A stretch of 57,516 nt of DNA. Source: Microvirga brassicacearum (lineage in GTDB: Bacteria; Pseudomonadota; Alphaproteobacteria; Rhizobiales; Beijerinckiaceae). The notes below the pieces were generated by a model. The model was not told where the DNA came from. It saw only the letters and a program-made list of their open reading frames with translations, and did not search any database. Location: positions 1 to 57,516 of the forward strand of contig NZ_VCMV01000017.1 of assembly GCF_008757455.1 (NCBI RefSeq), written 5' to 3'. Shown here one piece after another: positions 1 through 57,516 of the stretch. The translations under genes were made by a program, and so were the position numbers. The stretch's first letter is position 1; every line of letters begins with the position of its first letter.

Positions 1-400
1 GGGGGAGGAGAGCCCGTGGGGGCTTCCGCGCTTTTTGCCTGCGATCGGACCACCCTCGACGCACTCTCGATCCAGCGCAATTCCCTCCCCCTTGTGGGGA
101 GGGTTAGGGTGGGGGTGCGGGCGCCAGCCTGAATCGTGTCAGCGCCAACACCCCCACCTCCAACTCCTCCCCACAAGGGGGAGGAGAGCCCGTGGGGGCT
201 TCCGCGCTTTTTGCCTGCGATCGGACCACCGTCGACGCACTCTCGATCCAGCGCGTTTCCCTCCCCCTTGTGGGGAGGGCCAGGGTGGGGGTGCGGGCGC
301 TAGCCTGAATCGGGTCAACGCCAACACCCCCACCTCCAACTCCTCCCCACAAGGGGGAGGAGCGCGCGTGGCGCTTTTGCGCCTCGCTTCGGAGATAAAG
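1..400. repeat. 176-bp direct tandem repeat with inverted arms
   Basis: The unit beginning at 1 starts again at 177 with few differences and a third, quickly diverging copy starts at 353, so the period is 176 bp. Each unit contains oppositely oriented GC-rich arms (CCCTCCCCCTTGTGGGGAGG and its near reverse complement) able to form a cruciform. An open frame crosses the repeat from 35 but its translation is low-complexity and I reject it as a gene. The 540 bases before gltX hold no other recognisable gene. Confidence 0.85.
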
Positions 401-425
401 CACGAGCGTCTCCAGCGACCACTGG

Positions 426-468
426 ATCATCCTTCGAAACGCAGCAATCTCGCTCCTCAGGATGAGGT
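426..468. repeat. rhizobial-type intergenic hairpin element, copy 1
   Basis: ATCATCCTTCGAAACG is followed after a short loop by CTCCTCAGGATGAGG. The arrangement is that of the short hairpin elements scattered between genes of Hyphomicrobiales. Related copies lie at 1988-2030 (opposite orientation) and, more degenerate, at 17575-17618. Confidence 0.55.
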
Positions 469-540
469 CCCGAGTCGGCCGACGCGTCCCGACAGGCCAT
501 CGGCATTGCGTCCGTCGGCTCCCTTTGCCATAGGTTTCCC

Positions 541-1881
541 ATGAGCAAGCCCATCGTCCGTTTCGCGCCGTCCCCGACCGGCCGCATCCATATCGGCAAT
601 GCCCGTCCGGCGCTGATGAATGCCCTTTTTGCGCGGCGCGAAGGCGGCGTCTTCGTGCTTCGCTTCGACGATACCGATCTCGCCCGATCGAAACGCGAAT
701 ATGCGGATTCGATCGAGGTCGATCTGGCCTGGCTCGGCATTCCGCCCGACATGGTCGTGCGGCAATCGGAGCGGTTCGAGATTTATGACGATGCGGTGGC
801 GCGGCTGCGCGACATGGGCCGGCTTTACGCCTGCTACGAGACCGCCGAGGAGCTGGAATTCCGCCGCAAGCGGCAGCTCGCGCGCGGTCTGCCGCCGATT
901 TACGATCGCGCCGCGCTGAAGCTTTCCCCGGACGAAAAGGTCCAGCTCGAAGCGGAGGGGCGGCGGCCGCATTGGCGCTTCCGGCTCGATCATCGCAACG
1001 AGGTCTGGCACGATCTGGTGCGGGGACCCTCGCATGTGGACACGAGTTCCCTGTCCGATCCCATCCTGGTGCGCGAGGACGGCACCTATCTTTATACGCT
1101 GCCTTCCATCGTCGACGACATCGATCTCAAGATCACCCACGTGATCCGCGGCGAGGACCACGTCACCAACACCGCGGTGCAGATTCAGATCTTCGAGGCG
1201 TTGGGCGCCAAGGTCCCGATCTTCGGCCACATCAATCTGCTCACCACGACGAGCGGGGAGGGATTGTCGAAGCGGCTCGGGCATCTGTCGCTGACGAGCC
1301 TGCGCGAAGCGGGGCTGGAGCCTCAGGCGGTGGCGTCGCTCGCCGTCCTGGTCGGCTCGGCGGAATCGGTGCGCGCGGTGGCCGATCTCGACGAGCTGGC
1401 GCGCTTGATCGACTTCGATCACATCTCGCGCTCGCCCGCCAAATTCGACGAGAACGAACTCTACAACCTCAACGCGCGGCTTATCCACGACATGTCGTAC
1501 GAGGCCGTGAAAACGCGCCTCGCGGCAATGGATGCGGATGGCGGAGAGGCGTTCTGGCTCGCCATTCGCGGCAATCTCGCCAAGGTGGTGGATGCGGCCG
1601 GATGGTGGGTCGTCGTTCGCGGGCCGATCACGCCCGTCATCGTCGATCGCGCCTTCGTCGATGCCGCGTGCAACCTGCTGCCCCCCGCCCCATGGGACAC
1701 GACGACCTGGAAAACCTGGACCGAAGCCGTGAAGGAGGCCACGGGGATCAAGGGCAAGGCCCTGTTCATGCCCCTGCGGCTCGCCCTGACGGGAATGGAA
1801 CACGGTCCCGAGCTCGCTGCCCTGCTGCCGCTGATCGGCCCGGAGCGCGCCCGGGCGCGCTTGTCAGGCAAGGCTGCCTGA
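541..1881 (+). CDS. gltX: glutamyl-tRNA synthetase
   Basis: This 446-residue class I aminoacyl-tRNA synthetase charges tRNA with glutamate in the cytoplasm. The opening residues [15 protein letters not shown] carry the family signature with the HIGH-like HIGN at 17-20, and the ATP-binding KMSKS-type loop is GLSKR at 241-245. The Rossmann catalytic domain fills the first half and the helical anticodon-binding part the rest. The length is slightly short for the family, as in the second GltX copy of many alphaproteobacteria, so this may be one of two paralogues; if it is the divergent copy it could prefer tRNA-Gln for the amidotransferase route, which cannot be decided here. The ATG at 541 starts exactly at the conserved N-terminus. 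Confidence 0.95.
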
Positions 1882-1927
1882 AGGCCGGTCCTGCGGGCTT
1901 CGAGACCAGCCTTCGGCCTTCCTCACC

Positions 1928-1976
1928 ATGAGGGTGCTGGTGGACTCAAAAGCATGAGAGTGCTGGTGGACTCAAA
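1928..1976. repeat. two-copy 23-bp direct repeat
   Basis: ATGAGGGTGCTGGTGGACTC at 1928 is repeated with one change at 1954, giving a 26-bp period just downstream of gltX. It lies between two pieces of the rhizobial hairpin repeat and may have arisen by slippage. Confidence 0.75.
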
Positions 1977-1987
1977 TTCGCAACCGG

Positions 1988-2030
1988 CCTCATGCTGAGG
2001 AGGCCGGCAGGCCGTCTCGAAGGACGCACC
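1988..2030. repeat. rhizobial-type intergenic hairpin element, copy 2
   Basis: CCTCATGCTGAGGAGGCC is followed by GTCTCGAAGGACGCACC, the same element type as at 426-468 in the other orientation. It sits between the convergent gltX and DUF2865 genes and could act as a bidirectional terminator. Confidence 0.55.
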
Positions 2031-3148
2031 TAGTTTGCGTTCGGCACCGGGATCACGTCGGGGGCCACCACGCGCACGGTGCGCTTCTGGCCGTCGCCCG
2101 TCACCACGTCCTTCTTCGCGCCCTCGCCCTGATTGACGACCCGGTTGCTTTCGATCGATTGCGGCCCGATGCCGGAGGATTCCTTGCTGGCGGTCGGCGC
2201 GGCGGCGGCGGTCTCGGCCGCTTCCTTGGCCTCGTCCTGCACCTTCTTCTCAACCGCCTTGCGGGCCTGTGCGATCTTCGGTCGCGACAATTCCTCGGCC
2301 TTCTCGGCGGTGACGATGATGTCGCCCTTGCGCTGCTCGAGCATGCTCTCGGCGCGACGCAGGATGACGGCCCAGCTCTCGTTGTCCTTCTTGCAGGCAC
2401 AGGAGCTGTCGAACGCCTTCTTGTATTTGAACGCGTTGGCGATCGACGTGTACGGCTTCCCGCCAAGCGAGACCGCCCGGGTCATGCCGTTGTCGCCGCC
2501 CGGGGTGGCAAAGGCCAGGGTCTCGGTGCCGGGGCAGAGCGCCTGGCACATCTCGTCGGCGTTCTGGCGCCCGCCGGGCGCGGTGGAGAGCGGGAAGAAC
2601 GAGCCGTCGCAGGTTCGCACACACACGAGGCGCCGCCCGCCGAGCGACTGGTTGCCGTCGTCCTCGGTGATGATCGGCTGCCCCTCGGGCATGATCTGCT
2701 GCTGCGGCTGGTTGCGCGGGGGGCCGAAGAGGCTCTCGAAGAAGCCGCGCGGCTCGACCGAGCAGGTCTGCTGGACAGCGGCCGTCAACTGTCGGCGGCG
2801 AATCTCCAAATCACCGGAATCGTAGGATTGGGCCGACAGGCGCGCAAAATTCGCCTCGAGCTGGCGGATGCGCTGAGCGATGGGTCCGCATTCCGCCGGC
2901 GGCGCGCCCGACAGGAACCCGAGCGGGCCGCGTTCGCATCCGATGGAACGATAATAGCCGACGAGCCGTCCGATCTCGACCCGCGCCGATTCCGCCGCAG
3001 GCGAGGGCGCGCGCCCGCCACCCCGTTCGAGGTTTGCCAGTTCGGCCCGAAAGCGCTGGCACTCGGCGGATTGGGCGAGAGCTGCCTCTCCGGCGGCGAG
3101 AAACGCCGTGACGGCGAGGAGATAGCGGAAAACGTTGCGTTTTTTCAT
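2030..3148 (-). CDS. DUF2865 domain-containing exported protein
   Basis: This 372-residue protein starts with a Sec signal peptide (MKKR, a hydrophobic core, then a likely cut after AALAQ near residue 26), so it should be periplasmic or envelope-bound. The middle contains a predicted coiled-coil-like stretch around 85-125 and then a cysteine-rich block (residues about 185-265, including VCVRTCDGSFFPLS and SCACKK) that is characteristic of DUF2865, a family confined largely to Hyphomicrobiales. The C-terminus is Ala/Glu/Lys-rich and likely disordered. The molecular function of the family is unknown. It is convergent with gltX and divergent from the CreA-like gene. Confidence 0.8.
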   Translation of the reverse strand: MKKRNVFRYLLAVTAFLAAGEAALAQSAECQRFRAELANLERGGGRAPSPAAESARVEIGRLVGYYRSIGCERGPLGFLSGAPPAECGPIAQRIRQLEANFARLSAQSYDSGDLEIRRRQLTAAVQQTCSVEPRGFFESLFGPPRNQPQQQIMPEGQPIITEDDGNQSLGGRRLVCVRTCDGSFFPLSTAPGGRQNADEMCQALCPGTETLAFATPGGDNGMTRAVSLGGKPYTSIANAFKYKKAFDSSCACKKDNESWAVILRRAESMLEQRKGDIIVTAEKAEELSRPKIAQARKAVEKKVQDEAKEAAETAAAAPTASKESSGIGPQSIESNRVVNQGEGAKKDVVTGDGQKRTVRVVAPDVIPVPNAN

Positions 3149-3416
3149 AGGGCCTGTCGCAGCACCGGGTTGTTCAGCCTGTCATTTCCCCGGCGTCATG
3201 GTCATTTGACGTCGCGAAAGGGGCCCCAATGTGATGAGCGGATCCGCGCGCCCGATGGCGCTCGGCCATCGGCAAGACGAATCCGGCGCTCAATCGGAAC
3301 CCGGAGAACAGCATTTACCCGCATAAGCCGGGCGGGGCAAATGACGGGCGGACCGTGCCTCTCGTCAAACGCTGTAGGCCTCACCACATACGAGCTTGAC
3401 CTTTGGAGAACGACGG

Positions 3417-3923
3417 ATGCTCGCACGACTTGCTCTGGTTCTGACCCTTCTTGCCAGCGCCATCACCGGCGCGCTCGCCCAGGACCCGGATGTGATCTTC
3501 AAGAAATCGACCGTCTGGCGGGCGCTGACCCCCAACGACAAGCTGGCGGTCTACGGGCTCGACGATCCGAAAGTCGAGGGCGTCGCCTGCCATTACACGG
3601 CGCCGGAGCGGGGCGGCATCTCGGGAACCTTCGGCGTCGCCGAGGAGGTCTCGGATATTTCCCTCTCATGCCGGCAAACCGGACCGATCCGCTTCAAGGA
3701 GAAGTTCGAGCAGGGCGACGCCGTCTTCAGCGAAAGGCGGTCGCTCATCTTCAAGCGCATGCACATCGTGCGCGGCTGCGACGTGAAGCGGAATACCCTG
3801 GTGTATATGGTCTATTCCGACCGGCCCATCGAAGGGTCGCCCAAGAACTCGACCTCGAGCGTGCCGATCATGCCCTGGAGCGGCGAGACACCGGCCAAAT
3901 GCGGCGAGTGGGTCACCGGGTAA
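3417..3923 (+). CDS. creA: CreA family protein
   Basis: The product is 168 residues with an N-terminal signal peptide (cut expected after GALAQ near residue 22), so it is probably periplasmic. The C-terminal block with KRMHIVRGCDVKRNTLVYMV followed by the S-x-K-NSTSSVPIMPW segment is the hallmark of the CreA family, conserved widely in Proteobacteria but without an established biochemical role. I place the start at ATG 3417 rather than the in-frame TTG at 3396 because GGAG lies 8 bases upstream and the signal peptide then begins at residue 1. The 268 bases upstream hold no gene. Confidence 0.88.
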   Translation: MLARLALVLTLLASAITGALAQDPDVIFKKSTVWRALTPNDKLAVYGLDDPKVEGVACHYTAPERGGISGTFGVAEEVSDISLSCRQTGPIRFKEKFEQGDAVFSERRSLIFKRMHIVRGCDVKRNTLVYMVYSDRPIEGSPKNSTSSVPIMPWSGETPAKCGEWVTG

Positions 3924-3926
3924 ATT

Positions 3927-4250
3927 TCAGTTGGTGCAGGTGATCGAAACCGGCTGGGGCAGCTTCGTGAGGGCGGCCTTCTGGACGGAGCCGGTCACCT
4001 CGCCGACTGCCACCTGCCGGAACGAGGTTGCGCGGACATAGCCTTGCGCCTCGCACCAGGTATCGGCCACGGCCTGTCCGCAGGAATGGCCGGAAACAAG
4101 GCAATCGGCGACGCCGTAGCCGTCATGCGCCGGCACGAGGAAGGTGGCTTCGGTCGATGAGGCCTGGCTGCTCCTGGGGATCAGCGTCAGGGACGCCGCC
4201 GCAAGCAGCACAGCGGTGCCTAACCCGAGCATGGCGTATGCGCGGCGCAT
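3927..4250 (-). CDS. small exported cysteine-containing hypothetical protein
   Basis: This encodes about 107 residues: a short basic N-terminus, a hydrophobic signal or anchor segment (AYAMLGLGTAVLLAAASLTL), then a small domain with four cysteines that could form two disulfides in the periplasm. I recognise no family. The start at 4250 is preferred because GAGG lies six bases upstream; an ATG 12 bases further upstream (4262) is the alternative. It is convergent with the CreA-like gene, with only three bases between the stop codons, and divergent from cysS. Confidence 0.6.
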   Translation of the reverse strand: MRRAYAMLGLGTAVLLAAASLTLIPRSSQASSTEATFLVPAHDGYGVADCLVSGHSCGQAVADTWCEAQGYVRATSFRQVAVGEVTGSVQKAALTKLPQPVSITCTN

Positions 4251-4540
4251 TGATGACCTCATCGTCTTTGATCTCGTGAAAGATTGTCGTCGTTCGGCGT
4301 GAATAAAGCATAAACGTGGCAGTCAAGATCCTGTTTCATCGCGCGCCCAAAAAGATCTTCGCGAGGTCACGGAACCTTGACGGAGCATGTCTTTAAAGGC
4401 ATTGATTTCACATGAAAACGGCACCAATCCTGATTTCCCGGATTATTTGCAGCTAGCGCACCCGCTGGCCGGAGCCGTCTCGTTCTCATTTCACAGATCG
4501 AAACCATCCTCCGGCCCGCGGCCTGAAGAGGTATGGATAC

Positions 4541-6010
4541 ATGGCGGCCACGCTTCGGCTCCACAATACGCTGACCCGGTCGAAGGACGTTTTCGTTCCA
4601 ATCGACGCCAGGAACGTGCGCCTCTATGTCTGCGGGCCGACCGTGTACGACTATGCCCATATCGGCAACGCGCGACCGATCATCGTCTTCGATCTCCTGT
4701 TCCGTCTCCTGCGGGAAATCTACGGGCCCGACGCCGTCACGTATGTGCGCAACATCACCGATGTGGACGACAAGATTAACGCCCGCGCGGCGCGGGATTA
4801 TCCCGACCTGCCGTATAACGAGGCGATTCGGCTCGTGACGCAAAAGACCGAGGCGCAGTTCCACGCCGATATCCGCGCGCTTGGCGTGCTGATGCCCAGC
4901 GACGTCAACGAGCCCGGAAGTCCACCCCGCTTCGTCGAGCCGCGCGCCACCGAGCATATCGCGGAGATGCGGGAGATCATCGAGCGCCTGATCGAGCGCG
5001 GCGTCGCCTATGTGGCCGAGGAGCACGTGCTGTTCAGCGTCTCGTCGATGGCAAACCTGCCGAAGGTTCCGCAATACGGCGCCTTCTCCAAACGCTCCCT
5101 CGACGAGCTTCTGTCGGGAGCGCGGGTGGACGTGGCGCCCTACAAGCGCGATGCGATGGATTTCGTGCTGTGGAAACCCTCCGGCCCGCACGATCCCGCC
5201 TGGCCGTCGCCCGCCGGAATCGCGACGCCCGGGCGTCCGGGCTGGCATATCGAATGCTCGGCGATGTCGTGGAAGCACCTGATCCGGGCCTTCGAGACCC
5301 GGCTCACCTGCGTCGATCCGGATATGCGCGAGACCTTCGACATTCACGGCGGCGGCATCGACCTGGTGTTCCCGCACCACGAGAACGAGATCGCTCAATC
5401 CTGCTGCGCCTTCGGTATGCCGCGCATGGCGAATGTCTGGATGCATAACGGCTTCCTGCAGGTCGAAAGCGAGAAGATGTCGAAATCGCTCGGCAACTTT
5501 TTCACCATCCACGATCTCTTGAAGGATTGGCCGGGGGAGGTCTTGCGTTTCAACATGCTGCGCTCGCAATACCGCCAGCCGATCGACTGGACGACGCGCG
5601 GATTGGAGGAAAGCGAAAAGACGCTCGACCGCTGGTATGGTCTTGCGGGGGAGGGACAATCCATGGGCTTGTCGGCGCAGATCGTCGATGCGCTCGCTGA
5701 CGATCTCAACACGCCGAAAGTGCTGGCCGAATTGCACGTGCTCGACGGGCAGGGGGCTTACGATGAACTCGGGGCCAATCTTCGCGCTCTCGGCTTTCTG
5801 TCGGACAGCAAGGAGGCATGGAAGAACCGCCGGCAGGCGGTGCTTGCGGTTGATCCCGACAAGGTCGATGCCCTGATTGCCGCGCGGGTTGCCGCGCGCG
5901 CGGCGAAGAACTGGCCGGAATCCGACCGTCTCCGCGACGAGATCGTCGCGCTTGGCGTGGTGTTGATGGACAACAAGGACGGCACGACGAGTTGGGAGGT
6001 CGCGCGGTGA
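4541..6010 (+). CDS. cysS: cysteinyl-tRNA synthetase
   Basis: This 489-residue class I synthetase attaches cysteine to tRNA-Cys. Visible landmarks are the zinc-ligand Cys31 in [19 protein letters not shown], the HIGH-like motif HIGN at 40-43, the zinc-site block GWHIECSAM and the HHENE segment, and the KMSKS motif at 312-316. Length and domain order match bacterial CysS. The ATG at 4541 follows AGAGG by ten bases. A REP-like element and the GNAT-cimA pair follow on the same strand. Confidence 0.97.
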
Positions 6011-6029
6011 GCGTGCGTTTTCCCTCCGC

Positions 6030-6119
6030 CGTCATGGCCGGGCTTGACCCGGCCACCCACGACTTTGCGATGGCGGGCGTTCAAGGCGTGGGTACCCGGG
6101 ACAAGCCCGGGCATGACGG
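6030..6119. repeat. REP-like inverted repeat element
   Basis: CGTCATGGCCGGGCTTGACC on the left is mirrored by GGGACAAGCCCGGGCATGACG on the right, with a partly palindromic centre (CCACCCACG and CGTGGG). Such 90-bp palindromic units are abundant between genes in Hyphomicrobiales. It fills the gap between cysS and the acetyltransferase gene. Confidence 0.75.
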
Positions 6120-6164
6120 GCGCGTTCATGACGGCAGGGGATGTTGTTGGGAGGGTGCTCACTG

Positions 6165-6674
6165 ATGGGACAATCGTTGCCCAAACCCGGTCTTCGACCT
6201 TTCCTGCCTGCCGATGTGCCGTTGCTCGCCGAGATCTTCCGCGCCAGCATCGAAGAAATGACGGGTGAGGATTATAGCGAGGCGCAGCGGGAAGCGTGGG
6301 CGTCGAAAGCCGATGACGAGAGCTTTGCAAAGCGCCTGTCCGAAGCCTTGACGCTGGTTGCGACCATGGATGGTTCGCCGCTCGGTTTCATCGCGCTCAA
6401 GGACAACACGCATATCGACTTCTTCTTCGTGCATCCGGCGGTTGCCGGACAGGGCGTCGGTACGATGTTGTACGAGGCGATCGAGAAGCTCGCGACAGCG
6501 CGTGCCGCCACGCGGCTCACTGCCGATGTGAGCGACACCGCCCTCGGCTTTTTCCAGAAGCGCGGATTCCAGCCGCAGCGCCGGAACACCGTGACCATCG
6601 GCGACGAGTGGCTTGCCAATACCACCATGGACAAGCCGATTGGGCCTGCCAAGAACGGGACGGTCGCATCATGA
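6165..6674 (+). CDS. GNAT family N-acetyltransferase
   Basis: The protein is 169 residues and should transfer an acetyl group from acetyl-CoA to an unknown amine. The segment IDFFFVHPAVAGQGVGTMLY holds the GNAT acetyl-CoA-binding motif A (Q/R-x-x-G-x-G/A, here QGVGTM), preceded by the typical beta-strand and followed by FFQKRGFQ (motif B). Start ATG 6165 has GGGAGG nine bases upstream; an in-frame TTG at 6141 is less likely. Its stop overlaps the cimA start in an ATGA, indicating translational coupling, so substrate and regulation may relate to branched-chain amino acid synthesis, though that is only inference. Confidence 0.85.
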   Translation: MGQSLPKPGLRPFLPADVPLLAEIFRASIEEMTGEDYSEAQREAWASKADDESFAKRLSEALTLVATMDGSPLGFIALKDNTHIDFFFVHPAVAGQGVGTMLYEAIEKLATARAATRLTADVSDTALGFFQKRGFQPQRRNTVTIGDEWLANTTMDKPIGPAKNGTVAS

Positions 6675-8266
6675 GCCGCGAGCGCCTTTATCTCTACGAC
6701 ACGACTTTGCGCGACGGCGCGCAAACGACCGGCGTCGATTTCTCGCTCGAAGACAAGCGCACTATCGCGAACCTGCTCGACAAGGTGGGCGTCGATTACG
6801 TGGAGGGCGGCTATCCCGGCGCCAATCCGCTCGACACCAAGTTCTTCGCCGAAAAGCCGATTGCGAACGCCAAGTTCGCGGCCTTCGGCATGACCAAGCG
6901 GGCCGGGCGTTCGGCGTCGAACGATCCCGGCATCGCGGCCCTGCTTGACGCGAAAGCGGACGCGATCTGCTTCGTCGCCAAGGCGTCGGAATATCATGTG
7001 CATGTGGCGCTGGAGACGACGACGGAGGAAAATCTCGCGGGCATTCGCGAGAGCGTCGAGGCGGCGCGCGAAAGGGGCCGCGAGGTCCTGCTCGATTGCG
7101 AACATTTCTTCGACGGCTACAAGGCCAATCGGGATTACGCGCTCGCCTGCGTGAAGACCGCCTATGAATCCGGCGCGCGCTGGGTGGTGTTGTGCGACAC
7201 CAATGGCGGCACGATGCCCCATGAGGTGGCGGCAATCGTCACGGACGTGGGAAAGATCGTGCCGGGTTCTCATCTGGGCATTCACGCGCACGACGATTGC
7301 GGCTGCGCCGTCGCCAATTCGCTCGCCGCTATCGAGGCGGGCGCGCGTCATATTCAGGGAACGCTGAACGGCTTGGGCGAGCGCTGCGGCAACGCCAATC
7401 TGGTCACGCTGATCGGCGCCTTGAAACTCAAGGATCAGTATTCGGAGCGTTTCGATCTCGGCGTGAGCGACGAGGCGTTGAGTCAGCTCACGCACATGTC
7501 GCGGCAGGTCGATGAGGTTCTCAATCGTCAGCCGAACCGCCACGCGCCTTTCGTCGGCGCGAGCGCGTTTGCGACCAAGGCCGGTATTCACGCCTCCGCG
7601 GTGCTCAAGGATCCGCGCACCTACGAGCATGTGGAGCCTGAAGCGGTCGGCAACGTCCGCAAGGTTCTGGTGTCGGATCAGGGCGGGCAATCGAATGTCC
7701 TGTTCGAGCTGAAACGCCTTGGCTTTGCCTTGGAGAAAGGCGACGCTCGCATCTCGCGCGTGCTCGAGGAAGTGAAGCGCAAGGAGGCCGAGGGCTTTGC
7801 GTTCGAAGGCGCCGATGCCTCATTCTATGTGCTGGTCAAGCGCATGCTCGGCGAGGTGCCGGCGTTCTTCCAGGTCGAACGCTTCTCGGTGAATGTGGAG
7901 CGCCGCTACAACGCGATCGGCGAACTCGTCATGGCGTCCGAGGCCATCGTGAAAGTCCGCGTCGGCGACGAGGTGCTGATCTCGGCCGCCGAAGGAAACG
8001 GCCCGGTCAACGCGCTCGACGTGGCGTTGCGCAAGGATCTCGGCAAGTACCAGGATCTGATTCAGGATCTCGAACTGACGGATTATAAGGTCCGAATCTA
8101 TCAGGGCGGTTCGGACGCGGTGACGCGCGTTCTGATAGAGTTCACGGACGGCGACGGCGAAAGCTGGACGACCATCGGCGTGTCACCCAACATCATCGAC
8201 GCATCGTTCCAGGCGCTGACGGATTCGATCGTCTACAAGCTGCTGCGGAGCGGTGCGGAACTCTGA
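6671..8266 (+). CDS. cimA: (R)-citramalate synthase
   Basis: This 531-residue enzyme of the DRE-TIM metallolyase family condenses pyruvate and acetyl-CoA to citramalate, the first step of the threonine-independent isoleucine pathway. YLYDTTLRDGAQTTGVDFS at the N-terminus is the DRE-TIM signature in the CimA-type form, and HAHDDCGCAVANS contains the metal-binding His pair. The last 130 residues resemble the LeuA dimerisation/allosteric domain, so feedback inhibition by isoleucine is likely from family knowledge. The ATG at 6671 overlaps the GNAT stop; an upstream in-frame start at 6608 would overlap that gene by over 60 bases. Confidence 0.93.
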   Translation: MSRERLYLYDTTLRDGAQTTGVDFSLEDKRTIANLLDKVGVDYVEGGYPGANPLDTKFFAEKPIANAKFAAFGMTKRAGRSASNDPGIAALLDAKADAICFVAKASEYHVHVALETTTEENLAGIRESVEAARERGREVLLDCEHFFDGYKANRDYALACVKTAYESGARWVVLCDTNGGTMPHEVAAIVTDVGKIVPGSHLGIHAHDDCGCAVANSLAAIEAGARHIQGTLNGLGERCGNANLVTLIGALKLKDQYSERFDLGVSDEALSQLTHMSRQVDEVLNRQPNRHAPFVGASAFATKAGIHASAVLKDPRTYEHVEPEAVGNVRKVLVSDQGGQSNVLFELKRLGFALEKGDARISRVLEEVKRKEAEGFAFEGADASFYVLVKRMLGEVPAFFQVERFSVNVERRYNAIGELVMASEAIVKVRVGDEVLISAAEGNGPVNALDVALRKDLGKYQDLIQDLELTDYKVRIYQGGSDAVTRVLIEFTDGDGESWTTIGVSPNIIDASFQALTDSIVYKLLRSGAEL

Positions 8267-8285
8267 TCCGTCCGGTTCGCCTTGA

Positions 8286-9323
8286 TTAACCTTTTCGCAG
8301 CAGCGTGTCGCTCGGATGCTTGCCGTAGACCTGCTTGTAGGCGGCTGCGAACTCGCCCATGTGATTGAAGCCGCACTGCAAGGCGATGTCCGTCACCTTC
8401 GCGGTGGTTGGGTCCGCCAGTCGCAGGAGGCCATGGACACGTGAGAGGCGCACCGAGCGCAGGAAAGCCATCGGCGTCGTGTTGCGGAATTGCTGGAAAC
8501 CGTTCTGCAGGCTTCGGACGCTGACGGATACGTGGGACGCGATATCGGCCAGGGATATCGGTTCCGAGTAATGGTACTCCATGAAGGCTTCCGCGCGCTT
8601 CACGTAATGGGGTGCCGCCGCCGATTGCGGTCTGAGCAGCGCGTCCGAGAAATTGTGGCGATGGCCGAGGAGAAGTCCCGCCATCAGCATCTCCTCCAGC
8701 CGCTTTCTGGCAGCGGGGATGAAGTGGATGAGAGAATGCGGATCGCCCATTTCCGCTTCGGCATATTGAATGAGGCGCAGCCACCTGAGCCCCGCGGCGT
8801 CATCGAGACGCAAGGAGGGATCGAAATCGAGCTCTCCGCTGGAATCCCGCCCGAGCATCCGCATGCAGTAATCGGTAATTTTCGCGCGGTCGATGACCAG
8901 CGCCAGGGTTTCCGAGTCGCTCCCGTAGTGAATCGTCTTCGGCACATGCGGCCGGAAGACGAGACCGTGTTTCGACGAGAGGGGCAATTCCTCCCGGCCG
9001 AGGCGAAGATGGCCGCTGCCTGTGACAGACATGACGAAAGTCACGAAATTGTCGATGTGGTCTCCCAGGAGCTCGACCGAGAGTTTGCGGCCGTAGCGGA
9101 TGTGAAAAAGACCGAGATCGCTCAGGCCGTGATGTTCAAACTCCGCATGCACGTGCTTGTCCCGGCCCGTCGGAACAAGTTTGTGAGGTGTGATGATGTT
9201 ACAGACAACATCTTCGATCTCATCCAGCCTGGACGTTGTGAACCGACGGTTGGGCAAGGAACCGTCTTCGCCAGGCGGCGTCAAATCCTGATGGGCGCCG
9301 TTCGGCCGCCCTGTTTTGAGCAT
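8286..9323 (-). CDS. AraC family transcriptional regulator
   Basis: This 345-residue protein has an N-terminal AraC-binding-like sensing domain (roughly residues 40-200) and a C-terminal double helix-turn-helix from about 245 to 340, with the second helix-turn-helix recognisable in VTDIALQCGFNHMGEFAAAY followed by the Y-G-x-x-P-S end signature. It resembles the AraC_binding_2 type regulators of catabolic operons. No obvious target is adjacent: it is convergent with cimA and the next gene upstream (LOG family) is read the same way, 235 bases away, so it may act elsewhere. Confidence 0.88.
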   Translation of the reverse strand: MLKTGRPNGAHQDLTPPGEDGSLPNRRFTTSRLDEIEDVVCNIITPHKLVPTGRDKHVHAEFEHHGLSDLGLFHIRYGRKLSVELLGDHIDNFVTFVMSVTGSGHLRLGREELPLSSKHGLVFRPHVPKTIHYGSDSETLALVIDRAKITDYCMRMLGRDSSGELDFDPSLRLDDAAGLRWLRLIQYAEAEMGDPHSLIHFIPAARKRLEEMLMAGLLLGHRHNFSDALLRPQSAAAPHYVKRAEAFMEYHYSEPISLADIASHVSVSVRSLQNGFQQFRNTTPMAFLRSVRLSRVHGLLRLADPTTAKVTDIALQCGFNHMGEFAAAYKQVYGKHPSDTLLRKG

Positions 9324-9558
9324 GGTGCTAGCGCCTCACGCTTTGCGGAACCTGGCACAGGTTATGTTCTTGCTGCTGTCCTGACAAGCTGTCGAGGTTG
9401 AGCAGCCGATCCGGCCGATGGGATGCCGGTTCTCCAAAAGATCCTATGGTAAAACAATCAGATACGCCGAATCAGGTTCGCGGAAGCGAAGTCCGCTCCG
9501 GGCAGTCCTATGGATCTGCGGAACGCGATCCCCCGAAAGGATTAGAAAGGCCCAAGGT

Positions 9559-10206
9559 CTAGAATTTCGCCTCGATCAGATCGGCGTTCTCGACAATGCC
9601 GACGCGGCGGGCGAAATCCTGGAGCATCGGGATCACATCATTGACCTGCTCGGCCACGAGATAATTGAGCTCGAGGCCCGGACGGATGAAGCCCTGCTCG
9701 CGCATATGGGCGAACAGCGTCAGCAGCGGCTTCCAGAAATCCTTCGTGCTGAGCATCAGGATGGGTTTCGTGTGACGACCGAGCTGGGCCCAGGTCATCT
9801 GCTCGACAAGCTCTTCCAGCGTGCCGATACCGCCAGGCAACGCCACGAATGCGTCGGCTCTTTCGAACATCAGGCGCTTGCGGGTATGCATGTCGGCGAC
9901 GATGATGGTTTCCTGTACGTCATCGAGGAGCTTCTCCCGCGCTTTGAGAAAGTCCGGGATGATGCCCGTGACATAGCCGCCATGGTCGAGAACCGATTTT
10001 GCAACGGTGCCCATGAGCCCCACATTCCCGCCGCCATAGACGAGATTTATCCCGCGTTCGGCCATCTGACGGCCTAATGCGGCCGCATTCTCGGCGAAAA
10101 CGGGATCGTCACCAAAGCCGGAGCCGCAATAGACACAAATGGATTTGATTTCTGACATGGATTCCGGGGCGAATTGCATCGCTTCCTGAGCTGAGTCGTA
10201 AGGCAT
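9559..10206 (-). CDS. LOG family protein (TIGR00730 type Rossmann fold)
   Basis: This 215-residue protein carries the LOG signature PGGIGTLEE at 124-132 and the MHTRK segment at 106-110, which in plant and bacterial LOG enzymes form the nucleotide site for hydrolysing nucleoside 5'-monophosphates such as cytokinin precursors. In bacteria the physiological role is often unclear, so a nucleotide phosphoribohydrolase is the best call. The start at 10206 has AAGGA eight bases upstream; the internal Met17 (10158) is the alternative and matches the conserved start of the domain. It is divergent from the LysM gene with only 48 bases between them. Confidence 0.85.
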   Translation of the reverse strand: MPYDSAQEAMQFAPESMSEIKSICVYCGSGFGDDPVFAENAAALGRQMAERGINLVYGGGNVGLMGTVAKSVLDHGGYVTGIIPDFLKAREKLLDDVQETIIVADMHTRKRLMFERADAFVALPGGIGTLEELVEQMTWAQLGRHTKPILMLSTKDFWKPLLTLFAHMREQGFIRPGLELNYLVAEQVNDVIPMLQDFARRVGIVENADLIEAKF

Positions 10207-10254
10207 TATTATTAATCCTTATGGCCGTAGCCTTTTGAAAGATAAACGGTTTAA

Positions 10255-11574
10255 ATGCATGAAAGTGCCAAATTGAGAAAAGGCGCCATGGCAAACGTGC
10301 GGCCCATCGGGGGGAACATCGTCATCATCGGAGCGGCTGCGATCGCAGTCGTGGTGGTGCTGCTTGGCGTGCTCAATTGGGACGCTTTGCTGGGTCCGAA
10401 AGCTCCAGATACTGCGCCCTCCGCCGTCTCGCAACCAGCACCCGGGGCGGTGACGCCACCTCCCGCGCCGGCAACCTCGCCGAAAGCCGAATCACCGCCG
10501 GCGGATGCCGCCAAAGTCGCAGTCTCGCAAGGGGCCGCTGAGGCAATTGCGCCCACCTTCGATATCGTGCGGGTTGAGCCGAACGGCGACAGCGTCATCG
10601 CCGGCCGCTCCACGCCGGGTGCGACCATCGAGTTGTTGCGCAACGATCAGGTTCATGCGCGCTCGGTCGCGGATAATTCGGGCCTTTTCGCACTCACCCC
10701 GCCGCCGCTGCCATCGGGTTCGCACAAGATCGTTCTTCAATCGATCGCGCCCGACGGCAAGCGCCAACGCTCGAAGGAATCGGTGACGGTGGAAATCAAC
10801 GGCTCGACCCGGCCGCTGGTCGCGCTGACCGCGCCCGATAAGCCGACCGTGCTCCTGTCCAATCCCGAGCCGGCGCCCAAGGCTGCGGCCAAGACTGCCG
10901 AGACCGCTCCGGTCGAGGCGGCGCCGCAGCAGCAGGCGAGCGCGAACAGCGCGGCACCGGCCACGCAGCCGGCGACAGTGCCCCGGCTCGAAATCAAGAT
11001 CATGAGCGTCGAATCGGATGAGGGGAAACTCTACGTCTCCGGCGAGGCAGCCCCCGGCGCCACGGTCCGCCTCTATCTCAACGAGAGCTTCATCGCGCCG
11101 GGCGGGGCCGGAGGCGACGGCAAACTGTCATTTGCCATCGCCAGCGGCGTCAAGCCGGGCGAATACCGCGTTCGTCTCGACGACGTCGATCCGGTTTCGG
11201 GCCAGGTCAAGTCGCGTGCCGAGGTCGGCTATAACGTCCCGGCCATGGTGGCCGAGGCAGCGCCCGCTGCCGGGTCAGGTGGCGCCCCGGCGGCGACGCC
11301 CGGAGCAACACAACCTTCCGGGACCGGCCGCGTGGCATCGGCCGCCTCGAACCCGACCGATCTGCCGCCTAACACGGTGGTGATTCCCAATATCGACACG
11401 GCAATCGTGTCGCGCGGGGACAGCTTGTGGCGCATCAGCCAGCGGATCTACGGCAAGGGCTACCGCTACACGGTGATCTACGGCGCCAACCAGACGCAGA
11501 TCCGAAATCCCAATCTGATCTATCCGGGACAGATCTTCGTGCTGCCGAACGGCGAGGCGCAGAACACCAATTGA
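10255..11574 (+). CDS. LysM domain protein with Ig-like repeats
   Basis: The 439-residue product has one membrane-spanning helix at about 21-40, a Pro/Ala-rich linker (50-95), two related beta-rich Ig-like modules (about 101-180 and 244-325, each with an x-G-x-A/S-x-PGAT-hydrophobic pattern), a second Ala/Pro linker, and a C-terminal LysM domain at about 383-433 (SRGDSLWRISQRIYG through NLIYPGQIFVLP). The layout suggests an inner-membrane-anchored periplasmic protein that binds peptidoglycan. This architecture is common in Hyphomicrobiales but of unknown role. An internal Met12 at 10288 with an AAAGG upstream is an alternative start. Confidence 0.82.
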   Translation: MHESAKLRKGAMANVRPIGGNIVIIGAAAIAVVVVLLGVLNWDALLGPKAPDTAPSAVSQPAPGAVTPPPAPATSPKAESPPADAAKVAVSQGAAEAIAPTFDIVRVEPNGDSVIAGRSTPGATIELLRNDQVHARSVADNSGLFALTPPPLPSGSHKIVLQSIAPDGKRQRSKESVTVEINGSTRPLVALTAPDKPTVLLSNPEPAPKAAAKTAETAPVEAAPQQQASANSAAPATQPATVPRLEIKIMSVESDEGKLYVSGEAAPGATVRLYLNESFIAPGGAGGDGKLSFAIASGVKPGEYRVRLDDVDPVSGQVKSRAEVGYNVPAMVAEAAPAAGSGGAPAATPGATQPSGTGRVASAASNPTDLPPNTVVIPNIDTAIVSRGDSLWRISQRIYGKGYRYTVIYGANQTQIRNPNLIYPGQIFVLPNGEAQNTN

Positions 11575-11649
11575 CCCAAAATGGCGGGGTGAATTCCGCC
11601 TGCCGATCGCCTATATCCAGGGCCGGCACTTTGAACGGATTCTAAAATA

Positions 11650-13563
11650 ATGTCCCCGCCAACGGCGGCGCCCGCGAAGGCCGCGGACGCACTCAATCCT
11701 CCCGGCCTCGTCGCGACGGTCACGAAATTGTGGCCTTATCTGTGGCCCCACGGACGTCCCGATCTGCAACGGCGTGTCTTTATGGCCTTCGGCCTTCTGG
11801 TAATCGCCAAAGGCGTCACCATGGTGACGCCGTTCGCCTTCAAATGGACCACTGACGCCCTCGTCGCCGTCTCCGGCGGCGGTGGCGGCGCGGCGACCCA
11901 GGCGGCAACGTCGGGCGATTGGCTCTGGCGCGCCCCCATCCTGCTGACCATCCTCTACGGCGTGACTCGCGTGCTCATGGCGGTGCTGACGCAAATTCGC
12001 GACGGCCTGTTTGCCAAGGTCGCGATGCATGCGGTGCGAAAGCTCGCGCTCAAGACCTTCGAGCATATGCACCGCCTGTCGCTGCGTTTCCATCTCGAGC
12101 GCAAGACCGGCGGGTTGACGCGCGTGCTGGAACGCGGCCGCGAGGGAATCGAGGAACTGTCCCGGCTCGTGGTGCTGACGCTGCTGCCGACCATCTTCGA
12201 GTTCGCGCTCGTTCTCGGCATCCTCGCGTGGGAGTTCGACTGGACCTATTCGGCCGTCGTCCTCGGCATGGTGGTGATCTACCTCGCCTATACCTACCAG
12301 GCCACGGAATGGCGCATCTCGATCCGCCGCCGCATGAACGAATCCGACACGGACGCCAACACCAAGGCGGTCGATTCGCTGCTCAATTACGAGACGGTGA
12401 AATATTTCGGCGCGGAGGCGCGCGAGGCGATCCGCTATGACCGCTCGATGGAGCGTTATGAGAAGGCCTCCACCGAAACCTACACGTCGCTCGCCGTGCT
12501 CAATGCCGGGCAGGCGGTGATCTTTTCGATCGGCATGACGATCGTGATGGTGCTGGCGGCGCGCGATATCATGGGCGGCCGGGTGTCCATCGGCAGCTTC
12601 GTGCTCGTCAACGCGATGCTGGTCCAGCTCTACATTCCGCTGAACTTCATGGGCATGCTCTATCGGGAAATCAAACAGGCGCTGATCGACATCGACGACA
12701 TGTTCAAGGTTCTCGAGCGCAACCCCGAGATCGAGGACAAGCCGGATGCCAGGCCGCTGCACATCACCCAGGGCATCGTGCGCTTCGAGGATGTGCATTT
12801 CGCCTACAATCCCGAACGGGAAATCCTCAAAGGCGTGAGCTTCGAGGTCCCGGCTGGCCAGACGATCGCCATCGTCGGCCCTTCGGGCGCCGGCAAGTCG
12901 ACCATTTCGCGCCTGCTGTTCCGGTTCTACGAGCCGTCGAGCGGCCGCATCCTCATCGACGGGCAGGATATTTCCGATGTCCAGCAGGCATCGTTGCGCA
13001 AGGCCATCGGCATGGTCCCGCAGGATACGGTGCTGTTCAACGACACCATCGGCTACAACGTGCAATACGGACGCTGGGATGCTGCCGCCGAAGAGGTGAA
13101 GGAAGCAGCCCGCCTGGCTCAGATCGATCGCTTCATCGGCTATCTGCCGGAAGGTTATGAGACGCCCGTCGGCGAGCGCGGCCTCAAGCTTTCGGGCGGC
13201 GAGAAACAACGCGTGGCGATCGCGCGCACGATCCTCAAAGGCCCGCCGGTCCTGGTGCTCGACGAGGCGACCTCGGCGCTCGATTCCTTCACCGAGAAGG
13301 AAATTCAGGACGCCCTCGACCGCGTCAGCCGGGGACGGACCACGCTCGTCATCGCGCACCGCCTGTCCACCATCATCGGTGCCGACGAGATCATCGTGCT
13401 CGATCACGGGCAGATCGTCGAGCGAGGAACCCATACGGGCCTGCTTGCCTCCGGCGGCGTCTATGCGGCCATGTGGAACCGGCAGCGCGAGGCCGAAAAG
13501 GCACGCGAAACCCTCAAGCGGACCGAGGAAGAAGAGCGCAGCGTCGGGGTTCCGGCGGTCTGA
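11650..13563 (+). CDS. ATM1-type ABC exporter (fused membrane and ATPase domains)
   Basis: This 637-residue half-transporter has six transmembrane helices in the first 330 residues, then an ABC ATPase with Walker [10 protein letters not shown] at 410-418, signature LSGGEKQR at 514-521 and Walker [13 protein letters not shown]. The membrane part, including [22 protein letters not shown], matches the ATM1/HMT1 subgroup, whose bacterial members export glutathione-linked or heavy-metal conjugates. It should act as a homodimer in the inner membrane. It is followed on the same strand by psd and pssA, a linkage seen in many alphaproteobacteria. Confidence 0.92.
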
Positions 13564-13646
13564 CGGCGTGGCAACGGCGTCGGGGGCGGCTTGACGGCAG
13601 CCTCTGCCCCTGCCATCCCCCAAGTCGAATAAGGCCGAAGGACAGC

Positions 13647-14348
13647 ATGAGCGACATTCTCGAATCGATCCGCCGCATCGTGGTTCCCATCCACAAGGAA
13701 GGCTACGTCTTCATCCTTATCGCGCTGGTGGCGACGATCCTGCTCGGCAGCCTGTGGTCCCCGCTGTTCTGGATCGGCGGCATCCTCACGGTCTGGGTGT
13801 GCTATTTCTTCCGCGATCCGCCGCGTGTGACCCCGGTCCGGGATGGCCTCGTGGTGTCGCCGGCCGATGGCCGCGTCAGCCTCATCACCACAGCGGTGCC
13901 CCCGGCGGAGCTCGATCTCCCGCCGGAGCCGATGACCCGCATTTCGGTGTTCATGAACGTATTCGACTGCCACGTGAACCGTTCGCCGGTGGCCGGCCGC
14001 ATCACGCAAATTCTCTACACGCCCGGTCTGTTCCTCAATGCGGAGCTGGATAAGGCGAGCGAGGACAATGAACGCAATGCGCTCGTCATCGATACCGGCA
14101 GCGTCAGGATCGGCGTCGTGCAGATCGCAGGGCTGGTCGCCCGGCGCATTGTATCCTTCGTCAAGACCGGCGATGCCCTGAGCACCGGCGAGCGGTTCGG
14201 CCTGATCCGCTTCGGCTCGCGGCTCGACATCTACGTTCCGCTCGCAACGCAGGTCCTGGTCGGTCTCGGGCAGACGGCGATTGCGGGCGAGACCGTGCTG
14301 GCCGATCTCGACGCGAAGGAGCCCGGCCGCCAGTTCCGGGCGGGCTGA
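13647..14348 (+). CDS. psd: phosphatidylserine decarboxylase proenzyme
   Basis: This 233-residue membrane enzyme decarboxylates phosphatidylserine to phosphatidylethanolamine. It is the short, PSD-A type form: two hydrophobic segments near the N-terminus, the SPADGRV and [13 protein letters not shown] blocks, and the self-cleavage site FGS at 189-191, where chain cleavage before Ser191 creates the pyruvoyl cofactor. I take the ATG at 13647 because it gives the family length and N-terminus; the longer in-frame reading from 13473 overlaps the transporter gene. It precedes pssA by 60 bases, so the two consecutive steps of PE synthesis are co-oriented and probably co-transcribed. Confidence 0.95.
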
Positions 14349-14408
14349 GGCCTTGGCGGGGATTGCTGCCTGCTTGCAGCCCGACCGGCCAACCCTTAGA
14401 TTCCATCG

Positions 14409-15257
14409 ATGACCGACCTTTTTCCCCCCTTCGCGCCCGATCCGGACGAGCCGCGCAAGCGCTTGTTCAAACCGGTGCCGTTTCGCGTCATCGTGCCCAA
14501 CATCATCACGTTGATCGCGCTGTGCCTGGGGCTCACCGCGATCCGGCTCGCTTTCGAGGGCCGGTTCGAGCCGGCGGTCATCGCCATCGTGGCGGCGGCG
14601 GTTCTCGATGGGGTCGATGGACGCATCGCGCGCCTTCTCAAGGGCACGTCGCGCTTCGGCGCGGAACTCGACTCGCTGGCGGATTTCGTCAATTTCGGCG
14701 TGACGCCGGCGCTCATTCTCTACAGTTTCGTGCTCAAGGACCTGAAGTCCCTGGGCTGGATTGCCGTATTGGTCTTTGCCATCGCCATGGTCCTGCGGCT
14801 CGCGCGCTTCAACGTGATGCTCGACGATCCGAACCGGCCCGAATGGCAGAAGAACTTTTTCACCGGCATGCCCGCACCCGCGGGCGCGGTCACCTCGCTC
14901 CTGCCGCTCTACCTGTCGTTTCTCGGCGTGCCGATGGACAATGCCGCGCCGGTGGTGCTGGTCTATCTCCTCGGTCTCGCCTTCCTGATGGTTTCGACGA
15001 TTCCGGTCTATGCGGGCAAGACGCTGGGGAAATCCGTGCCGCGCCACTGGGTGCTGCCGATCTTCGTCCTGTCGGTGGCGGGTTTCGGCCTGCTGGTGAG
15101 TTTCCCGTTCGAGGTTCTGACGGCGATCACGGTGATTTTTCTTGGCACCATTCCGCTCGGCGTGATGCGGTATCGGGCGCTTGCGCGCGAGCATGCCAGC
15201 CGGCCCCGTGAGCCGGAACCGGTCGTGCCGCCGCCGGTCGTGCCGCCCCCGCTGTAG
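14409..15257 (+). CDS. pssA: CDP-diacylglycerol-serine O-phosphatidyltransferase
   Basis: This 282-residue integral membrane enzyme makes phosphatidylserine from CDP-diacylglycerol and serine. The CDP-alcohol phosphotransferase motif D-G-x2-A-R-x8-G-x3-D-x3-D is complete at residues 70-92, and about eight hydrophobic helices follow the family pattern. The C-terminal tail is Pro-rich. Its product is the substrate of the psd product encoded just upstream. Confidence 0.94.
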   Translation: MTDLFPPFAPDPDEPRKRLFKPVPFRVIVPNIITLIALCLGLTAIRLAFEGRFEPAVIAIVAAAVLDGVDGRIARLLKGTSRFGAELDSLADFVNFGVTPALILYSFVLKDLKSLGWIAVLVFAIAMVLRLARFNVMLDDPNRPEWQKNFFTGMPAPAGAVTSLLPLYLSFLGVPMDNAAPVVLVYLLGLAFLMVSTIPVYAGKTLGKSVPRHWVLPIFVLSVAGFGLLVSFPFEVLTAITVIFLGTIPLGVMRYRALAREHASRPREPEPVVPPPVVPPPL

Positions 15258-15335
15258 CGGGCAAACGGAAACAATGTGGCATCCGGCGACCGAGGCCCTA
15301 TGTTGATCTTGCAAGACGAAGATGTGGAGAAAACC

Positions 15336-15986
15336 GTGGCGTCCTCTTCTGAGATGGCACCGTCGAGCTGGCGGCCCAAGCTGGTGCTCGCCTCGGCCTC
15401 GCCGCGCCGGCTGGCTCTCCTCCAGCAGGGAGGCATCGAGCCTGACGCGCTCCTTCCAGCCGACGTGGACGAGACGCCGCTGAAATCCGAAAATCCGCGC
15501 CAGTTGGCAAAGCGCCTCGCCCGCGAAAAGGCCGAGATCGCGCGCCGAGCCGCCCGGCACAGCGAAGGCCTGCGGGAGGCCTTCATCCTTTCCGCCGATA
15601 CGGTGGTGGTGGCGGGCGGGCGCATCCTGCCCAAGGCCGAAGTGGTGGACGAGGCGGCGGCCTGCCTGCGCCTGCTCTCCGGGCGCGCCCATCGGGTCTA
15701 TACGTCGGTCTGCCTCGTGACCCCCAAGGACGCCGTTCGCGAGCGTCTGGTGGAAACCCGCGTGCGCTTCAAGCGGCTGTCCAAGGACGAATTCGAGCGC
15801 TACCTCGCCTCCGGCGAGTGGCGCGGCAAGGCCGGCGGCTATGCCATCCAGGGGCTCGCCGGGACCTTCGTGATCAAGCTCGTCGGGTCCTATTCCAACG
15901 TGGTGGGACTGCCGCTCTACGAGACCGTGGCGCTGCTGGACGGCGAGGGCTACCCGGTGCGGTTCAGCTGGCTGAACGCGGCGTGA
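15336..15986 (+). CDS. maf: Maf family nucleotide pyrophosphatase
   Basis: Maf proteins hydrolyse non-canonical or canonical nucleoside triphosphates to monophosphates and pyrophosphate and have been linked to septum control. The N-terminal signature [16 protein letters not shown] and the block SADTVVV are clear, as is [12 protein letters not shown] near the C-terminus. The start is uncertain: I chose GTG 15336 because GGAG lies six bases upstream, giving 216 residues; ATG 15354 and ATG 15300 are alternatives. It is followed after 19 bases by yacG. Confidence 0.9.
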
Positions 15987-16005
15987 TGCAACGGCGGGAC
16001 CAGCC

Positions 16006-16218
16006 ATGAATGCGAACAAAACACCCGCCAACCAGAACGATCCGGTGGTTCCCGCGGACAAATGCCCAACCTGCGGCAAGCCGGCGGTCATCGCCTACCG
16101 GCCGTTCTGCTCCAAGCGCTGCGCCGATGTGGACCTCAACCGCTGGCTCACTGGCCGCTACGCCATCCCGGCGGTCGAGGACGACGAAGACAAGGACGAC
16201 GGCGACCTCCCCGAATAA
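16006..16218 (+). CDS. yacG: DNA gyrase inhibitor YacG
   Basis: This 70-residue zinc protein has four cysteines at 20, 23, 35 and 39 in the pattern CPTC-x11-CSKRC, followed by ADVDLNRWLTGRYAIP, which is diagnostic of YacG. The family binds GyrB and inhibits gyrase in E. coli. The acidic Asp/Glu tail is typical. It lies directly behind maf and is probably co-transcribed. Confidence 0.95.
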   Translation: MNANKTPANQNDPVVPADKCPTCGKPAVIAYRPFCSKRCADVDLNRWLTGRYAIPAVEDDEDKDDGDLPE

Positions 16219-16322
16219 AGCGGATTTTCCTCAACCTTGTCGCCGAACAGCGCTGGACATGCGCCCCGGCTCTGACTATACAACCGGCCTCTAACGCACA
16301 CGGCTCAACGCCGTCCGTGTCC

Positions 16323-16398
16323 GCCCAGGTAGCTCAGTTGGTAGAGCATGCGACTGAAAATCGCAGTGTCACTGGTTCGATTCCAGTCCTGGGCACCA
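16323..16398 (+). tRNA. tRNA-Phe (GAA)
   Basis: A complete 76-nt cloverleaf with encoded CCA: acceptor GCCCAGG pairs with CCTGGGC, D-arm GCTC/GAGC, anticodon loop CTGAAAA giving GAA, T-arm ACTGG-TTCGATT-CCAGT. No second copy of the 3' end is visible in the window, so no integrated element can be bounded here. Confidence 0.97.
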
Positions 16399-16678
16399 CT
16401 AACCTCCTGAATATTAATGATTTTTTCGAGGCCTATTAGTTTAGATGGCCTTCTTGCCTGCGGCACGGTTGGCTGACGCCTGCTTTGCCGGCTGAGGGTG
16501 TTTTCCGTTCGCAATTCTGCGCGGCAGAAATTATCTAAAGAATCGTTGCCCGGTTTTTTGTGTGAGTTAACAATCCATTCCACAAGAGCGTCGCCGGACG
16601 CGACCTACCGAAAGCGTTCACCTTTTTGAACCATGGTGAGAGCAATAATTCCGCAAACGAAGATATGAGGGTGAGATT

Positions 16679-16867
16679 ATGACCAGAGAACTACAAGCCC
16701 TCCTTGAAAAGGCGAAGAAGATTCAGCCGTCGCCCGAGCATCGCGAGGAGCAGAGGCGGAGTTTTGTGTATGGCAATACCGCGTTTGAGAACGATCGCAT
16801 CACTCGAAAGATGGTAACGGAGCAGGCAGAAAAGCTCGCGAGAGAACAGAATGAGCGACGGAAATAA
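16679..16867 (+). CDS. VbhA/FicA-like antitoxin of the Fic protein
   Basis: The 62-residue helical, charged protein precedes and overlaps the Fic gene by 17 bases, the usual order for class I Fic toxin-antitoxin pairs, where the antitoxin's inhibitory helix blocks ATP placement in the Fic active site. The family motif is (S/T)-x-x-x-E-(G/N). Here the best alignment is N33-T-A-F-E37-N38, keeping the key Glu and the following Asn but with Asn instead of Ser/Thr; S28-F-V-Y-G-N is an alternative lacking the Glu. GAGGGTGAG lies before the ATG. Confidence 0.7.
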   Translation: MTRELQALLEKAKKIQPSPEHREEQRRSFVYGNTAFENDRITRKMVTEQAEKLAREQNERRK

Positions 16868-17537
16868 CCGACGGGATAGTCATGCGCTCGAACCGGAGAT
16901 CGTCAATGATCCAATTGCAAAAGCTGAGAGGGAAACACTCAACGGCTTTCGTCAATACGATTACGGAATCCAAGTCACACTAACTGCGTTGGAGAGAGGC
17001 GCATTCAAGCTTCGTATGTCGCTCATCCTAGCGCTACAGCGCGAAGCTCTTAATGGGTTGAGCCTTTATGCCGGAAATTTCCGACCAGGTGGCGTCGAAA
17101 TCAAACAAAGCAGTCACACGCCGCCCGACGCGCATCTCGTGCCGCCGCTTGTTGAGGAAATGTGTGACTATGTGAACGAGAACTGGGATACGGCGACGTC
17201 AATCCATCTCGCTGCATACGTTATGTGGCGGCTGAACTGGATCCATCCATTCGCCGATGGCAACGGACGCACCTCGCGTATCCTTTCCTACATATTACTT
17301 TCGATCCACTCCAAGGGAATACCGCCGGGAACTCCGACAATTTCGGATCTCATAGTGGACAACAGGATGCCCTATTTCGAAGCGCTTGATGCGGCAGACG
17401 ACGCATGGAAAGAGGGGCGGGTCGATTTGTCAAAAATGGAAGACTTACTTGAAAACCTTCTGGCCAAGCAGCTGATGGGCTACTTCCAGCAAGCGGGAGG
17501 CAAAATCGAAGACCAGAACCACGGATCTGGGTTCTAA
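16851..17537 (+). CDS. Fic domain protein (probable AMP transferase toxin)
   Basis: This 228-residue protein has the complete catalytic motif HPFADGNGR at 132-140 followed by TSR, with the catalytic His132 and the phosphate-binding GNGR, so it should transfer AMP from ATP to a Tyr/Ser/Thr side chain of a target protein. The flap and helical bundle lie around 60-130. It overlaps the upstream antitoxin gene, indicating translational coupling. It has lower GC than its neighbours by eye and lies just behind tRNA-Phe, both consistent with horizontal gain. The target cannot be inferred. Confidence 0.9.
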   Translation: MSDGNNRRDSHALEPEIVNDPIAKAERETLNGFRQYDYGIQVTLTALERGAFKLRMSLILALQREALNGLSLYAGNFRPGGVEIKQSSHTPPDAHLVPPLVEEMCDYVNENWDTATSIHLAAYVMWRLNWIHPFADGNGRTSRILSYILLSIHSKGIPPGTPTISDLIVDNRMPYFEALDAADDAWKEGRVDLSKMEDLLENLLAKQLMGYFQQAGGKIEDQNHGSGF

Positions 17538-17545
17538 GTTCAGGC

Positions 17546-17566
17546 AAAATCAGAAACCCTGATTTT
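17546..17566 (+). terminator. candidate intrinsic terminator after fic
   Basis: AAAATCAG and CTGATTTT form an 8-bp stem around a five-base loop, nine bases after the fic stop, ending in TTTT. The stem is A/T-rich, so strength is uncertain. Confidence 0.5.
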
Positions 17567-17574
17567 AACCCTCC

Positions 17575-17618
17575 ACCTCATTCTGAGGAAGACTGCGGGT
17601 TTGTCTCGAAGAATCCTC
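17575..17618. repeat. degenerate rhizobial-type intergenic element, copy 3
   Basis: CCTCATTCTGAGGAAG is followed by GTCTCGAAGAATCC, a degenerate relative of the elements at 426 and 1988. Confidence 0.45.
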
Positions 17619-17680
17619 CAGTGATCTCTGGAGACCTCTCGTCCTTTCAAGACAGATCGCCAGCCTCGTCAGACAATATC

Positions 17681-18127
17681 CTAGCCTTCTTTGCGACCAT
17701 TGAATTTCCGAAGCTCGTTCAAAGCGATAACCGCTTCCAGCACGAACAGCGTCAAGGCAATCATAAAGACGAAGAGACTGAACACGAACAGGACCGCGAT
17801 CAGCGTTTCCAGTTGCAGATTGAGCAGCGCCCCGACGAAGGCGATCAAGACCAGCAGCGCGGTGGTGATGGCGCTTAGGACGGAAAGGCTCAGCGACCCG
17901 TTGATGAGTGCGGCGCGGCGGCGAAGCTGCGGCATGTCCGATTTGTGCCGCGCCCGCCTTTCATCAGTATCGTCAATGTCGTCGAGAACCCGCATGCGTT
18001 CGACGATGCCGTTCATGCGCCCCATCAGAAGCGTCAGGAACGCGACGATCCCACCGAGGAGAAAGGCGGGTGCCGTGGCCAGGGCAATCACATGGGAAAT
18101 TTCACTGAGAGAAAGGCCCTGAACCAT
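17681..18127 (-). CDS. DUF2721 family membrane protein
   Basis: This 148-residue protein has three hydrophobic helices: one near residues 12-35 and a pair at about 78-100 and 106-132, separated by a basic/acidic cytoplasmic loop containing MNGIVERMRVLDD and RRRAALINGSL. This arrangement matches the DUF2721 family of inner-membrane proteins, whose function is unknown. It is convergent with fic, and about 240 bases upstream separate it from the L,D-transpeptidase gene. Confidence 0.78.
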   Translation of the reverse strand: MVQGLSLSEISHVIALATAPAFLLGGIVAFLTLLMGRMNGIVERMRVLDDIDDTDERRARHKSDMPQLRRRAALINGSLSLSVLSAITTALLVLIAFVGALLNLQLETLIAVLFVFSLFVFMIALTLFVLEAVIALNELRKFNGRKEG

Positions 18128-18364
18128 GGTTGCCTCGCGCGAACCGCGATGGATGCCGATGAAGTCCCTCAGAATGGCCTAAAACCGAGCTGCGCGTAAT
18201 GGCCTCCCGCGCGTCGTTCAACAAGATCGGCAACACGGTGATCATCACCCCCGATCCCGGATCGGGAGGCTTGAGCGCAGCCCGCACCGAAATGACGCGC
18301 GGCGTCGCACAAACGGAGCCGTCTTGAGACGACTCCGCTGATCTTCGACACGCTGGTTCTGTTC

Positions 18365-19108
18365 TCAGAGGCCCAGCGTCGACTGCTCCGCCTCGGACAT
18401 CAGCATGGGGTCTTCCATGCGCATCCTGTTATTCAGGACGACCACGGGGGTGCCGACCGGAACGCGATTGAAAAGATCGATGATGTCCTGGTTGAACAGG
18501 CGAATGCAGCCGCTCGACACGGCCTGGCCGATTGACTGCGGCTCCGAGGTTCCGTGAATGCGGTAGAGCGTGTCCCGGCCATTCGCATACAGATAAAGCG
18601 CGCGCGGGCCGAGCGGGTTCTCAAGGCCGGCCGGCATGCCGCCGGCCCATTTCTTGTTGCGCTCCGGCTCGCGACGGATCATGTCGGCGGTGGGCGTCCA
18701 GCGCGGCCACATCGCCTTGCGACCGATCGTGGCGCGTCCGCTCCATGCCAGACCCTCTTTGCCGACGCCGATGCCATAGCGCAGCGCGCGGCCGTTCTCG
18801 CGCACCTGATAGAGAAACCGGTTGGTGGTGTCGACGATGATCGTGCCGGGCTGCTCCCGCGTCGGATATGCCACTTCCTGACGGAGGAATTGCGGGTCGA
18901 CCCCCATGAGTTCAGTGGCCGGGAGCGAGAACTTCTCGTCCGGCCGCGCGCCATACATGGCGGCGAAAACCGGATCAGGCTGAAGCGCCTGTCCCTGCGG
19001 CGGGCTCTGGCTGGTGGATACGCATCCTGCAAGAACGACGGGGATCAACAGGGCAGCGATGCGAACGACTCTACGGAGCGGTGCATGGGGGGACGAGAAG
19101 GCAGGCAT
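18365..19108 (-). CDS. L,D-transpeptidase lipoprotein (YkuD domain)
   Basis: The 247-residue protein has a lipoprotein signal with lipobox VVLAGC and acylated Cys29, so it is probably anchored in the outer membrane facing the periplasm. The YkuD catalytic signature is complete: His185 in RIHGTSE and Cys201 in SSGCIRL. Enzymes of this family make 3-3 cross-links in peptidoglycan or link lipoproteins to it. The upstream 215 bases hold no gene. Confidence 0.92.
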   Translation of the reverse strand: MPAFSSPHAPLRRVVRIAALLIPVVLAGCVSTSQSPPQGQALQPDPVFAAMYGARPDEKFSLPATELMGVDPQFLRQEVAYPTREQPGTIIVDTTNRFLYQVRENGRALRYGIGVGKEGLAWSGRATIGRKAMWPRWTPTADMIRREPERNKKWAGGMPAGLENPLGPRALYLYANGRDTLYRIHGTSEPQSIGQAVSSGCIRLFNQDIIDLFNRVPVGTPVVVLNNRMRMEDPMLMSEAEQSTLGL

Positions 19109-19323
19109 AGTTGATACTCACCGTTTCTTGGTTTTGGGATCTGCAGGAGCCTGGTTGCTTCGGCAATGTCGGCGTCTCTGGTTGAGTGGGGGCGGGTGGC
19201 TGGATCGTGGATGCCGGATGGCGGAAATATGGCGGACTCTCCCTGTGGCCGGCGGGCCACACTTTGTGGCCGTCATGTGGCGGGCTAACCGACGCGGAAG
19301 GGAAATTGTTCCGGCCCGCCCGC

Positions 19324-19812
19324 TCACGCTTTCGTGGGCAAATCATCAATCACGTGTTCAGCCGGCGGCCGGCCGATCGAACCGCCGAATTTCCGCGCCG
19401 TGCGCGAAGGAGGCGAGGGGAGATCACCGGCCGCAAGCCCCGCGATGATCGGACATTCCGGCCGATCATCGCCGCGGCAATGTTCGGCGAGATGGCGCAG
19501 GGTATCCGCCATGGCCTGAAGCTCCGCGGCCTTCTGTTCGAGCGCCGCCACGTGATCGAGCGCGAGGCGCTTCACGTCGGTGCTGGCGCGCGAACGATCG
19601 CGCCACAACGACACCAGCTCGCCGATCCGCTCGACCGAAAACCCGAGGTCGCGCGCACGCCGGATGAATCGCAGGTTGTGGACGTCGTTCTCCGAATAGA
19701 CCCGATAACCCGCTTCCGTGCGCACGGTCCGGGCGATCAACCCGATGCTTTCATAATAGCGGATCATCTTGGCCGAAACGCCTGATGCTTCGGCTGCCTG
19801 TCCGATATTCAT
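19324..19812 (-). CDS. cueR: Cu(I)-responsive MerR family regulator CueR
   Basis: This 162-residue dimeric activator has the MerR winged helix at the N-terminus ([20 protein letters not shown]), a dimerisation helix, and the two metal-binding cysteines Cys112 and Cys120 in the C-x7-C spacing of Cu(I)/Ag(I) sensors. A tail of about 40 residues beyond the metal loop is longer than in E. coli CueR. The start codon overlaps the copA stop by four bases, so regulator and pump are one translationally coupled operon, with the regulator second. Confidence 0.93.
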
Positions 19813-22304
19813 GCGGCCACCTCCTTGCTTGCGGGTGCCTGAAAACTGCGGAGACGCAGTGCGTTTCCGACCACGAAAACGCTGGACAGCGCCATCGCAC
19901 CGGCGGCGAAAACGGGAGACAACAGCATGCCGTTGAGCGGAAAGAGAACGCCCGCCGCCACGGGAATCAGCACGATGTTGTAGGCGAAAGCCCAGAACAG
20001 GTTCTGGCGGATGTTGCGGATCGTCGCCTGCGAAATCGCGATGGCGTTTGCGATGCCGCGCAGATCGCCCGACATCAGCACCACGTCGGCGCTTTCAATG
20101 GCGATGTCGGTGCCGGAGCCCACGGCGATGCCGACATCCGCTGCCGCGAGCGCCGGCGCGTCGTTGATGCCGTCGCCGACAAACGCGACCCGTTGTCCCG
20201 CAGCGCGCATGTCGTTCAGGACCGCGACTTTTCCATCCGGCAGGATTTCCGCGTGGACGATATCGATCCCGACCCGACGTGCGATGGCCTCGGCGGTGCG
20301 CCGGTTGTCGCCCGACACCATGGCGACCCTGAGACCCAGCGCATGAAGCGATGCGATGGCGTCCCGGGTCGTCGGCTTGATGGGATCGGCGACCGCGATG
20401 ATGGCCGCGAGCTTGCCGTCGATTGCCGCATAGAGCGGGCTCTTGCCTTCCGTCGCGAGGCGTTCCGCGACGGTGGCGAATGCAGCCGTCGAAATACCGA
20501 GTTGCTGCATATGCCGATCGGCCCCAACCGAAATCGCGCGTCCGGCGACCACGGCTGCGACGCCGAAGCCGGGAGTGGCTTCGAACGATGCCGGCTCCTC
20601 CAACGCGAGCCCACGGTTTTTTGCGGCCGCGACGATGGCATCCGCGATCGGATGCTCCGAGCGCGCTTCGACCGAGGCGACGAGGCGCAGGACCTCGTCG
20701 TCGGAAAATCCGTCCGTGACCACGAAATCGGTGAGTTCCGGGCGGCCCATGGTCAATGTGCCGGTCTTGTCGAAGGCCACGACCGAAACGTTTTTCAGAC
20801 TTTGCAGCGCTTCGCCGCGCCGAAACAGGATTCCGAGTTCCGCCGCCCGTCCGGTGCCGACCATGATCGAGGTTGGCGTGGCGAGGCCCATGGCACACGG
20901 ACAGGCGATGATCAGCACCGCAACCGCGTTCACCAGCGCGAATGTGAGCGCCGGATCTGGACCGAAGATCGACCATACGACGAATGTCAGCGCGGCCACC
21001 GCGATGACGGCGGGGACGAACCAGCCGGTGATTTCATCGACGAGCGTCTGGATCGGCAGCTTGGCGCCCTGCGCCTGCTCGACCATGCGAATGATCTGCG
21101 CCAGCACCGTGTCGGCGCCGATCTTGGTGGCGCGGAACGTGAAGCTGCCGGTCTTGTTGATGGTGCCGCCGACGACGGTTGCGCCGAGAGCTTTCTGCAC
21201 CGGCACAGGTTCGCCGGTGATCATCGATTCATCCACATAGGACGACCCGTCGATCACCTCGCCATCGACCGCGATCTTCTCGCCGGGCCGCACCTGGACG
21301 CGATCGCCCGTCACCACCTGTTCGATCGGTATCTCCGCAGCACCGCCGTCGCGCAGCACGCGTGCCGTCTTGGGTTGCAGGCCGATGAGGTGCTTGATCG
21401 CATCGGAGGTGCGCCCCTTCGCCCGTGCCTCGAGATAGCGCCCCACGAGGATCAGCGTCACGATGACGGCCGCTGCCTCATAATAGACATTGGCCGTGCC
21501 AACCGGCAGCACGCCGGGCGCGAAGGTCGCGACCAGCGAATAGAGATAGGCCGCGCTGGTGCCGACCACCACAAGCGAGTTCATCTCGGGTGCAAGGCGC
21601 AGCAGGGCCGGAACACCGGCGCGAAAAAAGCGCCATCCCGGACCGAACAGCACGAGCGTCGTCAGCGCGAACTGGATCTGCAAGTTGCGCTGATGCCCGA
21701 GCGTCGTCATGACCCAGTCGTGGAACGCCGGCACCAGATGCGAACCCATCTCGAGCACGAAAACCGGCAATGTGAGGAGCGCCGCGATCCAGACGGAACG
21801 CGCGAGCGCGGACGTGTTCTCCTCCGCGTGAACATGACCCTCATGGGCCCGGTGATCCTCTGTGATCTCGTCGGCCGCGTAGCCGGTTTTCGCCACGGCT
21901 TCTTTCAGTCTCGCCACGATATCATCACTGCCGCCGAGATAGCGGACGGACGCGCGCTCGGTTGCGAGGTTGACGGATGCGGCGGTGACGCCCGGCACCT
22001 GATGAAGCGCCTTTTCGACGCGCGAGACGCAGGACGCGCACGTCATCCCGTGGATACCGAGATCGACCTTGCTTTCGACCGGCTGATAACCCGCTTCGCG
22101 AACCGCCTCGGCGACAGCGGCCGATCGGCCGTTTGGCCCAAGCGATACCCGAGCCCGGTCCGTCGCCGGGTTCACCGCGGCTGCGGTGACGCCAGGCACA
22201 GCCAGGATCGCCTTCTCCACCCGCCGGGCACAGGAGGCGCAGGTCATGCCCCGGATCGGCAGGTCGAAGGTGATATCCCTTTGCCGTGTGTCGCCGTCAG
22301 CCAT
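19809..22304 (-). CDS. copA: copper-exporting P1B-type ATPase
   Basis: This 831-residue inner-membrane pump exports Cu(I). Two N-terminal heavy-metal-associated domains each carry a GMTCASC site (Cys22/Cys25 and Cys89/Cys92). Eight membrane helices follow, with the CPC transport motif near residues 466-468, the phosphorylation site DKTGT beginning at Asp512, the TGE actuator loop (MITGEPVP) and the hinge [11 protein letters not shown] His-containing stretch ([12 protein letters not shown]) sits between the second metal domain and the first helix. It heads the copA-cueR operon under a CueR-type promoter. Confidence 0.96.
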
Positions 22305-22337
22305 CTCGGATCTCCAGTTTTAATGTATCAGGCCGAG

Positions 22338-22369
22338 ACTCTTGATCCTTCCAATGATGGGAAGGTCAA
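22338..22369 (-). promoter_or_regulatory. CueR-type operator and promoter of copA
   Basis: On the minus strand TTGACC (22369-22364) serves as the -35 box and overlaps the dyad ACCTTCCCATCATTGGAAGG (22366-22347), the canonical Cu(I) MerR-family operator. The -10 box is weak (AAGAGT) at an overlong 19-20 bp spacing, as expected for promoters that need CueR to untwist the DNA. It lies about 35 bases before the copA start. Confidence 0.88.
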
Positions 22370-22552
22370 GGACCATTTGCAAGATGAACCGCCGGGCGCA
22401 TCTCCCGGAGATATGCCCAAGCTTAAAGCCAGAGGGCGTCTCGTGTCATGGAGTTACGTTCGCGCAGCTGCGACGACACGCAATCTGGAACCGCGCTGGA
22501 GATGGGCGATTGATCCCGCACGTTTGCCGGGCGCGCGAAGGTTCGCCGTTGT

Positions 22553-23425
22553 GTGCGAGCGTCAGGTCCGTATGATCGAAAATCCGCCCTCTCGCCCGGC
22601 AGTCTTTCCGTGAAGCATTCCGACAAGCAGGGCAGGGTCCTGCGGATCCTGACCTACAACGTGCACCGCTGGCTCGGGACGGATCGAAAGATCGACCCCG
22701 AGCGCATCAGCGATGTCATCGCGTCGTGCGAACCCGATATCGTGGCCCTGCAGGAAGTCCGCGTGGGCAAGATCGACAAGGGAAAGGCGGATCAAGCCGC
22801 CGTCGTTGCCGACCGACTCGGCATGGAACTCCATTTTCAACCGACGATCCGCATTCTCGGCGAGCAATACGGTATCGCGGTTCTCAGCCGGCATCCCTCG
22901 CAGGTGGTCAAATCGGGACGCCTCCCAAGTCTGTCGCCCGGTCCGGCTTTCGAGAAGCGCAGCGCGCTCTGGGTCGCCGTCGACGTGGATGGGCACCCGG
23001 TGCAGGTGGTGAATGCCCACCTGTCGCTGCGCTCGCGCGAGAGGCGGGCTCAGGCAGCGGCTCTTCTGGGAAGCGAGTGGATCGGCCACCCCGACTGCGC
23101 CGAGCCGGCGATCCTGCTCGGAGATTTCAACGCGCCGCCTTACTCGCGCTCCTATCGGCTCTTCGCCGGCCGGATGCGCGACGCGCAACTCTCCAACCCG
23201 TCGGGCGAGCCTCAGCCGACCTTCCACACCCGCGCACCGGTGCTGCGGCTCGATCACATGTTCGTCACATCATCGATCGAGGTGATGAGTGCGGCCCCGG
23301 TGCGAACGGCGCTCGCGCGCGTCGCATCGGATCACTTTCCCCTGCTGGCCGAGGTGCGGGTTTCCAGCCGCTCGCGGATCGTCGGCACCGCGCACGCGCA
23401 TTTGGGAGAGGCCGAACTGCTGTAG
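22553..23425 (+). CDS. endonuclease/exonuclease/phosphatase family protein
   Basis: The fold of this family (DNase I / sphingomyelinase-like) is clear from RILTYNVHRW, DIVALQEVR (metal-binding Glu), NAHLSLR, LLGDFNAPP (catalytic Asp/Asn) and RVASDHFPLLAEV (catalytic Asp-His) in the right order. Substrate may be a nucleic acid, phospholipid or small phosphodiester; sequence alone does not decide. Homology begins near residue 30, and there is no in-frame ATG; GTG 22553 with GAAGG upstream or GTG 22610 are the possible starts. It is divergent from copA. Confidence 0.85.
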   Translation: MRASGPYDRKSALSPGSLSVKHSDKQGRVLRILTYNVHRWLGTDRKIDPERISDVIASCEPDIVALQEVRVGKIDKGKADQAAVVADRLGMELHFQPTIRILGEQYGIAVLSRHPSQVVKSGRLPSLSPGPAFEKRSALWVAVDVDGHPVQVVNAHLSLRSRERRAQAAALLGSEWIGHPDCAEPAILLGDFNAPPYSRSYRLFAGRMRDAQLSNPSGEPQPTFHTRAPVLRLDHMFVTSSIEVMSAAPVRTALARVASDHFPLLAEVRVSSRSRIVGTAHAHLGEAELL

Positions 23426-23499
23426 GAAATGACGTTGCGGAACCTCGATCCGCGCACTAGCTTCCGTGGCTCGACGAACAAAAGAGGCATGGATATCAA

Positions 23500-24114
23500 A
23501 TGAAGCTCTTTCATACCCCGGGCGCGTGCTCGCTCGCTCCCCACATCGTTGCGCTGGAGGCGGGCCTCCCGGCCACATATGAGAAGGTGGATCTTCGGGC
23601 CAAGAGGACAGCGACCGGCGCCGACTTTACGCAGATCAACCCGAAAGGGTATGTTCCGACCCTGCAACTCGATAATGGCGAGGTGCTCACCGAAGTCTCC
23701 GCGCTCATCCAGTATCTTGCCGACCAGGCGCCGAAAAGCGGTCTCCTTCCAGAAGTCGGCTCCGCCGATCGCTACCGGGTGCTGGAGTGGATCGGTTTCA
23801 TCAGCACCGAATTGCACATGCGCTTCAGCCCGCTTTTCAAGCCCGACACACCGGAGGCCTACAAGACGATCCTGATCGCCAATCTGCATCGCCGCCTGGC
23901 CTATCTCGATGAGGCTCTCGCGGGCCGCTCATATCTGACGGGCGACCGCTTCACGGTTGCCGACGCCTACGCGTTCACGATTCTGCGGTGGAGCGAGCCG
24001 ATGAAGATCGACATCTCCGGCTACAAGAACATTGCGGCCTATATGAACCGCGTCGCACAGCGCGAGCAGGTGCGGCAGGCCTTGCAGGACGAGGGCCTGC
24101 TCAAGGCGGCCTGA
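23500..24114 (+). CDS. gstA: glutathione S-transferase (beta-class like)
   Basis: This 204-residue protein starts with the thioredoxin-fold domain MKLFHTPGACSLAPHIVALE, where the Cys10 of beta-class GSTs is present (GACS), then NPKGYVPTLQLDNG (cis-Pro) and the glutathione-binding LTEVSALIQYL. The all-alpha C-terminal domain includes the FTVADAY capping box. It should conjugate glutathione to electrophiles or act as a thiol-dependent reductase in the cytoplasm. It stands alone between the EEP protein and a hairpin-rich gap. Confidence 0.92.
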   Translation: MKLFHTPGACSLAPHIVALEAGLPATYEKVDLRAKRTATGADFTQINPKGYVPTLQLDNGEVLTEVSALIQYLADQAPKSGLLPEVGSADRYRVLEWIGFISTELHMRFSPLFKPDTPEAYKTILIANLHRRLAYLDEALAGRSYLTGDRFTVADAYAFTILRWSEPMKIDISGYKNIAAYMNRVAQREQVRQALQDEGLLKAA

Positions 24115-24141
24115 CCCCCACGCCGGTGCTGCGCGACGAAG

Positions 24142-24200
24142 AGGGGGGCGCCGCCCCCCTTGCCCTGCGGATGCCTCTGGACTGGCGCGCCCAGAGGCAT
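24142..24200 (+). terminator. paired GC-rich hairpins behind gst
   Basis: Two inverted repeats follow the gst stop: GGGGGGCG/CGCCCCCC at 24143-24159 and ATGCCTCTGG/CCAGAGGCAT at 24171-24200 (10-bp perfect stem, ten-base loop). There is no clear U-tract, so they may act as RNA-stabilising or factor-assisted termination structures. Confidence 0.45.
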
Positions 24201-24226
24201 AAGACGTGATCGATTTCAATATGTTG

Positions 24227-24275
24227 GAGCATGATGTCGGTCGAAAACCGTTGCGTACTTTTCGGCATCATGCTC
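24227..24275. repeat. rhizobial-type 49-bp palindromic element
   Basis: GAGCATGATGTCGGTCGAAA is mirrored by TTTTCGGCATCATGCTC around a short centre. This matches the widespread Hyphomicrobiales palindromes of the form GAGCATGAT...ATCATGCTC. It lies 30 bases before the glycosyltransferase start. Confidence 0.75.
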
Positions 24276-24306
24276 TAGGCAGCCTGAAATACGGCGCCAT
24301 CACATC

Positions 24307-25092
24307 ATGCTCCCAGTCTCCGTCTTCATCATCGCCAAGAACGAAGCCGATCGGATCGGCGACACGATCCGGGCGGTGCGGCACCTGACCGACGACCTCG
24401 TCGTGGTGGATTCGGGCTCGACCGACGCGACCCGGAGCATCGCCGGCGAGCTTGGCGCGCGTGTCATCGAAAACCCCTGGCCGGGCTACGGTCCGCAAAA
24501 GCGCTTTGCGGAGGACCAGTGCCGCCACGACTGGCTGCTGAACCTCGACGCCGACGAGGTCGTTCCACCCGATCTTGCCGGTGAGATCGAAAAGCTGTTC
24601 TCCGCCGGAGAGCCCGCGGCGCAGGCCTATCGCCTTCGCATCGCGGAGGTTTTTCCCGGCGAGGCCGCACCTCACACTCTCGCCTACGCGCTTGCCCCGG
24701 TCCGGCTCTATCGCAAGGATCGGGGGCGGTATTCTCCGTCGCCGGTGCATGACCGGGTGGACCTGCAACCCGGCACCAGAGTTGCGGCCTTGAAGGGCGT
24801 GGTGCACCACCGGTCCGTGCGCTCCCTCGGCGATCAACTCGACAAGCTCAATCGCTATTCCGACCAGCAGGCGAGCGATCTCGAAGCGCGCGGCGTCGCC
24901 ATTCCCACATGGCGCGTCTATTTCGAGCTTCCCGCCGCATTCCTGAAAGCCTATTTCGGCCGGCGTCATGCGCTTCGCGGCACCTACGGTTTTCTCACCG
25001 CGATGAACTACGCGATCTCACGCCATCTCCGGCTCGCCAAACATTACGAACGCCGCCGGCTGCAAAAGCGCGACCCCGAGTCGAAAAGCTAG
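24307..25092 (+). CDS. family 2 glycosyltransferase (WaaE/KdtX-like)
   Basis: The 261-residue protein has a GT-A fold: PVSVFIIAKNEADRIGDTI at the N-terminus, VVVDSGSTDAT, and the metal-binding NLDADEVVP. The remaining part, with RLYRKDRGRYSPSPVHDRV, resembles bacterial lipopolysaccharide core glucosyltransferases (WaaE/KdtX). A hydrophobic/aromatic C-terminal region and a basic tail suggest inner-membrane association. No other LPS genes are adjacent, so the exact acceptor is not known. Confidence 0.88.
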   Translation: MLPVSVFIIAKNEADRIGDTIRAVRHLTDDLVVVDSGSTDATRSIAGELGARVIENPWPGYGPQKRFAEDQCRHDWLLNLDADEVVPPDLAGEIEKLFSAGEPAAQAYRLRIAEVFPGEAAPHTLAYALAPVRLYRKDRGRYSPSPVHDRVDLQPGTRVAALKGVVHHRSVRSLGDQLDKLNRYSDQQASDLEARGVAIPTWRVYFELPAAFLKAYFGRRHALRGTYGFLTAMNYAISRHLRLAKHYERRRLQKRDPESKS

Positions 25093-25145
25093 AGCCTTAT
25101 TTTTGGGTGAAGTGAATGCGGATCGCTTTCACGGCGCACAACCGC

Positions 25146-25499
25146 TTACACCGCCGCGATGATGCGGATTTCGAGCGCGTAATCCGGATCGGCCAGTTTC
25201 GACTCGACGCAGACCCTTGCCGGCGCATGACCCGGCGCGATCCACGCATCCCAGATCTCGTTCATGGCCTCATAAGACGCGATGTCGCTGAGCCAGATCG
25301 TGGCGTGCAGAACGCGCGACTTGTCGCTGCCGATCTCGGCAAGCGACATGTCGATCTGACTCAGAATGTCGGCCGTTTGCGCGCCGACGGCGTCGCCTGC
25401 GCTCTCTTCGGGAACGTAGCCGGAAAAATAAGCCGTGCCGTCATGGATAGCGATATCGCAGTAGCATGCCGCGACGCCGATGCGCCTGATGTTCGTCAT
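25146..25499 (-). CDS. RidA/YjgF family protein
   Basis: This 117-residue protein shows the YjgF fold: FSGYVPEE, the segment QTADILSQIDMSLAEIGSD, and ARVCVESKLADPDYALEIRI with the conserved Arg that contacts the substrate carboxylate in RidA. RidA proteins trimerise and deaminate reactive enamines or imines from PLP enzymes, but many paralogues have other roles. The start is placed at ATG 25499, with GAGAGGA eight bases upstream; the ORF is open further to 25535. The rnk-like gene lies 37 bases upstream and may share its transcript. Confidence 0.82.
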   Translation of the reverse strand: MTNIRRIGVAACYCDIAIHDGTAYFSGYVPEESAGDAVGAQTADILSQIDMSLAEIGSDKSRVLHATIWLSDIASYEAMNEIWDAWIAPGHAPARVCVESKLADPDYALEIRIIAAV

Positions 25500-25536
25500 T
25501 CGCCGGTCCTCTCGCACACGCGTGAAAGGCTGCATA

Positions 25537-25950
25537 TCACGCGGCCACCGTGTCCTCCACCGAGAGCACCTGCAAGCAGTGAATTTCGCCAGTGCGGTTC
25601 GGCCATGTAATCGATTGGCCCTCCGTCAAACCGATCAGCGCGGCGCCGATGGGTGTCAGCACAGAGATGCGCTTTTCCTCGATGTTGGCGTCTTCCGGAA
25701 AGACCAGCGTGACACGCTCCGTCCGGCCCCGTTGCTCGTCACGAAATGTCAGGGTCGAACCCATGGTGACCAGTTTGGCGGGGACCTGTCCGCGCCGCAC
25801 GATTTTCGCGCGCTCCAGTTCCACGGAGAGATAGTCCGACACTTCGGGCATGCGGCTGGCGGCGGCCGCGGCCAAGCGCGACAGCCGAACGTGATCAGCC
25901 TCCATCATCACGATTTTCGGACGGCGTGGGGTGCGTGTAGCAGACGTCAT
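25537..25950 (-). CDS. rnk: Rnk/GreA-type nucleoside diphosphate kinase regulator
   Basis: The 137-residue protein has a short helical N-terminus and the GreA/GreB C-terminal domain (about residues 45-130): STLTFRD, ERVTLVFPEDAN, ISVLTPIGAALIGLTEGQ and the W-P-x-R-x-G ending. This is the organisation of Rnk, which binds RNA polymerase through the GreA-type domain but lacks the long coiled coil with catalytic acids, and competes with Gre factors. ATG 25950 is chosen over an in-frame TTG at 25962. Confidence 0.85.
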   Translation of the reverse strand: MTSATRTPRRPKIVMMEADHVRLSRLAAAAASRMPEVSDYLSVELERAKIVRRGQVPAKLVTMGSTLTFRDEQRGRTERVTLVFPEDANIEEKRISVLTPIGAALIGLTEGQSITWPNRTGEIHCLQVLSVEDTVAA

Positions 25951-26371
25951 GGGAACTCTCAAAAAATAGGCGCCGAGCGGCGTTTTGAACGCCTCGGATC
26001 AAGGGCGGCGCGGATCGTCAAAAAAAGGGATTGGAGCAGCCTCCCGAGCAGGGACGCGCGGCGTCGCTGACTCGGGCTAAGAATGCCAGATGAGTAAACC
26101 CGCGTCCCGCAGGCCTCGGCAATATGAAGCGAAATGGCTCATGGCCGACAAGCTACCGCCCGGCCGGATTTTGTCAAATCATGCATTCCGGAACCCATAG
26201 CGGTGCCGGCAAGCTTTTGATCAAGCATTGCTTTTTTCACCCGCTGCGGCACCGCTTGCGCCAAGTCGCGGAGGGCAAAACGACCCGCTTTTGGAGCTTG
26301 ACGAGAGGCCCCTGTTCGCGTCTATTGCGCCACCTGTGCGGAACCCAAGATTTCCTCTTGTTTCCGCACCC

Positions 26372-26462
26372 GGAGACGTGGCCGAGCGGCTGAAGGCACT
26401 CGTTTGCTAAATGAGCATACCCCAAAAGGGTATCGAGGGTTCGAATCCCTCCGTCTCCGCCA
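26372..26462 (+). tRNA. tRNA-Ser (GCU)
   Basis: A 91-nt type II tRNA with encoded CCA: acceptor GGAGACG/CGTCTCC, anticodon loop TTGCTAA giving GCT (reads AGC/AGU), a long variable arm ATACCCCAAAAGGGTAT and T-arm GAGGG-TTCGAAT-CCCTC. The sequence downstream turns AT-rich at once and the gene content becomes accessory, which is typical of an integration target, but I see no second copy of the 3' end. Confidence 0.97.
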
Positions 26463-27170
26463 AATATCACAGCTATTTATTTAAATTTGCTAACGAATTT
26501 TAACTGAATCCAACAGGGCCCCTATTTCTGCTCCTACTTTGAATCCGGATGCGGGGCACGGTGGCGGACCTGTACGGACAATTGGCGGGCCGGGAGGCTG
26601 AACGACCTACCACGACACGTTCGCCGTTGATCGGTCTTGGCGGGCTTTGTTTGGGAGGAGGTCCGGTTAGCCAATAACCCCAACGGATCGCAAGCGCCCG
26701 ACGCATCTCATCGCACACGAAGAGCAGGATGAGACGGCGCAACGGTACCCATCCGTTTGGCAATGCTGTCGATACGCTGTGAAGTCATCAAAGATATGGG
26801 CTGTCCTGGTTGCCGCGGCATTCATGCGGCAGGCTGCGCATGGAGCGATCCCACGTTTGCTTCTGCCGCCGCCGGGCGTATCCCGGCGACCTCCGACTCA
26901 GCCTCGATTATCTGGCTGCACAAACAGGTCATGAGCACGCTTGCGGCGAGCGGCGGCAAGATTCCCGACGACCGCGGGACAAGGGCACGGCCGGCTACGA
27001 CATCGCCGCCAGCGTTGGCAGCGAAGACGGGCGGTCCTCACGAAATAGATCACCGCAGTGTTGCAGGATCGCCTCGGTTTGCTGCTGGCGAGCACTTCGG
27101 CCGTGGTGGGAGTTTACGAGCGGGAGGGGAGCATCCATCCTGAGAGCCGATATAGGCAGGGAGATCGACC
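26463..27170. other. gap without a recognisable gene
   Basis: About 700 bases after tRNA-Ser. The first 60 are AT-rich. Several open frames exist (for example 26757-27143 on the plus strand) but none has a familiar motif or a good ribosome binding site, and the frames conflict. I read it as decayed sequence, perhaps the scar of an integrated element. Confidence 0.5.
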
Positions 27171-27836
27171 ATGGGTTGGCGTCAGGTTGCGTCCGTCATC
27201 ACCCTTGCGGTCTCCAGCGGATGCCTCGTGGACAACGCCCAGGCCACCGAGGGCGGCGCCAGCCTCTTTATTCCGGGCGCCCACGGCCCCGGGGCAGGCA
27301 TCGTTCCGCCGCCCGGCTTCTATTTCGCCAACGACTTCTTTGCCTATTCCGGCGAGCTAAGCGGCGGCCGCCGGGTCCAGATCGGCGGCGCGGTGCCGGC
27401 AGATATTCAGACCGAGGTCCGGGCCGACTTCCTGACCGCCACCTGGGTCATGCCCTTCGACATTCTCGGCGGACGGCTCGCCGTCGGCCTCAGGCTGCCG
27501 CTCGGTGTGCCGCGGGTCAGCGCCGGCATGCTGATCGAGGCGCCGCGCCTGGGCCGCACATTCGCATTCAGTCAGCGCGATGCCTCCTTCGTTCTCGGCG
27601 TTCCATTGGTGGCGAGCCGTCCTCTGAATATTGTCCTTGGGGCCGGCCGCAAATTCGCCGAGGACGGATCGTTGACGCTGATCCTGTCGAGCGACGAGTG
27701 CGAGGACGAAGCGGGCAAGGCCAATTGGCTTCCCACGCCGAACGACCAGTTCGCGCCGATCGTGCGCACCTATGTGCCGACTGCTCCGATCCTGAACGGA
27801 AGCTATAAGCTGCCGGACGTCGAACGCGCCCGCTGA
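27171..27836 (+). CDS. chimeric ORF: porin-like N-half fused to DUF1214 C-half
   Basis: The 221-residue product begins with a signal-like segment, then EGGASLFIPGAHGPGAGIVP and a beta-strand-rich stretch to about residue 142 that match the start of the Phenol_MetA_deg/SphA-type outer-membrane family (normally near 300 residues). From about residue 152 to the end, DGSLTLILSSDE, NWLPTPNDQFAPIVRTYVP and LNGSYKLPDVER match the C-terminal strand pattern of DUF1214 proteins, an unrelated family. Neither domain is complete. This looks like an in-frame deletion fusion of two neighbouring genes; the protein may be non-functional. AGGGAG precedes the ATG. Confidence 0.55.
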   Translation: MGWRQVASVITLAVSSGCLVDNAQATEGGASLFIPGAHGPGAGIVPPPGFYFANDFFAYSGELSGGRRVQIGGAVPADIQTEVRADFLTATWVMPFDILGGRLAVGLRLPLGVPRVSAGMLIEAPRLGRTFAFSQRDASFVLGVPLVASRPLNIVLGAGRKFAEDGSLTLILSSDECEDEAGKANWLPTPNDQFAPIVRTYVPTAPILNGSYKLPDVERAR

Positions 27837-28180
27837 GGGAACGACTGCTTTTGCGCCGCGCCGCTTGTTCGATTCCGTCCGGCATTGGCGCGAACCAGAC
27901 ATTAGAGAGCGCGCCGCAATAACCCCTCCTGACACAACTCGGAAGTACGACCATGGTCGGCTTGCTGCCGACAAGCAGACGTTAAATGCCGTCATTAGAG
28001 ATCAAACTCTGACCCGGAGTCGACGTAAAGGAGACGGACCCGAGGTGCTGGTTGCGGCCCTCGGGGTCGTTGACAAAAAACGATCAGAGGGCGCTTGATT
28101 AGTCTATGGGGTCGCGATCCCCTCACGAGGCGCCATGCCAAGAATCGCGTCCAGCTCTCTTTCAGCGAGGACGCGTCGCT
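27837..28180. other. intergenic stretch before MFS gene
   Basis: No gene is recognised in these 344 bases. A TTGACA at 28070-28075 could be a -35 box for the following transporter gene, with only weak -10 candidates downstream. Confidence 0.4.
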
Positions 28181-29554
28181 ATGGCGTTAATCAACCCCGG
28201 TGTCATCGACAAGCTCGCTCGCCTGATCGGCACGCCGAAGTGTCCGGGTCTCAATGATGTCCAGACGGACGATTTCGCTGCCGATCCGCGCCTGATCCCG
28301 GGTGAGCAGAGGACAGACAGCAAGGCCGATCCGGAAGCAGGAGGCGTTGCTCGCCCTGGCAAGCGTCTCCCGCCTGACATCAAGCGGGTTCTCTGGGCGC
28401 GGTCCTTGCGGGCGTTCGGCGATGGCTATGTCGCAATCCTGTTGCCGCTCCATCTCTCGCGCCTTGGGTACGACGCCTTCGGTGTCGGGGTCATCTCGAC
28501 CGCCACCTTGCTCGGCTCTGCCCTGCTGACGCTCGCCATGGGACTGGTCGCTTACCGCATTCCGAGGCGGCGCGCGTTACTCGCTGCCGGTTTCCTGATG
28601 GCGGCGACAGGGCTGGGCTTTGCCGGCATAGAAGGGTTCTGGCCACTGCTCGTGATCGCCTTTGTCGGAACGCTGAACCCCTCCGGCGGCGACGTCAGCC
28701 TGTTCCTGCCCCTTGAACATACGGTGATCGCCCATGTCGTGCCGGATGACGAACGCACGGCAGTGTTCGCCCGCTACAGCTTCGTCGGGGCGTTCTTTGG
28801 AGCCGTTGGGGCGCTTTCGGTCGGTTCGGTGGATTGGCTCGCCCCGGTCGTTTCGCCATCGATCATGGTGACAGCCTTGTTCGGATTGTACGGTGGCATC
28901 GGGCTGCTCACGTGTCTGCTCTACGGCAACCTCTCCCCCAAGGCCGAGGCCGGGACCGACAGCCCACCAACGCCGCTCGGCCCATCGCGCGGGATCGTCT
29001 ACCGACTGGCGGCCTTGTTCTCCGTCGACGCCTTTGGCGGAGGGCTCGTCATCAACGCCTTGCTGGCGCTTTGGCTCACCGAGCGCTTCGGCATCAGCGT
29101 CTCTACCATCGGGGCGATCTTCTTCGTCACCAGCCTTTGCTCCGCAGTCTCGCAGTTTGCCGCGGTGCCGCTCGCCAGACGGTTCGGGCTGGTGAACACG
29201 ATGGTGTTCACGCACCTACCGTCGAACCTTTTTCTGATCCTGACGGCTTTCGCACCGAGCATCTGGATCGCGTTCGGACTTCTGATCCTCCGGGGCTTGC
29301 TGTCCCAGATGGACGTGCCGACCCGGTCATCTTACGTCATGGCGGTGGTGCGGCCGGAAGAGCGCCCCGCCGCAGCCAGCGTCACCGCTGTGCCCCGAAG
29401 CCTGGCATCGGCCGTCGCCCCGCTTCTCTCGGGATGGCTGCTGACCGTGTCCCCGTTTGGCTGGCCCCTCGTCCTCGCGGGCACCCTGAAGGCCCTGTAT
29501 GATCTGGCGTTACTGCGGCAATTCTCAGCCATCAAGCCGCCGGAAGAACGCTGA
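28181..29554 (+). CDS. MFS transporter
   Basis: The protein is about 457 residues with roughly twelve hydrophobic helices from residue 65 on, and an unusually long hydrophilic N-terminus of about 60 residues. The loop after helix 2 contains the basic YRIPRRRALL, the MFS motif A position, and a second basic loop PLARRFGLVN occurs in the second half, consistent with two six-helix bundles. Substrate cannot be assigned. ATG 28181 is chosen with GAGG ten bases upstream; the frame is open from 28106. It lies in the same direction as the second MFS gene. Confidence 0.8.
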   Translation: MALINPGVIDKLARLIGTPKCPGLNDVQTDDFAADPRLIPGEQRTDSKADPEAGGVARPGKRLPPDIKRVLWARSLRAFGDGYVAILLPLHLSRLGYDAFGVGVISTATLLGSALLTLAMGLVAYRIPRRRALLAAGFLMAATGLGFAGIEGFWPLLVIAFVGTLNPSGGDVSLFLPLEHTVIAHVVPDDERTAVFARYSFVGAFFGAVGALSVGSVDWLAPVVSPSIMVTALFGLYGGIGLLTCLLYGNLSPKAEAGTDSPPTPLGPSRGIVYRLAALFSVDAFGGGLVINALLALWLTERFGISVSTIGAIFFVTSLCSAVSQFAAVPLARRFGLVNTMVFTHLPSNLFLILTAFAPSIWIAFGLLILRGLLSQMDVPTRSSYVMAVVRPEERPAAASVTAVPRSLASAVAPLLSGWLLTVSPFGWPLVLAGTLKALYDLALLRQFSAIKPPEER

Positions 29555-29585
29555 CGTGGTTCGTGGCTATCCAGCGAGGAGGTCG

Positions 29586-29690
29586 GTGAGCATCTCGCAG
29601 AAGCAGTTGTTGTGGTTGGTGGCCTTGGGCATAACCTCCATTGCCGCCTTCTTCTGGCTGCTTGGTATGGCATACGTTTTCACTGATTGA
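29586..29690 (+). CDS. candidate 34-residue single-pass membrane peptide
   Basis: A GTG at 29586 preceded by AGGAGG (29577-29582) opens a 34-residue frame with one strongly hydrophobic helix (LLWLVALGITSIAAFFWLLG) and a short polar end. It lies between the two MFS genes on the same strand. The Shine-Dalgarno spacing of three bases is short and no family is recognised, so it is a candidate only. Confidence 0.35.
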   Translation: MSISQKQLLWLVALGITSIAAFFWLLGMAYVFTD

Positions 29691-29788
29691 AGCCCGCAAC
29701 GCCGCTGAGGTCCAGGTGAGGTCGCATTGCCGGTAAGTGCTCTCCCCACGTGCGGCTTCGCTCGGTTCAATTCGGTCAGGATCCACTC

Positions 29789-31156
29789 ATGCTCGACGTT
29801 CTCGCCAACCGCACCTACCGCCACCTGTTCGCCGCCCAGGTGATCGCGCTCGCTGGCACGGGCCTGCTGACGGTCGCGCTCGGATTGCTGGCGTATGAGC
29901 TCGCCGGGGCGGACGCGGGCGTGGTGCTCGGCACGGCACTTGCCATCAAAATGGTGGCCTATGTCGGCGTGGCTCCCATCGTCGGGGCCTTCGCCAACCA
30001 GCTCCCCCGGCGGGCCTTCCTGGTGTCCATGGACCTGGTCAGGGCGGCAATCGCCCTGCTGCTGCCGTTCATCACCGAGGTTTGGCAGATTTACGTGCTC
30101 ATCTTTCTGCTGCAGGCAGCTTCGGCAGCCTTTACGCCCACCTTCCAGGCTACCATCCCGGACGTCCTGCCGGATGAGAAGGACTACACCCGGGCGCTCT
30201 CGCTCTCGCGCTTGGCCTATGACCTGGAAAGCCTGCTCAGCCCGGCGCTGGCGGCGGCGCTTCTGACCATGATCAGCTTCCATTGGCTGTTCGGCGGCAC
30301 GGTGGTCGGCTTCCTCTGCTCGGCCGCCTTGGTTTTGTCCGTCAGGCTGCCGCAGGCAGTCCGCTCCGAACGCGAGGTCGGCATCTACGACAAGACCACG
30401 CGGGGCCTGCGCATCTACCTCAGGACGCCGCGCCTGCGGGGGCTTCTGGCACTCAACCTGTCCGTGGCTGCGGCCGGGGCCATGGTCATCGTCAACACCG
30501 TCGTGATCGTCCGCGGCGTACTGGGCCTACCCGAGAACGACGTCGCGGTGGCGCTCGGCTGCTTCGGTGGTGGATCGATGCTTGCGGCGCTGCTGCTTCC
30601 CCGAGTGCTCGACAGGCTTGCCGACCGCGCGGTGATGCTGCCGGCAGCCGCGCTCCTGGGAGTGGTCCTGCTTGCCTTCGCCGCGGCAACTTGGGGCGGC
30701 TCGATCGGTTGGGCGGCACTGCTCGTCACCTGGATTTTTCTCGGGATTGGCTACTCGGCGGTGCAGACGCCGACGGGCAGGCTGCTGCGGCGCTCTGCCC
30801 GGGCCGAGGACCGTCCTGCCCTGTTCGCCGCACAGTTCGCCCTGTCGCATGCCTGCTGGCTTTTCACGTATCCGCTCGCGGGTTGGCTGGGACGCGAGGT
30901 CGGCATTCCCGTGACCTTGGCCTTGCTTGGGCTGGTGACCCTGCTCGGCTTCGGGCTGGCGGCCCGGCTCTGGCCTGCGGACGATCCCGAAGAGATCGAG
31001 CATGCCCACCCCGACCTGCCGCCGGACCACCCACACTTGCGGGAGCATCATGGACACGCCCACATTCATGCGTTCACGATCGATAGCCTGCATCGGCGTT
31101 GGCCCGTCCGGGCGGCGCAAGGACAGGCGGTGTCGACGGCCTCAGGAAGGACTTGA
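29789..31156 (+). CDS. MFS transporter with His-rich C-terminus, possible metal efflux
   Basis: This 455-residue protein has twelve predicted helices and the MFS_3/EntS-like pattern, including QLPRRAFLVSMDLVRA (motif A region) and SRLAYDLESLLSPALAA. From residue 405 a cytoplasmic tail carries ten histidines within about 31 residues (starting HAHPDLPPDHPH). His-rich tails occur in nickel/cobalt exporters such as NreB, which suggests divalent metal efflux, but the substrate is inferred only. The ATG at 29789 has CAGGA upstream. The YqaA gene follows on the same strand. Confidence 0.75.
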   Translation: MLDVLANRTYRHLFAAQVIALAGTGLLTVALGLLAYELAGADAGVVLGTALAIKMVAYVGVAPIVGAFANQLPRRAFLVSMDLVRAAIALLLPFITEVWQIYVLIFLLQAASAAFTPTFQATIPDVLPDEKDYTRALSLSRLAYDLESLLSPALAAALLTMISFHWLFGGTVVGFLCSAALVLSVRLPQAVRSEREVGIYDKTTRGLRIYLRTPRLRGLLALNLSVAAAGAMVIVNTVVIVRGVLGLPENDVAVALGCFGGGSMLAALLLPRVLDRLADRAVMLPAAALLGVVLLAFAAATWGGSIGWAALLVTWIFLGIGYSAVQTPTGRLLRRSARAEDRPALFAAQFALSHACWLFTYPLAGWLGREVGIPVTLALLGLVTLLGFGLAARLWPADDPEEIEHAHPDLPPDHPHLREHHGHAHIHAFTIDSLHRRWPVRAAQGQAVSTASGRT

Positions 31157-31368
31157 TCCGCCCCATGTCCCGTCGACTAGCAGGTGGGCTCCGCCCTGAC
31201 ACTGGTGCCCTTCAAGCGCCCTTTAAGTCTTCCTCATGACGGGAGTGGCACTCCTGAACGGCCTTCGCCTCATCATCCGCCAGCGCCGATTTCGGCAGTC
31301 TCAAGACGAAGTAAGCGGGCATTCCTGCGCGTCCATCCCGGATGCGCAGGAACCGCCGTGGGTGCTCC

Positions 31369-31806
31369 ATGGAACACTGGCTTGAATACCTCGGATTGGC
31401 GGGGACCGCCTTCCTGTCGGCGACGATCTTCCCGTTCCAGTCGGAGGTGGTGCTGTTCGGCATGCTGATGGCCGAGCACTACCAGATCTGGTTGCTGGTG
31501 CTTGCAGCGAGCGTCGGAAATATCCTGGGCTCCTGCGTGAACTGGTTCATGGGACGGTTCATCGCCCGCTTCGAGGGCCGGCGCTGGTTCCCGGTCAGCA
31601 AGGATCAGGTCGCCAAGGCCGAGAGCTGGTATCACCGCTACGGACGCTGGACGCTGCTGCTGTCGTGGATGCCGATCATTGGCGATCCGCTCACGATCGT
31701 CGCAGGTGTCCTGCGCGAGCCTTTTCCGGTGTTCCTCGCCCTGGTCGTGGTGGCCAAGATCGGTCGCTACCTTGCGGTCACCGCACTCGCGCTGGGTTGG
31801 ATGTAG
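31369..31806 (+). CDS. yqaA: YqaA/DedA family (VTT domain) membrane protein
   Basis: The 145-residue protein has three to four hydrophobic helices and the YqaA signatures SATIFPFQSEVVLFGML, SVGNILGSCVNWFMGR and RYGRWTLLLSWMPIIGDPLT. Members of the VTT/DedA superfamily are thought to scramble or transport lipids, or maintain membrane potential; YqaA itself is uncharacterised. The start is ATG 31369 because the signature begins there. It follows the His-tailed transporter by 212 bases. Confidence 0.85.
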   Translation: MEHWLEYLGLAGTAFLSATIFPFQSEVVLFGMLMAEHYQIWLLVLAASVGNILGSCVNWFMGRFIARFEGRRWFPVSKDQVAKAESWYHRYGRWTLLLSWMPIIGDPLTIVAGVLREPFPVFLALVVVAKIGRYLAVTALALGWM

Positions 31807-31928
31807 GCACGGCGTTCGCCCCAGCAGGTTGCTGTCTGATGGCTTTGCTGTCGGTCGAATGACAGCCTCGCGCATCCCTAGCTTTTCGACCGTTATGATT
31901 GCCTCTCTTCATCGTCCGACAGCGAGAT

Positions 31929-32849
31929 TCAGTGTTCAAGGATCGGCCTGATCTCCTGGAGATTCTCGATGGTGTGTTCCAGATGGTGGCGCAGCTCCTG
32001 CGAGGCCTCCTCATTCCTCTCACGCTCGAGCAACCCGAGGATCCGGAGGTGCTCGTCGCATTGCTGGCGGTAGCGCTTGCGGTCGACCATCGAGCGGTAG
32101 GAGAGCAGGCGACGGATGCGGTTGATGCGCCTCACAGCCTCGAGGAAGAAGGGGTTTCCGGAGGCGCCGATGATCGCCTCATGGAACCGAACGCCGCGCT
32201 CGTGGAGTGCGTCCGCGCTGTCTGTTTCGATCGCGCCACCCAGAAGCCGAAGCTCCGCAGCGCGGCAACGTGCTGCCGTCTCAGGATCAAGACGGTAGGT
32301 AGACTCCAACAGCGCAGCCGGTTCGAGAGCCAAGCGCACCCTGTAGGTTTGCTCCAGACTCTCCGGTGTCGTCAGCATCGGCGAAAAGGACCAGCCGTAG
32401 CCGGGGCGGCGCTCGGCCCAGCCCTCTTGGGTGATACGGCCCAACACGCCGTTGAGTTGCGCCTTCGCCACGCCATAGAGTTCCTTGAGATAGGCCTCCG
32501 AAACGGGGTCGGGCAGTCGGCCGTGCAGATGATCCTCGGCAATCCTGAAGTAGAGGTCCGATGCGTCATCTCTGCTGATTAAGCCAAGCGCTTCCGGCGA
32601 CGGGATCTTTGCGTCCGACACGAAGTAGCCGCGGTTGGGCTCATGAACGAGGACACGTTTGGTGGCGAGCAACTGCAAGGCTTGGCCAACGGGAAACCGG
32701 GAGACGCTGAAGCGCTGGGCCAGTTCCTGCGCCGTGATGTGCGTCCCAACGGCCAGCCCGCTGCCCCGGATGAGGTCAAGAATCTGCGCGGCGAGTCCTT
32801 CAGTCAACTCGCGCTTTCCGTTGACCACACGCTCACCCGCTGAACTCAT
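31929..32849 (-). CDS. GntR family transcriptional regulator (FCD type)
   Basis: This 306-residue regulator has a winged helix at about residues 12-78 (with ITAQELAQRFSVSRFPVGQA) and an all-helical C-terminal FCD-like effector domain containing the acidic/His metal- or acid-binding pattern (FHEAIIGASGN and HLEHTIENL). The linker between the domains is longer than usual. It lies downstream of, and in the same direction as, the Bug and aconitase genes, 157 bases after Bug, and a palindrome sits just upstream of it, so it probably controls this module in response to an organic acid. Confidence 0.85.
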   Translation of the reverse strand: MSSAGERVVNGKRELTEGLAAQILDLIRGSGLAVGTHITAQELAQRFSVSRFPVGQALQLLATKRVLVHEPNRGYFVSDAKIPSPEALGLISRDDASDLYFRIAEDHLHGRLPDPVSEAYLKELYGVAKAQLNGVLGRITQEGWAERRPGYGWSFSPMLTTPESLEQTYRVRLALEPAALLESTYRLDPETAARCRAAELRLLGGAIETDSADALHERGVRFHEAIIGASGNPFFLEAVRRINRIRRLLSYRSMVDRKRYRQQCDEHLRILGLLERERNEEASQELRHHLEHTIENLQEIRPILEH

Positions 32850-32908
32850 AACCGCAACCTCATAGTAGACATTTCATTTTGGAGGGTACGATTTGCCTTT
32901 ACCTGATT

Positions 32909-32924
32909 TGTTGAATTCTCAACA
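32909..32924. promoter_or_regulatory. candidate GntR operator upstream of gntR
   Basis: TGTTGA-N4-TCAACA is a perfect 6-bp dyad (TGTTGAATTCTCAACA). It lies about 60 bases upstream of the regulator. The extended left half ATTTGTTGA recurs upstream of the aconitase gene at 36771-36779. Confidence 0.45.
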
Positions 32925-33006
32925 CACTTTGGCAGGAATGACGCTCCTGCCATTTCGCAGTTTTCGTCAATTGGGGAGCCCGCCGAAACAAGCTCCCCGG
33001 GCTCAA

Positions 33007-33972
33007 TCAGGACTTTACGAGGCCAACCGACTTCAGCACTTCGCCCACCCGAGCCTGTTCGTCCTTCAGAAAAGCGCCGAAGGGCTCACCAGCCAGATAA
33101 TAGTCGTCCCATCCCTTCTGCTTCAGGGTCTCGGTCCACTCCTTCGACTTGACCAGCTTGTCCATGGTATCGGTCAGCGCCTTACGCTGATCCGCCGTGA
33201 TGCCGGGTCCTGCCATGATCGCTCGCCAGTTCACGACTTCGACGTCCATGCCCAACTCCTTGAGGGTAGGGACGTCGGCGCCAGCGAGCCGCTTTCCGGA
33301 CGAGATGGCGAGGGCGCGGAGCTTGCCAGCCCTGATCTGACTTTCAAACTCGCCGTAACCGGAAATGCCTGCCGTCACCTTACCACCGAGCATTGCCGCC
33401 AGCGCCTCGCCGCCGCCCGAGAAGGCGACATAGTTCACTTTCGCCGGATCGGCACCGGCAGCCTTCGTGAACAGGGCTGCAAGAATATGGTCGGCGCCGC
33501 CGGCCGAGCCACCAGCCCAGGTCACTTTCGCCGGGTCCGCCTTTGATGCGGCCGCGAGATCCTGGATCGACTTGAGAGGCGACGTGGCCGGTACGACGAT
33601 TACAAGCGGATCACCGGTGAGGCGAGCGATCGGCGTAACCTGGTCGAGATTGACGGGCGCCTTGTTGCTCAGGATCGCGCCGACCATGGTGATGCCATTG
33701 ACCATGAGCTGGTTCGGGTCACCCTTGGCGTTGTTGATGAACTGCGCCAGCCCGACGGTACCGCCCGCGCCGGTGACGTTGGTCACCTGAACGCTCTTCG
33801 CGAGCCCGGTCTGGGTGAGTACCTGCTGGATCGAGCGGGCGGCCGAGTCCCACCCGCCTCCGGGTCCGGCCGGCGCCATGATCTTCAGTTCCTGCTGCGC
33901 GAGGGCCGCCGACGCAACGAGCGTCATAGAAGCAACGGCGACGCTGCGGATCGTTCTGGTGAAGTGGCTCAC
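33007..33972 (-). CDS. Bug family tripartite tricarboxylate transporter binding protein
   Basis: This 321-residue protein has a signal peptide ending in ASAALAQQ and the Bug/TctC pattern: IMAPAGPGGGWDSAAR near the N-terminus, VTGAGGTVGLAQF and MVNGITMVG, with the C-terminal block in which the last helices carry F-L-K-D-E-Q. Such periplasmic proteins bind citrate, aconitate or related carboxylates and normally work with TctA/TctB membrane partners. None is present in the window, so it is an orphan receptor, possibly served by TctAB elsewhere. It lies 51 bases after the aconitase gene. Confidence 0.9.
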   Translation of the reverse strand: MSHFTRTIRSVAVASMTLVASAALAQQELKIMAPAGPGGGWDSAARSIQQVLTQTGLAKSVQVTNVTGAGGTVGLAQFINNAKGDPNQLMVNGITMVGAILSNKAPVNLDQVTPIARLTGDPLVIVVPATSPLKSIQDLAAASKADPAKVTWAGGSAGGADHILAALFTKAAGADPAKVNYVAFSGGGEALAAMLGGKVTAGISGYGEFESQIRAGKLRALAISSGKRLAGADVPTLKELGMDVEVVNWRAIMAGPGITADQRKALTDTMDKLVKSKEWTETLKQKGWDDYYLAGEPFGAFLKDEQARVGEVLKSVGLVKS

Positions 33973-34023
33973 GATATCCTCCCTAAGGTCGTGACTGATG
34001 GTGGACGCCGGCCGGGGTTCCGA

Positions 34024-36750
34024 TCAGCGTCTAACGTTCGGCGAGGTTTCTCGCCGATGGCTTTCACCGGTACCGGTGAATTCTGGATCTGGCGTCTCGC
34101 GGCTTGTGACCTCCGCTTTCGTAACGCGACGCAAAATGTGAGGAATGATGCCACCGCCCCGCAGTAATTCGACTTCGAGTCCGGTCTCGATTGCGGCTGT
34201 GGCAATGAATGTCTGGCTTTCACCCGACGCACGATGGATCGTGAAGGACACGGGGCAGCGGGGACTGATCCGGTCCGGCTCTGCATCGATCGCAATCTGA
34301 TCGCGTGGCTTGAGGTGCAGATTGTGCGGATGCTGCTCGGAAGAGAGACGCAGGGGCAGGATTCCCATGCCGATCAAGTTCGAGCGATGTATGCGCTCGA
34401 AGCTTGATGCCAGCACGGCGCGTACACCGAGCAGCGCAATCCCTTTCGCCGCCCAGTCGCGCGACGAGCCCATGCCATAGCGTTCGCCCGCTACCACGAC
34501 CACCGAGGCGCCCTCATTGGCGTAGCGTTCGGCGGCTCGCCACAACGGAAGGTGATCACCCGAACCAACATGGATCGTGGAGCCCGGCGCAATCTGCGAG
34601 TCGAGAAGATTGCGGACGGAATTATTGGTGAACAGGCCCCGAACCATGACCTCCCAGTTGCCACGTCGGGAGGCGAAGACATTCAAGTCACGGGGATTCT
34701 CACCGCGCTCGACGAGGTACCCGGCAGCCTCACTCTGGCGCGGGATCAGCCCGGCTGGCGAAATGTGGTCGGTCGTGATGTCGTCGCCGAGCACGAGCAA
34801 GGGATGCGCCGAATAGGTCCCAAGGAGTGTGCCCTTGCCTAAGCCTGCGAATGGCGGGCGCCGGATATAAGTTGAGTTTGGATCCCAGGGAAACAGATCG
34901 CCGGCGGGAGCGTCGAGCACTTTCCAGGTCTCGCTCGCCTCGGCCTGCTCATAAGAGGTTTGGTAGTCGGCTACGGCCATGGCCATGGCGAGCGCCGCAT
35001 CGATCGCATCCCCGGTGGGCCAGAGATCGGCGAGCCGGATGTCTTCGCCCGACGGCGAGCGCCCAATCGGATCGGTGAGGATGTTACGATTGATGTCGCC
35101 GGCGAGGGCGAAGGCGACAACAAGGGGAGGCGAGGCCAGGAAGCCTGCTTCGAGTTGCGGATGGACGCGTCCCGGGAAGTTGCGGTTACCCGACAGAACG
35201 GCGACGGGCACGATCCCTCGCTCGGCTATGGCCTGATCGATGACCTGAGGCAGCGGCCCCGAGTTGCCGATGCATGTCGTGCAGCCGTAACCAACGATTC
35301 CAAATCCGATGGCTTCGAGGTCCTCGAGCAGCCCCGAGCGACGGAGATAACGCTCCGCCGTCGGTGAACCGGGAGCCAACGACGTCTTCACCCAAGCAGG
35401 TGGGGTGAGGCCGAAGCTGCGCGCCTTGCGGGCCAGCAAGCCAGCGGCGACGACGAGGCGAGGGTCGGACGTGTTCGTGCAGCTCGTGATCGCCGCAATC
35501 GCGACGGCCCCGTTGCCGGGCTGCTCCGAGGACGTCGTGGCGGGCCGTCCCATGAGCAGCGGGGCGAAAGCGTCAACCGTCGTCCCTGCCGGAATGCGGT
35601 CCTGCGGTCGGCGTGGGCCTGCGAGGCTGACCTCGACCTCATCCAGATTGATCTCGATCGTGTCCGTAAAGCACGGGGTGGCCTTGGGGTCGAACCAGAG
35701 GCCCTGCCGTTTTGCATATTCCTCAACGAGGCGGAGCTGGTCTGCTGGGCGGCCCGTCTCGCGAAGGTAGCGCAGCGTTTGTGCGTCGATCGGAAAGAAG
35801 CCGGAATTAGCGCCGAATTCGGGGGCCATGTTGGCGATGACCGCGCGATCACCAGCGGACAGCGTCGAGACACCTTCGCCGTAGAACTCGACGAAGCGAT
35901 CTGCGAGATCGATCCGCCTTAGGCGCTCGGTGACGGTGAGCGCAAGGTCAGTCGCGAGCATGCCCTGCCTGAGACGTCCGGTCAGGCGAACGCCGACCAC
36001 GTCCGGCACTCGGATCATCACGGGCATTCCGAAGAAGACGCTTTCGGCCTCTAACCCGCCCACGCCCCAGCCGAGGACACCGATTCCGTTGATCATCGGC
36101 GTGTGGCTGTCGGTGCCGATCATCGTGTCAGGCACGGCCCATGACACACCCTCGCGTTCCGACACGGTAACGACGGTCGCAAGGCGCTCGAGATTCAGGG
36201 TATGCATGATGCCCGTTCCGGGTGGGTGGACGCGGATCCCGGTGAGAGCTCTCGTTGCCCATTTCATGAAGCGGTAGCGTTCGGCATTACGCCCGAATTC
36301 GCGGTCCATGTTGCTCTGAAGAGCGTTGGAGGAGCCGAACACGTCGACCGCAATGGAATGGTCCGTCGAAACGTCGACGGGCAGTACCGGATTAAGCCAG
36401 CTCGGATCGTATCCAGCCTCCGCGAGCGATGTGCGCATGCCAGCGATGTCCACCAAGGCCGGTCCGCAGGTCGTGTCATGCATCAACACCCGACCGGGAA
36501 GAAACGGAATTTCTTCCTCACTTCGTCCATTGTCCAACCAGCCCAGGATTGCGGCCTTCGCACGCGGCGCATCGTCTCCTGCTGTGCGCAGGACGTTTTC
36601 GAGCATGATGCGAAGAATATGCGGCAGCCGTTCGAGGTCCCCGCCGGCTGCCGCAGGGAGGTCGACGATCCGATAATTTCGATCAGTGATCGTGATGGTG
36701 GTCACGGCGTCTCGCGTTCCAAGTTCAAGATCATGGAAGTCAGATTGCAT
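34024..36750 (-). CDS. aconitase family hydratase (AcnA/IRP type)
   Basis: This 908-residue protein is a full-length member of the AcnA/IRP branch. The [4Fe-4S] ligands are visible as Cys424 in SCTNTSD and Cys490/Cys493 in GYGCTTCIGNSGPLP; the swivel domain with GERYGMGSSRDWAAKG and the substrate-binding ASSFERIHRSNLIGMG follow. The enzyme interconverts citrate and isocitrate or acts on a related tricarboxylate. Its link to a Bug receptor and GntR regulator suggests a dedicated catabolic role rather than the housekeeping TCA enzyme, which should be encoded elsewhere. ATG 36750 is preferred over TTG 36777. Confidence 0.92.
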   Translation of the reverse strand: MQSDFHDLELGTRDAVTTITITDRNYRIVDLPAAAGGDLERLPHILRIMLENVLRTAGDDAPRAKAAILGWLDNGRSEEEIPFLPGRVLMHDTTCGPALVDIAGMRTSLAEAGYDPSWLNPVLPVDVSTDHSIAVDVFGSSNALQSNMDREFGRNAERYRFMKWATRALTGIRVHPPGTGIMHTLNLERLATVVTVSEREGVSWAVPDTMIGTDSHTPMINGIGVLGWGVGGLEAESVFFGMPVMIRVPDVVGVRLTGRLRQGMLATDLALTVTERLRRIDLADRFVEFYGEGVSTLSAGDRAVIANMAPEFGANSGFFPIDAQTLRYLRETGRPADQLRLVEEYAKRQGLWFDPKATPCFTDTIEINLDEVEVSLAGPRRPQDRIPAGTTVDAFAPLLMGRPATTSSEQPGNGAVAIAAITSCTNTSDPRLVVAAGLLARKARSFGLTPPAWVKTSLAPGSPTAERYLRRSGLLEDLEAIGFGIVGYGCTTCIGNSGPLPQVIDQAIAERGIVPVAVLSGNRNFPGRVHPQLEAGFLASPPLVVAFALAGDINRNILTDPIGRSPSGEDIRLADLWPTGDAIDAALAMAMAVADYQTSYEQAEASETWKVLDAPAGDLFPWDPNSTYIRRPPFAGLGKGTLLGTYSAHPLLVLGDDITTDHISPAGLIPRQSEAAGYLVERGENPRDLNVFASRRGNWEVMVRGLFTNNSVRNLLDSQIAPGSTIHVGSGDHLPLWRAAERYANEGASVVVVAGERYGMGSSRDWAAKGIALLGVRAVLASSFERIHRSNLIGMGILPLRLSSEQHPHNLHLKPRDQIAIDAEPDRISPRCPVSFTIHRASGESQTFIATAAIETGLEVELLRGGGIIPHILRRVTKAEVTSRETPDPEFTGTGESHRRETSPNVRR

Positions 36751-36770
36751 AAAACGGGAAGAAAATTCAA

Positions 36771-36779
36771 TCAACAAAT
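36771..36779 (-). promoter_or_regulatory. candidate regulator half-site upstream of aconitase
   Basis: The reverse strand reads ATTTGTTGA, identical to the left arm of the palindrome before gntR (32906-32914), and is followed by TTGAATT. It lies 21 bases upstream of the aconitase start. Confidence 0.3.
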
Positions 36780-36966
36780 TGCATTTGCGGACAGCAATAT
36801 GCTAAATTGCCTTCGCGCATCCAGGGGTAGCAGGTCCCGGGAGGAGGGGCGTTTTCCCTCGGAATACAGAAAGGCAGTCGCCCGGGCCTCCTTATCTTTC
36901 GACGACAACTGAACTGAACTCCGCGCGCTGCCCTGCGTTGCCGCAGCGAGGCAGGAGGGTTCGCCG

Positions 36967-37554
36967 ATGAGCACGCATGCGCCGATGCATTTCTGGAAAG
37001 GATCGTGGGATCTTCGCGAGTCCGAGTGCGCCTGCGACATTCACCTCATCAAGTGGCTCGACGCGGAGCAGGTGAGAGACGCGACGATTTTTCATTTCGG
37101 GACGGGCGCGCACCACCACGTCGGCATCGAATGTGCCCGGCCAGAGCGCCGCAATTCAGTTCTTGGCATTACCGCATCGCCTCAGGAGTACGAGGCATAC
37201 GTGACGCTTGCCATTAACCGCCCGGAGGTTCTGCGCTTCTACACCGCCATCTTCGGCGACATCTATCTCCTCAATGAAAAGCTGCTGCCAACGTTCGATG
37301 TGGTCACGCTCTTCCATCTCTGCGAATTTCGGGGGGAGCAGAATGATGCCTATGGAGCTATGACGGACCTGGCGATCGCGAACCTGCTGACCAGCAAGAC
37401 TCGGCCTGGTGGGCACATCCTGTTCTATCCCAGTTCGTTTGCATTCGACCGTGCCGACCACAGCGCAAAGGATGTCATCGTGCAATGGGAGCAGGGACGT
37501 CAGGTCGAGCGGGTAGGGATGTTCGATGGGCTTCTGGTCTACCGGAAGACGTGA
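36967..37554 (+). CDS. hypothetical protein with Rossmann-like motif
   Basis: I do not recognise a named family for this 195-residue protein. It has an early ATIFHFGTGAHHHVGIE segment resembling the glycine-rich motif I of SAM-dependent methyltransferases, an acidic/aromatic strand LPTFDVVTLFHLCEFRGE and a late PGGHILFYPSSFAFD that would correspond to the beta-5 region, so a class I methyltransferase-like fold is plausible. Three adjacent histidines inside the loop are unusual. It is divergent from the aconitase gene and convergent with the enolase-family gene. Confidence 0.65.
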   Translation: MSTHAPMHFWKGSWDLRESECACDIHLIKWLDAEQVRDATIFHFGTGAHHHVGIECARPERRNSVLGITASPQEYEAYVTLAINRPEVLRFYTAIFGDIYLLNEKLLPTFDVVTLFHLCEFRGEQNDAYGAMTDLAIANLLTSKTRPGGHILFYPSSFAFDRADHSAKDVIVQWEQGRQVERVGMFDGLLVYRKT

Positions 37555-37674
37555 ACTGACGGGGCAGCCGTTCAGGCGCGAACCAGACTTTGCCGCTGGG
37601 CTGTCCCGACGCAGGTTTTTCCATCCAAGCGACTGAACAGGGCTCTCTCCCACCCAGATGGTAAATGATCAGGG

Positions 37675-38853
37675 TCAGACAAACAAAGCGGCCGGATTCG
37701 CGACGAACTTCGCCAGTTTGTCGCGATCAAGCGCGACACCGAGGCCCGGCTGTTCTGGGATCCCCAGATATCCGTCCTCATCGAGGGTGAAGGGTTCTGC
37801 AAGGATGCCGTCGACATAGGGGCTCCCGCCGATATACTCAACGAGGTCCGCATCGGGGAACGCCGCGGACATCTGCAAATCGGCAGCAAGGCCGAGTGCG
37901 GTGTTCCAGCCATGGCCGATATATTTGACGCCGAAATCTGCTGCCATCCAGGCGATGCGGCGTTGTTCGCTGATGCCGCCGACCTTGGTGACATCCGGCT
38001 GCACGATATCGAAGGCGCCTCTGGTCAACCATGGAATGAACGCCTGACGTCGTGTCAGAACCTCGCCGCCGGCGATCGGCACCGGGCTGACGCGTCTGAG
38101 GTGACAGAAATCATCGATAGCGTCGGGTTTGACGGCCTCTTCAAACCACCCGATATCGTAGTCGTTCAGCATCTCGGCGGTGCGCATGGCCCATTTCAGG
38201 CCGTGCGGCCAATTCGCATCGCTGGCACCCGCGTCGACAAACAGCTTATTCTCAGCACCCGCCGCCTCCCGCGCGGCGCGAACGATGGCTTCATCGAGCT
38301 TGGAATCGAGCGCGCGCCCGAAGGGTCCCCAGCCGATCTTGAAGGCGCGGAAGCCCTTTGCCCGGTACTCCTCGACCACGTCGCGCATGCGCTCGGGCTC
38401 TTCCATGAGGAGAGAGCAATAGGGCTGGACCCGACGGCGGTAGGTTCCACCGAGGAGCCGGCCGACCGGGATGCCGGTCGCCTTGCCGAGAATATCCCAA
38501 AGGGCGATGTCGATGCCGCTGATGGTGTGGGTCAGCGTGCCGCCGCGGCCCATCCAGAAGGTGTTCTGATGCAGTTTCTCGCTGACGCGTTCCGGCTCCA
38601 GCGCATTCTCGCCTTCATAAAGCGGTGCGAGCACTTGTAATCCGGCTTGCACGAGACGCCCGTCGGTGAAGGAACTTCCGTAGCCGGTAATGCCCGCATC
38701 AGTGTGAACCGCGATGATGGCGTGGATGGAATCTTCCGGTCTGATCTCCTGAGACCATCCGCCCTTCGGGCTTTCACCCAGCAGGGGCGCTGCCTCGATC
38801 GATCTGATTTTGATCGGGGGAAGGGCGGCCTGAGGAGGATGATCTGCCGGCAT
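37675..38853 (-). CDS. mandelate racemase/muconate lactonizing enzyme family protein 1
   Basis: This 392-residue enolase-superfamily protein has an N-terminal capping domain and a TIM-barrel. Metal ligands are likely Asp207 (FVDAG), Glu238 (WFEEA) and Glu264 (AGGE); a His-Asp dyad of the mandelate racemase subgroup appears as Asp287 (QPDVTKVGG) and His314 (IGHGWN). The usual K-x-K pair is reduced to one lysine, Lys172 in RAFKIGWGPFG. It should abstract the alpha-proton of a carboxylate and racemise, dehydrate or cycloisomerise it. It follows the GntR gene by 44 bases and shares its operon. Confidence 0.85.
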   Translation of the reverse strand: MPADHPPQAALPPIKIRSIEAAPLLGESPKGGWSQEIRPEDSIHAIIAVHTDAGITGYGSSFTDGRLVQAGLQVLAPLYEGENALEPERVSEKLHQNTFWMGRGGTLTHTISGIDIALWDILGKATGIPVGRLLGGTYRRRVQPYCSLLMEEPERMRDVVEEYRAKGFRAFKIGWGPFGRALDSKLDEAIVRAAREAAGAENKLFVDAGASDANWPHGLKWAMRTAEMLNDYDIGWFEEAVKPDAIDDFCHLRRVSPVPIAGGEVLTRRQAFIPWLTRGAFDIVQPDVTKVGGISEQRRIAWMAADFGVKYIGHGWNTALGLAADLQMSAAFPDADLVEYIGGSPYVDGILAEPFTLDEDGYLGIPEQPGLGVALDRDKLAKFVANPAALFV

Positions 38854-38897
38854 GATTTTCCCTACCTTGTTCGGTTGAGTGGAATGGGAATTGAGGT

Positions 38898-39695
38898 TCA
38901 GGACCTGTCTGCCGAATCCCGCTCGGCTCTGCGCCGTTCGATGATGGCGAGGAAATCGAGTGCGTGGGTCTGGACGTTGATGTGATCGTCGAGCGCTTTC
39001 GTCATGCCCTCAACGTCACCGGAAGCGAAGACGCTCACGAGCTTCCGATGCTCGTCTACGATATCCGCCATCGCTTTCCCCAACGTTGAAAGGCCGACGA
39101 TGATGGTCAATTGCCGTGACAGCATCTCCCAGAGGTCGCACACCACCTCGTTGCCGCTGAACTGACAGAGGGCACGATGAAAATCCGTGTCGGCGCTGGC
39201 AAAACCATAGGCATCCTGACGAGCACCCATCAGCTCGAGCACATCGATGTGCCGATTGAGGATTTTGACGGCCTTGCGGTCGTTGCGGCCGGCGACGATC
39301 GCGCGAACGGCAGCGGCGGTTTCCAGCGCCACACGGGCTTCGATCAGATGGTCGATGCGTTCCTGCGTCACCGTTCGCAGGCGGATGCCCTTGTAGGGCT
39401 CGTTGACCACCAGCCCCTGGCTCTCGAGAATGCGAAGGGCTTCCCGGACCGGCACGCGGCTGACGCCAAGCCCTTGTGCCAGATCCGACTCCACGATCCG
39501 GTCGCCGGGAAGAATACGGCTCGATGCGGCTGCGGCCACGACCTCGTCGATCACGGCGTCGACGAGCGTGCGCGGTCGCAGAGGCTGCCACCCGCTCTCC
39601 TTGTCCGCTTCCCGCGCCTCTGTAACCGGCGCCTTCCTCTGTCGCGATTTGGTGATGTCCATAAGCCGCTCAAATTTGTTCAATCGCGGAGCCAT
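38898..39695 (-). CDS. GntR family transcriptional regulator (FCD type)
   Basis: The 265-residue regulator has a basic N-terminal extension, a winged helix at about residues 43-107 (RIVESDLAQGLGVSRVPVREA is the recognition region) and an FCD effector domain with the D-x3-H (DTDFHRAL) and later H-x3-H type residues that bind a metal and carboxylate effector. It is encoded divergently from the deacylase-ABC-peptidase operon and upstream of the enolase-family gene, so it is the probable local regulator of both transcripts. ATG 39695 is used; Met12 is an alternative. Confidence 0.9.
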   Translation of the reverse strand: MAPRLNKFERLMDITKSRQRKAPVTEAREADKESGWQPLRPRTLVDAVIDEVVAAAASSRILPGDRIVESDLAQGLGVSRVPVREALRILESQGLVVNEPYKGIRLRTVTQERIDHLIEARVALETAAAVRAIVAGRNDRKAVKILNRHIDVLELMGARQDAYGFASADTDFHRALCQFSGNEVVCDLWEMLSRQLTIIVGLSTLGKAMADIVDEHRKLVSVFASGDVEGMTKALDDHINVQTHALDFLAIIERRRAERDSADRS

Positions 39696-39779
39696 CCGTC
39701 AGCGTCTCCGCGCAATGTGCCTTTATCACCAATCGCCGCGCGAGCGTGTCGAAACAACAGCCATTGACATTTCGTAGGA

Positions 39780-39797
39780 TTGTATACCATCATACAA
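39780..39797. promoter_or_regulatory. candidate GntR operator in the divergent promoter
   Basis: TTGTATACCATCATACAA is a perfect 6-bp dyad (TTGTAT-N6-ATACAA), matching the T-N-G-T...A-C-N-A logic of FCD-type GntR operators. It lies between gntR (39695) and the deacylase start (39828). A TTGACA at 39764-39769 just upstream may be the -35 box of the rightward promoter, so binding would block it. Confidence 0.6.
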
Positions 39798-39827
39798 AAC
39801 ACAAAACAAGGTTGCTTGGGGCAGCAG

Positions 39828-40868
39828 ATGGCGGATGGCGAGATAAAGAGTCGGATCCGATGTGATATCGATTTCGACAAGAACGGTCGGCAGGCGGGCT
39901 ATCTGCGAGCGCCGCTGTCCCGCAATACCTCCGGATGGGGGATCATCGAGATCCCCATCGTTTGTGTCAAAAACGGTTCCGGCCCGACCGTGTTGTTCAC
40001 GGGGGGCGTGCACGGTGACGAGTATGAGGGCCAGATCGCCGTGTCGCGGCTCGCGCAAACGCTTGAGCCCTCCTCCGTGCAGGGCCGTGTCATCATGCTG
40101 CCTGCCGTCAATGTTCCGGCGGTCTTGAACGACACGCGCTTGTCGCCCATCGATCATCGCGACATGAATCGCTGCTTTCCAGGCAACCCCCGCGGCACGT
40201 TCTCGGAAATGCTCGCCCATTTCATCGACACGACGTTGGTGCCGCTCGCGGATGTGTCCGTCGATCTTCACACCGCCGGCCACTCGATGGAATCCGCGCT
40301 GTCGACCAACATGCATTACGTCGCAGACAGCGCGCTGCGGGAACGCACGATGAGGGCGGCGTCGGCCTTCGGTGCGCCGTACAACGTTGTCTTCTGGGGC
40401 GTCGACGAGGGAGCCACCCTGACGTCCTCCGTGGAGCGTCGCGGAATTTTGTCCGTCGGGACCGAGCTGGGCGGGTGGGGGCGCGTTCATGTGGAGGGCG
40501 TCCGCACTGGCAAACGCGGCCTCGACAATGTTCTCAAGCATCTCGGCATGATCGAGGGCAGGCCCGATACCACGCAGCGCGATGGGTCGCCCGTCACGCG
40601 CCATATGATGGTGCGGGACCCGAAATGTTACCTGTTTGCTCCTGCGGGCGGCGTCTTCGAGCCGCGACACCTCGCTGGCGACCCGGTGGAGGAAAATGAG
40701 GTGGCGGGATATCTGCACTTCGTTGAAGATGTGGACCGGGCACCCGTTGAAATGCGCTATCCGCGCGGCGGGGTGCTCTGGATGGCCTCAGGCCCCGGCC
40801 GCGTGCAGCGTGGAGACGCGGTTGCTGTTGTGATGAATGATTACGACGAGGTGTCGGCCTCCGAATAG
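39828..40868 (+). CDS. succinylglutamate desuccinylase/aspartoacylase (DoeB-like) deacylase
   Basis: This 346-residue zinc enzyme has the metal ligands His62 and Glu65 in GGVHGDEYEG and His148 in VDLHTAG, with RDMNRCFPGN at 111-120 matching the D-x-N-R-x-F-P-G block of the family. The closest familiar member is DoeB, which removes the acetyl group from N-alpha-acetyl-diaminobutyrate in ectoine breakdown; no other ectoine genes are nearby, so it likely hydrolyses an amide in the substrate of this cluster. The ATG at 39828 is taken over an upstream start at 39780 which would overlap the operator. Confidence 0.85.
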   Translation: MADGEIKSRIRCDIDFDKNGRQAGYLRAPLSRNTSGWGIIEIPIVCVKNGSGPTVLFTGGVHGDEYEGQIAVSRLAQTLEPSSVQGRVIMLPAVNVPAVLNDTRLSPIDHRDMNRCFPGNPRGTFSEMLAHFIDTTLVPLADVSVDLHTAGHSMESALSTNMHYVADSALRERTMRAASAFGAPYNVVFWGVDEGATLTSSVERRGILSVGTELGGWGRVHVEGVRTGKRGLDNVLKHLGMIEGRPDTTQRDGSPVTRHMMVRDPKCYLFAPAGGVFEPRHLAGDPVEENEVAGYLHFVEDVDRAPVEMRYPRGGVLWMASGPGRVQRGDAVAVVMNDYDEVSASE

Positions 40869-40984
40869 GAACCAGACGCCAGCGTGAAGGGCCAGGCATC
40901 GGAGATCGACATTCTCGATCATGACAAGGTGCAAGCCTGAACTTCAGAGAGAACCGGCATTGCGCCACCAGCATGGAGGATCAG

Positions 40985-42526
40985 ATGAAACGATGGTTTG
41001 GTTTCGGCACGACAGCACTCGGTGCCGCCGTTCTGCTGACGGCTTCAGGTAGCGTCCTTGCACAGACCAAGGGCGGCGATGTTGTGATCGCCATCACGCA
41101 GGCACCACCGTCGCTTGACGCCCAGGTGACCTCTGCGCAGGCCGCGCGCAACGTTACTCTTCAGATTTACGAGACGCTCTATGCGCGCGACGAGAACGCA
41201 AAGCCCGTGCCGGAGCTTTCCGAGGAGGCCAAGATCTCGGCGGACGGCAAGACCTACGTCTTCCCGATCCGGAAGGGCGTCAAGTTTCATAACGGCAAGG
41301 AGCTTGATGCGAAGGATGTTGTCGCGTCGCTGGAACGCTATCGGAAAGTCGGCGCATCCGCATCGCTGCTGAGTGCCATCGACAAGGTCACCGAAACCGG
41401 TCCGCACGAGGTCACGGTCACGTTGAAGGACGTCCAATCCACATTCCTCGACAATCTGTCCTCACCGCGCGCGCCGATTGCGATCTACCCGGCAGAAGAG
41501 GCGGCAAAGCCCGCCAACCAGATCAACTATATCGGCACCGGCCCTTTCCGATTTGTGGAATACAAACCCGACAGCCATGTGAAGATCGCGCGTTACGACG
41601 GCTATGTTCCCAACCCGAAGGCCACCGGTCGCGACGGGCTCGCGGGTAAAAAGGAAGTGTTTCTCGATACGGTCACGTTCCGGTTCATGCCGGAAGCGGG
41701 CGCACGCAGCGCGGCCTTCGAGGCGGGGGAGGTGCAGCTTCTCGAAACCGTCGAAGGTGCAACCGCGAAGCGGTTGGAAAGCGACAAACGATACGTGGTT
41801 TACAAGGTCCTGCCTTTCGCCTTCCAGGTCATCAAGTTCAATCACGCGCAACCGCCGACCAACGACGTCAACTTCCGGCTGGCCGTGCAGGCGGCCCTCG
41901 ACATGGAAGAGATCATGGCGATCTCGTATCCGGACATCAACCAGATCGATGGTGCCTGGCTCTATCCCGGTGCTCCATTCTACACCAAGACCGGGACCGA
42001 GAAGTACAACCAGGCGGACCTCAACGCCGCCAAGGCCTTGCTGGCAAAGTCTGGTTATAAGGGCGAGAAGCTCACCTTCATCGTCGACAATCTGCGCGCC
42101 AACACCGATACGGCAACCGTCGTTCAGCAGCGGCTCAAGGACATCGGCGTCAATGTCGAATTGTCGGTCGCCGATTGGCCGACCGTGTCAAAGATCGGCT
42201 TCACCCCCAATGGCTGGCAGTTCTGGGCTCACGGCTACGGCATCGAGCCCTATGAGGGGCCGGCATCCGTAATGGCACCTTGGGTGAACGGAACCTCGCA
42301 GCTCAAGAAAGACGACAAGATCGACAGCCTCTCTGCCGCGCTCAACAGCGCCATGGACGAGGGCAAGCGGAAGGAGATCTTCGTCGAGTTCCAGAAGCAC
42401 ATGTACGACAACGCGGTCGCCATGAAGGCTGGAAATTACGGGCTGTTCCAGGTCGGTACGGCAAAGTTGAAGAACTTCAAGCCCTATCGCATCCCCCGCA
42501 TGTGGGGCGTCTGGCTCGAGCCGTAA
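40985..42526 (+). CDS. Opp/Dpp-type ABC transporter substrate-binding protein
   Basis: The 513-residue family 5 solute-binding protein has a signal peptide (cut expected after SVLAQ), then GDVVIAITQAPPSLDAQ and ARDENAKPVPELSEEAKISA typical of peptide-, nickel- and opine-binding receptors. The ligand cannot be deduced. The start at ATG 40985 is preceded by GGAGGA five bases upstream, which decides against the ATG at 40973. It is the first transporter gene of the operon and is followed by a strong hairpin. Confidence 0.92.
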   Translation: MKRWFGFGTTALGAAVLLTASGSVLAQTKGGDVVIAITQAPPSLDAQVTSAQAARNVTLQIYETLYARDENAKPVPELSEEAKISADGKTYVFPIRKGVKFHNGKELDAKDVVASLERYRKVGASASLLSAIDKVTETGPHEVTVTLKDVQSTFLDNLSSPRAPIAIYPAEEAAKPANQINYIGTGPFRFVEYKPDSHVKIARYDGYVPNPKATGRDGLAGKKEVFLDTVTFRFMPEAGARSAAFEAGEVQLLETVEGATAKRLESDKRYVVYKVLPFAFQVIKFNHAQPPTNDVNFRLAVQAALDMEEIMAISYPDINQIDGAWLYPGAPFYTKTGTEKYNQADLNAAKALLAKSGYKGEKLTFIVDNLRANTDTATVVQQRLKDIGVNVELSVADWPTVSKIGFTPNGWQFWAHGYGIEPYEGPASVMAPWVNGTSQLKKDDKIDSLSAALNSAMDEGKRKEIFVEFQKHMYDNAVAMKAGNYGLFQVGTAKLKNFKPYRIPRMWGVWLEP

Positions 42527-42533
42527 GAACAAT

Positions 42534-42563
42534 CGGCCGGCGGGTCCATTCGCCCGCCGGCCG
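42534..42563 (+). terminator. strong hairpin between binding-protein and permease genes
   Basis: CGGCCGGCGGG at 42534-42544 and CCCGCCGGCCG at 42553-42563 form a perfect 11-bp stem with an eight-base loop just after the binding-protein stop. No U-tract follows, so it is better read as an mRNA-stabilising or attenuating structure that would raise binding-protein level relative to the permease. Confidence 0.7.
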
Positions 42564-42580
42564 GAATCAAAGGAGCCGTC

Positions 42581-43525
42581 ATGTCGAGATTTCTAGTCAA
42601 GCGGCTTGCCGGTGCCTTCGTCGTCCTGGTCCTGGTGTCCCTCATGTCGTTCGCGATCATCTGGCTTGTGCCGGGGGATCCGACGGCGGCGTTTCTCGAC
42701 ACGAGCGCAACGCCCGACCAGGTTGCGCGCCTGCGTCAGCAGCTCGGTCTCGACCGGCCGATCGCCATGCAGATGCTCGATTGGTATGCGCGCATCGTTC
42801 AGGGCGATCTCGGCCATTCCATTCTGCTGAACCGAAGTGTGACCGCAGCCATTTTGGAGCGTCTCCCTGTCACGCTGTCCCTCGCCGGGCTGGCGCTCGC
42901 TTTCGCGCTCGTGATGGGCGTTCTGGCGGGGATCGTCGCAGCCGTTCATCACAACCGGTGGCCCGACCAACTCGTGATGAGCCTGGCGCTGTTCGGATTG
43001 TCCGTCCCTGATTTCTGGCTCGGCATCATGTTGATCCTGCTTTTTGCGGTCAAACTCGGCCTATTTCCCACCGGAGGCTATGTGCCATTCAGTGAAGACC
43101 CTTTCGGCTGGGCCGGCACCATCATCATGCCGGCACTCACCCTCGCCATCATCCAGGTCGGTTTCGTCGCCCGCATGACACGGGCCTCGATGCTGGAAAT
43201 TCTCAATCAGGATTTCATCCGGACAGCTGATGCGAAAGGCTTGAAACGGGCCGAGATCATGCTGCGCCACGGCTTGCCGAATGCGCTGATCCCGATCCTC
43301 ACGGTCGGCGGGATCGTCGCCGGTGCGCTCCTTGGCGGGGCCGTCATCATCGAACAGGTCTATTCCATTCCCGGCGTGGGAAGGTTGATCATCGGCGGAA
43401 TTCTGTCCCGTGACTATCCCGTGATCCAGGGAGGGTTGCTGTTCCTGGCGGTCATCTATCTCACCGTCAATCTCGTGGTCGACATTCTGTATGCGGTCGC
43501 CGATCCGCGGGTCCGTCTCGAATGA
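42581..43525 (+). CDS. Opp/Dpp-type ABC transporter permease (DppB-like)
   Basis: This 314-residue inner-membrane permease starts with the DppB-type first helix (RFLVKRLAGAFVVLVLVSLM) followed by PGDP, has six helices and the cytoplasmic EAA-type loop (RTADAKGLKRAEIMLRHGLP) that docks on the ATPases. It pairs with the next permease, whose start codon overlaps its stop by four bases. Confidence 0.93.
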   Translation: MSRFLVKRLAGAFVVLVLVSLMSFAIIWLVPGDPTAAFLDTSATPDQVARLRQQLGLDRPIAMQMLDWYARIVQGDLGHSILLNRSVTAAILERLPVTLSLAGLALAFALVMGVLAGIVAAVHHNRWPDQLVMSLALFGLSVPDFWLGIMLILLFAVKLGLFPTGGYVPFSEDPFGWAGTIIMPALTLAIIQVGFVARMTRASMLEILNQDFIRTADAKGLKRAEIMLRHGLPNALIPILTVGGIVAGALLGGAVIIEQVYSIPGVGRLIIGGILSRDYPVIQGGLLFLAVIYLTVNLVVDILYAVADPRVRLE

Positions 43526-44394
43526 GTATCGCCATCGCCAAACCAGAATTGGCGCCTCGCAGCCCAACGATGATCGTGATCGTGCGGCTGTTTCAGAGCC
43601 GCTCGTTCCTGATCGGTGCTGCCCTGGTTCTCGCCATTGCGTTGGTCGCGGTCTTTGCCGATGTCCTTTCGCCCTACGATCCGCTGCGCAACAGTTTCCG
43701 CACGCGCCTCAGGCCCCCGGACAGTACGTTCTGGTTCGGAACGGATCATTTCGGGCGCGATATCCTTTCGCGCGTCATTCACGGAGCTCGGATTTCGTTG
43801 GTCATCGGTCTCATGACGGCGCTGCTGACCGGCATCGCCGGGACGATGATCGGCGCGGTTGCGGGGTTCTTTCCCACCCTCGACAACCCGATCATGCGGC
43901 TGATGGATGCCTTGATGGCATTCCCTGCGATCGTCCTTGCGATCGCGGTTGCGGCGGTCCTCGGCGCATCGGTCGTGAATGTCATCATTGCACTCTCCAT
44001 CGCGACGACTCCCCACACGGCTCGGATCGTCCGCGCCTCCGTCCTCGTTGTGCGCGAGCGGGAATTCATCGAAGCGGCCCGGGCACTCGGCGCCTCCGAT
44101 CTGAGAGTGCTCTGCCGCCATGTGATGCCGAACGCCTTCGGGCCCCTGATCGTCCGACTGACCTACGTCTTTGCAACCGCCATTCTTGCAGAGGCTGCGT
44201 TGTCGTTCATTGGCGTCGGCCCGCCGCCGCCTGCGCCGTCATTCGGCAGCATCATCGCGCAGGGCCGGGATTTCATCACGGAAGCACCCTGGATCACGAT
44301 CTTTCCGGGACTCGCCATCATCGTATCGGTGCTCGGCCTCAACCTTCTCGGCGACGGCCTGCGCGACGTTCTCGATCCTCGGATGAGGACCTGA
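43522..44394 (+). CDS. Opp/Dpp-type ABC transporter permease (DppC-like)
   Basis: This 290-residue permease has the DppC-type N-terminal helix with a periplasmic loop (FGTDHFGRDILSRVIHGARI) and the EAA loop EAARALGASDLRVLCRHVMP. Six helices are predicted. The ATGA overlap with the preceding permease shows translational coupling, and the first ATPase gene begins two bases after its stop. Confidence 0.93.
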   Translation: MSIAIAKPELAPRSPTMIVIVRLFQSRSFLIGAALVLAIALVAVFADVLSPYDPLRNSFRTRLRPPDSTFWFGTDHFGRDILSRVIHGARISLVIGLMTALLTGIAGTMIGAVAGFFPTLDNPIMRLMDALMAFPAIVLAIAVAAVLGASVVNVIIALSIATTPHTARIVRASVLVVREREFIEAARALGASDLRVLCRHVMPNAFGPLIVRLTYVFATAILAEAALSFIGVGPPPPAPSFGSIIAQGRDFITEAPWITIFPGLAIIVSVLGLNLLGDGLRDVLDPRMRT

Positions 44395-44395
44395 G

Positions 44396-45397
44396 ATGAG
44401 CGGCGACATGCAGCGACCGATCCTCTCGGTACAGGGTCTGACCACCGTGCTCGCGCGCTCCGGTGCGACCATTCTGGAAGATATCTCATTCTCCCTAACG
44501 CCCGGAGAGGTCTTGGGCGTGGTGGGTGAATCCGGCAGCGGGAAGAGCATGCTGGCTCTCTCGATCATGGGCTTGTTGCCGAACGTCGTGCGACGCAGCC
44601 GCGGCATCGTCAGTCTCGACGGGGACGAATTGACGGCTCAGTCACCGGATCATTGGCGAGAGAAGCGTGGCCGTGATCTCGCCATGATCTTTCAGGAACC
44701 GATGACTGCGCTTAACCCTGTCATGCGGGTCGGAAACCAAATTGCGGAAGTTTTGCGCCGCCGCCGGGGCCTGTCCGGTTACGAGGCCAGCAAGGAAGCG
44801 CTCAATCTGCTGCGCCTCGTTGAGATCCCATCTCCCGAGAAGCGGATTTCCGCCTATCCGTACGAGCTCTCGGGCGGAATGCGCCAACGCGTCATGATCG
44901 CGATTGCGCTTGCGGCGGACCCGAAGGTTCTGATCGCCGATGAACCGACGACTGCCCTCGACGTGACGGTCCAGGCCCAAATTCTCGATCTGCTGCGCAA
45001 GTTGCGGCGCGACAGAGGTCTCTCGCTGCTGTTCATCACGCACGATCTCGGGGTCATCGCGGAAATCGCCGACCGCGTCATGGTTCTCTATGCGGGGAGA
45101 GTTGCCGAGATCGCACCCGTCCGCAGCATCTTCGACGATCCTCAGCATCCCTATACCCAGGCGCTGCTGGCCTCGATTCCCGACATGAAAGGCCCCCGTG
45201 GGCGACTGGTGACGATCGAGGGATCGGTACCAGCCATCGGTGGCATGCTCGAAGCGTGCCGGTTCTCGCCGCGGTGCCCATTCCGGCGTGACATCTGCGA
45301 ATGGGAAAGGCCACACCTGGGCGTCGTCTCGGGCCAGCAAGCGGCCGCTTGCTTTCGTCCTTTCGGATACGAACAACCGCTGGAGGCTGTCATATGA
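44396..45397 (+). CDS. Opp/Dpp-type ABC transporter ATP-binding protein (DppD-like)
   Basis: This 333-residue ATPase has Walker A GESGSGKS at 44-51, signature LSGGMRQR, Walker [13 protein letters not shown] and a C-terminal oligopeptide-type extension with the cysteine-rich [15 protein letters not shown], which in this family may hold an iron-sulphur cluster. It is one of the two different ATPases of the importer and overlaps the next gene by four bases. Confidence 0.94.
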
Positions 45398-46398
45398 CCC
45401 GTGAGATCGCCATCGAGGCGAGGGGGCTGACGAAGGTTTTCGGCGGCCGCGGCAGCGTTTTCGGGCGACAGACCGGAGGTGCGCGGGCCGTTGATGGCGT
45501 CGATCTGATCGTTCGTTCCGGCGAAACCCTGGGTCTTGTTGGCGAGTCCGGCTGCGGAAAGTCGACAACCGGTCGGCTTCTGCTCCGTCTCATCGAGCCG
45601 ACAGCGGGTTCGGTCGCGTTCAACGGGCGCGACCTGACGGAATTGACGAAAGCTGAATTGCGGCGGAGCCGGGGGAAGATGCAAATCATCTTCCAGGATC
45701 CATACGGATCTCTCAATCCGCGGATGACAGTCGGGGATGCGATCTCCGAAGCCTACGTGATTCACCGCATCGGGGATCGAGCGTCGCGGGCGAAATCGGT
45801 CCTGGAGATGCTGGATCTCGTCGGATTGCCGCGCTCGGCGGCCTCGCTATACCCGCATGAATTTTCCGGCGGTCAAAGGCAGCGCGTGGGCATCGCCCGC
45901 GCGCTGGCGCTGAGGCCGAGTTTTGTCGTCTGCGACGAGGCCGTATCGGCACTGGACGTTTCCGTGCAGGCACAGATCATCAACCTGCTTCAGGATCTGC
46001 AACGTGAACTGAATCTGACCTACCTTTTCATTTCCCACAACCTGTCGGTGGTTCGCCACATCTCCGATAGGGTCGCGGTGATGTATCTCGGCCGCATCGT
46101 CGAGGTCGCGGAGGCGGATCATTTGTTCGCCGATCCGGCGCATCCCTATACGCAGGCGTTGCTGTCGGCAATTCCGCCTTCACATCCCGATGAGCCGCGT
46201 CACCGTCACGAGCTGGTCGGTGATCTACCCAGTGCTCACGATATACCGGTTGGATGCCGCTTCGCGCCACGCTGCCCGTTCGTGCAGGACCGCTGCCGCG
46301 CGACCGATCCGCAATTAAGCCCGCTTCCCGACGGCCGGTTCGTCGCCTGCCATCGGGCAGCTGACGGTTCGCTTCCAACCTATCGCTTGAATTCGTAA
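45394..46398 (+). CDS. Opp/Dpp-type ABC transporter ATP-binding protein (DppF-like)
   Basis: The 334-residue partner ATPase has Walker [10 protein letters not shown] at 50-58, the signature FSGGQRQR, Walker [13 protein letters not shown] and the same cysteine-containing C-terminal extension ([14 protein letters not shown]). ATG 45394 overlaps the previous stop, which decides it against the upstream in-frame start at 45301. With the binding protein, two permeases and DppD-like ATPase this makes a complete importer. Confidence 0.94.
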
Positions 46399-46413
46399 GG
46401 ATACGAGAAAGCC

Positions 46414-47925
46414 ATGCCCAGAATCCTGATCGCCGAGTGCATGCAGGAAATTTCATCCTTCAATCCGCTGCCTTCTCGATATGAGAATTTCCACATCGAG
46501 CGAGGGGACGAGCTTTATGGGAGACGCGGCCTCAACACGTCCATCGGTGGCGCTCTCGCTGTCTTCGAGGCTCAACCGGACATATCGATCGTCCCCGCCA
46601 TCAGCGCCCACGCGGGAAGTGCCGGTCTGTTGGCGGCGGATGCCTGGCAAAAACTCTCTCGCGAAATCCTCGACGCCGTTCGCGATAGCGTTGACGGCTT
46701 GGATGGAATCTACGTGTCGCTCCACGGCGCCATGGGTGCCGAGGGGGAGCTCGATCCGGAAGGTAATCTCCTGACCGAAATTCGCCGGATGGCAGGGCCG
46801 GATGTTCCGATCGTCGTATCCCTCGATCTTCATGGCATCCTCACCGACAGGATGCTTCGTCAGATCGACGGCCTTGCCATTTACCACACCTATCCGCATG
46901 TGGACTTTGCCGATACAGGGGAACGCGCGGCGCGACTTCTCCTCCAACTGATGCGCGGAGGGATCAAGCCGATCATTGCTCGCGTCGTCATCCCGGCGCT
47001 TGTTCGCGGCGACGAGTTGATTACCCGGACCGGTTGTTACGGCGATCTGATCGGGGAATGCCGCCGGATTGAGCGCGACGGCACGGCGATGGCGGCCGGC
47101 ATCATGATCGGCAATCCATTCACCGACGTGCCCGAGCTCTGCTCGCAGGTTCTGGTCATGACGAACGGTGATGTGGGCGCCGCCGAGAGGGAAGCGACGC
47201 GGATTGCCGAAGAGTTCTGGCCGCAGCGCTTCAGAATGCAGGGAAAGCTGATCAGTCTCGATCGAGCAATCGCGCAAGCAGCCAGCATCGACGGACCGGT
47301 CATCTTCACCGATGCTGCAGACGCGACTTCTTCCGGGGCGACAGGAGATTCGAACGTCATCCTCAGAGCGCTGCGAGACGCCCGGTATGGCAAACGTGTC
47401 CTCGCCCAGATCGTTGATCCTTCGGCGGCCGAGGCGGCGCACAGGGCTGGTGTCGGCGCCATCATCGAGGTCGATCTTGGTGGATATTTCGACAAGCGAC
47501 GCTTTGCCCCCATGCGGGTGCGTGCGAAGGTCCGGCTCCTCTCGGATGGGCAGTCACGACTAGAAACCATGAAGACGCCCCTCGATGCGGGACCCACCGC
47601 AGTGCTGACGTTCGGGAATTTTACAGTCGTCGTCTTCAGCAACTCCATCAGCCTGTTCGATCGAGCGATGTACTACGCGAACGGCCTTAACCCAGTCGAT
47701 TTCGACCTGATCGTGGTCAAGTCGCCGCATACGGAACACCACATGTATGACGGTTGGGTGGCCAAGAACTTCAATGTCGACGCACCGGGGTCCACCTCCG
47801 CGAACCTGAAAAGTCTCGGCCATACGATCTGCGCGAGGCCGATCTATCCGCTGGACGAGGGCGTCACGTTCGAGCCGAACGCCGTCATCTACGATCGTTC
47901 CCTGACAAACCACCAATCGCGGTGA
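46414..47925 (+). CDS. M81 family metallopeptidase (MlrC-like)
   Basis: This 503-residue protein matches the M81/DUF1485 family named after MlrC, which cleaves linearised microcystin in Sphingomonads. Landmarks are ECMQEISSFNP at the N-terminus, VSLHGAMGAEGELDPEG (102-118), the likely zinc ligands Asp138/His140 in SLDLHG and His162 in YPHVD. Most family members are not in microcystin degraders and occur beside peptide importers, as here, so I infer amide or peptide hydrolysis of the imported compound rather than a microcystin function. It follows the ATPase gene by 15 bases. Confidence 0.85.
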   Translation: MPRILIAECMQEISSFNPLPSRYENFHIERGDELYGRRGLNTSIGGALAVFEAQPDISIVPAISAHAGSAGLLAADAWQKLSREILDAVRDSVDGLDGIYVSLHGAMGAEGELDPEGNLLTEIRRMAGPDVPIVVSLDLHGILTDRMLRQIDGLAIYHTYPHVDFADTGERAARLLLQLMRGGIKPIIARVVIPALVRGDELITRTGCYGDLIGECRRIERDGTAMAAGIMIGNPFTDVPELCSQVLVMTNGDVGAAEREATRIAEEFWPQRFRMQGKLISLDRAIAQAASIDGPVIFTDAADATSSGATGDSNVILRALRDARYGKRVLAQIVDPSAAEAAHRAGVGAIIEVDLGGYFDKRRFAPMRVRAKVRLLSDGQSRLETMKTPLDAGPTAVLTFGNFTVVVFSNSISLFDRAMYYANGLNPVDFDLIVVKSPHTEHHMYDGWVAKNFNVDAPGSTSANLKSLGHTICARPIYPLDEGVTFEPNAVIYDRSLTNHQSR

Positions 47926-47930
47926 CCGTT

Positions 47931-49109
47931 ATGAAGATTGAGTCTGTCGATTTCTTCTATCTTTCGATGCCCGAGGTCACCACCGAGGCTGACGGTAGCC
48001 AGGACGCGCTGCTCGTGCGCGTTTCAGCGGGCGGATATGTCGGGTGGGGTGAGTGCGAGGCCTCGCCGCTCACGTCGATTGCCGGTTTCCTCTGCCCGAT
48101 GTCCCACGGAGTATGCCGGCCGGTTCGCGATTCCGTGCTCGGCAAGCCGCTCGATAGCCCGGCCGATATCGCAAGGATCGCCGCCGAGGTTGAGTATAAC
48201 AGCATGGACTTGCTCCAGGCAGCCCACACTTTCTCAGGTGTGGAAATGGCGTTGTGGGACGTTCTCGGAAAGGCAAAGGATACGCCGGTCTGGAGGCTCC
48301 TCGGCTATTCGGCCTCGCATAAAAAGACGCCTTATGCGTCGCAGCTGTTCGGCGCCACGCCGGAAGAGACGCTGAGGGGTGCCCGGAAGGCACGCCGAGA
48401 TAATTTCAGGGCCGTCAAATTCGGATGGGGACCCATCGGGCGCGGCAGCGTGCAGGATGACAAAGACCACCTCCAGGCTGCCCGTGAAGGCCTCGGGCCC
48501 GACGGAATTCTGCTTGTCGATGTCGGCCAAATCTGGGGAGAGGATGTCGCCGCAGCCGAAGCCCGACTGCCAGCCCTCGAGGCCTCGGGTGCGATCTGGC
48601 TCGAGGAGCCTTTTCATGCGAGCGCGCTTGAGGCTTACGGGCAATTGGCCAAGTTGAGCCTCAAGGTGAAAATCGCTGGCGGGGAGGGCGCCCACAACGT
48701 GTCCATGGCACGCCACCTTATCGATTATGGTGGCATTGGTTTCGTTCAGATCGATTGCGGCCGCATCGGCGGAATTGGACCGGCGAAAGCGGTTGCTGAT
48801 TACGCAGTGGAGCGTGGAATTACCTATGTGAACCACACATTCACATCGCACCTCGCTCTGAGCGCCTCGCTTCAGCCATTCGCGGGCCTTGCCGATCACC
48901 GCATCTGCGAATTCCCGTTCGCTCCCAAGGCGCTCGCTCGAGACATCACCGCGAACTTTTTGCAGCGCGATACGATGGGCGAGATCGCAGCCCCTGATGC
49001 GCCTGGTCTCGGGATCGCAATCGACATGAGGGCATTGCAAAAATATCTGGTCGATGTGGAAATCAAAGTTGCGGGCCGCGTGCTCTATGCGACGCCCGAA
49101 CTCGCATAG
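47931..49109 (+). CDS. mandelate racemase/muconate lactonizing enzyme family protein 2
   Basis: The 392-residue enolase-superfamily protein ends the operon. Likely metal ligands are Asp197 (LVDVG), Glu225 (WLEEP) and Glu252 (GGEG), with the dyad Asp275 (QIDCGRIGG) and His302 (VNHTF), and a single lysine Lys163 in RAVKFGWGPIG. This KxGWGPxG block is shared with the enzyme at 37675-38853, so the two are paralogues of one subgroup with probably related but different substrates or stereochemistry. ATG 47931 is used; a GTG at 47922 overlapping the peptidase stop in a GTGA is also possible. Confidence 0.86.
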   Translation: MKIESVDFFYLSMPEVTTEADGSQDALLVRVSAGGYVGWGECEASPLTSIAGFLCPMSHGVCRPVRDSVLGKPLDSPADIARIAAEVEYNSMDLLQAAHTFSGVEMALWDVLGKAKDTPVWRLLGYSASHKKTPYASQLFGATPEETLRGARKARRDNFRAVKFGWGPIGRGSVQDDKDHLQAAREGLGPDGILLVDVGQIWGEDVAAAEARLPALEASGAIWLEEPFHASALEAYGQLAKLSLKVKIAGGEGAHNVSMARHLIDYGGIGFVQIDCGRIGGIGPAKAVADYAVERGITYVNHTFTSHLALSASLQPFAGLADHRICEFPFAPKALARDITANFLQRDTMGEIAAPDAPGLGIAIDMRALQKYLVDVEIKVAGRVLYATPELA

Positions 49110-49278
49110 TTGCATGAAAGAACCCACTCATGATCAGCAAACGTTTTGAAGGCATACGCGCCGGGTTCTATCGCAAACTCGGTTTTTACTTCCCTATGCA
49201 AGCGGGCGGCAAAGACAGGCTGCCGTAGAATCAACGGCTTAGCACTGCTGCCTTACCGCCAAACTGCCGCTGAAAATG
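49110..49278. other. gap with no gene seen after the catabolic operon
   Basis: About 170 bases after the enolase-family gene in which I recognise no gene. A degraded transposase lies next to it, so the operon end may be an old insertion junction. Confidence 0.4.
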
Positions 49279-49399
49279 CCTATACTTCGAGTTTGCGACA
49301 GAGCCACCAGAACTCGACCGTGTCGCCATTGCTGTCGCGCGGGCACAAGTACATCCACCGCCCGCGGACGTTGATGTAAGTTTCATCGACGTGCCATTT
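49279..49399 (-). pseudogene. IS6-family transposase remnant
   Basis: On the minus strand the frame starting at 49399 reads KWHVDETYINVRGRWMYL then a degraded stretch to a stop at 49279-49281. WHVDETY-x-x-V-x-G-R-W is the first catalytic-Asp block of IS6/IS26-type DDE transposases. The N-terminal DNA-binding part and the rest of the catalytic domain are absent or frameshifted, and no terminal inverted repeats are visible. It marks past mobile-element activity at the boundary of the catabolic operon. Confidence 0.75.
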
Positions 49400-49568
49400 C
49401 GGCTGACGGGTCGTTTCCGTCGATTGAACCGTTCAAGAATTTTCAGTGGAATCCCGATGGTGGAATGCACTGACCGTGAGGTCCACGGTAGGAGAGAGAT
49501 TGGGAGGTTCGCAGAAAAGCCGCAATCCAACCTTTGTCTGGCTCACAGCGCCCGGACGAGAAGGAGGC

Positions 49569-49829
49569 GTGGCGACGGGGGCGGGTACGCGGCTTCGTGC
49601 CGTATCAGAACGGAAGTATCCTGATGAAGCTCTTCTCCCCGACGATGTCGAGCCCCACCACCCTTCGGCGTTGAGGGACGGCCCATCGCCTCCACTCAGC
49701 GTCCTCATTCTTGCGAGGATCAAACAGGGATTGAGAGCCGCCTATCAGGACACGGTCTACGAACCTTTTCCAGTTCGGCTCGCCGATCTTGTCGAGCGAC
49801 TTGGACGGCGAGAGCGAGGCCGCGAATAG
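49569..49829 (+). CDS. NepR-like anti-sigma factor ORF (orphan)
   Basis: The C-terminal part reads ARIKQGLRAAYQDTVYEP then FPVRLADLVERLG, which fits the NepR pattern I-x3-L-R-x2-Y-x5-E-x-x-P-x-R-L-x2-L-x2-L. NepR is the anti-sigma factor that holds the alphaproteobacterial stress sigma factor EcfG and is released by phosphorylated PhyR. Neither ecfG nor phyR is adjacent, so this is an orphan copy. The start is uncertain: the frame is open from 49446; GTG 49569 lies almost on top of a strong AAGGAGG, TTG 49671 is another option. The unconserved N-terminus may be degraded. Confidence 0.5.
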   Translation: MATGAGTRLRAVSERKYPDEALLPDDVEPHHPSALRDGPSPPLSVLILARIKQGLRAAYQDTVYEPFPVRLADLVERLGRRERGRE

Positions 49830-50050
49830 ACATCTTGGCTGACGGAATGCTGCTTATTCCGTCGGTCTGCATGAGAATTCGAGATGAGTAACGCTTCGAG
49901 GTGGTCAAGTGAGTGCGACCAGTTATGAACAAACGCCCCCCTGAATAACCCAACAATTGTGAACTCTGACGAGACAGTATTTTCTGCCAGGGTGACTTGA
50001 GGGGACCGGGACCTACAGCGCGACTTCCTTTTTGGGAAATGTGTGATGTG

Positions 50051-50563
50051 ATGCTCCACGCCCTCTTATCCCTGCGCTTGGTCACCCTCATTGCGGCACT
50101 CGGTGCTGCCGTCGGTGCCATCCTGATGTTCGCAGAGGGCTGTGCAAAGCTTGCGCACGCGGTGGCCTTGATCCTCTTTTCCAACGAGGCAGGCGAATTG
50201 TCGGTCATTGCCTCAGTCATGCAAGCGACCGATGCGTTCCTGTTTGGGCTTGTGCTGATTGTCTTTGCTTACGCGATCACGTTCGGCTTTGCCTTCGATC
50301 TTCCAAAGGCTGTTCAGACGACGTTGCCTCGCTGGATGCGCGTTGAGGGGATCAACGAATTCAAGTTCACCCTGATCCAGGTCATTCTCGTCTACTTGGT
50401 CGTGGATTTCACAACTGACGTGGTGGAGGCCGAAACGCGCATTTCCTGGGATATGCTAGTGAAGCCGGTCGCCATTCTCTTCATCGCTGGAGCGCTGCGC
50501 CTCCTCGGGGATGGCCGCCCCGGAGGTCATACCCGTCCACCTGGGTCAGCTATAGACAATTAA
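50051..50563 (+). CDS. UPF0114 (YqhA) family membrane protein
   Basis: The protein is about 170 residues with four hydrophobic helices (residues 5-28, 50-75, 100-122 and 132-150). The block FAFDLPKAVQTTLPRWMRVEGINEFKF with the conserved W-[ML]-x-[VI]-x-x-[IL]-[ND]-[DE]-[FL]-K matches the UPF0114/YqhA family of inner-membrane proteins, role unknown. A start at ATG 50039 gives four more residues; no strong ribosome binding site discriminates. About 220 bases separate it from the NepR-like ORF. Confidence 0.78.
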   Translation: MLHALLSLRLVTLIAALGAAVGAILMFAEGCAKLAHAVALILFSNEAGELSVIASVMQATDAFLFGLVLIVFAYAITFGFAFDLPKAVQTTLPRWMRVEGINEFKFTLIQVILVYLVVDFTTDVVEAETRISWDMLVKPVAILFIAGALRLLGDGRPGGHTRPPGSAIDN

Positions 50564-50637
50564 CTGCCCCTGCGAAGGCGATTCTGCGGCTCCACGGCTT
50601 ATGGAGGCGATGTCCTGTGACCGGCAGGAGCCAACAC

Positions 50638-51348
50638 TCAGCGGTGGCGGCGCAAGAGCGTTTCCTTGGCCTGGTTCACCCGTGCGGCCAGATACGTCGA
50701 TCCCCCTTGATCGGGATGAAGTTTCTTCATGAGCGTTCGATGGGCTTGTTTGATCTCAACCAGATTTGCGCCCGGCTGAAGGCCCAGGACCTGATAGGCC
50801 TCCTCCTCGCTCATCGCGCCGGAGGAAAATCGGTCTCCCGACTGCGACTCGGCCTTCTCGCCAGCGGTTTCGCGCCATTGGGGAAACCGGCGGTCGAGAT
50901 AGGCAGCGAGGAGACGGAGGCCGTCCGGGTCTTCGGTCCTGCATTCCAGCAAAAGTTTCCGCAAGCTCTCCTCATCGAGCGCATTGAGCCGCTGCCCCGA
51001 GAATGTGCCCGCGAGCACCAGGCCATCCATCTCACCTGTGTCGTGATCGAGTTCCATTTCGAGCCTCGACGAACGGACGCGTGAGACCCGTCCGGCGGTT
51101 GTTTGCGTCCTGCTCCAAAGACCGCCAAGCCCGAAGCTGTTCCACCCAAGAAGCCAGGCGCCAAGGCTTCCGAGCACGAGCGCGATGTCGATCCGTCCCC
51201 GCAGACCCATGAATGCCGCCGAGCCGAGCGCCAGGGCAGCGCCCGTCAGCCGGAGGGTCTTGGCCATGGCGGCCGGACTGGCTTGTGCAAAGGCTGTCAA
51301 CAGCCACCAGAGAAATGCCAGCGCCGCGATGCCATACAGCAGGCTCAT
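50638..51348 (-). CDS. membrane-anchored DnaJ domain protein
   Basis: This 236-residue protein has an N-terminal membrane region with two to three helices (5-20, 33-52, 55-70) and a C-terminal J-domain of about 60 residues containing the HPD motif (KKLHPDQGG) that stimulates Hsp70 ATPase. The layout is Tim14/DjlA-like: a membrane-tethered co-chaperone recruiting DnaK to the inner membrane. It starts four bases after the VWA gene stop, so the two are co-transcribed and probably act together. Confidence 0.85.
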   Translation of the reverse strand: MSLLYGIAALAFLWWLLTAFAQASPAAMAKTLRLTGAALALGSAAFMGLRGRIDIALVLGSLGAWLLGWNSFGLGGLWSRTQTTAGRVSRVRSSRLEMELDHDTGEMDGLVLAGTFSGQRLNALDEESLRKLLLECRTEDPDGLRLLAAYLDRRFPQWRETAGEKAESQSGDRFSSGAMSEEEAYQVLGLQPGANLVEIKQAHRTLMKKLHPDQGGSTYLAARVNQAKETLLRRHR

Positions 51349-51352
51349 GGCT

Positions 51353-52066
51353 TTACCGCTTCATGGCGGTCAAGAGCCCCCGAGCCTGTTCGCTGGCGGA
51401 GGCGATCCGGTTCAGGCCCTCGAAGCCGCTGGCCGCATAGGTGGCCGCTGCGCGCAAGAGCCCGGTGAGAGCGTTCGGCGCGTTGAGGTCAAACCGGGCA
51501 TACGCTCCGCCCGTCAGGCGGGCCAACTCTTGAAAGGCGATGGCTGCCTCTCGATTGTGACCCTCGTGAAACATGAATGCTTTGACCCCCAGGAGACCGA
51601 GTTCACCCGCGATCGTACAGAGATCGTCGATGGACTCTTCCATCGCGTCGCCGACATAGACGAGCACCTTGAGTGGCGACCTCTTGGCCTCGTTTCGGAC
51701 GTGACGGAGAACGCGCCCGATCTGAGTCTGGCCGCCTCGGCATTCGATCGTCGTCATGAGGTCCGTCAGGGTTCGCGGGTCTGCAACCCAGCGTGAGGAA
51801 CGGCATTCGTTGAAGCCCCGGAAATAGACGAGCTGCACCTGGAGCCCGCCGGCATGACTGGTCGCCGCGAACATTTCGCCTTGAACGCGGCAGGCGAGAT
51901 CCCAGGTGGGCTGCCGGCTCATGGTCGCGTCGAGGGCAAAGGCGAGCCGCGATCGCGGACCGCCGCTCTGCGAGGGGCCAATCTGCTTCGCCGTGGCCAG
52001 GAACGAATCGATCGCAGAGCCGGGAGCGCTGGTCGGGGATGATCGCTCGACCTTCTTTTCAGTCAT
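51353..52066 (-). CDS. VWA domain-containing protein
   Basis: The 237-residue cytoplasmic protein has a von Willebrand factor A fold: LAFALDATMSR contains the MIDAS motif D-x-T-x-S, and VLVYVGDAMEESIDDL holds the later metal-site Asp. ECRGGQTQIGRVLRH supplies the MIDAS Thr position. VWA domains with intact MIDAS bind partner proteins through a divalent metal. ATG 52066 has GGAGG upstream; the frame is open to 52192. It heads the VWA-DnaJ pair. Confidence 0.82.
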   Translation of the reverse strand: MTEKKVERSSPTSAPGSAIDSFLATAKQIGPSQSGGPRSRLAFALDATMSRQPTWDLACRVQGEMFAATSHAGGLQVQLVYFRGFNECRSSRWVADPRTLTDLMTTIECRGGQTQIGRVLRHVRNEAKRSPLKVLVYVGDAMEESIDDLCTIAGELGLLGVKAFMFHEGHNREAAIAFQELARLTGGAYARFDLNAPNALTGLLRAAATYAASGFEGLNRIASASEQARGLLTAMKR

Positions 52067-52395
52067 GATGCCTCCCCTCCTCATTTGACGATGTGGGCAC
52101 CGGGAGAAGGCTTGTAAATGCCGTGACTGGCAAACCATCAGATGACCAGCCTGATGAACGCCCAGGAGGGTGCATTTTGCCATTACGATCATCGGCGTAG
52201 TCTCGCATCCTTCAAGCGCATATGCTTGAGCGGGTGCTTCCCTGGAGTTCGGATGTCAGGTCGTGCGATCCACATCAAGCTCGACGGGAGGATCTACGCC
52301 GGGACCTCGTGTCGCTCGCTCACCAGCTCCTTCAAGAACCTGTCCTGGAGGAGACGTCCCGCAAAGTTCGAACGCTCTGAGGAAAGGGTGCCGCG
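52067..52395. other. divergent intergenic region, no gene seen
   Basis: About 330 bases between the divergent VWA and histidine phosphatase genes. Overlapping open frames exist but without motifs or initiation signals. It must contain both promoters; I cannot place them confidently. Confidence 0.4.
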
Positions 52396-52968
52396 ATGTG
52401 GCGATATCTCCTCTGCACCATTCTCGGCCTCCTAGCATCGGCGGCCACGGTCGCTCCTACGACTGCCGACGAGGCCGCGGCATGGGCAGCCCTGCGCGAG
52501 GGTGGCCACGTCGCTCTCATGCGGCATGCCGAAGCGCCGGGGGGCGCCGGAGATCCGCCCGGTTTCCGGCTCGATGATTGCTCGACCCAGCGCAACCTGA
52601 GCGCCAAAGGCCGCGGCGACGCGAAGACCATGGGGGAGAAATTCAGGGCCGCAGGGGTGGCCGTCGGCAAACTCCTCAGTTCGCCCTGGTGCCGCTGTGT
52701 CGACACCGCCCGGCTGATCAGTGTGGGCCCTGTTGAGATCGCACCGACCTTTGCAAACGCGTATGTCCTGGCCGACCAGCGAAGCGTCCTGGCGGCAGGG
52801 GCAAAGGCAGTCGTGACCAGCTGGGAAGGACCCAAAACGCTCCTGGTCGTGACCCACGGTGCCAACATCCAGGCCCTCGTCGGGCGGAACCCGGAATCCG
52901 GCGAGGTTGTCGTGGTGGCCGTCGAGGGTGAAACCATTCGGGAGATCGGCCGCATACCCGCTCCCTGA
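52396..52968 (+). CDS. exported histidine phosphatase family protein
   Basis: The 190-residue protein has a signal peptide (cut near residue 24) and the phosphoglycerate mutase-like core: LMRHAEAPG with the RHG-type catalytic His, SSPWCRCVDTA with the second Arg, and VVTHGANIQ with the second His. The short domain resembles SixA-type phosphatases, but export points to a periplasmic substrate. It is divergent from the VWA gene and convergent with the dienelactone hydrolase gene. Confidence 0.85.
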   Translation: MWRYLLCTILGLLASAATVAPTTADEAAAWAALREGGHVALMRHAEAPGGAGDPPGFRLDDCSTQRNLSAKGRGDAKTMGEKFRAAGVAVGKLLSSPWCRCVDTARLISVGPVEIAPTFANAYVLADQRSVLAAGAKAVVTSWEGPKTLLVVTHGANIQALVGRNPESGEVVVVAVEGETIREIGRIPAP

Positions 52969-53005
52969 ACCTTTGAGAAGGGGCCCCGACCGTTGCTGAC
53001 AGCCG

Positions 53006-53800
53006 CTACTTATGGAGGTTGGCGGCAAAGAACTTCAAAGCCTCCGCCTTCGCTTCGCGATCAACCTGCGCGTCGTACCGGAGCGGCAGGTTGAATTTCT
53101 GGCCGAGTTCCGTGGCTTCGGGGTTGGTGAAGGCGTGCACCGCGCCGGGGTACTCGATGACCCGGTAATCCGCCTTCGCCGCGTCGAAGTCCTTCCTGAG
53201 CACTTCGTATTCCTCGCGCTTCACGAACGGATCGGCCGCGCCGTTCAGCACCAGAATCTTTGCCTTGACGGTTCCCTGCGTCGGCGCGGGGGTGTTGAGA
53301 CCGAGCGAGGCGTGGAAGCCCGCGACCGCGGCGAGGTCGGTGCCGGCGCGCGCCATGTTCAGTACGACCGCGCCCCCGAAGCAGTAGCCGACCGCGCCGA
53401 CCCGCGTCGGGTCGACCGAGGCATGTCGCGCAAGTTCGGTCTGCGCCGCGTTGAAGCGCGCCTCCATCACCTTCGGATCCTTCATTACTAAACCCGAGAG
53501 GGCGCTCGCGTCCGCCGGGTTGTCGGCGGTCTTGGCGTCGCCGTACATGTCGGCGATGAAGGCGGTGTAGCCCTGCTGCGCGAATTTCTGCGCCTCGTTG
53601 TGGATGTGCTCCGTGATGCCCCACCACTCGTGCACCATGACGATTCCGGGGCGCTTGCCCTGAACCGCGTCGTCGTAGACAACGAAGCCCTTCATTGTGA
53701 TGTCGCCGGCTTCATAGGTGACGGGCTCCTCCTTAACCGCCGCGTGCGCATTTGCGGCCAGCGCCATGGCGCAGAGCGCCGCTGCCATCATCGTTCGCAT
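53006..53800 (-). CDS. exported dienelactone hydrolase family protein
   Basis: The 264-residue alpha/beta hydrolase has a signal peptide (cut after AANAHA). Catalytic landmarks are VGYCFGGAV with the nucleophile Cys of DLH-type enzymes, the Asp in NGAADPFVK and the His in GAVHAFTNP. Dienelactone hydrolases open lactone rings in chlorocatechol breakdown, but exported paralogues of this kind occur widely with unknown substrates. The start at ATG 53800 has AGGAG upstream, giving the signal peptide; the frame stays open to 53998. Confidence 0.88.
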   Translation of the reverse strand: MRTMMAAALCAMALAANAHAAVKEEPVTYEAGDITMKGFVVYDDAVQGKRPGIVMVHEWWGITEHIHNEAQKFAQQGYTAFIADMYGDAKTADNPADASALSGLVMKDPKVMEARFNAAQTELARHASVDPTRVGAVGYCFGGAVVLNMARAGTDLAAVAGFHASLGLNTPAPTQGTVKAKILVLNGAADPFVKREEYEVLRKDFDAAKADYRVIEYPGAVHAFTNPEATELGQKFNLPLRYDAQVDREAKAEALKFFAANLHK

Positions 53801-54324
53801 GAGGGTCTCCTGTGGGTTCCGGGAGACGGAGACCGAGACGCATGCACGGGCCGTAGCCTCCATCCTGCGGTGATTTTGCTCCTTTCTGAGCCTCATGACC
53901 ATCGTTGACCGCTTGCGTAGACAAAAAGGTGCGGTGAAAGACAGGTGAGCAGCAGGGAAGGGGACGCTCGAGACGGTGTCGAGCCTCTGCCGAGGCATGT
54001 GATGCGGGGTCCTTGGTGAGCCGCTCGGCGCGCTCAGCCGCCTGCTTGCGCCGCGCGTCTGCGATGTGAGCCGCGACGGCTTTCGAGACTTCGCGGCGAC
54101 CAGCGAGCTTTAGAGCCCATCCCGCCACTTCAGGGGCACCCTGAAGGAGCCGTTGTCCGCCGGACAGACCCGTTTCGCAACCCCTCGGGTGGATCCGGAG
54201 CCGATTTTCCCTTCGCGTCCTCTTCGTTCAAACAGTGTCGCGCAGCAAGCGCCCTTATAATCCTGTCCCCTTACTGCTTCTAGTGCCGCCGCGAGGCCGG
54301 CTGGCACCGACCAGAGGTCACACC
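53801..54324. other. intergenic region upstream of the RTX-type gene
   Basis: No gene is recognised in these 524 bases. A short minus-strand frame ending in a helical Arg/Ala-rich segment (near 54000-54128) has no family match. A TATAAT at 54256-54261 is a possible -10 box for the RTX-type gene, with only weak -35 candidates. Confidence 0.45.
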
Positions 54325-57291
54325 ATGCCCGCGCCCGTCCATTGGGGAGACGCGTTCTCCATCGAAGACACACATGCTGAGAGCATGAAGGACGTCAGCA
54401 TGACGGCGCTCGATGATGGTGGCTTCGTTGCCGTCTGGACACACACACAAAACAACAGCCTGTTCGCGAAGACATTCAACGCGGATGGAACTGCAAGGAC
54501 ATCCGCAACTCAAATTCCAGGCAGCACGAATCCGAACATCAACGGCGGGGACGTTACCGTGATGGCGGATGGAAGCTACGTGGTGAGCTGGGGGGAGAAC
54601 AACATCGATGGCACTCTCAAGGCTGCCATTTTCAGGGCTGACGGAACGCTTCTGCGGAACACCTTCCAACTGAACGGAGCAGCGTCGGCCTTCCAGGATA
54701 AAGTCGTCGTCGTGCCCCTGAAGGAGGGTGGCTTCATGGCGCTCTATAGTCGGGGCGCAGGAGACGGCGGCAGCGGGGCGGTTCTCGGGCGCACCTACGA
54801 CGCGCACGGAAATTTGATCAAGGACGAATTCATCGCGAACGGCACGACGGCCGGCAACCAGAATTGGCCGTCGGCGGCACACCTTCAGGACGGAAACATT
54901 GTCGTCGTTTATGCGGAATCAAGCGAGGCGTCCAACCTGACCATCAGGGCCCGCATTCTCAAGCCCGACGGAACCGCCGCGTACGCGTCCGAAATTGTTG
55001 TTCCGTCGCCGTCGTCTGGTCAAGAATACCTGTCGTCCGTCACGGCGCTGAGCAATGGACGCTTTGTTGTCGTATGGCACACAACCCTCGGTGATGACAT
55101 TCGCGCCCAGGTCTTTGCAGCCAATGGGGACAGGATCGGGGGCGAACTCACGGTCAACACAACGATTATCGACCGCCAGATCAATCCCGTCGTGTCGGCC
55201 CTCGCGGATGGTGGTTTCGCGGTCGCGTTTGAGGATCTGAGCGGAAATCCATCGCCACCGGAAGCAAACTACGACGTTCGCGTTGTCACCTTCAACGGAG
55301 CCGGCCAACGCGAAAGCAATGATGTCGTCGTTCATAACACGAGCGCGGGCTATCAGGGCCAGGCACACATCATGACCCTGGCCGACGGGCGGTTCGTCGT
55401 CGGGTGGACCCACGATGGGACGTTCAGTTCAGGGTCGTCAAACCGTGGCGCAATCTACGGTCAGATCTTCGACGCCCGCATTCAAGGTGTGACCATCAAT
55501 GGCACCGCAGCGAACGACCATTATGTCGGCAGCGCCTTCGGTGATCGGCTGGACGGCGGCGCCGGCAATGACCATCTCGTCGGCGGCGACGGGCACGACA
55601 TCCTCTATGCCGCCGCCGGGCGGGACATCATCGACGGCGGCGAGGGTGGCGACTACGTCGATTATGAGCGGTCCGAAACCGGCATCGGGCTCACGGTCGA
55701 TCTGCGCGATCAGACGAAGAACACCGGCGACGCCGCGGGCGATCACTATATCAGCATCGAACACGCCACGGGGACGCGCTGGGACGATGTCCTCTACGGG
55801 ACGGACGATCCCAACGAACTCTATGGTGGCCAAGGCTCGGATATTCTCGTCGGCCGCGATGGCGGCGACACGCTCGATGGTGGCGACGGCTTCGACTACG
55901 CGTCCTATGCCGATGCCAAGGGGGGCGTGTTCGCGCGACTGCGCACAGCAGGACCGGATCTGGCGCCGGATCTGAACGACAACGATGCGCTCGGCGATGT
56001 TTTCAATTCCATCGAAGGCCTGATCGGATCTGCTTTCGAAGACCACCTCTGGGGTGACGACGCCGCGAACGTGCTGATCGGCGGTGGGGACAACGACCAA
56101 CTTATTGGACGCGGCGGTTCCGATACCCTGGAAGGCGGCGCTGGGGGAGACGTTCATTCCGGCGGCGAGGGCATCGATTACGCGAGTTATGCCAACGCGA
56201 GCACAGGCGTCATGGCGGATCTGAGAAACAGGGTCACACTTCCTGAGCTTGTCTCCACGACCTTTGCTAGTTCGGGCGAGGCAGCAGGAGATGAGTATGA
56301 GCTTGTCGAAGGCCTGATCGGGTCCGCGTTTGCGGATGTGCTGACCGGCAACGAAATGGTCAACACGCTGTGGGGTGGGGCCGGTGATGACCGGCTCGAC
56401 GGCGGTTTTGGCGCCGATTGGATCGAGGGCGGTCTCGGCAACGACACTTACGTATTTGACGGCAGCGACAGCCTGGTGGAACGTGCGGGCGGCGGCACGG
56501 ATACTGTCGAGACGGGCATCGATTACACCCTTGGCGCCGAGTTCGAAGCGCTCGTCGCGACGGGCCTCGGTAACCTGGCGCTGACCGGCAACGCGCTGGC
56601 GAATGCGATCACGGGCAATGCCGGAGCCAACCGATTGAACGGCGATGCGGGAGCTGACACTCTCTCTGGCCTGGCTGGCAACGACACCTATTGGGCGGAG
56701 GCAGGTGACAGGGTGATCGAGACGGTTGGCGGCGGCGACGATACGGTGATCGCCTCGGCCTCCTACTCCGTCGGACCGGATGCTGAGGTGGAGGTGCTGA
56801 AACTGGCTCCTGCCTCATCCAAAGTCACATACGACCTCACGGGCTCGAACACCGCCAACCAGATCACCGGCCATGCCGGCAAGAACACGCTGAAGGGCTT
56901 GGGCGGCGACGACAAGATCTGGGGCAGCTTGGGCAACGACACCCTTTACGGCAACGGGGGCCGAGACACGTTCGTATTCGACACCAAGCCCGGGCGCACG
57001 AATATGGATGCGGTGAGGGATTTCCGCGTGAAGGACGACACAATTTGGCTCGACAACAAATACTTCTCGAAACTCGGCTCGAAAGGGTCAGAGATCAAAC
57101 CAGCGCTGTTGTCGAAAAGCGCATTCCATATCGGATCTGCTGCGCACGATGCCAGCGACCGGATCATCTACAACAACAAAAAGGGAATCCTCTACTACGA
57201 CGCTGACGGCGACGGAGCCAGAGCCGCGGTGCAGATCGCAACGGTTTCGAAGCACCTCAAGATGACCCACAAGGATTTCTACGTCATCTAA
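54325..57291 (+). CDS. large RTX-type calcium-binding protein with propeller-like N-terminus
   Basis: This 988-residue protein has no classical signal peptide. The first 390 residues contain seven repeats of a strand pattern centred on DGGFVAVW, DGSYVVSW, EGGFMALY, DGNIVVVY, NGRFVVVW, DGGFAVAF and DGRFVVGW, suggesting a seven-bladed beta-propeller. From about 395 on there are multiple RTX nonapeptides (GGxGxDxLx, such as GGAGNDHLVGGDGHD), which bind calcium and fold after secretion. The C-terminal end with aromatic/acidic DFYVI fits a type I secretion signal. No ABC exporter lies nearby. ATG 54325 has AGAGG seven bases upstream. Confidence 0.88.
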   Translation: MPAPVHWGDAFSIEDTHAESMKDVSMTALDDGGFVAVWTHTQNNSLFAKTFNADGTARTSATQIPGSTNPNINGGDVTVMADGSYVVSWGENNIDGTLKAAIFRADGTLLRNTFQLNGAASAFQDKVVVVPLKEGGFMALYSRGAGDGGSGAVLGRTYDAHGNLIKDEFIANGTTAGNQNWPSAAHLQDGNIVVVYAESSEASNLTIRARILKPDGTAAYASEIVVPSPSSGQEYLSSVTALSNGRFVVVWHTTLGDDIRAQVFAANGDRIGGELTVNTTIIDRQINPVVSALADGGFAVAFEDLSGNPSPPEANYDVRVVTFNGAGQRESNDVVVHNTSAGYQGQAHIMTLADGRFVVGWTHDGTFSSGSSNRGAIYGQIFDARIQGVTINGTAANDHYVGSAFGDRLDGGAGNDHLVGGDGHDILYAAAGRDIIDGGEGGDYVDYERSETGIGLTVDLRDQTKNTGDAAGDHYISIEHATGTRWDDVLYGTDDPNELYGGQGSDILVGRDGGDTLDGGDGFDYASYADAKGGVFARLRTAGPDLAPDLNDNDALGDVFNSIEGLIGSAFEDHLWGDDAANVLIGGGDNDQLIGRGGSDTLEGGAGGDVHSGGEGIDYASYANASTGVMADLRNRVTLPELVSTTFASSGEAAGDEYELVEGLIGSAFADVLTGNEMVNTLWGGAGDDRLDGGFGADWIEGGLGNDTYVFDGSDSLVERAGGGTDTVETGIDYTLGAEFEALVATGLGNLALTGNALANAITGNAGANRLNGDAGADTLSGLAGNDTYWAEAGDRVIETVGGGDDTVIASASYSVGPDAEVEVLKLAPASSKVTYDLTGSNTANQITGHAGKNTLKGLGGDDKIWGSLGNDTLYGNGGRDTFVFDTKPGRTNMDAVRDFRVKDDTIWLDNKYFSKLGSKGSEIKPALLSKSAFHIGSAAHDASDRIIYNNKKGILYYDADGDGARAAVQIATVSKHLKMTHKDFYVI

Positions 57292-57463
57292 GCCAGCCTG
57301 CCCGCTTTCTCATCTCGAAACGCTAGTGGTGAAATCCGACGCTTTGTATCCGAGACGGAATACCGCTTGGGTGGTTTGCCAATCGGGAAGAGGTCATCTC
57401 CTGCGCGCCACGATGTAGGGACGGCATCCTGGTGCGGCGAGGTCGTGCCGGGATCGCCGCTTC

Positions 57464-57510
57464 TCACCTCTCCCTCGAGGGAGAGGTCGGACCGCAGGTC
57501 CGGGTGAGGG
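57464..57510. repeat. compound palindromic intergenic element
   Basis: A perfect 18-bp palindrome CTCTCCCTCGAGGGAGAG (57468-57485) is followed by CGGACC-GCA-GGTCCG (57488-57502), all framed by CTCACC and GGTGAG. Such elements are common between genes in Hyphomicrobiales. It lies downstream of the RTX-type gene and may terminate its transcript. Confidence 0.7.
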
Positions 57511-57516
57511 GATGCG

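Follow-up and report, generated by a model that had tools for sequence, protein, structure and literature searches.

Which nutrient is taken up and broken down by a gene cluster of Microvirga brassicacearum that joins two enolase-superfamily enzymes, two predicted metallohydrolases and a peptide-type ABC importer? The cluster comprises ten genes at 37675..49109 of the window, the whole 57,516-nt stretch analysed here (contig NZ_VCMV01000017.1, positions 1 to 57,516, assembly GCF_008757455.1; Table 1). As the initial annotation had described, gntR and the gene for the enolase EnoA are divergent from an eight-gene operon, which begins with dacB and ends with the gene for EnoB, and most operon members are joined by 4-base overlaps (PermB/PermC and AtpD/AtpF) or short gaps (PermC/AtpD, 1 base; AtpF/M81, 15; M81/EnoB, 5), the larger gaps being 116 (DacB/SBP) and 54 bases (SBP/PermB). 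The start of dacB is placed at ATG 39828 and not at the upstream TTG 39780 on the basis of the 346-aa homologues and the operator position. Terminator counts from a computed scan of the region are near chance. That annotation knew of no described pathway using this gene set, and our literature searches, whose scope mostly excluded the subscription literature, likewise returned no paper assigning a substrate to it. We give roughly even chances to a cluster that imports a small amide-linked sugar-acid conjugate, cuts its amides and dehydrates the freed acid or acids to 2-keto-3-deoxy acids.

Table 1. Features of the cluster, with positions in the window and the basis of each assignment.
Feature	Position	Strand	Basis
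EnoA, MR-subgroup enolase-superfamily enzyme, predicted sugar-acid dehydratase	37675..38853	-	PF02746 and PF13378; K172-x-G174-W175, D207/E238/E264, D287-H314
GntR family (FCD) regulator	38898..39695	-	PF00392, PF07729
Sigma-70-like promoter of the dacB operon (TTGACA, 18 nt, CATCAT)	39764..39793	+	Consensus scan only
Two overlapping operator-like palindromes	39772..39797	.	Pattern scan; 39780-39797(+) and 39772-39789(-)
DacB, AstE/AspA-family (DoeB-like) Zn deacylase	39828..40868	+	PF24827 131.1 bits; H62, E65, H148, E213, R104, N114, R115
SBP, family 5 periplasmic binding protein	40985..42526	+	PF00496 246.5 bits
PermB, Opp/Nik-type permease B	42581..43525	+	PF00528, PF19300
PermC, Opp-type permease C	43522..44394	+	PF00528, PF12911
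AtpD, Opp-type ATPase D	44396..45397	+	PF00005, PF08352
AtpF, Opp-type ATPase F	45394..46398	+	PF00005, PF08352
M81 metallo-amidase (MlrC family)	46414..47925	+	PF07364 284 bits, PF07171 138.4 bits; E12, H104, D138, H140, H162
EnoB, second MR-subgroup enolase, predicted sugar-acid dehydratase	47931..49109	+	PF02746 and PF13378; K163-x-G165-W166, D197/E225/E252, D275-H302

The gene set is not a chance grouping and is found as one unit in many lineages. Relatives were sampled as the best 80 loci anchored on DacB, 59 of which are at least 18 kb long, with ORFs chosen by codon-position GC scoring. All four enzymes (EnoA, DacB, M81 and EnoB) are together in 43/80 of these loci and in 37/59 of those of at least 18 kb, which bears out the expected association of the enolases with the M81 and deacylase genes; at least one of EnoA, M81 and EnoB is present in 67/80. 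The further expectation that the genes would not move independently stands on plasmids for DacB and M81, which share all of their 12 records, each with EnoA and EnoB as well, but it gives way for the enolases, which often occur without DacB: in 7/19 plasmid records with EnoA and 8/20 with EnoB and, among 249 genomes of the order, in seven of nine with EnoA (two with DacB) and five of eight with EnoB (three with DacB). EnoA and EnoB are therefore regarded as reusable modules. All three genomes of the order sample with a DacB orthologue also carry EnoB, on the same contig. EnoA and EnoB orthologues are missing from seven loci that do carry DacB and genes of the importer (L028, L067, L068, L071, L073, L075 and L076); five of these hold an enolase just 32-36% like EnoB, L028 is a 5.9-kb contig, and L081-L086 carry DacB (56-57%) without other cluster genes. 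Mirror-tree correlations range from rho 0.28 (DacB/M81) to 0.87 (SBP/GntR); since they are uneven and come from related loci with duplicates included, they are not used as proof. The recurring ORF clusters c10, c11 and c18, which have no Pfam match, are probably antisense ORFs.

A conserved palindrome, TNGTATACNATNATACNA, lies ahead of dacB. The plus-strand site of the window, TTGTATACCATCATACAA, has no mismatch and the minus-strand site has one; at up to one mismatch these are the sole sites in the whole genome, and 100 shuffles of the window yielded none. The operator overlaps the promoter-like site ahead of dacB, while sigma-70-like sites in the region are near chance in the consensus scan (5 against 3.3 expected). 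Of the 80 relatives, 54 have the operator and 53 have it no more than 250 bp upstream of dacB, a count that is partly circular because the pattern was derived from dacB upstream regions. The relatives, 1.45 Mb in all, hold 111 sites against 0 for the reversed pattern. Rearranged clusters have further operators ahead of gntR/SBP, ahead of atpD and, in four loci, ahead of the sulfatase c13, and on plasmid A of R. sphaeroides 2.4.1 the operator stands at three places: at gntR/SBP, at EnoA/DacB and ahead of the ATPases. At one mismatch it is absent from 26/80 loci, including L081-L086; it is absent upstream of dacB in 4/43 loci with all four enzymes, and a scan at two mismatches of other EnoA/EnoB cassettes (L094, L096, L098-L106, L112 and L113) was negative. 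GntR relatives of at least 35% identity were counted in 44 loci, of which 40 belong to the 80, and reach 47-51% in two Klebsiella cassettes. The spread of operator sites over the relatives and the rearranged clusters supports one regulon.

The importer had been called complete, and all five parts are indeed recognized by Pfam: a family-5 SBP, two permeases and two oligo_HPY ATPases. By family it is of the peptide (Opp/Dpp) type; family-5 binding proteins also bind solutes other than peptides. For the enzymes, residue conservation was read from rows comprising the window and loci of at least 60% (EnoA), 60% (EnoB), 60% (DacB) or 55% (M81) identity at 85% coverage, duplicates included (L036 and L095 appear to be one contig, as do L074 and L097). 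The catalytic residues, previously described as intact, are invariant throughout: the Zn and catalytic positions of DacB in 79/79 rows, the five residues of M81 in 58/58, and the three acidic metal ligands and His-Asp dyad of EnoA in 68/68 and of EnoB in 67/67.

DacB has the PF24827 domain and the Zn motif H..E..H with catalytic Glu of the AstE/AspA Zn acylase superfamily. It matches the solved structure 3cdx (E 1.4e-166), presumably from R. sphaeroides. Of the solved relatives to which an activity has been assigned, the N-acetyl-diaminobutyrate deacetylase 6twm comes nearest (E 2.8e-66); DacB has the catalytic positions in common with it, and near them GGK is altered to AGH and GGGG to GGWG. 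Against the DoeB model TIGR02994 DacB scores 280.2 bits, under the cut-off of 402.7, and the earlier label 'DoeB-like' appears valid for the fold and catalytic site only. Breakdown of ectoine or hydroxyectoine was rejected on this score and on the lack of an ectoine gene among the other nine. M81 carries both domains of the M81 metallopeptidases (PF07364 and PF07171), and its five catalytic residues match in order, with near-identical spacing, Glu56, His150, Asp184, His186 and His208 of MlrC as given in excerpts of PMC12474180. Its score against the MlrC model NF041767 is 141.4 bits, far under the cut-off of 999, and microcystin breakdown was rejected. Of the six M81 paralogues in the M. brassicacearum genome, five are located within or close to Opp-type ABC clusters. 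Neighbours of M81 paralogues there include genes of the class III aminotransferase, D-serine dehydratase-domain and amidohydrolase types.

Both enolases match the MR_MLE N- and C-terminal domains above cut-off. The second Lys of K-x-K is the opposite-face base in the racemase-type mandelate racemase subgroup, for which the title of the structure 1mns may be compared. It is absent from all EnoA and EnoB rows, where the motif reads K-x-G-W (68/68 and 67/67) with Gly in its place. Among the structures listed, the solved relatives nearest to EnoA are 3sjn and then galactarolactone cycloisomerase (4hpn/4ggb) and 3,6-anhydro-D-galactonate cycloisomerase (5olc); these cycloisomerases are 29-33% identical and have K-x-K, seen in the comparison structure 4ggb, whereas EnoA and EnoB have K-x-G. 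EnoB matches 2hzg, from R. sphaeroides by its title, at E 5e-180. Neither enolase reaches the cut-off of the NCBIfam dehydratase models (sugar-acid and cis-3-hydroxyproline), the best scores being 171.9 of 311 bits for EnoA and 97.9 of 750 for EnoB. A dipeptide-epimerase role was discarded, because the second catalytic Lys is absent and the scores are weak: EnoA reaches 35.6 bits against a cut-off of 500 and 28.6 against one of 343, EnoB reaches 19.4 against 343, and the N-acetyl-Glu racemase DgcA gives 29.7 and 41.3 against 400.

Orthologues of the enolases recur beside genes of sugar and sugar-acid metabolism. Two Klebsiella plasmid records place an EnoA orthologue (69-73%), together with the same operator, beside genes for a sugar porter (325.1 bits against TIGR00879, whose cut-off is 237.8), an SDR and ASRT, which is a sugar sensor in the excerpted text of PMC2739507. 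The gene order in L096 is EnoA-FAH-SDR, EnoA in L040 is flanked by a glucose-1-dehydrogenase-type SDR and an aldose epimerase gene, and EnoB accompanies a gluconolactonase in L098 and dgoD with a DHDPS-family gene in L112. Because of these cassettes and the K-x-G-W motif, EnoA and EnoB are more likely to dehydrate sugar acids than to act on N-acyl amino acids in the manner of racemases; of the scheme first proposed for the locus, the unit, the importer, the two Zn-type hydrolases and the two enolases that go with it stand, and the reading of the enolase chemistry is changed. Among the DacB-anchored loci a FAH is present in 7/80 and a KDR-type SDR in 16/80. The best solved relative of this FAH is 8gsr, L-2,4-diketo-3-deoxyrhamnonate hydrolase, and in two relatives it scores 429.2 and 438 of 500 bits against the equivalog NF053535, as close kin under the cut-off. 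The top solved relatives of the SDR are 9jve, 9kq1 and 6d9y, the last being the structure closest to L-KDR dehydrogenase according to the part of PMC11199699 consulted. The window holds no KDR-type SDR or route-III-type FAH; unlinked homologues lie elsewhere in the genome (FAH C26:38314, 66%; KDR-type SDR C15:285743, 74%). Some Rhodobacterales-type loci have sulfatases in the cluster.

The cluster likely combines a non-phosphorylating sugar-acid pathway with a front end made of a peptide importer and two amidases, its nutrient being an amide-held sugar acid. The GntR protein would act as a repressor by binding both palindromes, which overlie the promoter-like site, and this repression would be relieved by a sugar-derived acid. 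The importer would likely take up a small amide-linked sugar-acid conjugate, whose amide bonds would be hydrolysed by DacB and M81; the five MlrC residues of M81 and the position of its paralogues near Opp-type clusters support amide hydrolysis. We infer that the sugar acid itself is the partner in the amide bond, and not, for example, an acetyl group. Since the racemization Lys is Gly in both enolases, the His of the His-Asp dyad is expected to abstract the C2 proton, with elimination of the 3-hydroxyl. In some relatives the product could pass through an L-2-keto-3-deoxyrhamnonate-type 4-dehydrogenase (the SDR) and a 2,4-diketo-3-deoxy-acid hydrolase (the FAH) to pyruvate and a hydroxy acid; neither type lies in the window, FAH is infrequent, and this downstream route is borrowed from relatives. 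Where sulfatases join the cluster, the conjugate is likely O-sulfated.

Other substrates would suit parts of the cluster. Peptides or N-acyl beta-hydroxy or D-amino acids might be imported, with DacB and M81 freeing an amino acid and the enolases dehydrating or epimerizing a hydroxy-amino acid, since the importer, DacB and M81 all belong to peptide or N-acyl amino acid families; the neighbours of the M81 paralogues and the weak match of EnoA to the cis-3-hydroxy-L-proline dehydratase model (103.8 bits, cut-off 500) point the same way. We consider this unlikely, because the enolase orthologues keep company with the sugar porter, gluconolactonase, dgoD and diketo-acid hydrolase, also where DacB is absent, and because the recurring extra gene clusters that were family-scanned (all but c27, c33, c34, c35, three short ORFs and rarer neighbours) include no aminotransferase or deaminase.

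The presence of enolases without DacB in most EnoA and EnoB genomes of the order, and the loci L068, L071 and L076, which keep DacB, an M81 homologue, the importer and sulfatases without either enolase orthologue, would also fit a cluster with two separate functions and a common regulator: a peptide-like nutrient would be handled by the importer, DacB and M81, and the enolases would act on an unrelated sugar acid from the same habitat that enters by a different route, being derived, for instance, from the same polymer. This arrangement is rather improbable, as DacB, M81 and EnoB belong to one operon in the window, the last two only 5 bases apart, and EnoB accompanies DacB on the same contig in 3/3 genomes of the order sample. 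The resemblance of DacB to 6twm, with the same catalytic positions, could instead indicate catabolism of an N-acetylated or N-acylated amino-sugar acid, in which DacB would work as the deacetylase of ectoine breakdown does and the amino-sugar acid would go to the enolases; the DoeB score, the altered surroundings of the catalytic residues and the lack of any role for M81 make this very improbable.

Several known systems come close to the cluster. Route III, the non-phosphorylating diketo-hydrolase pathway of L-rhamnose and L-fucose (as presented in portions of PMC6336799 and PMC11199699), has the dehydratase-type enolase, KDR-type SDR and FAH families that occur together in some relatives; the cluster differs in its peptide-type importer, two amidases and two enolases, and in the window lacks the SDR and FAH. 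DacB shares its fold, Zn and catalytic residues with the N-acetyl-L-2,4-diaminobutyrate deacetylase DoeB/EutE but falls under the equivalog cut-off, and M81 shares domains and catalytic residues with microcystinase C (MlrC), whereas no mlrA-, mlrB- or mlrD-type gene is found among the ten. A further counterpart is on plasmid A of R. sphaeroides 2.4.1 (DQL45_RS20365 to RS20420, annotated without a function), where GntR-SBP-permeases-SDR, SDR-EnoA and DacB-M81-EnoB-ATPases are accompanied by the operator; that cluster differs in being split into operator-marked units, in having two SDR genes and in an SBP only 44% identical.

A broader possibility, offered tentatively and with more doubt than confidence, is a widespread and as yet undescribed nutrient class of N-glyconoyl peptides, in which an amide bond links a sugar acid to an amino acid or short peptide and which are O-sulfated in some habitats; they would be taken up by a peptide importer, opened by a dedicated amidase pair and degraded without phosphorylation, M81 enzymes being general amidases for such conjugates. 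If the proposed function is correct, it would point to a missing class of environmental amide-bound sugar acids and would widen the role of M81 peptidases beyond microcystin, whose breakdown is the only role assayed in the part of PMC12474180 consulted. It would also give a testable function to the solved structures 2hzg, 3cdx, 3iuu and 3sjn, whose entry names carry none, and R. sphaeroides 2.4.1, whose cluster has the same operator, provides a laboratory model.

The ten genes described in the initial annotation were all found as stated. The leftward genes encode EnoA, one of two mandelate-racemase-subgroup enolases, and a GntR-FCD regulator, and the rightward genes encode the DoeB-like zinc deacylase DacB, a five-gene Opp-type ABC importer, the MlrC-family metallo-amidase M81 and the second enolase, EnoB. 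In the rightward operon two junctions overlap by 4 bases and most gaps are short. EnoB and DacB have their nearest named relatives in Microvirga, one of them, from a Microvirga MAG, being 99% identical to DacB, so that a Microvirga origin of the window is most likely. The mapped DacB loci contain no match (E 1e-10, half coverage) to either of two ORFs that adjoin the cluster (917 and 195 residues; see table).

Catalytic residues previously judged intact proved invariant in the orthologue rows of EnoA, EnoB, DacB and M81, which include apparent duplicates (L036 seems to be the same contig as L095, and L074 as L097). K172, G174, W175, D207, E238, E264, D287, H314 and E339 of EnoA show no variation in 68 rows (the window and 67 loci; at least 60% identity, 85% coverage), and the equivalent pattern is invariant in 67 rows of EnoB. 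Glycine occupies in both enolases the position of the second lysine of the K-x-K motif of 4ggb and 5olc; the nearest structure, 3sjn, is likewise K-x-G. In enolase chemistry, a single remaining base favours one-sided proton abstraction and dehydration over racemization; dehydration would therefore be the likelier reaction of EnoA and EnoB. The zinc and catalytic residues common to DacB and DoeB are kept in 79 of 79 rows. Residues E12, H104, D138, H140 and H162 of M81, kept in 58 of 58 rows, correspond to Glu56, His150, Asp184, His186 and His208 of MlrC as described in an excerpt of PMC12474180.

That DacB, EnoA, M81, EnoB and the importer form a unit with a shared control site is well supported. 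One scan of the genome collection gave 223 DacB relatives, and the best 80, which represent the stronger matches, were analysed. Of these 80 loci, 43 hold the complete set of four enzymes; counted singly, EnoA is present in 55, M81 in 54 and EnoB in 56. Restricting the count to the 59 loci that span 18 kb or more leaves 37 with the full set and 46 with two or more of EnoA, M81 and EnoB. Gene order is rearranged between lineages, so the persistence of the grouping is more telling. At the thresholds used, 13 of the 80 loci lack EnoA, M81 and EnoB (L028, L067, L068, L071, L075, L076, L079 and L081-L086); some of these are short contigs, and L068, L071 and L076 carry a more distant M81 (47-50%).

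The control site is a conserved palindrome, TNGTATACNATNATACNA, derived from dacB upstream regions. With at most one mismatch it has 111 sites in the 80 DacB loci (1.45 Mb), in which the reversed pattern has 0. It occurs in 54 loci and lies within 250 bp upstream of dacB in 53, including 39 of the 43 with all four enzymes, a dacB-upstream count that is partly circular because the pattern was read off the same loci. Independent support comes from its recurrence before gntR/binding-protein, atpD and sulfatase genes in rearranged clusters. Its presence at three places on plasmid A of R. sphaeroides 2.4.1 and at later-fetched Martelella and Klebsiella loci is independent too. In the window two overlapping copies lie across a promoter-like site (TTGACA), and the 5.2 Mb genome holds no further copy; the GntR protein would repress through these palindromes.

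Several loci have features of their own. The betaproteobacterial DacB relatives (L081-L086; 56-57%) occur without other cluster genes and without the operator. Tandem DacB-type genes lie beside the importer, without EnoA, in L067 (67/48%) and L075 (64/51%). An enolase more remote from EnoB (about 31-33%) is found between dacB and the binding-protein gene in L028 and L073, after two DacB genes in L067, and with EnoA in an ABC cassette in L103. A gamma-glutamyltransferase-like gene follows EnoA on the same strand in L060, L065 and L072, scoring 225.6 of 357.85 bits (tested in L065).

Independent movement of the genes had been named at the outset as what would count against a joint pathway, and it is seen for the enolases, whereas DacB mostly stays with them. 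In a sample of 249 genomes of the order (the best few candidates per genome being scored), EnoB occurs in eight genomes, EnoA in nine, M81 in three and DacB in three, a fourth DacB match (45%) being left out of the count. EnoB accompanies DacB in all three of its genomes, and EnoA and M81 do so in two; in G087, the remaining genome with M81, DacB is absent and EnoA sits on a different contig. Of the records in the plasmid collection, 12 contain DacB, and these are also the 12 that contain M81; all of them have EnoA and EnoB, which occur in 19 and 20 records respectively. By these counts the enolases travel separately from the hydrolases. Where their independent contexts were read, these are sugar or sugar-acid cassettes (see table); L099-L102 and L104-L106 were covered at the level of gene mapping. 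EnoA and EnoB are probably sugar-acid dehydratases.

Enzymes that may act downstream occur in relatives. Sixteen of the best 80 of 223 DacB loci contain an L-2-keto-3-deoxyrhamnonate (KDR)-type SDR that matches the L052 protein at 55% or more, and seven contain an FAH hydrolase, predicted to act on 2,4-diketo-3-deoxy acids. The FAH gene is found next to EnoA's end of the cluster in L010, L052, L055, L063 and L087, and in L070 it follows EnoB and the SDR; the SDR of L019 is separated from the cluster by several kb. Against the model for 2,4-didehydro-3-deoxy-L-rhamnonate hydrolase (cut-off 500) the FAH protein reaches 429.2 bits, and its best solved relative is 8gsr. The best solved relatives of the SDR are 9jve, 9kq1 and 6d9y, the last called the closest structure to L-KDR dehydrogenase in an excerpt of PMC11199699. 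A second SDR type occurs in seven of the 80 DacB loci and in L101, L109 and L114. In L040, EnoA is flanked by an aldose epimerase gene (PF01263) and a glucose-1-dehydrogenase-type SDR (215.8 bits for PRK07231, cut-off 215). None of the FAH, KDR-type SDR and second SDR-type relatives lies in the window, and the genome scan found no operator at the unlinked copies.

Locations of adjoining ORFs, relatives in the window genome (contigs C) and independent enolase contexts
Feature	Location	Identity or context
ORFs adjoining the cluster, one of 917 residues	34024-37554	917-residue ORF resembles aconitase A by eye
195-residue ORF	36967-37554	unassigned; also adjoins the cluster
M81/Opp paralogue clusters	C40, C15, C54, C12, C61	loci L119, L121-L124
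FAH relative	C26:38314	66%, unlinked
KDR-type SDR relative	C15:285743	74%, unlinked
Second SDR-type relatives	C54:27379 / C40:38942	79% and 74%, unlinked
EnoA-FAH-SDR	L096	beside SBP_bac_8-type ABC importer and EnoB
EnoB	L098	with gluconolactonase
EnoB	L094	adjoins ABC importer
EnoA	L103	with ABC importer and third enolase
EnoB-dgoD and DHDPS-family gene	Skermanella	with TRAP transporter
EnoB relative (51%)	Sinorhizobium mexicanum	with ABC importer, SDR, aldolase, aldehyde dehydrogenase

The window genome has seven M81 genes. Opp-type ABC clusters contain or neighbour five of the six that are not in the window, and the partners there are variously class III aminotransferases, a D-serine dehydratase-domain protein, a luciferase-like monooxygenase, an amidohydrolase or an AstE/AspA protein. 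M81 plus an Opp importer thus looks like a general chassis. Given the family chemistry of the importer, DacB and M81, the best single reading of the imported nutrient, with about an even chance of being right, would be a sugar acid in amide linkage. Sulfatase c13 recurs in seven Rhodobacterales-type or other alphaproteobacterial loci and c15 in six; several of these genera are marine. An operator precedes c13 in four loci (L060, L065, L066 and L072; start codons approximate), and in L068, L071 and L076 dacB and M81 flank c15. Family scanning of one c13 and one c15 protein assigned both to the PF00884 sulfatases; both have the C-x-P-x-R motif, and an FGE-type gene (c23) lies nearby in L027, L059 and L066 (family checked in L066). 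The association of sulfatases with the cluster suggests an O-sulfated form of the nutrient in these loci.

EnoA also occurs, at 69-73% identity, on six K. pneumoniae plasmid records. In the two read (L110 and L111) ASRT, MFS, SDR, GntR and EnoA genes, in that order, form a compact cassette that carries the same operator. Its GntR protein is 47-51% identical to that of the window, and its MFS protein is a sugar porter (scoring 325.1 bits for TIGR00879, cut-off 237.8; tested on one); no DacB- or M81-kind hydrolase is annotated in the stretch in either record. Both plasmids have been typed as conjugative, and insertion sequences or transposases lie close to the cassette. An excerpt of PMC2739507 argues that ASRT domains are sugar sensors, found with sugar and sugar-acid dehydratase genes. 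The simplest reading makes both the inducer and the substrate of EnoA sugar-derived; DacB, M81 and the peptide importer would then form a front end that releases such an acid from a conjugate.
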